Source of the DNA: a virus
Virus record (IMG/VR): IMGVR_UViG_3300020437_001054
Span: 1 to 25,322 of that record
DNA length: 25,322 nucleotides
Reading direction: 5' to 3' (one strand)
Position numbers and translations under genes: made by a program. Below, in pieces: positions 1 through 25,322 of this stretch (its first letter is position 1; every line of letters begins with the position of its first letter). The notes under the pieces were generated by a model. That model saw only the letters and a list, made by a program, of their open reading frames with translations, was not told the DNA's origin and made no database searches.

Positions 1-3000
1 AACACCCCCTAATAATTCTGTTATTATTGTTGGGATAGCTGCTAGTAGAGTAGATAATAATTGTGGTATACCTGTTAATATAGCTGTGATTGCTTGAACC
101 ACAAAGTCTACTACATCAGGCAAAGCTCCCACTATTGCACTTGTTATCTTTGGAGCTTCTGTAATAATAAATTGTACCAAATTTTGAACAATCGGTAAAA
201 GTGTATCAGCTAATTGTGGTAGTTTTTCAGTAAGTAATATTACAATTCCGTTTATAATATTTGGAAGAGCGTCATTTAATAAAGCGTCTGCTAAAACAGG
301 TAATAAAGCAATAATACCGTCTACTAAAGCTAGAACTACAGTTGGTAATCCCTCACCCAAAGCTATGATTAATTTAGGTATCTGTTCCACCAATACTTCT
401 ATTAACTCCGGTATTGCTACAGCCAATCCGTTTATTATTAATGGTGCTTGTTCAGCTATGGATATTGCAAAATCTTTAGCTTGTCCTACCAATCCGTCTA
501 CAAAGTCACTAGCTAAAGCAGCTGGATCGATCTCTTGATCAAGACGTTCTGTTTCTCTTTGGAATTGTTCTTGTGATATCTCACCACTTTGTAGTTGTTG
601 TTGTAAAGAATCTCTCTCCCCTTGTTGTGCTTCTTTAGCTTGTTGACTTGCTTGGGTAGCTTGTGTTAATAATCCACCGATATCAGTTGTAAAAGCACCC
701 CCAGTAACAAAACTTAATCCATTCTTTATACCATTACTCAAAGCCGTTACACTTTTACCAATCGCTTGAAACACTCCACTAAATACTTCTTTGATTACTC
801 CAGCTGCCATTTTAAAACTTTGTATTAACTTCCCACCAAAACTACTTCCCTTCTTTTCAAACTCTTGATCTAATGCGTCTAATTCTGTTTGAACTCTCGC
901 TATTGCAGCTGCTCTATCTTCCTCTGATAATCCACCTGTAGCTACTTCAACATTTGCTAACTTCTGTTCTAATGCAAAACGTTGTTCTAAGTAGTTTTTT
1001 TCTTTCTCTAGTCTTTCCCTACTCCTTTCATTTAATTTGCCATTTAAATCCTTATTTAAACGATCTATTTCACTTGTATACTCTCCGTATGGTTGTGAAA
1101 ATTGTGCGATTACTTCTCTTTCTGCGTTTAATCTCTGTTGTCTAAATATTTCTTCTAGTTTGGCAATTCGTTCTTGATCGGTTCCAGCTTCTTTTAATAA
1201 CTGTATAGATTTTTGTTGCTCGATGTCTAATTCTTGTAATACTCCTTTTTTCGCTAGTGACAATCTATTTTCTGATATTTGTCTATCTATATCTTCCATT
1301 ATCTGAGCTTGTTTATTCTTACTGTCTAATATTATTTGCTCTTCGACTTTGGAGAAAGCTTGTAAAGCTGCTTTGTTATCGTTTCTTTGTTTATCTGTTA
1401 CAGCTTGGATTTGTTTTAAACCTTCAGCTTGAGATATCACTCCGTCAGCAATTTGCTTTTCAATAATGCCTAATCTCTCATTAGCTGCTACTTCATTTGC
1501 ATTTGTTAAAGTTTCAAATGTTGTCAATTCAGCGTCTATCTTTTGTTTTTCCTCTTCCTTGATCCTATCAATTTCATTTTGACCGAACCTTATATTTTGT
1601 GCTTCTAATTCTGTTGCTCTATCTATTTGAGATTGCAATATGTCTATTGTTGCTTGTTCTGTCAAAGCTAATACAGACTCTTGATAATCTTTTTCTAATG
1701 CTAATCTCTTCTTGGTGTTATTGCCTATAAACTTTAATTCTTGGTCATATATTGTTTTAACTTGTGCTAGACGTTGTTCTAATGCTACTGCTACCTGTTC
1801 TGTTTCATGGGCTCGAAGGACATCTAATTGTGATTGTAGTTTTTCTTCAAAAGTTTTACGAGCTTCTAAAGCCTTTTTAAAATCTGCTCTATACTTTTTT
1901 ATTTGTGATTGTCTTCGTGCCTCTTCGTCAGCTATTGCTTTTGCGTCTGCTTTTGCTTTTGCTTGAATTCTAGCTTGTTCTGCAGCTGCTAAACCGTCAT
2001 TAAAATTCCTTGAAGCTGCACTAGCATTGTTATACATCGCCATAGTTGAACTTAACTGAGCTTCCATATCTCTTAATATAGCTAGTGTATTACCACCATT
2101 TGTTTTTACATCAGCTAACGAACCACTAAACATTTGAGTTGCGTCTGATACTTTTTTACCTAATTGTATTTGTGTTATTTGACGATTTGCAAATTGATCA
2201 TAAGCGTCTTTGACATCTTGAATAGCTTCCATATCTTGTTGCATTAAGATCTTACTTTCTTCCCTTTGATTATTTAATTTTTCCTGTTCTTCGGTTAATC
2301 GTTCTGAAACATCGGATACCTCACTAATAGAAGAAGCTTCTAAAGCTAAAGCCATAGCATGATCAACAATAATATTTTTTCCGTCTACCATGATTCTAAA
2401 CAAATTACCTTCTGCTAAACCTCTTTGTACTTGTTTATCTGTCATTCTATCAAGAGTATCAAGACCCCTTTCTATTTCGTCTGTCAACTCTCCTCGAAGC
2501 TCTAATTCATTCTCAATAGCATTAAGATCCTTTGTCCTATCTACTCCGGTAGATACTCCTTCCATTCCACCCTTGATACGTTCATCATTCATGCGTTTTA
2601 TAGCGTCCCTAGACTCCATAACGGCTTTGGTGTACCTTTCTTGTTCCTTTGTTGCGTTACTACTACCTACTGCAAAAGCTGTAACAACTCCTACTAGAGC
2701 TGTAAAACCCGCTATTAAAGGAAGTATACCCCCACTTGAAGCTATAAAAGCTAACATAGCTACTCTTAAAGCACCAAAAACAGTAACACCAGCTTGAACA
2801 CCGGATACCATTAAAGTAATAGCAGAAGTCAATTTAAATACTCCAGCTGCCACTGTAGCTGCTACTATCGCTTTACCTAAAGTAATAAACAATGGAATTA
2901 ATGATACAATTGTTTGCGTTAATCGAACAGCTTGAGTAATGATACTTATAAAACCAGCTGCTATTTCCTCTTGATTCTCGTTGATGTTTTTTAATGTTTC

Positions 3001-4242
3001 ACCAAACATATCAGCGAACATGGATTGAAATAAAGCACTACTAGCTTGAAAGGTTTCTGTAAACATATTGACCAAACCAATCAAACCACTATTATCATCA
3101 CCACCAATCACTTCTTTTAATGGATCTGCGAAGGTATCAAATATTGTTAGTTGTAACTCTTCAAAAGCTGATTTTAAAATAGCAAAACGACCAGCTACAT
3201 TATCTATCATAGAGTTATATGTTTCTTCTGCTCTACCACCACCCTCTTCAAATTTTTGTACTAACTCATCAAATTTAAAAGTTGTTCCACCAACACCTTG
3301 AGAAGCTAATCGAAATTGTTCTGTCAACTTTGTAACACTACCACTTGCTCTTTTTCCCACTAACTGAGTAATATCAGCTAGATCCATGTTTGCATTTGAT
3401 AATGTTTCTATTATCTCTTTAAACGATCTTACTTTTGGATTTACATCATCAACACTTAAATTATATCGTTCTAATGCCTCTTCAGCTTTCTTTGTGGGAT
3501 TTGCTAGTGATATCATCATTTGACGAAACTGAGTACCAGCTGTAGCACCTTGTACCCCTAAATCTCGAAACATACCTACTGCAGCTGTTGTTTCTTCCAA
3601 TGACATACCTAATGCCGATCCTACTGTACCAGCGAACTTCATGGCATTTGTTAATGACTCCATAGATAACATGGTTTCTTGTTGTGCTATCGTAAAAACA
3701 TCAGCTATTCTTGTTGTATCCGTTGTAGCAAGTCCAAATTGCTTCATGGTAGCTGCCATTAAAGACGTTGCACTCGTTAAATCGGTCGCACTTGATCCAG
3801 CTAGGAACAAACTTGGAGCTATCGCAGCTGAGATCTCTGAAGCTGTAAGACCTGCCCTTCCCAACTCAATCATAGCATTACTAGCTTCAGTAGCTGAAAA
3901 GGCTGTACTCTTACCTAAATCTCTAGCTGTTTTCTCTAATTGTTGCATAGATAGAGAAGCTTCACTTGTTGCGTCTGATAGATCTGTAAAACCCTTAATA
4001 GCACCTAAAGTAGATAGTGACTTTTCAAATGCTACACCTGTTTGTACTGTACTCTTTGCTAATTGACTCAATCCAGCTACTACTACCGCTAAACCCCCAA
4101 TCGCTAAACCGGTCATAGCTTTGTTTAAACTACCTACTGCATTTTGGAAGGTGTTCAAACCATTTTGAGCTTGTGCAAGCTCCTTTTTAAACTGTTTGGT
4201 ATCTATATTTAATGAAGCTGCTATGCTAGTGAGAGTTGCCAT
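1..4242 (-). CDS. Tail tape measure protein (C-terminus off the left edge)
   Basis: The frame is open for all 1414 codons from the ATG at 4242 to the window edge, so the stop lies outside. Tape measure proteins fill the tail lumen and set tail length; at the usual 0.15 nm per residue this would give a tail of at least about 210 nm. Residues about 65-270 match the TP901-type tape measure core (for example FSATEASNAMIELGRAGLTA). Residues about 420-535 hold several long hydrophobic stretches, 630-1120 are a long Gln/Glu/Lys/Ala-rich coiled coil, and 1250-1414 consist of hydrophobic repeats of the LPxII type that often end such proteins. The start has an AGAGGA ribosome site, and the gene follows the tail chaperone as usual. 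The identity is secure; the true length is unknown. Confidence 0.94.
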   Translation of the reverse strand, partial: MATLTSIAASLNIDTKQFKKELAQAQNGLNTFQNAVGSLNKAMTGLAIGGLAVVVAGLSQLAKSTVQTGVAFEKSLSTLGAIKGFTDLSDATSEASLSMQQLEKTARDLGKSTAFSATEASNAMIELGRAGLTASEISAAIAPSLFLAGSSATDLTSATSLMAATMKQFGLATTDTTRIADVFTIAQQETMLSMESLTNAMKFAGTVGSALGMSLEETTAAVGMFRDLGVQGATAGTQFRQMMISLANPTKKAEEALERYNLSVDDVNPKVRSFKEIIETLSNANMDLADITQLVGKRASGSVTKLTEQFRLASQGVGGTTFKFDELVQKFEEGGGRAEETYNSMIDNVAGRFAILKSAFEELQLTIFDTFADPLKEVIGGDDNSGLIGLVNMFTETFQASSALFQSMFADMFGETLKNINENQEEIAAGFISIITQAVRLTQTIVSLIPLFITLGKAIVAATVAAGVFKLTSAITLMVSGVQAGVTVFGALRVAMLAFIASSGGILPLIAGFTALVGVVTAFAVGSSNATKEQERYTKAVMESRDAIKRMNDERIKGGMEGVSTGVDRTKDLNAIENELELRGELTDEIERGLDTLDRMTDKQVQRGLAEGNLFRIMVDGKNIIVDHAMALALEASSISEVSDVSERLTEEQEKLNNQREESKILMQQDMEAIQDVKDAYDQFANRQITQIQLGKKVSDATQMFSGSLADVKTNGGNTLAILRDMEAQLSSTMAMYNNASAASRNFNDGLAAAEQARIQAKAKADAKAIADEEARRQSQIKKYRADFKKALEARKTFEEKLQSQLDVLRAHETEQVAVALEQRLAQVKTIYDQELKFIGNNTKKRLALEKDYQESVLALTEQATIDILQSQIDRATELEAQNIRFGQNEIDRIKEEEKQKIDAELTTFETLTNANEVAANERLGIIEKQIADGVISQAEGLKQIQAVTDKQRNDNKAALQAFSKVEEQIILDSKNKQAQIMEDIDRQISENRLSLAKKGVLQELDIEQQKSIQLLKEAGTDQERIAKLEEIFRQQRLNAEREVIAQFSQPYGEYTSEIDRLNKDLNGKLNERSRERLEKEKNYLEQRFALEQKLANVEVATGGLSEEDRAAAIARVQTELDALDQEFEKKGSSFGGKLIQSFKMAAGVIKEVFSGVFQAIGKSVTALSNGIKNGLSFVTGGAFTTDIGGLLTQATQASQQAKEAQQGERDSLQQQLQSGEISQEQFQRETERLDQEIDPAALASDFVDGLVGQAKDFAISIAEQAPLIINGLAVAIPELIEVLVEQIPKLIIALGEGLPTVVLALVDGIIALLPVLADALLNDALPNIINGIVILLTEKLPQLADTLLPIVQNLVQFIITEAPKITSAIVGALPDVVDFVVQAITAILTGIPQLLSTLLAAIPTIITELLGGV

Positions 4243-4263
4243 ACTATCCTCTTTTGATATTCT

Positions 4264-4272
4264 ATTATATCA
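4264..4272 (-). promoter_or_regulatory. Candidate late promoter, extended -10 (tape measure)
   Basis: On the minus strand this reads TGATATAAT, a perfect TGn-TATAAT extended -10, 22 bases before the tape measure start and next to the stop of the chaperone extension. The same nine bases occur before the portal gene and before the gene starting at 15684. No convincing -35 is visible. It is a candidate by repetition only. Confidence 0.4.
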
Positions 4273-4273
4273 T

Positions 4274-4651
4274 TTACTTTACATTTAACCCCATAGCATT
4301 TATTTTGCTTAATAAAATTTCATCTCGTTCCTTCGGTGACTTACCACTAGCTCTTAATTTCCGTTGTGTTTGTATACTCTTAGCTCGACGTGCTTTTTTA
4401 TTTCCACCCAATCCTATAGCGATAGGTTCAAAAACCATATTAAGCATTTTTGCTTTATGCCTAACGATACACCTTGCAATAAAAGATATTTGTTCAAAAG
4501 ATAAATCTAAGATCCGTTCTAGGTCATATCCACTTTCTAAAAGTGTTCCTATCACTTCCTCTAATTCTTCTACTATTTCGCTTTCTGTCTTCTTTTTTGG
4601 AGTTACGGCTAGCTTGCCATTTCGAGATTTTGAAACGCTCCTATCGTTCTT
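4274..4651 (-). CDS. Tail assembly chaperone, C-terminal extension reached by -1 frameshift
   Basis: This frame lies between the tail chaperone and the tape measure, the position of lambda gpT and of the frameshifted extensions found in most siphoviruses. It is -1 relative to the upstream gene and open from about 4696, so it overlaps the end of that gene by about 29 codons. The overlap is what programmed frameshifting needs. A stand-alone reading would start at GTG 4555, but that codon has no good ribosome site and the upstream part (KLAVTPKKKTESE) looks like a normal linker. Joined to the upstream gene at the A-run 4650-4654 it would make a product of about 274 residues. The visible part has a Lys/Arg-rich C-terminus. 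The family role is to coat the tape measure protein and recruit tail tube subunits before assembly. Function is from position, not from sequence similarity. Confidence 0.65.
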   Translation of the reverse strand, partial: KNDRSVSKSRNGKLAVTPKKKTESEIVEELEEVIGTLLESGYDLERILDLSFEQISFIARCIVRHKAKMLNMVFEPIAIGLGGNKKARRAKSIQTQRKLRASGKSPKERDEILLSKINAMGLNVK

Positions 4652-5097
4652 TTTGCTAGCCGTATAAATAAAGGGATTATAGCACTTAGAACATCCTCAA
4701 TAGGGAATAAATCAAGAGCGTCCTCACACTCATAACCATTATTTATAGCTTGTTCTTTCAACTCTTTTACTATTTGGGGATATGCAAGATCAAAACACTT
4801 ACCAATAGCTGTTAAAAACTTCTCATTACTTGCCAATGATAACAACATTTCTAGTATATTTGTTTCATCGGATATATTGAGATTGAATTCTATATCCTTT
4901 ACTTCCTCAATAATACGCAAAATTTTGATTTGTTTTCTAGCTGATATAGAAGTAGCAAGATCGTGTTTTACACCAAAAATATCAGTAACTGAAACCATAT
5001 CCACAGGAACTAAATTTGCGAATAGTCCTTTTAATGATTCTGTTGCTTGTTCTAGATTTTCTTTTGGATCTTTTTTTATTTCGTCTTGATTTGACAT
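4609..5097 (-). CDS. Tail assembly chaperone (short form)
   Basis: A 162-residue acidic, helical protein between the tail tube gene and the tape measure gene, where siphoviruses keep the gpG-type tail assembly chaperone. The N-terminus is Glu/Lys-rich; the middle (ILRIIEEVKDIEFNLNISDE) and the C-terminal part look helical and globular. The start has an AAAGGAT ribosome site seven bases upstream. The stop TAG at 4609-4611 lies inside the overlap with the -1 frame described for 4274-4651, so most ribosomes should end here and a minority should continue. In the known systems the ratio of the two forms matters for tail assembly. No family match could be tested, so the call rests on order, size and the frameshift layout. 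Confidence 0.75.
   Translation of the reverse strand: MSNQDEIKKDPKENLEQATESLKGLFANLVPVDMVSVTDIFGVKHDLATSISARKQIKILRIIEEVKDIEFNLNISDETNILEMLLSLASNEKFLTAIGKCFDLAYPQIVKELKEQAINNGYECEDALDLFPIEDVLSAIIPLFIRLAKRTIGAFQNLEMAS
4650..4654 (-). other. Candidate -1 frameshift site
   Basis: On the minus strand the codons GCA AAA AGA give a run of five A, the only homopolymer in the window where both frames are open. Slippage after decoding AAA re-pairs perfectly in the P site and continues in the frame that ends at 4274. It is not a canonical XXXYYYZ heptamer, because the A-site codon would change from AGA to AAG, so the exact site is uncertain. Confidence 0.35.
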
Positions 5098-5117
5098 TAT
5101 TTATCCTTTGTTATTGT

Positions 5118-5711
5118 TTAATATACTCTTTGTAATCTTATCAAACCTTCTTCCGGTGGGAGAGCATTACCTTGCCAATCATGAGTAGAGTTTAATACTT
5201 GGAATGAGAATTCGAATTGATGTTCCTCTGTAGCTGTTAATGGAATACTGAAACCACTTTCACTTTGAACTTTCCAAGCATAAATATTTAACGTGTTTCC
5301 ACTTGAAGCCATTTTATGTTCGATGAATATAGCAGCTTCTGTATTTAAAGGATTACCACCAAAAGCGAATGTTCCGAATGATGAACTGTTTGTAGTAGCT
5401 CCAGCTCCCAACGCAAATACGAAGTTATCAAAATCCCATTCTATTGATGTAAAATTAATCATAGCACTTTGAGCTGTTGCAAAGGAATAAGTAACTATCT
5501 GTGGATTACCTTGTACTATGTTTCTTTTATCACTTGTCAATTCTATTGTAATACCGTCTTCACCGATAAAACCAATATCAGTAGTAGGTGTTATGTCACC
5601 GGTAAAACTAGTAGGTGGATCCGGATTTGTATCTTGCCACGCACCTAATTTTATAACGCCCGGCCCGAATGATATATTATTAGTATTTCCAATTGGTTGA
5701 TTTAATGCCAT
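5118..5711 (-). CDS. Major tail tube protein
   Basis: A 197-residue, Thr/Ser/Gly/Asn-rich protein predicted to be mostly beta strand, with alternating pattern through ITIELTSDKRNIVQGNPQIV and a C-terminal half (EEHQFEFSFQVL) typical of tail tube proteins. It would form the hexameric rings of the non-contractile tail tube. It sits after the tail terminator gene and before the chaperone, with no sheath gene beside it, which argues for a siphovirus. The start has a strong AGGAG ribosome site, and a possible own promoter (GATATAAT) lies upstream, as expected for an abundant protein. Sequence similarity is not strong by eye, so the call combines fold pattern, size and order. Confidence 0.82.
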   Translation of the reverse strand: MALNQPIGNTNNISFGPGVIKLGAWQDTNPDPPTSFTGDITPTTDIGFIGEDGITIELTSDKRNIVQGNPQIVTYSFATAQSAMINFTSIEWDFDNFVFALGAGATTNSSSFGTFAFGGNPLNTEAAIFIEHKMASSGNTLNIYAWKVQSESGFSIPLTATEEHQFEFSFQVLNSTHDWQGNALPPEEGLIRLQRVY

Positions 5712-5720
5712 GATAGACTC

Positions 5721-5996
5721 CTATGATTTTTGTTTATTATATCCTATTTTTTTACTTTCTGTAGACAGTTGATGTAATTCTTCTTTTGATTTATCATTCA
5801 GCCACCCACATCTTCTACATAATATCGTCAATTTATCTGTATTCCCATTCTCTTCCTTCCAATGATAGTACATCACTAAGTCCTTATATCTTATCCTAAT
5901 TTGTTTTTCTAATATATCAATAACACCTATTCTAATATTACATTTTGAACAATGCCAATGAATTAGATTATCATCTTGTTTTTTTTCGTCTGACAT
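5721..5996 (-). CDS. Small zinc-ribbon protein, Com-like
   Basis: A 91-residue protein with two CxxC pairs (CSKC near residue 16 and CRRC near residue 61) about 41 residues apart, ending in GWLN. The pattern resembles the Mu Com family of zinc-binding translational regulators (CxxC ... CPRCxxxN), although the insert between the pairs is longer and contains a beta-rich stretch (IRIRYKDLVMYYHW). In Mu, Com binds mRNA and activates translation of the Mom DNA modification enzyme. Here the gene lies two bases after the tail terminator gene and ten before the tail tube gene, so it is co-transcribed with tail genes. An RNA- or DNA-binding role is possible but not shown; it could equally be a minor structural zinc protein. 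Confidence 0.6.
   Translation of the reverse strand: MSDEKKQDDNLIHWHCSKCNIRIGVIDILEKQIRIRYKDLVMYYHWKEENGNTDKLTILCRRCGWLNDKSKEELHQLSTESKKIGYNKQKS
5736..5744 (-). promoter_or_regulatory. Candidate late promoter (tail tube)
   Basis: The minus strand reads GGATATAAT here, one base away from the TGATATAAT found before three other minus-strand genes. It lies inside the last codons of the zinc-ribbon gene, 25 bases before the tail tube start. No clear -35. Confidence 0.3.
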
Positions 5997-5997
5997 T

Positions 5998-6417
5998 CTA
6001 TCCCACCATTAAAGCTATAAAACTTCCTCTACAATACCACGATCTTACTTTATCATTATAACCACTTATAGGTCTTGTAGTTTCTTCCATTAAACCTTTT
6101 AAAGTAAGACTCTCGTGCATTATTCTTTGAGCATGTAGAGCTAACGTGCATTTATGATACACATTAAGTGTTTCAGCTGAATTTTGACTTGAATATGCGT
6201 ATATATATACTGTTGTTTGTTGTAACTTTTGATTGTATGCCATATCTCCACCAGCTAACTCTAGTATGATACATGGCAATTGTCTAGTTACATCATCAAA
6301 ATCCATATAATGAGAAGTATGTACTCTTTCTCCTACTAGATCCGTAATATCTGACGATTCTAATAATTTTAATCGTATCAACTGTAACAATTCTAATGGA
6401 TCGGATCTATCACTCAT
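5998..6417 (-). CDS. Tail terminator / tail completion protein (gp17-like, DUF3168)
   Basis: A 139-residue protein whose layout matches the DUF3168 tail completion family: an N-terminal helix (LLQLIRLKLLESSDITDLVG), a strand and turn with LPCIILEL, then YIYAYS and a long helix (SAETLNVYHKCTLALHAQ), ending with a beta hairpin (WYCRGSFIALM). These proteins cap the tail tube and join it to the head. The start codon overlaps the stop of the gp10-like gene (ATGA), so translation of the two is probably coupled. The order gp10-like, gp17-like, tail tube is the standard one in HK97-type phages. Confidence 0.8.
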   Translation of the reverse strand: MSDRSDPLELLQLIRLKLLESSDITDLVGERVHTSHYMDFDDVTRQLPCIILELAGGDMAYNQKLQQTTVYIYAYSSQNSAETLNVYHKCTLALHAQRIMHESLTLKGLMEETTRPISGYNDKVRSWYCRGSFIALMVG

Positions 6418-6881
6418 TTTACAGCCTTCTTGAATTGTGTTCTTAATGTTTTTACAAAAAGACTTTTTACTTCTTTGGTTTTAAAACCTTCTGTAATTGG
6501 ATCTCTTGGTAACATAACTCTTGTTCCTAACACGATTCTACTAACTTCGTCATTTGGTTTATATGTAATAGCATATTCATATTGATTTGTGGTATTCCCT
6601 TGTATAGATCCCATAAACTTTCCACTTGATGTTCCTACCTCAAACTTTTTACGATCTGACAATCCTTTGATGTTTCCATGTCTTTTCGCATAAGGATGAT
6701 CCAATGCACTCAGATCATCTAATGAATATGCTTTTTTACTTGCGAAACCTTTAACCTTCTTTAATATAATAGATCCGGTCTGAGAGATAGCTTTAGCACT
6801 TGCCTTAGCTAACTTCTGTTCTGCTTTCTTTAAAAAGTCTAGTTGTGATCTATCAAATCGTATTCCAGTTTTTCCTTTCAT
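6414..6881 (-). CDS. HK97 gp10-like head-tail joining protein
   Basis: A 155-residue basic protein with the long N-terminal helix of the gp10-like family (LKKAEQKLAKASAKAISQTG), which forms part of the head-tail or neck connection. The middle (VGTSSGKFMGSIQ) and the C-terminal helix (SLFVKTLRTQFKKAV) also fit. It is followed by the gp17-like tail terminator with an ATGA overlap. The ribosome site before the ATG at 6881 is a weak GGA. A 71-base gap separates it from the glycosyltransferase gene and holds a TATAAT on the minus strand (6909-6914), so it may have its own promoter, but no -35 is apparent. Confidence 0.75.
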   Translation of the reverse strand: MKGKTGIRFDRSQLDFLKKAEQKLAKASAKAISQTGSIILKKVKGFASKKAYSLDDLSALDHPYAKRHGNIKGLSDRKKFEVGTSSGKFMGSIQGNTTNQYEYAITYKPNDEVSRIVLGTRVMLPRDPITEGFKTKEVKSLFVKTLRTQFKKAVK

Positions 6882-6952
6882 TATCCATTCATTCCAAAAG
6901 TCACTATCATTATAGATCTTTATAATGTTTTTTGCTTTTGATTACTTAAAGA

Positions 6953-9739
6953 TTATTTGTCTTCTGAAGTTACTTTAAAATTTCCACTTTCATCTATTGT
7001 GATACGTTCATAATCAAACTTCGGTAACTCTACACCAGCTATTATATTCTCTTCACCTGTGTTTATAATAGGGTGAGGTTTTGCACCTTTCTGAATGATT
7101 TCTATTAAATCATCTACTTCTCTCCAAAAAACTTTCTCTCCACCATACAACCTTTCTTTACAAGCTACAATATATCCCAATGCCTTATTTAACTGAATAA
7201 TTGCCATTTCTTTAAAAGGCATGTATGCGTCACCAGCTGTCATACAAGCTCTTTCAAAACATATCTCAGCTGTTTCCATATCTCCTTCATTTACAAACTG
7301 AAGACCTAGTGATAACCATGCATGACCATTGTATTGATTATCTTCTAATTCCTTCACTAACATATTAGTATATGACTTTAACTTTTTACCCATTTTTTCC
7401 GGTGTATCGTCTAATCCTAGATTCAACCATGCATAAGGGAAGGCTTTTATAGAAGGAGATATACCATTAGCTTGTAACTCTTTTAAACTTTCATCTAAAT
7501 TCTCATGAACCCTAGATCGAAACTTCATGATACCAATTGGATCTACTCTAAACAATCTTATAGATTGACTTGTAGAAGCTGCAATATCTGATCCTTTGGG
7601 TAGTTTATTTTTATATGTAAACATGTATCCCCATGTATCATTCAACTCAACACACCTCTTTATAGACGCATTATTTTGAACATTTGAACACTTTAATGGA
7701 TTTTCATCAGGATCATAGAATAAAGCCCATGATATTCCTTTGGGTAATAGATCCTTCCTAATGTATTCTACTGCTTTATTTCTACATTCAGCTAAACCTT
7801 CATCTTCCACAAACTTATGAAACAACCATGTTACTTTATACATTTTAGCAAGGTATAATAACTTCTCACTTCTTTCTTCTTCTGAAGTCCACACCAATAC
7901 TATTTCATCACATACACTATACATTAAATCTAGTTTTTGAGCGATAAATTCTGTTTCCTCTTCTTCGTAACACAACATAAAACCACATATTCCATTGGCT
8001 GGATTGTATAGTTGTACTTTTACGTCATCAGCTTGGATAATATGATCATAAGTATCCTTCCCCAAAAATAACGGATTCTTCTCTTTATCTATATTGTCAT
8101 AAAACTTCTTTTTATGAAGTCTATCAATATTCCTTACATGACTCAAATGTCTAAATCTTATATTGCTAACTCTAATACCTATTGAGCTATATTCCGGTGA
8201 GTTACCACAGTGTAAACCTACCTCTTCAGATCCACTAACGATCCTTAATGGATTTTTTCTAGTTTTAAACAACCTTGAACCGGTCATACTTCCTTTTAAA
8301 TTTGATCCGGTTGTAAAAGGTTCATCTACCCTAACTAGATTCATTGTTTCCCAATGATTTATCCAGCTTACATGATACATACATACCAATGGATCAGGAT
8401 GTTTTACAAGTCTATTAAGATGATCTTTTGTTAATCTATCCTCAAATACTTCATCAGCGTCTATACTAAATATCCAATCAGCTTCCATTTTCTCAGCCAA
8501 CATGTGTGTTTTATTTCGTTCTTCACGTTCATTAAAACTCTTCCAATCGGTATAACTTAGATTACATTCTATTCCGTCTGTCAATATCGTTATATAGTTT
8601 TCAAAAGCTTCTATTATTTCATCTTCTTGATTACATTGTACTAGAGATTCTGCAAACTTTCTCTCTTCCGGTGGTAGACTATGTAGTAAGTTACTATCAT
8701 AACTATTTAATATCTCTTTTGGATTGTTTGTTAGTAGTATTGCGAAACCCTTCAAACCTATCTGTATTGCTCTTTTGATTGAACTTCTGAATTGAGCAAG
8801 ATCGTTTACACATTTAAAAGCAACTCTATAAGCTCCGATGACCTTTTGATCTCTCTGTGTTTCCTCTTCCCACTTCTTATAGAATACATCACGATTATGT
8901 AAACCACCTAATGTTTCTTTATAGTACTTGTTTAATGTACTATGGGCTTTGTGATCTATGAATGTATCTTTTACGATCAACATTTGATATCCAGCTTTTA
9001 TAGCACGATAACAAAGATCGTTGTCCTCGAAACCACCAATCTTAAAACGTTCATCAAACAAATGAAACTCGTTATTAACTTCTTCTATTAAATCATTCAT
9101 ACATTCTTGAGATATTGAAATACAAAAACCGGATAGAAAATCTGTTCTTAAATATTGACCATTCAATTGTACTCTATATTCTTTGGCAAACTTATCTAAT
9201 CCCATTGTCTTATAGGCTTTTATATTCCCTTCATTTGCTACATTCTGTTCTCCAGCTACTTCAAAAGAACAAGCACCTGTAATACCTACTTTTCCACCTA
9301 ACATATCTATGTCTACACTATCCCTTCCTAGCATAGATAAAGAGCTTGTTTGTGCCTTTTTGGTGGAGTGTGCATAGTATAATGATTGTTGCCAACCAGC
9401 TGTAACTATAGTGTCATCATTCAAGACGATTGTTTGATCAATAGTGTCTTTGTAGTAGTAAGTCTGTAAGTGTGTGATTCCCTTATTTACTGATCTTCCA
9501 AAACCTAGAGGAAGTGAAGACCATAATATTTTATATTCAAAATTTTCTGCTCCATAATCATTTTCAGCTTGTTGACATAGTACTTCTACTCTACTCCTTG
9601 TCTTATTAGCTTCGTCTAAATCCTTAGCATTAAAAGATAACACTAATGTTCCTTGTCCTCTCCAATGCTTTATGATTGACTCAACACAATTTTCTAAATG
9701 ACTAATTCCCATTGTAGGAATAACTATAGCAAATCTCAT
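6953..9739 (-). CDS. Three-domain glycosyltransferase (GT2/GT-A type) with TPR-like C-terminus
   Basis: A 928-residue protein with three GT-A-like units in tandem. The first (about 1-290) starts MRFAIVIPTMG, has the metal/nucleotide-sugar site LNDDT (108-110) and the GT2 acceptor-loop motif GGFEDNDLCYRAIKAGY (about 226-242). The second (about 300-590) carries FSIDADEVFED; the third (about 595-770) carries FYDPDEN. A TPR-like pair of helices follows (WLSLGLQFVNEGDMETAEIC). No membrane segment or signal peptide, so it acts in the cytoplasm on a nucleotide-sugar donor. The start has a near-perfect AAAGGAGG ribosome site. It lies among head-tail genes, which suggests that it decorates a virion protein; sugar transfer to modified phage DNA is an alternative given the nearby modification operon. 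The substrate is unknown. Confidence 0.85.
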   Translation of the reverse strand: MRFAIVIPTMGISHLENCVESIIKHWRGQGTLVLSFNAKDLDEANKTRSRVEVLCQQAENDYGAENFEYKILWSSLPLGFGRSVNKGITHLQTYYYKDTIDQTIVLNDDTIVTAGWQQSLYYAHSTKKAQTSSLSMLGRDSVDIDMLGGKVGITGACSFEVAGEQNVANEGNIKAYKTMGLDKFAKEYRVQLNGQYLRTDFLSGFCISISQECMNDLIEEVNNEFHLFDERFKIGGFEDNDLCYRAIKAGYQMLIVKDTFIDHKAHSTLNKYYKETLGGLHNRDVFYKKWEEETQRDQKVIGAYRVAFKCVNDLAQFRSSIKRAIQIGLKGFAILLTNNPKEILNSYDSNLLHSLPPEERKFAESLVQCNQEDEIIEAFENYITILTDGIECNLSYTDWKSFNEREERNKTHMLAEKMEADWIFSIDADEVFEDRLTKDHLNRLVKHPDPLVCMYHVSWINHWETMNLVRVDEPFTTGSNLKGSMTGSRLFKTRKNPLRIVSGSEEVGLHCGNSPEYSSIGIRVSNIRFRHLSHVRNIDRLHKKKFYDNIDKEKNPLFLGKDTYDHIIQADDVKVQLYNPANGICGFMLCYEEEETEFIAQKLDLMYSVCDEIVLVWTSEEERSEKLLYLAKMYKVTWLFHKFVEDEGLAECRNKAVEYIRKDLLPKGISWALFYDPDENPLKCSNVQNNASIKRCVELNDTWGYMFTYKNKLPKGSDIAASTSQSIRLFRVDPIGIMKFRSRVHENLDESLKELQANGISPSIKAFPYAWLNLGLDDTPEKMGKKLKSYTNMLVKELEDNQYNGHAWLSLGLQFVNEGDMETAEICFERACMTAGDAYMPFKEMAIIQLNKALGYIVACKERLYGGEKVFWREVDDLIEIIQKGAKPHPIINTGEENIIAGVELPKFDYERITIDESGNFKVTSEDK

Positions 9740-9828
9740 GTGACCTCCTTTGTGTCTTGTTGGTTTTTGACTATGCTATATAGTAACACATTATCTATTA
9801 AATACATTAAAAAAAGTTTATTTATTTA

Positions 9829-9859
9829 TTGCATTTTGTATAATAATGGGTTATATAAT
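9829..9859 (+). promoter_or_regulatory. Plus-strand promoter before the 9928 gene
   Basis: TTGCAT at 9829-9834, with TATATA at 17 bp or TATAAT at 19 bp spacing, preceded by an A/T-rich stretch that could act as an UP element. It has the -35 form of the four other plus-strand promoters in the window. The region 9740-9928 is divergent, so it also holds the start signals of the glycosyltransferase gene on the other strand, where I see no clear promoter. Confidence 0.6.
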
Positions 9860-9866
9860 TAGTACT

Positions 9867-9892
9867 AGATCGGTGGTTATCCCAAACGATCT
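9867..9892 (+). other. 5' leader hairpin of the 9928 transcript
   Basis: AGATCG (9867-9872) and CGATCT (9887-9892) form a six-base-pair stem with a 14-base loop. It begins about seven to ten bases after the -10 box, so it would lie at or very near the 5' end of the mRNA. Could stabilise the message or be an operator. Confidence 0.35.
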
Positions 9893-9927
9893 TAGAACCA
9901 AAAACTTTCTCAACAACGGAGCTTAAT

Positions 9928-10320
9928 ATGACATTAAAAATACAAAATATCTTTATCTTTAATCAAATACCTATTGATAAAATTAAAGAAGTGACAGATT
10001 ACTTAGAATGTAAAGAATATCTATCCATAAATATAGATACTATGGAAATGGATCAAATGACCAAATACCCATGTTTGGTTGTTAAAAATAAACCTTCTGT
10101 ATCATGGTTAAGAGTAAAAAAAGTGTTCTTTCTTACTTCGGTTGGGTGGATTGAAAAAGAAGATTGTGAAAAAATGATTGAAGAGGGGTATGATTTTCAT
10201 AACATGAATGATATCAAACCTCTAGCTCATAGAATAGATCATGAAATACTTGATAGTGGGATATGCACTTTTAAATTTGATAAAATAGAAAGAAAAAAAG
10301 TATTACAATGGATAAAATAA
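9928..10320 (+). CDS. Unknown protein, 130 residues
   Basis: First gene of the left plus-strand island, with its own promoter and the CAACGGAG ribosome site six bases before the ATG. The protein is mixed alpha/beta, contains YPCLVVKNKPSVSWLRVKKVFFLT, and ends with a basic helix (KIERKKVLQWIK). It has no membrane segment and no motif that I recognise. The next gene has a separate promoter directly after its stop, so it is probably transcribed alone and also read through. Being on the early-type strand and promoter suggests an early or regulatory role; function unknown. Confidence 0.8.
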   Translation: MTLKIQNIFIFNQIPIDKIKEVTDYLECKEYLSINIDTMEMDQMTKYPCLVVKNKPSVSWLRVKKVFFLTSVGWIEKEDCEKMIEEGYDFHNMNDIKPLAHRIDHEILDSGICTFKFDKIERKKVLQWIK

Positions 10321-10323
10321 TAG

Positions 10324-10352
10324 TTGCAATATCGTATCACATATTGTATAAT
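10324..10352 (+). promoter_or_regulatory. Promoter of the DNA modification operon
   Basis: TTGCAA (10324-10329), 17 bp, TATAAT (10347-10352). The leader that follows, ATTACTAACCAACGGAG, is almost identical to that of the gene at 17606. It would drive the genes from 10379 through queE at 13164, since no terminator is seen between them. Confidence 0.75.
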
Positions 10353-10378
10353 AATATTACTAACCAACGGAGTATATG

Positions 10379-10639
10379 ATGAATAAACAAAAAGAAATCC
10401 TTCCACCGGAATACTGCCTAGCTGAATGTATAGGTATAAATATTAAAATAGAGAAGATAAAAAAACTCATGGAACAAGTCATGCCTTATTCATGGGAAGC
10501 CGAAACAAAACATGCTCATGGTTTTTATTTGGAGTTACAAGATCAAGTAAAAACATTAGAGGATAGAATACAAATGATTAAAGACTATGTATGGGATAAT
10601 CACAATATACAACTACTCATAAACAAAAAAGGAGCTTAA
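10379..10639 (+). CDS. Unknown helical protein, 86 residues
   Basis: The gene has two ATG codons in tandem at 10376 and 10379. The second is chosen because it lies exactly six bases after CAACGGAG, the spacing of every other gene with this ribosome site. The protein is helical and charged (IKKLMEQVMPYSWEAETKHA, then LELQDQVKTLEDRIQMIKDY), possibly a short coiled coil. It opens the operon that continues with the 133-residue gene, dpdA, queC and queE. No known family recognised. Confidence 0.78.
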   Translation: MNKQKEILPPEYCLAECIGINIKIEKIKKLMEQVMPYSWEAETKHAHGFYLELQDQVKTLEDRIQMIKDYVWDNHNIQLLINKKGA

Positions 10640-10640
10640 T

Positions 10641-11042
10641 ATGATTGACGAAACAACATACGATTACCTAACTACGCAAGGTGATCAACTTCATCAAAGA
10701 TTTATGCATTTCTCTTTGAAAGAAGAAGAATTGGAGATAGAAATAGACTTCCTTGAATGGAAGAAGTTACTAACAGATATTCAACATTATGTAAGTGTTA
10801 TGAATAAACACTATGAGGACATCAAAAGAAAGTTAGGTCAACTTGAACACTTAAAACAACATGGCAATAATGAACATGGTATGTATAATTATCATGGTGA
10901 TATTGTAGCTGATCTAGCTGAGTGTCAAGAGATCTATAATGCTCTATCCATGAGAAAGATAGAGATCGATGATTGTTATATTACAGTATATAATAGAGCT
11001 ACTTACAAAAGTGACGGATCTGAAAGATTTAATATAGAATAA
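10641..11042 (+). CDS. Unknown helical protein, 133 residues
   Basis: Starts two bases after the preceding stop with a GGAG ribosome site six bases upstream. The protein is almost all helix: KEEELEIEIDFLEWKKLLTD, then a long helix to about residue 75, then a second one. It is acidic, soluble and without cysteine pairs. It is the gene directly before the DpdA homologue (four bases apart), so it could be an accessory of DNA modification, but nothing in the sequence proves this. No family recognised. Confidence 0.8.
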   Translation: MIDETTYDYLTTQGDQLHQRFMHFSLKEEELEIEIDFLEWKKLLTDIQHYVSVMNKHYEDIKRKLGQLEHLKQHGNNEHGMYNYHGDIVADLAECQEIYNALSMRKIEIDDCYITVYNRATYKSDGSERFNIE

Positions 11043-11046
11043 GACT

Positions 11047-11931
11047 ATGATAATAGCTGATGACCATAAAAAATATGAAACTATCAATATTGTTTTACAT
11101 GGTAGTTTCTTACATTCAATACATAGAATAAATGATATACAACGTCATAAAGTCTTTTCAAAAACGGCTATGCGTTGTGTATTAAGTCCTCAATATTGGA
11201 AGGGTTCAGATAAGACGAAACAAAACCTACTACATTCTCTAGCTCTTAGAGGGTATGGATTAGACAATGGTGCTTACATAGATTACAATAAGGGTACTGA
11301 ATTTAATGGTGATCTATTTAAAGTCATGTGTAAAGATCTTGGTAATGGGTCTGATTGGATAGCTATACCGGATGTGGTTGGTGATAGTGTAGCAACACTT
11401 AAACAAGCTAGATACTGGTTTAATGAGCTTGAAAAGTTAGACCTTGACACAAACTTATTAATTGTTTGGCAAGATGGCATGACTCGTTCCGATCTACTTC
11501 CTTATATAAAAGACGGATATGGTGTTTTTGTTGGTGGAACAACGGAAGGGAAGTTGTCAGCTATTCCTATGGTATCCTCTTTGTGTCTAGAATATGGTGT
11601 ATGGTGTCATGTCGGTAGAGTAAACACTATGAGAAGAGTACAATATTGTAAAGCTCACAAAGTAAAATCTGTAGATGGAAGTGGTTTTTCAAGATTTCTA
11701 TGTTCACATAAACAATTTGTAAAATATATGAAATTCAAAGAAGAACAAATTAGCTTATTTTCTGAAAAAACATTAGATTTTACAGACTTAAAAACATTTG
11801 AACAAAGATTAAAAGTATTTGGTATTGATAAATCAGTATACGAACATATATTAACAACAAACACAGATTATATAGGATTGGGTAAAAATGAATACAAACA
11901 AAATAGTTCTTATCTCCGGTGGGATAGATAG
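11047..11931 (+). CDS. dpdA: DpdA-like DNA 7-deazaguanine transglycosylase
   Basis: A 294-residue member of the tRNA-guanine transglycosylase-like superfamily, close to the DpdA enzymes of phages. DpdA swaps guanine in DNA for a free 7-deazaguanine base such as preQ0. Motifs in order: LDNGAY (72-77), IPDVVGD (107-113), VWQDG (140-144), VFVGGTTEGKL (160-170), HVGRVNTMRRV (188-198) and KSVDGSGFSR (207-216), which together follow the beta/alpha-barrel pattern VPDVVGD / GQDG / GGTTEWKL / GRVNS / SVDG known from DpdA. The CxCxxC zinc site of true tRNA transglycosylases is not visible. The next two genes make the substrate (QueC, QueE), which strongly supports the call. The ribosome site is poor, so translation is probably coupled to the gene before. 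The last 44 bases overlap queC. Confidence 0.85.
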   Translation: MIIADDHKKYETINIVLHGSFLHSIHRINDIQRHKVFSKTAMRCVLSPQYWKGSDKTKQNLLHSLALRGYGLDNGAYIDYNKGTEFNGDLFKVMCKDLGNGSDWIAIPDVVGDSVATLKQARYWFNELEKLDLDTNLLIVWQDGMTRSDLLPYIKDGYGVFVGGTTEGKLSAIPMVSSLCLEYGVWCHVGRVNTMRRVQYCKAHKVKSVDGSGFSRFLCSHKQFVKYMKFKEEQISLFSEKTLDFTDLKTFEQRLKVFGIDKSVYEHILTTNTDYIGLGKNEYKQNSSYLRWDR

Positions 11932-12538
11932 TACAATATTAGCTACAAGAGCTGCACATGATAACGTTTTAACCGGTAATAAAACATTACTACTACATAT
12001 TAGTTATGATCACCCAGCTAGAGAAGTTGAAGAGATAGCTAGTTTTAATGTATACAAACATATAAATGATACTTATAAGAATACAGTAGAATATAAGTGT
12101 GTGAAGGTTCCAATAATCGCAAAAAGTATGTTTATAGGCAATAAAGAGAAGGGTGCAAGGGTTGTGCCTAATAGAAACTCTATAATGTTAAATATCGCTA
12201 TAAATGTCGCTGTATGTAATGATGTAAAGATTATTGAATATGGAGCTGTATTAGATGATCTGAATGATTATGTAGATTGTAGAAAAGAGTTTTTAGACAA
12301 GATGAATGATCTAGCTAGTGATTGGGGAGTAAAAATAGAAGCTCCTCTAATGAATTTAAATAAATCGGATGTTTTATATGAGATAGGTAGTGATGTAAGT
12401 TTAATTCATTGTTCTTCTTGTTACGAACCAAAACTATATGAAGATCGTTGGGTATCCTGTGGGGAGTGCAATAGTTGTATTAGTAATGGATTGTCATTTG
12501 GTTATCAACAAATAGTAAATACTATGAGAACATCATGA
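11888..12538 (+). CDS. queC: 7-cyano-7-deazaguanine (preQ0) synthase QueC
   Basis: A 216-residue QueC. It converts 7-carboxy-7-deazaguanine to preQ0 using ATP and ammonia. The PP-loop SGGIDS is at 10-15, VPNRNSIMLNIA at 93-104 and the substrate loop DLNDYVDCRKEF at 124-135. The four zinc cysteines are C178 (SCYE), C191, C194 and C197 (CGECNSC). The ATG at 11888 must be the start, because the PP-loop begins nine residues later; therefore the first 44 bases overlap the end of dpdA in another frame. The stop overlaps the queE start (ATGA). Length is normal for the family. It could feed a DNA modification (via DpdA) or host tRNA queuosine; the neighbour points to DNA. Confidence 0.92.
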   Translation: MNTNKIVLISGGIDSTILATRAAHDNVLTGNKTLLLHISYDHPAREVEEIASFNVYKHINDTYKNTVEYKCVKVPIIAKSMFIGNKEKGARVVPNRNSIMLNIAINVAVCNDVKIIEYGAVLDDLNDYVDCRKEFLDKMNDLASDWGVKIEAPLMNLNKSDVLYEIGSDVSLIHCSSCYEPKLYEDRWVSCGECNSCISNGLSFGYQQIVNTMRTS

Positions 12539-13164
12539 GAAAATATGCTATTAAAGAAATATTTTACTCCATACAAGGTGAAGGATATCATGTTGGTAAA
12601 CCAGCTATATTCATACGTTTTACTGGCTGTAACTTTTGGAATGGTAAAGAGAAGGATCGATCAAAAGCGATATGTAACTTCTGTGATACAGACTTTTTAA
12701 AAACTGACGGTCAAAATGGTGGTAGATATACATCATGTGACTTGATAGATAAGATTAAAACACTATCAAAGACTTGTAAATATGTTGTTCTTACCGGTGG
12801 GGAACCTTTGTTACAAGTAAATCATGACCTTGTAGAAAAGTTTAAAGAGAATGAATATTATGTAGCTATTGAAACTAATGGATCAAAGATACCACCAAAG
12901 AATATAGATTGGATCTGTTGTAGTCCGAAGTCATTAAACAAACTTAATATTATGGAAACTCATGAATTAAAAGTTGTTTATCCAGCTATTGATCCACTTC
13001 CTTATTCAAAACTTATAAAAGCACAACATTACTACATACAACCATTAGATCATATTGATCCGATAAAAAGAAAAGAGAATGTAAAGAAGTGTATCGAGTA
13101 TTGCAAAGAAAATACTAAATGGAAGTTATCAATACAAGCTCATAAATATCTTGAAGTTGATTAA
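12535..13164 (+). CDS. queE: 7-carboxy-7-deazaguanine synthase QueE
   Basis: A 209-residue radical SAM enzyme that turns 6-carboxy-tetrahydropterin into 7-carboxy-7-deazaguanine, the step before QueC. IQGEG is at 13-17. The iron-sulphur cysteines are C32, C47 and C50, that is Cx14CxxC, the variant with an insert found in many proteobacterial QueE proteins rather than the plain CxxxCxxC. TGGEPLL (87-93) is the SAM-binding GGE motif, followed by VAIETNG. The C-terminal Lys-rich helix is intact. It is translationally coupled to queC. Loss of QueD and FolE from this operon means that carboxy-tetrahydropterin must come from elsewhere. Confidence 0.93.
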   Translation: MRKYAIKEIFYSIQGEGYHVGKPAIFIRFTGCNFWNGKEKDRSKAICNFCDTDFLKTDGQNGGRYTSCDLIDKIKTLSKTCKYVVLTGGEPLLQVNHDLVEKFKENEYYVAIETNGSKIPPKNIDWICCSPKSLNKLNIMETHELKVVYPAIDPLPYSKLIKAQHYYIQPLDHIDPIKRKENVKKCIEYCKENTKWKLSIQAHKYLEVD

Positions 13165-13199
13165 ATAAAAAACTTTTTTAAATTTATTTCATTATTTGT

Positions 13200-13228
13200 T
13201 TGCACTATAATACAATATGTTGTATACT
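13200..13228 (+). promoter_or_regulatory. Promoter before the 13273 gene
   Basis: TTGCAC (13200-13205), 17 bp, TATACT (13223-13228), preceded by an A/T tract at 13165-13199 that includes A6-C-T6 and could serve as an UP element or weak terminator for queE. CAACGGAG follows at 13259-13266. Confidence 0.7.
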
Positions 13229-13272
13229 TAAAGAGTAGGACAAAACTTACCAATAAAACAACGGAGAATAAA

Positions 13273-13605
13273 ATGACTACAAAATTAAACAAAGGTACAG
13301 CTACTACAAAAGAAGATCTAAGAAACATTAGAAAAGAAAAAGGGATTTCCTCTTATGATGTTGTTGATCCTGTTATTATCACTAACAGCGTATTAGTTAC
13401 AATTCTTAAAGATTCTTTTGGATCTGAGTTATTTGTTCGTTATCTTATGGAAGATCTTGAAGAGGAATATATGGTTACTCTTCACGAAGAATGCATGAGA
13501 TTCTTTATTGACTTTGGACTACATAACGTAGCTACAAAGCAAGAGAGAACAAAAGCTTGTTCAACATTCCTTAAAATGAGAACATCAAATAACCCTAGAA
13601 TCTAG
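13273..13605 (+). CDS. Unknown protein, 110 residues
   Basis: Last gene of the left plus-strand island, separately promoted, CAACGGAG six bases before the ATG. A basic Thr/Lys N-terminus (TTKLNKGTATTKEDLRNIRK) leads into a helical domain with many acidic residues (MEDLEEEYMVTLHEE) and a conserved-looking C-terminus. It is not in one of the families I know. Its stop is inside the hairpin at 13591-13609, shared with the gene on the opposite strand. A DNA-binding role is possible from its basic N-terminus only. Confidence 0.8.
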   Translation: MTTKLNKGTATTKEDLRNIRKEKGISSYDVVDPVIITNSVLVTILKDSFGSELFVRYLMEDLEEEYMVTLHEECMRFFIDFGLHNVATKQERTKACSTFLKMRTSNNPRI

Positions 13606-13609
13606 GGTT
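13591..13609. terminator. Bidirectional hairpin at convergent gene ends
   Basis: A perfect inverted repeat, AACCCTAGA and TCTAGGGTT around one central base. Folded with a five-base loop it gives a seven-base-pair stem in either RNA. It holds the stop of the plus-strand gene and overlaps that of the minus-strand gene. No strong T run follows, so termination may be partial. Confidence 0.55.
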
Positions 13610-13985
13610 AATCAGTAATATTAAAACCTTCATTGATCGCCTTCTGTTTCCATGTAGCAAGGCGATCTCTTAATTCTGTATTCTCTTTTTCAAGGTGTTC
13701 GACCCTTGTTTTGAATACTGCTAGTTGTTCTCTCAGATCAGCTATCGCTTCAGCTGTTTCTACTCTTTCCTTGTCACGTTCTGCATAGAGTTTGATCATG
13801 TCGTTACGAAGTCTTTTTACTTCATCTCTTAGATCATCACGATACATATTTTGATCTTCTCTTTGGATATGTTTCTCATCAAGAGCAGCCTCTTGTTTGT
13901 TTTGCCAATATCTCCAAGCTCGTTCCGATGACGCAGCTCCGATCAAGGTCACTATAATTGTCGCTATATGTTCCCAACTAATCAT
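13608..13985 (-). CDS. Membrane-anchored coiled-coil protein, 125 residues
   Basis: One N-terminal membrane helix (residues about 5-20, IATIIVTLIGAA) is followed by a long charged coiled coil (AIADLREQLAVFKTRVEHLE). The ATG at 13985 is chosen because GGGAG lies five bases before it; a longer GTG start at 14045 lacks a ribosome site. It begins two bases after the stop of the four-helix membrane protein, so the two are probably made together. This layout of a holin-like protein followed by a small membrane protein with a coiled coil is common in phage lysis or superinfection modules. An i-spanin-like or holin-accessory role is possible; nothing more can be proved from the sequence. Confidence 0.72.
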   Translation of the reverse strand: MISWEHIATIIVTLIGAASSERAWRYWQNKQEAALDEKHIQREDQNMYRDDLRDEVKRLRNDMIKLYAERDKERVETAEAIADLREQLAVFKTRVEHLEKENTELRDRLATWKQKAINEGFNITD

Positions 13986-13987
13986 GA

Positions 13988-14401
13988 CTACTCCCTTAAC
14001 CTTTGTGCTATTTGTCTGTGTAATTTTTCCGTTCCTAATCTCCACACTAGGAATATAGAACTAACAAATTGTAATATAAAACTTGCTAATAGTCCAGCTT
14101 CATGTATACCACACTTCAATATACTTACAATGGATAGTAATGTAAAAAACCAGTATAATCTTGCTACAAAGTATCTTTGCTCAAGACTTTGTAATAGTAC
14201 ACCAATAAATAAAGATCCACCAACAACAATAGATAAAAGGATTAAAATAAATACCATGCCACTATCTATAAATTGACACGACACAAGACCTAATAAATGG
14301 AAGGGATTTAAAATAACCATTAACAAAGATAATGATAACTCATATAACTGAGTATCACTATATTTGATAGCTGTTTTAAAGTTTTTCCAAAGACGATTCA
14401 T
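13988..14401 (-). CDS. Multi-pass membrane protein, possible holin
   Basis: A 137-residue protein with about four hydrophobic segments: near 22-42, 48-70, 78-98 and 101-120 (for example MVFILILLSIVVGGSLFIGV). Both ends are basic (MNRLWKNFK and KLHRQIAQRLRE), so they probably lie in the cytoplasm. It is placed directly before the coiled-coil membrane protein. Size and topology are compatible with a holin or with a superinfection-exclusion membrane protein; no family motif is recognised, and no endolysin gene is in the window to support a lysis cassette. Confidence 0.7.
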   Translation of the reverse strand: MNRLWKNFKTAIKYSDTQLYELSLSLLMVILNPFHLLGLVSCQFIDSGMVFILILLSIVVGGSLFIGVLLQSLEQRYFVARLYWFFTLLSIVSILKCGIHEAGLLASFILQFVSSIFLVWRLGTEKLHRQIAQRLRE

Positions 14402-14427
14402 GTCGATAGTATAACATGAGATCGATG

Positions 14428-14676
14428 TTATTTTTTGTTGTTCATGTTTCGTTTTTTGATTTTATATATTCTCATGTGTATGTATCTCTCAGATAATGTC
14501 GTATTTTTTTTTAAATACTCTCTCAAAAGATCTAACTCTTCATCTAAGAATTTCCTGTTTGCATATTCTATAGAATATAAATAATTGTAGTTTATGCCGG
14601 TCGATTTAGATAAATGATTGATTGTGGTTCCACACTTATGTAGAATGTATTGTAGAAGTTTATTGTCAATTGTCAT
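14428..14676 (-). CDS. Small helix-turn-helix protein
   Basis: An 82-residue basic protein. Residues about 6-55 have the order of a Cro/CI-like (XRE) helix-turn-helix: LLQYILHKCG, TINHLSKSTGINYNYLYSIE, then LDEELDLLREYL. The tail is very basic (IYKIKKRNMNNKK). Its ATG overlaps the stop of the gene before (ATGA), with AAGGA upstream. A DNA-binding protein in the middle of structural and membrane genes suggests a switch for this block, perhaps acting on the repeated promoters in the window. Its targets are not known. Confidence 0.65.
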   Translation of the reverse strand: MTIDNKLLQYILHKCGTTINHLSKSTGINYNYLYSIEYANRKFLDEELDLLREYLKKNTTLSERYIHMRIYKIKKRNMNNKK

Positions 14677-15284
14677 GTCCTTTCTCTACGTTCTGCATAC
14701 ACTATTTGAAACCTATTAATACCTACACCTTCTTCCAATATCATTCCGGTAGCTAGATATGTTTGATTACTCTCTAGATCCATAATGAGATCACCAGCTT
14801 GTATTTTATTCTCATCATTTGCACAGTATAGAGGTATCATTATCTTTATGTTTCCGTTCTCCACTGTTCCACTCCTATCATTATTCCAATTCTGTCTAGA
14901 AGCTGATATTTGTGCGTTTATACAACTGTAAATAATGTTTTGAACCTTCACACTAGATCCGTCTAATCCTCTATACTTTACCTTAACAGTTTTACCATTC
15001 AATCCTGTAAATACTATCCTAGTGATTGTTTTAAATATCTTTATACCTTGCCTTAACTTCGCACTTGTAAAAGATAATGTTTCACTTTGGGAAGTGTCTG
15101 TATTGTCTGTTCCTTCTATAACTGCTGATCCTGTTGATGTACTACCTAACTCTAATAAAATAGAACAGGGCTGGAAGGGTGTTGGTAAACTATCAACAAT
15201 CCCAGTATTATCTATTGTTGTAGATTTTCCGGTTGTAGATTGACGTTTAACACTTATTCTATTTCTAGCTAGACTTACTAACAT
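14673..15284 (-). CDS. Probable virion protein, head- or tail-associated, 203 residues
   Basis: The ATG at 15284 is chosen over a GTG at 15329; it begins MLVSLARNRISVKRQ, and the longer form would add a Lys/Asn-rich stretch that overlaps the gene before by 65 bases. The protein is Thr/Ser/Ile-rich and beta-patterned (FKTITRIVFTGLNGKTVKVK, then IMIPLYCANDENKIQAGDLI), with the short-strand profile of neck, stopper or baseplate proteins. Near the end YLATGMILEEGVGINRFQIV looks like the beta hairpin often seen in head-closure proteins. No named family can be given. Its place among small unknowns and a regulator is odd for a structural gene. Confidence 0.65.
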   Translation of the reverse strand: MLVSLARNRISVKRQSTTGKSTTIDNTGIVDSLPTPFQPCSILLELGSTSTGSAVIEGTDNTDTSQSETLSFTSAKLRQGIKIFKTITRIVFTGLNGKTVKVKYRGLDGSSVKVQNIIYSCINAQISASRQNWNNDRSGTVENGNIKIMIPLYCANDENKIQAGDLIMDLESNQTYLATGMILEEGVGINRFQIVYAERRERT

Positions 15285-15684
15285 CTTCGTTCTTTGGTTC
15301 TTGTGGTTTATGTTTAAAGTTTGTTCCACCTGTTTTTAAATCGTACTGTGTAAAAGTATTTTGATCTATAATGATATCACCTTTCACTTGATATAAATGT
15401 TTATGATGAAACACACAACCTAACTTTAATAGACCCTCTAGATCGGTTTGATTTGGTTTGTCACACAATATTATGATGTATCTGTTTTTATCTTTTGGAA
15501 GTTTTTTAGCTTCCTCAACACTTCCATAAAAACATGTCTTTTCTCGTTTATAAAATATGGTGTTTTTTACTTGTACTTTGTGTGTATTTGTTTTCATGTA
15601 GATATCTTTATCTGTAAGATTATAAATCTGTGTAGATCTTTGATCTACTCTATTTAATGGTGATAGACTTCCTATAATATACAT
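15265..15684 (-). CDS. Unknown protein, 139 residues
   Basis: Begins with an AAGGAG ribosome site and has a possible own promoter upstream. Residues about 30-110 form a small alternating domain with KVQVKNTIFYKREKTCFYGS, a helix VEEAKKL and YIIILCDKPNQTD, rather like a compact virion decoration or connector protein; the tail is Lys/Pro/Glu-rich and disordered. It recalls the other small proteins with flexible Lys- or Pro-rich tails in the head block (18757-19059 and 17917-18147), but I could not establish homology. Function unknown. Confidence 0.75.
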   Translation of the reverse strand: MYIIGSLSPLNRVDQRSTQIYNLTDKDIYMKTNTHKVQVKNTIFYKREKTCFYGSVEEAKKLPKDKNRYIIILCDKPNQTDLEGLLKLGCVFHHKHLYQVKGDIIIDQNTFTQYDLKTGGTNFKHKPQEPKNEDVSKSS

Positions 15685-15707
15685 TTTTATCTCCTTGCAA
15701 TAGATAC

Positions 15708-15716
15708 ATTATATCA
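15708..15716 (-). promoter_or_regulatory. Candidate late promoter, extended -10 (15684 gene)
   Basis: Minus strand TGATATAAT, 23 bases before the start at 15684, identical to the motif before the tape measure and portal genes. It follows the stop of the SGNH-like gene directly. No clear -35. Confidence 0.38.
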
Positions 15717-15718
15717 TT

Positions 15719-16525
15719 TTAATATGAAGCAAGATTTTTTTTATTACTATTGATATCAATTGTCACTCCCACGTTATTTATTTTACGACCTTTCTTTTTT
15801 GGTTCGGTGGGTGGTTCCTTACATTGTACTTCTAATGGTGCTACATTTTGTGTCACTTCCTTCTTTACTATTTTCTTTCTTGGTCTTTGTATTCCGGTAA
15901 CATTACGACTTTTCTTTTTAGATCGTTTTATCTCAATAACCTCAACACTTGATTTTACTTCTTTCTTTGAAACATCACCTATAACACTCTCTCCATACAA
16001 TCTTTTTGTGTTCAAAGCTATTCTACTTGCTATCTTTTCAACTTCTGTTTTATTTAAATCTATGTCGTATTGATTGTGAATCACTATATCTAGTTTGTAT
16101 TTTTTTGATAATCTCCTTATTCTCGTTTTAAACTGCGTTAGCCAACTTTGTTGATTTGGTTTGATCAACTTGTTGACATGAGAAGTAAAAAGTATGATTT
16201 CAAAGTCATATACAGATAGCTCTAATATTAAAGACTCTAAATGTCTATTATTCCATTTGTGACTAGCTCCACCTTTTAACTCATCCATTCCAATCATTAC
16301 ATAAACATACTTCGGTAAATCATTAAGTGACTTACTCCAATAGTACAATTTTTCATGACTACTTCTCACCTTCTGTAGTAGATCATTTGTATTCTTTCCT
16401 CTTATTGATGATAATCTCACCGAAGACATATTATCGTAATTTCCTAATATACGATCTTCTAGTCTGATTTGATCTTTCTTGTATTGATATACACTATCCT
16501 GTAGTAATAAAATTCCATATTTCAT
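15719..16525 (-). CDS. Degenerate SGNH-hydrolase-like protein
   Basis: A 268-residue protein. Residues 1 to about 160 follow the order of SGNH/GDSL hydrolase blocks: QDSV near residue 9 in place of GDSL, SSIRGKNTNDLL near 38 (the block II glycine), VYVMIGMDEL near 75 (block III, GxND with Asp in place of Asn), ILFTSHV (a strand), and IVIHNQYDIDL near 145 with no DxxH. The serine is kept, but the Asn and Asp-His residues are not in their usual forms, so it may be inactive or use a changed mechanism. The remaining 100 residues are Lys/Pro/Val-rich and disordered. The start overlaps the gene before (ATGA). If active, it would remove esters or acyl groups from surface glycans; it could also be a non-enzymatic binding module. 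Confidence 0.42.
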   Translation of the reverse strand: MKYGILLLQDSVYQYKKDQIRLEDRILGNYDNMSSVRLSSIRGKNTNDLLQKVRSSHEKLYYWSKSLNDLPKYVYVMIGMDELKGGASHKWNNRHLESLILELSVYDFEIILFTSHVNKLIKPNQQSWLTQFKTRIRRLSKKYKLDIVIHNQYDIDLNKTEVEKIASRIALNTKRLYGESVIGDVSKKEVKSSVEVIEIKRSKKKSRNVTGIQRPRKKIVKKEVTQNVAPLEVQCKEPPTEPKKKGRKINNVGVTIDINSNKKNLASY

Positions 16526-16872
16526 TTTTCACCTCTGATGTTTGATATTGTTAATTGATAAGCTCCTAAATAAGCTCTGTATTTATAAACTAGATCAGCT
16601 CTATAACTAATCATTTGCCATATTTGATCTAAGAATTCTGTCCTTTCTAAATCTTCTCCAATGTACCTTCTAAAGTGAATGTCATCAAAATGAGGATACA
16701 TAGATATATCTCCTAACTTCTCATGTACTCTATACTTTATCCCTTGTTTTTGGCACTCTGTATGAAGGTATTGATCTATTTTAGATATAGATTGACGGAT
16801 AATAACCAATTGATCGTTATTTTGTTCCAGCTTTATATCTAATATCACTTCGTTTACTGCTAGTTTATCCAT
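16522..16872 (-). CDS. Unknown helical protein, 116 residues
   Basis: The ATG at 16872 follows CAACGGAG by exactly six bases, the rule seen on the plus strand; a longer TTG start at 16899 would run through the ribosome site and is rejected. The protein is helical (DKLAVNEVILDIKLEQ, then a long helix, then LVYKYRAYLGAYQLTIS). No motif recognised. It is the first gene of a minus-strand block that ends at 13608, and it uses the promoter and leader type of the plus-strand islands, so this block may be expressed early rather than with the head and tail genes. Confidence 0.75.
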   Translation of the reverse strand: MDKLAVNEVILDIKLEQNNDQLVIIRQSISKIDQYLHTECQKQGIKYRVHEKLGDISMYPHFDDIHFRRYIGEDLERTEFLDQIWQMISYRADLVYKYRAYLGAYQLTISNIRGEK

Positions 16873-16892
16873 TTGTAACTCCGTTGTAATAT

Positions 16893-16942
16893 GTAGCAAG
16901 AGAGGATCGTTATTTATGTCAGAATAAAAAGGCTCTTGCTAC
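16893..16942 (-). other. 5' leader hairpin of the 16872 transcript
   Basis: A perfect 10-base inverted repeat, GTAGCAAGAG and CTCTTGCTAC, encloses 30 bases. It begins at about +1 of the promoter just upstream and ends 10 bases before CAACGGAG. It could protect the 5' end of the mRNA, act as an RNA regulator or be an operator. Confidence 0.5.
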
Positions 16943-16948
16943 TCTTCT

Positions 16949-16977
16949 ATTATAACTCAAAATGCAATAGAATACAA
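16949..16977 (-). promoter_or_regulatory. Promoter of the 16872 block
   Basis: Minus strand TTGTAT (16977-16972), 17 bp, TATAAT (16954-16949). Predicted start of transcription about 16942, the first base of the hairpin. It is divergent from the HNH promoter, 50 bases away. Confidence 0.6.
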
Positions 16978-17026
16978 TTATATAAATACCAAAGAATATT
17001 ATTTTTAATTATTTTATCTTTTTTCC

Positions 17027-17055
17027 TTGCATACTAACACGAAACGTATTATGAT
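17027..17055 (+). promoter_or_regulatory. Promoter of the HNH gene
   Basis: TTGCAT (17027-17032), 17 bp, TATGAT (17050-17055), with a T/A-rich tract upstream. The leader carries CAACGGAG at 17073-17080. Confidence 0.65.
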
Positions 17056-17086
17056 TAAGTATAACAATAAATCAACGGAGTATGTT

Positions 17087-17527
17087 ATGGCTAAAAAAGA
17101 AAAAAGAAAGGGTGGTAAGTGGATATCGGTTGTCAAAAGGAGAGCCATTTATTTTAGAGATGGTCACGTTTGTTGTTTCTGTGGAAGAGATGAACAAACC
17201 ATAATCTCAGAATGTGATAAGAATTGGGATATGCTTTCATTAGATCATATTCGTCCTTATAGTGAAGGTGGTTCTAATGCAGCCAATAACCTTATAACGT
17301 GTTGTAGAGATTGCAACACAAAAAGAAAAACAAGAACACCTATGGAGTTTGCTGATCATTTGATTAAAGAAGGAGTCATGACTACTGAGGATAAAGCACT
17401 ATTAGCTATCAAGATCTGTAATATCGTAGTAACAGATGATTCTAGATCCAAAACCCTTAACACCCTTCACAACAAAGGCTTTTACGATAAAGCTCAAAAT
17501 TATCTAGATCGTAAAAATGAAATTTAA
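17087..17527 (+). CDS. HNH endonuclease
   Basis: A 146-residue nuclease. The ATG at 17087 lies six bases after CAACGGAG; a TTG start at 17027 falls in the promoter. A basic N-terminus (AKKEKRKGGK) precedes the HNH fold: C29-x2-C32 (CCFCG), LDHIRPYSEGGSNAANNLI (52-70) with the catalytic D53-H54 pair, then C73-x2-C76 and N77 (CRDCNTKR). The two CxxC pairs bind a structural zinc. It could be a free-standing homing endonuclease, since it has its own promoter and sits on the opposite strand between structural genes, or a packaging-associated nuclease like that of HK97, which is usually next to the terminase. No intron is seen next to it. Confidence 0.88.
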   Translation: MAKKEKRKGGKWISVVKRRAIYFRDGHVCCFCGRDEQTIISECDKNWDMLSLDHIRPYSEGGSNAANNLITCCRDCNTKRKTRTPMEFADHLIKEGVMTTEDKALLAIKICNIVVTDDSRSKTLNTLHNKGFYDKAQNYLDRKNEI

Positions 17528-17546
17528 AATAATTTTAAAATAAAGC

Positions 17547-17575
17547 TTGCAATTTGATAACACACATCGTATAAT
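17547..17575 (+). promoter_or_regulatory. Promoter of the 17606 gene
   Basis: TTGCAA (17547-17552), 17 bp, TATAAT (17570-17575), followed by a leader nearly identical to that of the 10379 operon, with an extra CCAA. Confidence 0.75.
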
Positions 17576-17605
17576 ATAATTACTAACCAACCAACGGAGT
17601 TAAAA

Positions 17606-17911
17606 ATGTCTTTTCAACCACTATACAACGTCTTTACTAATATTGAAAATATCTCTAATTTTATCTATGGCTTAGGAATAGATAATATCAGTGTAATCTG
17701 TGAAAATGATCACGTTGTGGTCAAAACAACAAATAAAGTCATAGTTTTACAAGACTACATAGAAGTCCGATTGGACTCTAATCATGATGTAGTTGGTATT
17801 CCGACCGATTTCATTCAAGCTCAAATCGGAATGAATAGAACAGAATACATAGACAAAAATCAATCTATAGAAGTGATTACTAAATTTATCAAGTCAGTGA
17901 TAAAAGGGTAA
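17606..17911 (+). CDS. Unknown protein, 101 residues
   Basis: Second gene of the right plus-strand island with its own promoter and CAACGGAG. The protein is a small alpha/beta domain: a helix (IENISNFIYGLGI), then strands (ISVICENDHVVVKTTNKVIV, YIEVRLD), then a C-terminal helix (IEVITKFIKSVIKG). It has no cysteine pairs or membrane segment. Its stop lies within the hairpin at 17900-17920. No family recognised; an early accessory role is inferred only from its promoter. Confidence 0.8.
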   Translation: MSFQPLYNVFTNIENISNFIYGLGIDNISVICENDHVVVKTTNKVIVLQDYIEVRLDSNHDVVGIPTDFIQAQIGMNRTEYIDKNQSIEVITKFIKSVIKG

Positions 17912-17920
17912 TCCTTTTAT
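17900..17920. terminator. Bidirectional hairpin at convergent gene ends
   Basis: ATAAAAGG (17900-17907) and CCTTTTAT (17913-17920) pair around GTAAT. Both stops, that of the plus-strand gene (17909-17911) and that of the minus-strand gene (17917-17919), fall in it. The stem supplies short U runs in both RNAs. Confidence 0.6.
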
Positions 17921-18147
17921 TCCACGACCGGAGTTACTTCTGATGATTCCGGTTGTGGTTCCGGTTCTACCTTCCCTTGAGGAGCTGAACACGATTTAAA
18001 ACCATATCGGATCTTTAAATCTCTTATTACTGTTGGGGTATCACAAACGTAAACATATCCCCCCTCTTCATGTGATATCTGTACCACTGAGAAATATGAT
18101 GTATATTCTTTGTGATGATCTTTTTTCTTTTTAGCCCACGTTACCAT
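17917..18147 (-). CDS. Small head-tail region protein, 76 residues
   Basis: Starts inside the end of the connector gene (17 bases of overlap), so it is probably translationally coupled to it. Residues 14-55 are a small beta domain (YTSYFSVVQISHEEGGYVYV, VIRDLKIRYGF); the N-terminus is Lys/His-rich and the C-terminus is a disordered Pro/Glu tail (KVEPEPQPESS). Possibly a minor virion protein or a decoration protein, to judge by its neighbours only. Confidence 0.7.
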   Translation of the reverse strand: MVTWAKKKKDHHKEYTSYFSVVQISHEEGGYVYVCDTPTVIRDLKIRYGFKSCSAPQGKVEPEPQPESSEVTPVVE

Positions 18148-18754
18148 AAATACTTCCTCTAGCGAATAATCGCCTATGTTTGTTTAAGATTCTTTTTGCC
18201 ATTTTGGGAATATATGATCCCTCATTACTTCCCAAATCGTAACTGTATCCACTTGTTTTTTCTGACTTAAAACCTACATGACTCTGTTGATTGAACAACG
18301 ATACAGCTATTAAATTTCCAGCATATACTAGATCACTTGGTACACTAGCAAAACCAGCTTTATAAGTACATTCTACTATTGCCCTTCCACTAGGTAAGGG
18401 ATAATACAAAGGGTCTAACTTGATGATACCTATATCCTTATCTATTACATACGTTCCATTATTAGAAGTTGTTGTAGTAGGTTCAACTAACGATCCAGCT
18501 ATTGTCAATCCCACTACACTTATTACCGGTCTATGTTTCAATCCTATTTCTGTTTGACCTACAAAATCTACATCAATATGATCGGTGTATACTGTTTCAT
18601 CAGCTGACGTTAAACCTAGATCATCTAATATTATTTCATCTACTGCCGGAAGGATAATATTTATTGCGTCATCATATCTCGTTGAACCAGTACACGATCC
18701 ACCACTGATTCCTAACATGGCTTTAACTGTCGATAATGAGCTGAATGTAGGCAT
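18131..18754 (-). CDS. Head-tail connector protein (gp6-like)
   Basis: A 207-residue protein with the layout of the gp6-like adaptor family: an N-terminal helix (FSSLSTVKAMLG), a helix with YDDAINIILPAVDEIILDDL, strands with the VISVVGLTI hairpin, a stretch containing KLDPLYYPLPSGRAIVECTY, and a C-terminal helical part with LVYAGNLIAVSLFNQ and YIPKMAKRILNKHRR. In HK97 this protein forms the ring beneath the portal. It follows the head genes and precedes the tail joining genes, as expected. The gene starts two bases after the stop of the previous one. Confidence 0.77.
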   Translation of the reverse strand: MPTFSSLSTVKAMLGISGGSCTGSTRYDDAINIILPAVDEIILDDLGLTSADETVYTDHIDVDFVGQTEIGLKHRPVISVVGLTIAGSLVEPTTTTSNNGTYVIDKDIGIIKLDPLYYPLPSGRAIVECTYKAGFASVPSDLVYAGNLIAVSLFNQQSHVGFKSEKTSGYSYDLGSNEGSYIPKMAKRILNKHRRLFARGSIYGNVG

Positions 18755-18756
18755 AT

Positions 18757-19059
18757 TTATTTACTTTTGGTTGTAGTCTTTTTTCTTGAGGTAGTCTTTT
18801 TTCTTGTTGTGGTCTTTTTCTTTGGTTTCTCTTCCACTTCTATCTTATCTTGGTCTGATTTCCATTCTTCATAATCGGTTGTAATATCACTCCACCCTAT
18901 CATAATCGCATAATCTCTAGCTGGTTTGGTTTTTAACTCTAATCCACAATAGACTCTACCTTTGTATTCTAGTGTTTTTGTTGTATTCCGTTCTGAATAA
19001 CTTATAAACTCATACGTTAAACTTAAATCTCGATCCGATCTTACTAAGATATATTTCAT
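18757..19059 (-). CDS. Small protein with Lys/Thr repeat tail
   Basis: A 100-residue protein with a beta-rich first part (MKYILVRSDRDLSLTYEFIS, VYCGLELKTKPA) and a repetitive basic tail of KKKTTTRKKTTSRKK type. The ribosome site is AAGGAAG. It lies between the capsid gene and the connector gene, where small virion proteins are encoded. The tail could contact DNA or the negatively charged capsid interior. Similar low-complexity tails appear on the C-terminus of decoration or head-fibre proteins. No family recognised. Confidence 0.72.
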   Translation of the reverse strand: MKYILVRSDRDLSLTYEFISYSERNTTKTLEYKGRVYCGLELKTKPARDYAIMIGWSDITTDYEEWKSDQDKIEVEEKPKKKTTTRKKTTSRKKTTTKSK

Positions 19060-19111
19060 TTGTTCACTTCCTTTTTATATTGCATGAATATTGCATACTA
19101 TATTATAACAT

Positions 19112-19142
19112 AAAAAAAGGGAGATCTTACAACCCCCCTTTT
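19112..19142 (-). terminator. Rho-independent terminator after the capsid gene
   Basis: On the minus strand AAAAGGG (19142-19136) pairs with CCCTTTT (19121-19115), followed by three more T. It starts about 34 bases after the capsid stop. It would limit expression of the genes further on while leaving the capsid gene high. A TATAAT at 19104-19109 lies behind it on the same strand and may restart transcription. Confidence 0.65.
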
Positions 19143-19175
19143 AATGAACCAACCTAGAAAGTGATTACACTATTA

Positions 19176-20180
19176 CTATGCAGTAATTTGTGTAATTAAC
19201 GCAGCTCCCTTAGTATTAGAGAGTACACCGGCTCCGTCCCAGTACATATCAAATTGATCAAACTGTGATGAAGTCTTACTTAGAGGTAAGACCGTTGTAG
19301 GTGTCAATTCTGCAATATAGTTGTATCGAGTATTCAATACTAATAAACATGTAGCTGCACCGGAAGTATCTTTAATACAACCACTACCAAAGAAATTTAA
19401 GTTATTTGGAATGGCTGTAGATACTACCAAAGGAATTCCGTCATAGGTTCTTACTCTAAATCCAGCTGAGATTTCAACTACATCATTAAAACGTTGTTGT
19501 GCTTGCAAAGCTGCATTTACAGACCGGATACCGGCAAAAGAACCAACGATAACAAGATCACCACGTTGAGCTGATCCCTTAACTTTATCAATAGCTTCAT
19601 CTAGTTTACTCAAAGTAATAGGAGCTGGAGTTGTTGTATTCCCAGCGTTCGGTACTACTTGTGACATATCAAAGTTGTTTACTTGTTGAATGAGTGTTAA
19701 AAACCCAGCTGGTGCGTTTGCGTCTGCACTACCTAAAGAGTTAGCACTAATCAAACCCTCTTCAAGAGCATTTGCAAAGTCCTCAGCTTTTGCAGCCATT
19801 TCTAATGCTAGAATATCTGCGTAGGTTCTACCAGTAGCTTGCAATTTCCTTGTGATTTTTCCACGAGTTACCAAAGACTTGTAAGGGAATGATACCTGTG
19901 CGTAGGTTCCTGTTTCTTCTGTTACAGTAGTAACATCATCTAACCATAACGCACCATTTGTTCCAGCTTCTCTTCGATTGATATACTCAGCGTCACCTTG
20001 ACCAGCTCGTCTTGGCAATACTGCTTGTAATCCAAACTCACGAAGTGTTAATTGTTGTACTGTTCTATTGATAAAAGTTTGTAATAAAGCTGAACCGGCA
20101 TTACCGACGTTAATAGCACGTTCAAAACGTTGCTTTGTTGCGTCTGATGTACCTAACCAACTTGATCCTAAATTTGACAT
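19176..20180 (-). CDS. Major capsid protein (HK97 fold)
   Basis: A 334-residue protein. The N-terminal part is helical (TKQRFERAINVGNAG), followed by an extended loop region with VSFPYKSLVTRGKITRKLQA and the long spine helix (YADILALEMAAKAEDFANAL), then the P-domain helix and strands (ALQAQQRFNDVVEISAGFRV), and a final strand-rich part ending YWDGAGVLSNTKGAALITQI. This order is that of HK97-fold capsid proteins. It follows the protease/scaffold polyprotein, has a strong AGGAG ribosome site and is followed by a terminator, consistent with very high expression. No cleavable delta domain is evident in it; the scaffold is on the polyprotein. Confidence 0.88.
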   Translation of the reverse strand: MSNLGSSWLGTSDATKQRFERAINVGNAGSALLQTFINRTVQQLTLREFGLQAVLPRRAGQGDAEYINRREAGTNGALWLDDVTTVTEETGTYAQVSFPYKSLVTRGKITRKLQATGRTYADILALEMAAKAEDFANALEEGLISANSLGSADANAPAGFLTLIQQVNNFDMSQVVPNAGNTTTPAPITLSKLDEAIDKVKGSAQRGDLVIVGSFAGIRSVNAALQAQQRFNDVVEISAGFRVRTYDGIPLVVSTAIPNNLNFFGSGCIKDTSGAATCLLVLNTRYNYIAELTPTTVLPLSKTSSQFDQFDMYWDGAGVLSNTKGAALITQITA

Positions 20181-20207
20181 TTTTGACTCCTATAATTTAA
20201 ATATTGA

Positions 20208-23200
20208 TTATGACCAATTTGTGTCTACGTTACCTAGTAAACCATCTTGTTCAGCTGATCTCAATCCACTACACAATAGATCCTTTAGAACATGAACAGA
20301 TACTTTATTAAGATTTGTTTCTTCACTCAATAGATCTGCATGACGTTTTACTACAGCTGATAGGGATACATACCCTTCTTTTGCACTACGTTCTACCAAT
20401 CTTTCTATAGCTGTAGTTGCTCCAATCCCTCTATGGATTTGACCTTGAACCATTCCGGTACGTTGTGGCTCTGACAATGCTCTTACAATAAGCTCATTTT
20501 GTTTCTCAATAATAGATCTCAATTCCGTTACTTCTGTAGGAAGAGTTTCTTTTACTACTTCTGTAACTTCTTTGGTATCATTCATTGTACTATTAGATCT
20601 TGATTCTAGTTTTTCAATTCTTTCAGATAATGGTTTTAAACCTTCTGAAATTGATCGACCTATAAGATCAGCCAAGTTTTTCATATCGTTATCATTCATG
20701 GAATTCTCCTTTATGTTTTCTGTTGATAGTATAACATTATTTTCTTCAATTAAATTTTCTTTTTTATTTTCTTGTTTGTTATCCCTTAATTCGGGCGTTT
20801 CTTTTTCAAACTTTGCATAATACTGACTCAATACATTATATATAGCTTCTCTTTCATCTTCCGGTACATCAACACCACCTCTAGCACCATTTAAAGCTCC
20901 CATAGCTGCTCTTACTCCATTCCATACTACTCTCAACTCTCCATTAATCATCAAAGCAATTGGAAGTTTATAAGCTGCTTTTGTTTCCGGATTAGCCTCA
21001 CTATCCATGTATAAGTGTGCCATAGCATAACGATCCCAATTATCTAAACCCTCACCTAATACTTCATCTTGTGTCGTTGTATTCCATTCAAAAGGTACGT
21101 CTTCAGCTGCTAAAGGCATATTATCATTAAAAGGCATTACATCTCTACCCTCTAATTTATCAAATGGACTATTTTCTATACTTTCCGGTGTAGCTGCCAA
21201 TTCTGTTTCCTCATCATCATTTGAAGCCATAATTGGTTCGTCTACTATACTATTATGATCCAATTCTCTATTCTCTGTTCTCTCATTTGCCAACTCATCA
21301 AATTTCATTTTTGAAGCTTCCATGACTTCCTTCATGTACTCTTCCATAAACTTCTCCATTTGCTCTTTCATTTTCTCTTTCATCTCTTCATGTTCCATGA
21401 GTTGTTCCATACCTTCCTTCATTTTCTCTTTCATCTCATGATCCATTAATTGTTCCATTTCCTCTTTCATCTTTTCTTCATAATGAGAATTCATTTCTTC
21501 TATCATTTCTTCTTTCATTTTTTCCTTCATTTCTTCTTCAAGATGACCACCCATATTCATTCTCTCTTTTTCAAAAGTAATGATATACTTATCCTCTGTT
21601 TCTTGTATCTCTGAAATACTTCTATTTGATATTTTATCTGACTCTTTGCGTACTAAATCTTCCACTTCTATCTTTTTGACTTCGGTGGATTCTTCCTTCG
21701 CTTGTTCTAATATCTCTTTTGATTTTGTTTCCATTTGTGATCTCCAATTTGTTAGTATTGTTGAAATAAGTGTACTATCTTTTGAATAAGTAGCCAACCC
21801 AACACTATCCGGATTAGCTGGGGCTCTCGTTATAGCAAGATGATCTAATGTCACTGACTTAATGATAACTCTCTCTATCTCACCTTCCATATTCTCTATG
21901 ACTTCCATATCATTAAACCAACCACCTATAGATTGACCTATAGGTTCTCCCCTTCTCAATCTTTTTACTAACTCTCTCGCTATAGCGTCTTCTCCATATA
22001 ATCTAGATCTAACCAGTAAACTATACTGTTTATCTCTATCATTATGTGGACTCACTACATCATCTTGTCTTATGTCAGCTTCATAAGTACGACCGATCAC
22101 CTCATCCCATTCAGCCATACCACCATTAGCTCTACTTGTATGTCTTGGTAATAATGGAATTCCTTTGGTCATTTGCTCTTGCATTTCCATTAATGCGTTA
22201 TAACTCATTTCCGTTCCATAACTATCTATGGAAGTACTACTAGCGATACCTTCAATAGAATAATACTTAGCTGGTCTTCCTCTTCCATTAATCGCCCTTA
22301 ATGATTCTTCTACGTCTATCTCTTCATCATTCTCATCAAAAGCTCTTACATTTATATCATTCATTCCAAACTGTATTCTATCTCTTCCCTCTATTCGATA
22401 AACCTTTGAACCATTCCTATTTATCTCACCCACACAACGAAACTCTAAACTTTCTGTTCCCATTTTTCTATCCTCTTGTTTGTTTATCTCTTCCCTTATT
22501 AAATCTTTCATGTACTTCTCTCCCCTCGATCCTATTACATACCACTTCATTTGTGCAACAACACCAGCTAACCTAAAATCCTCAAAATGCCTAGCTCCCC
22601 AAGCTTCTCGAAGTCTTATAGCCTCTTCGTCTGTTTCACTCTCTACGACCCCACCTTGATCTAAAACTTTTGTCAATCTACTATATTGTTTGTTGCCTAA
22701 TATATTTCCACCACGTTCCCATATACTTGGATAATCTGACTTTATCATATCAGCGAAATCACGATCAAATATGGGATACTCACTATTCCGTAATGATACT
22801 TTTAAATCATCACCGGACTTAGGAAAGTTTGTAGGATCTACATCACCTACTGCTCTATCCCCTTCTCCACTCATAGGGTGACTCTTAGGCAATAAATCAG
22901 TGTCATGCTTGCCACTTCTAAATCTACCATTCCTCAACGCATATAAAAAACTGTTTATCCGAGCAATAGCCCACTGTTGAGCTGAGGTTACTGTGGGGCG
23001 AACACTCTCCGGATTTGTATTGTAAGCTCCGATCCCTCTCCAATATACCATAGCTAAAGTTGGTGGGGTTGTTCTCTTACTATTATCCGATCCTACCTCT
23101 TCATTATGCTCTTTTGCTTTATTATCAACGACCTTCTTTGTGGTTTCATTCAAAGCCTCATAAGCTTCCTTCTTGGTCTTAAATCTATCCTCTTGACGTT

Positions 23201-23732
23201 GATGTATCATATCCTCTGTACTTTCTTCGTCTTCACTATCTCTTTCTGTAGATCGACCCTCTGAAATAAAAGATATCTCTCCACCCATTCCACTATGATT
23301 TACACAATAATAATATAATGTCGGTGTTTCATTAGAAGTGTTTAATACTAATTGATGTTCCCTTGTTCCTACTTCTCCTATCCTTTCAACACCAGTTGTA
23401 TATTCAACTCCACCATTATGAGTACCATCTTGTGTAATACTAAAAGCCATTTGATGATTTATGTTACTCTCAGCTTGTTGCATAAATACATACTTGAATC
23501 CACTTAACAAAGACAACCTTTCATGCCTTTTTCCATTCATATAATACTTGCCACTTACTACACTAACATATAATCTTCTATCATACTCATCTGAATCAAT
23601 CCCACCACTAGGAACTTTATCTATAAAAATATCTCCTACCGATCCGTCTAATTCTCGAATTGAATAATCTCCACTCTTCAAGACTTCTCGTAAAGCTGTT
23701 TCTAATACTGTTGATGATATAAACATTTTCAT
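20208..23732 (-). CDS. Prohead protease-scaffold polyprotein with cupredoxin-like N-terminus
   Basis: A 1174-residue protein, far longer than a typical prohead protease (about 200-250). The ATG at 23732 is chosen: GGA lies nine bases upstream, and the GTG at 23750 has none. Parts in order: a cupredoxin-like domain (about 60-160; H93 and C143-x2-H146-x2-M149 in YYYCVNHSGMGG); an uncharacterised module (about 195-420; RGIGAYNTNPESVRPTV and WERGGNILGN); the S78/U35 protease (about 430-645) with YSIEGIASS, PLLPRH, SIGGWF and LDHLAITRAPANP; a Met/Glu/Lys coiled coil (about 729-814); a module with GVRAAMGALNGARGGVDVP (about 900-985); and a C-terminal scaffold-like helical part. It would assemble with the capsid protein in the prohead and cut itself. 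The individual call for the protease is firm; the roles of the other modules are inferred. Confidence 0.88.
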   Translation of the reverse strand: MKMFISSTVLETALREVLKSGDYSIRELDGSVGDIFIDKVPSGGIDSDEYDRRLYVSVVSGKYYMNGKRHERLSLLSGFKYVFMQQAESNINHQMAFSITQDGTHNGGVEYTTGVERIGEVGTREHQLVLNTSNETPTLYYYCVNHSGMGGEISFISEGRSTERDSEDEESTEDMIHQRQEDRFKTKKEAYEALNETTKKVVDNKAKEHNEEVGSDNSKRTTPPTLAMVYWRGIGAYNTNPESVRPTVTSAQQWAIARINSFLYALRNGRFRSGKHDTDLLPKSHPMSGEGDRAVGDVDPTNFPKSGDDLKVSLRNSEYPIFDRDFADMIKSDYPSIWERGGNILGNKQYSRLTKVLDQGGVVESETDEEAIRLREAWGARHFEDFRLAGVVAQMKWYVIGSRGEKYMKDLIREEINKQEDRKMGTESLEFRCVGEINRNGSKVYRIEGRDRIQFGMNDINVRAFDENDEEIDVEESLRAINGRGRPAKYYSIEGIASSTSIDSYGTEMSYNALMEMQEQMTKGIPLLPRHTSRANGGMAEWDEVIGRTYEADIRQDDVVSPHNDRDKQYSLLVRSRLYGEDAIARELVKRLRRGEPIGQSIGGWFNDMEVIENMEGEIERVIIKSVTLDHLAITRAPANPDSVGLATYSKDSTLISTILTNWRSQMETKSKEILEQAKEESTEVKKIEVEDLVRKESDKISNRSISEIQETEDKYIITFEKERMNMGGHLEEEMKEKMKEEMIEEMNSHYEEKMKEEMEQLMDHEMKEKMKEGMEQLMEHEEMKEKMKEQMEKFMEEYMKEVMEASKMKFDELANERTENRELDHNSIVDEPIMASNDDEETELAATPESIENSPFDKLEGRDVMPFNDNMPLAAEDVPFEWNTTTQDEVLGEGLDNWDRYAMAHLYMDSEANPETKAAYKLPIALMINGELRVVWNGVRAAMGALNGARGGVDVPEDEREAIYNVLSQYYAKFEKETPELRDNKQENKKENLIEENNVILSTENIKENSMNDNDMKNLADLIGRSISEGLKPLSERIEKLESRSNSTMNDTKEVTEVVKETLPTEVTELRSIIEKQNELIVRALSEPQRTGMVQGQIHRGIGATTAIERLVERSAKEGYVSLSAVVKRHADLLSEETNLNKVSVHVLKDLLCSGLRSAEQDGLLGNVDTNWS

Positions 23733-23790
23733 AATACTTTTTCCATACACTCTTATAACATATTTTTTTATATTATGATCTCATTCTTTT

Positions 23791-25263
23791 TTAATCCAAA
23801 ACTGTTTCATCATAATCAGTAGGTTTTACCGGTTCAACTGTTACCTCTACCCTTCCACCGTCTAAATCACTACTTCCACCCTCTAAACTTATACTATCAG
23901 CTTCTCCTAAATTCTGTACCGGTGTAGGCATACCAGCTACTTCCATTGTTGCTACATCACCACCAAATATAGGCAATAATCCCAATTCTTCTCTTACCTC
24001 ATTCCTCGTCATTACTCCATTCCTTACATATATCTGATGTTTCGTTGCTAACTTTTGCATGTCATCTGCATTTAATCTAGCTTCTCTATCAAATCTAAAT
24101 CTAATCTCCTTCGCTATCTCATTCCCAAACAACAAAGGCAATACCCTTGTATTTATTTTTGATTGTAACAATTCTAATATCGGTGTCACCAAATGACTAC
24201 TAGAAACATCCAATTGAGCTTGAGCTGTCGCTCTATTTATTCCGTCACTTATACCCATTTCTACAGGTTGCACTCCAAAAACACGATATACAGCTCTCCT
24301 AATATCACCTATCAACTCTCTCATTTCTATATCTTTGGGTGTCCTCTTTAACTCTAACCACTTCGCACCTACACCACTCGGATCCGGTGTCGTCATTACC
24401 CTTATCTTATGATCTTGACCCCTCAACATTTGCATATCTGCTTTAGCTTCATTTGCCGCCCTTCCACTTATACCAGCTAATACTAAAATGCCCGGCGGTA
24501 TCTCATCAGCATCCAAACTCAACATAGCATGTTGACTACCTCGCATTAATGCTATTACTTCATTTACCAAAGCTTCTAATAACGGATTTCCTATATTATC
24601 CGTTGTATTCGGATATAAACTAAAAAATAATAACTGATTAGGTTTAAACTTGATTACACTCGTAGGAGTTGATCCCATTGTACCAACATAATCACCATTA
24701 CTATACATGTTCTGTTCATAATTGATTATCCTTCCATGTTCATTCATTACAGGATTTACTGTGGATCCTCGCAAGGGTACTAACTCACTTAACTGTTTGT
24801 TCTTATCATAAACTATCTCTATAGCTCCCCTATCATATACCAGTACATCAGTTAAAAATGCCGTCATAATCTCTTGCCATGTATCTCCATTCTTACTAGG
24901 CATACTTAAAAATGATGTTCCACTCTTACATATATCACTTAAATCCTTCCACCCTTCCTCTTGTGGTGATCTCTTCGGTTCTACTACCCAATCAAATGTA
25001 GCTACTCTCCTTACTATACTATCTATAGAAGCCCTTACATCACTACAACGTCTATATATCTCCCACAATTGACCGTCTGATAACTCCCTTGTTGTTCTCT
25101 CATAATCTCCACCATATAGAACATCACTGCCACCATACAAATCCGTATAATAATGCAAACCCTTTCTAGCTCTATTTGCTATTCCACCCCACGAACCACG
25201 ATCTATTCGCTCTAATGTCTTTTTTCCTATCTCTATCCTTCTATTTGCTATCTTTATACTCAT
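23791..25263 (-). CDS. Portal protein
   Basis: A 490-residue protein that forms the dodecameric DNA gateway at the capsid vertex. It has the portal architecture: an N-terminal wing (LWEIYRRCSDVRASIDSIVR), a segment with YDRGAIEIVYDKNKQLSELV and a strand with LVPLRGSTVNP, then NQLLFFSLYPNTTDNIGNPL, a long clip-stem helix (EALVNEVIALMRGSQHAM), and the C-terminal GINRATAQAQLDV and NGVMTRNEVREELGL motifs that are hallmarks of HK97-type portals. The ATG at 25263 is preferred to the GTG at 25266 because GGAG lies six bases before it. The tail is Asp/Glu-rich. It precedes the protease/scaffold polyprotein, the normal order. Confidence 0.92.
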   Translation of the reverse strand: MSIKIANRRIEIGKKTLERIDRGSWGGIANRARKGLHYYTDLYGGSDVLYGGDYERTTRELSDGQLWEIYRRCSDVRASIDSIVRRVATFDWVVEPKRSPQEEGWKDLSDICKSGTSFLSMPSKNGDTWQEIMTAFLTDVLVYDRGAIEIVYDKNKQLSELVPLRGSTVNPVMNEHGRIINYEQNMYSNGDYVGTMGSTPTSVIKFKPNQLLFFSLYPNTTDNIGNPLLEALVNEVIALMRGSQHAMLSLDADEIPPGILVLAGISGRAANEAKADMQMLRGQDHKIRVMTTPDPSGVGAKWLELKRTPKDIEMRELIGDIRRAVYRVFGVQPVEMGISDGINRATAQAQLDVSSSHLVTPILELLQSKINTRVLPLLFGNEIAKEIRFRFDREARLNADDMQKLATKHQIYVRNGVMTRNEVREELGLLPIFGGDVATMEVAGMPTPVQNLGEADSISLEGGSSDLDGGRVEVTVEPVKPTDYDETVLD

Positions 25264-25283
25264 CACTATCTCCTTTTTTCTCT

Positions 25284-25292
25284 ATTATATCA
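25284..25292 (-). promoter_or_regulatory. Candidate late promoter, extended -10 (portal)
   Basis: Minus strand TGATATAAT, 20 bases before the portal start and directly after the stop of the upstream gene. The same nine bases stand before the tape measure and 15684 genes. Confidence 0.4.
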
Positions 25293-25322
25293 CTATCCAA
25301 ATGTTCCATTCATATTCATCAT
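25293..25322 (-). CDS. Possible C-terminal end of an upstream gene
   Basis: Ten codons from the window edge read MMNMNGTFG and end with TAG 24 bases before the portal start. In this position a large terminase subunit would be expected, but the fragment is too short to show it. It may also be non-coding. Confidence 0.3.
   Translation of the reverse strand: MMNMNGTFG

Follow-up and report, generated by a model that had tools for sequence, protein, structure and literature searches.

Organisation of the locus

The window, by which we mean the whole stretch of DNA that was analysed, is an entire IMG/VR virus record, 25,322 bases long. Its minus strand carries one unbroken open frame of 1174 amino acids (20208-23732), located between the genes for the portal and major capsid proteins (Table 1). 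The preliminary description of this DNA had read the frame as a copper-protein-like domain and an uncharacterised module, followed by a head protease, a Met-rich coil, a further module and a scaffold-like end, and all of the parts from the protease onwards were recovered within the 1174 residues. In the predicted model of the full-length chain, ordered islands are separated by low-confidence or disordered linkers, and two candidate internal start codons (see below) fall within these linkers or just at their border. A fold search with this model returned mainly cupredoxin or Ig-like matches. A plain protein scan with the whole chain found no relatives, and we therefore used single modules and alignments as queries.

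Table 1. Features of the 1174-residue frame and its neighbouring genes
Feature	Positions	Strand	Remarks
Whole frame	20208..23732	-	1174 aa + stop; leader (tip, cupredoxin, M2a, M2b), protease, Met/Glu-rich coil, C1, C2 scaffold-like end; basis: orthologues
Portal protein gene, upstream neighbour	23791..25266	-	
Major capsid protein gene, downstream neighbour	19176..20180	-	
N-terminal tip, residues 1-49	23586..23732	-	Short helix, mostly disordered; present in the cupredoxin-less L107
Cupredoxin domain, residues 50-158	23259..23585	-	AlphaFold, fold matches, ligand conservation
Putative copper ligands	H93 23454-23456; C143 23304-23306; H146 23295-23297; M149 23286-23288	-	
M2a helical module, residues 176-290	22863..23207	-	Weak Pfam DUF5824 match
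M2b module, residues 294-418	22479..22853	-	
Putative internal ribosome-binding site and ATG (M424, ATG 22461-22463)	22461..22475	-	Leader/protease border
Prohead protease, S78-like, residues 490-655	21768..22265	-	A2 alignment; Pfam S78 matches among relatives
Candidate catalytic residues	H531 22140-22142; S601 21930-21932	-	
Met/Glu-rich predicted coil, residues 730-815	21288..21545	-	Length varies among orthologues
C1 module, residues 865-985	20778..21140	-	
Putative internal ribosome-binding site AAAGGAG and ATG	20699..20712	-	M1012 begins at 20699
C2 scaffold-like helical end, residues 1012-1174 + stop	20208..20699	-	Probably also made alone

Elsewhere in the window, adjacent QueC-like and QueE-like genes (11888-13164, plus strand) suggest a 7-deazaguanine pathway, possibly for DNA modification, and a 928-aa protein encoded among the structural genes (6953-9739, minus strand) matches glycosyltransferase family 2 (Pfam Glyco_tranf_2_3, 5e-11).

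The N-terminal domain is predicted to be a cupredoxin

Four residues had been put forward as type 1 copper ligands, and H93, C143, H146, and M149, counted from the ATG at 23732, are indeed present, in the segments NINHQMAFS and YYYCVNHSGMGG. The proposed kinship with proteins of marine phages likewise held, in that residues 55-157 matched baseplate, tail fibre and virion proteins. A structure prediction had been suggested as a check on the fold; when it was run with AlphaFold and 60 homologues, a cupredoxin fold was obtained with high confidence, as a nine-strand sandwich with a pLDDT of about 95 across most of residues 50-157. The top Foldseek matches among solved structures were all cupredoxins (AcoP, rusticyanin, and amicyanin), and VIA-align to rusticyanin gave a Z of 8.7 and an rmsd of 2.8 Å over 101 residues. 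At the level of sequence, a search of the PDB found no solved relative of the domain, Pfam Copper-bind gave weak matches only (9/60 members), and hhalign placed the C143/H146/M149-type Cys, His, and Met on C92, H95, and M98 of amicyanin at low probability. The cupredoxin fold and ligand set are those of a prediction rather than of a solved structure, and the copper site is putative.

An earlier count, in which the ligands were present in 63/63 domains, came from a search pattern that already contained the Cys and His. Because this biased the count, the scan was made with a query limited to the domain's first half, i.e., with a pattern lacking the Cys-His-Met part. C-x2-H-x2-M was then found in 77/78 domains and the upstream His in 78/79. 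The sole exception (L229, 1930-2238, plus strand) has exchanged the upstream His for Asp and the Met for Leu together, whilst keeping the Cys and the second His. Joint loss of His and Met is what a shared metal site predicts and, albeit as a single case, it suggests, together with the near-invariance of the ligands, that the metal site itself is selected.

The protease is S78-like

The protease gene is found between those for the portal and the major capsid protein, as S78 gene order requires, and H531 and S601 occur in the right order and are invariant in the five sequences of alignment A2. On its own, the window protein falls below the Pfam S78 model (no match at E 5). Of the 42 members of alignment A5, 19 match the model at E up to 0.1 (best 2.4e-5), and hhalign of the protease to S78 gave a weak result.

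Orthologues and a close relative lacking the leader modules

The same order of tip, cupredoxin, M2a, M2b, protease, C1, and C2 was found on four other contigs at 69-79% identity, which represent three distinct proteins (L003; L013 and L014, which are identical; and L015). For cupredoxin, M2a, M2b, and protease alike, dN/dS was estimated at about 0.1; the cupredoxin values were about 0.09-0.13 in the three pairs that could be estimated, similar to the protease. Judged by these ratios, the architecture is under purifying selection.

A further relative, L107, has a protease that is 83% identical to that of the window and the same N-terminal tip and SEDSTEDM linker, but lacks exactly the cupredoxin, which in the window precedes this linker, and M2a-M2b, which follow it. 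Residues 822-833 (about 21230-21270, minus strand), in a region predicted to be disordered, carry the short conserved motif RELDHxSxVxEP, which is recognisable in L107 and L013 as well and could be a cleavage or docking site.

Homologues of the cupredoxin domain are mostly found in tail proteins, and one might thus imagine that a frameshift or an assembly artefact had joined a tail-type gene to a protease gene. We regard this as extremely improbable and have discarded it, since the same fusion recurs on the four other contigs and its modules are under purifying selection; the precise module borders seen in the comparison with L107 also speak against it.

The leader modules recur beside portal, MuF and protease domains

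In a survey of protease relatives, dozens of loci without a cupredoxin had the core of protease, C1, and C2 flanked by the portal and major capsid protein genes, and among these relatives only the lineage of the window has a cupredoxin ahead of this core. The other modules are also found in different company: M2a is part of portal-MuF fusions and also precedes other head proteases; M2b separates portal and MuF domains in some phages and follows an S78 protease or precedes a protease in others; and C1 lies inside portal-linked modules and in protease/MuF fusions of Streptomyces phages. At two loci (L116, 4773-6683, minus strand, and L117), the cupredoxin is located on the C-terminus of the portal protein itself, with the motif C-x-H-x3-M instead of C-x2-H-x2-M, the second His being displaced by one position. 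Both the placement of the leader modules near portal, MuF, and protease domains and that of the cupredoxin on the portal point to the portal vertex. The cupredoxin is an exchangeable add-on, carried by many marine phages close to their head or tail proteins.

M2b and M2a also precede an S78-like protease in the hypersaline Salinibacter phage B2_17 (L002, 7518-10085), and this type of arrangement occurs in >180 near-identical Salinibacter phage records.

A second group of head genes with a cupredoxin

The preliminary description considered a cupredoxin in front of a head protease to be unusual, and proposed a domain-order survey of related proteases. That survey revealed a shuffled module order and repeated instances of the placement. 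Besides the two portal fusions, a cupredoxin precedes an S78 protease fused to the major capsid protein at 41 other marine loci, some of them near duplicates, and stands there with M2a, M2b, or a third module, E2, in several orders. The supposed rarity of the arrangement is contradicted by these loci. In phylogenetic trees, the cupredoxins of this fusion group and those of the window's group fall into separate, well-supported clades, yet a single clade was not rejected by the AU test (p-AU 0.127). The trees favour two independent recruitments, which given this p-value we do not claim as demonstrated; recruitment of cupredoxins into heads more than once is likely.

The cultured Roseobacter phages CRP-811, CRP-406, and CRP-831 share these leader modules but have no cupredoxin. 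Gene boundaries also vary. In the Roseobacter phage CRP-823 (L254, 2369-5297), leader modules E2 and M2a form a separate gene that overlaps the protease-capsid gene, whereas in CRP-831 they are one frame. Cultured Roseobacter phages have strong ribosome-binding-type sites ahead of the capsid protein. A small two-strand element, RxIxxVxETxDxYxIxFxK, is found between modules in both head groups (residues 706-722 in the window, 21567-21617, minus strand; also L036, L019, L120, and the CRP phages).

Internal start signals and probable nested products

Two in-frame ATG codons at module borders within the window's frame are preceded by strong Shine-Dalgarno-like sequences: M1012, ahead of the scaffold-like end, by AAAGGAGAATTCC, and M424, ahead of the protease, by AAGAGGATAGAAAA. 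An ATG is located within 6 residues of the start of C2 in 33/37 distinct relatives. The energy of pairing to the anti-Shine-Dalgarno had a median of -6.4 at these codons versus -2.6 at other Met codons (p = 8e-15), calculated with the canonical sequence, which may not be that of the host; a protease-based scan of the genome collection found no prophage or host. Among L107 and the orthologues, energies at the M424-type sites ranged from -5.8 to -9.1, and the genes of plain relatives start at about the position of M424. The start of the full frame in the window has a weak site (-3.3). A few further internal Met codons, e.g., M408, likewise have strong Shine-Dalgarno-like stretches.

Since linkers that are rich in Glu and Lys can mimic ribosome-binding sites, we examined codon choice with the amino acid held fixed, as the share of GAG among Glu codons. 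GAG was used in 29/43 cases at the C2 site versus 41% elsewhere (p = 5e-4), in 4/4 at the M424-type sites (p = 0.005), and in 24/30 at the leader/protease border of the protease-capsid fusions versus 15% (p = 8e-15), with the caveat that these p-values overstate independence because the rows are related. In terms of sequence signals, an in-frame internal start with a putative ribosome-binding site is present before the scaffold part.

The gene probably makes nested products from M424 and M1012, such that only some chains carry the cupredoxin. The preliminary description envisaged a single polyprotein, from which the front either is or is not cut off during maturation. Its fusion of the domain to a protease with a scaffold-like end stands; in place of its single product, the internal sites suggest nested ones, and the cupredoxin is therefore probably missing from many chains, whether these are cleaved or not.

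A proposed role for the cupredoxin

From the architecture, predicted fold, conserved ligands, modular gain and loss, and internal start signals, we infer a modular head-maturation gene with nested products, whose leader chain enters the prohead near the portal and whose cupredoxin is an add-on for contacts. We consider this reading about evenly balanced between right and wrong. The core of the gene would be an S78-like prohead protease followed by C1 and the scaffold-like end, in front of which a leader comprising the cupredoxin and the helical M2a and M2b was added in the window's lineage. Three products would arise by way of M424 and M1012, namely, a minority full chain with the leader, a protease-C1-scaffold chain, and the scaffold by itself. 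Alongside protease and scaffold, the chain with the leader would pass into the prohead, and its small β-sandwich, probably metal-bound, would serve protein contacts until later freed by proteolysis, after which it may be retained in the head or lost. The same modules associate repeatedly with portal, MuF, and protease, and it is on this basis that we place the site of action at the portal vertex or in the inner core.

The occurrence of homologues in tails and baseplates counts against this explanation, since it shows that the domain is not confined to heads. Tail fibres, baseplate wedge and other virion proteins account for most homologues, module order is freely shuffled, and the close relative L107 manages without the domain, so the cupredoxin might be a structural add-on of a generic sort, comparable to the Ig-like domains found in phage tails, in which any metal would stabilise the fold only and the placement before a protease would be incidental shuffling. 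A generic add-on of this kind, which we think rather unlikely, does not sit easily with a ligand set that is kept in all domains except the one that lost His and Met together, nor with the retention of the cupredoxin near the portal vertex in two head lineages and on a portal.

The full H, C, H, M set with its amicyanin-like spacing and the association with internal head proteins would also suit a copper carrier, i.e., a cargo that is copper-loaded in the host and cut loose in the prohead, then retained by the capsid until its delivery with the DNA for redox chemistry or copper handling. Such a cargo is possible, but we hold it to be improbable: the presence of the same domain in tail fibres speaks against a role specific to heads, and phage heads assemble in a reducing cytoplasm where free copper is scarce. 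We are similarly doubtful of a functional type 1 copper protein inside marine phage capsids, made as a minority of protease chains by way of the internal starts, copper-loaded, freed by the protease near the portal, and then delivered or acting in redox reactions at genome ejection. The most economical reading of the domain's role is that of a contact module stabilised by metal.

This metal-protein-like domain is widespread in marine phages. Two head lineages have it near the portal and a close relative precisely lacks it, which, along with the nested start signals, makes its role testable. The idea is worth testing because of the nested-start reading and because the window and L107 form a natural presence/absence pair. 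More broadly, our analysis suggests that head-protease "polyproteins" of marine phages are stacks of nested products, for which labels such as one protein or "major capsid protein" mislead. Metal in marine phage particles is already relevant to ideas on trace-metal cycling, by way of iron in tails (PMC11705849).

Comparison with known systems

A literature search, with subscription papers outside its scope, found no cupredoxin in a phage head; the nearest ideas found were cupredoxin-bearing enzymes near encapsulin shells (PMC6934571) and the iron of marine phage tails cited above. The fusion described here is new as a variant and is not a unique oddity. The likeness to amicyanin, rusticyanin, and AcoP lies in the predicted fold and in the H, C-x2-H-x2-M ligand set, with C143/H146/M149 spaced as are C92/H95/M98 of amicyanin. 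The window's domain differs from these cupredoxins in its very low sequence identity, its place inside a phage structural protein, and its putative copper site, and no recognisable export signal was found in the window protein.

Direct homologues, 36-46% identical and with the same four ligands, are the marine phage tail and baseplate domains phrog_27200, phrog_708, and phrog_30742, which are found in tail or virion proteins, whereas that of the window is in a prohead protease. Marine S78 protease-capsid fusions (phrog_617 and phrog_4523; e.g., L036 and L068) share with the window a cupredoxin and M2a/M2b ahead of a head protease and an internal start signal at the border, but differ in that the capsid protein follows their protease in a direct fusion, their modules are in another order, and their cupredoxins form a clade apart in the trees, with a single clade not rejected by the AU test.

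In phage lambda, Nu3 is nested in gene C, and the protease is of another type than S78-like. The window gene likewise encodes a protease with a scaffold-like C-terminus and a probable internal start between the portal and capsid genes. The lambda C, Nu3, and portal proteins form an initiator of protease, scaffold, and portal (PMC3224144). Compared with lambda C/Nu3, the window gene has an additional leader, made up of cupredoxin and M2 modules, as well as a further putative internal start.
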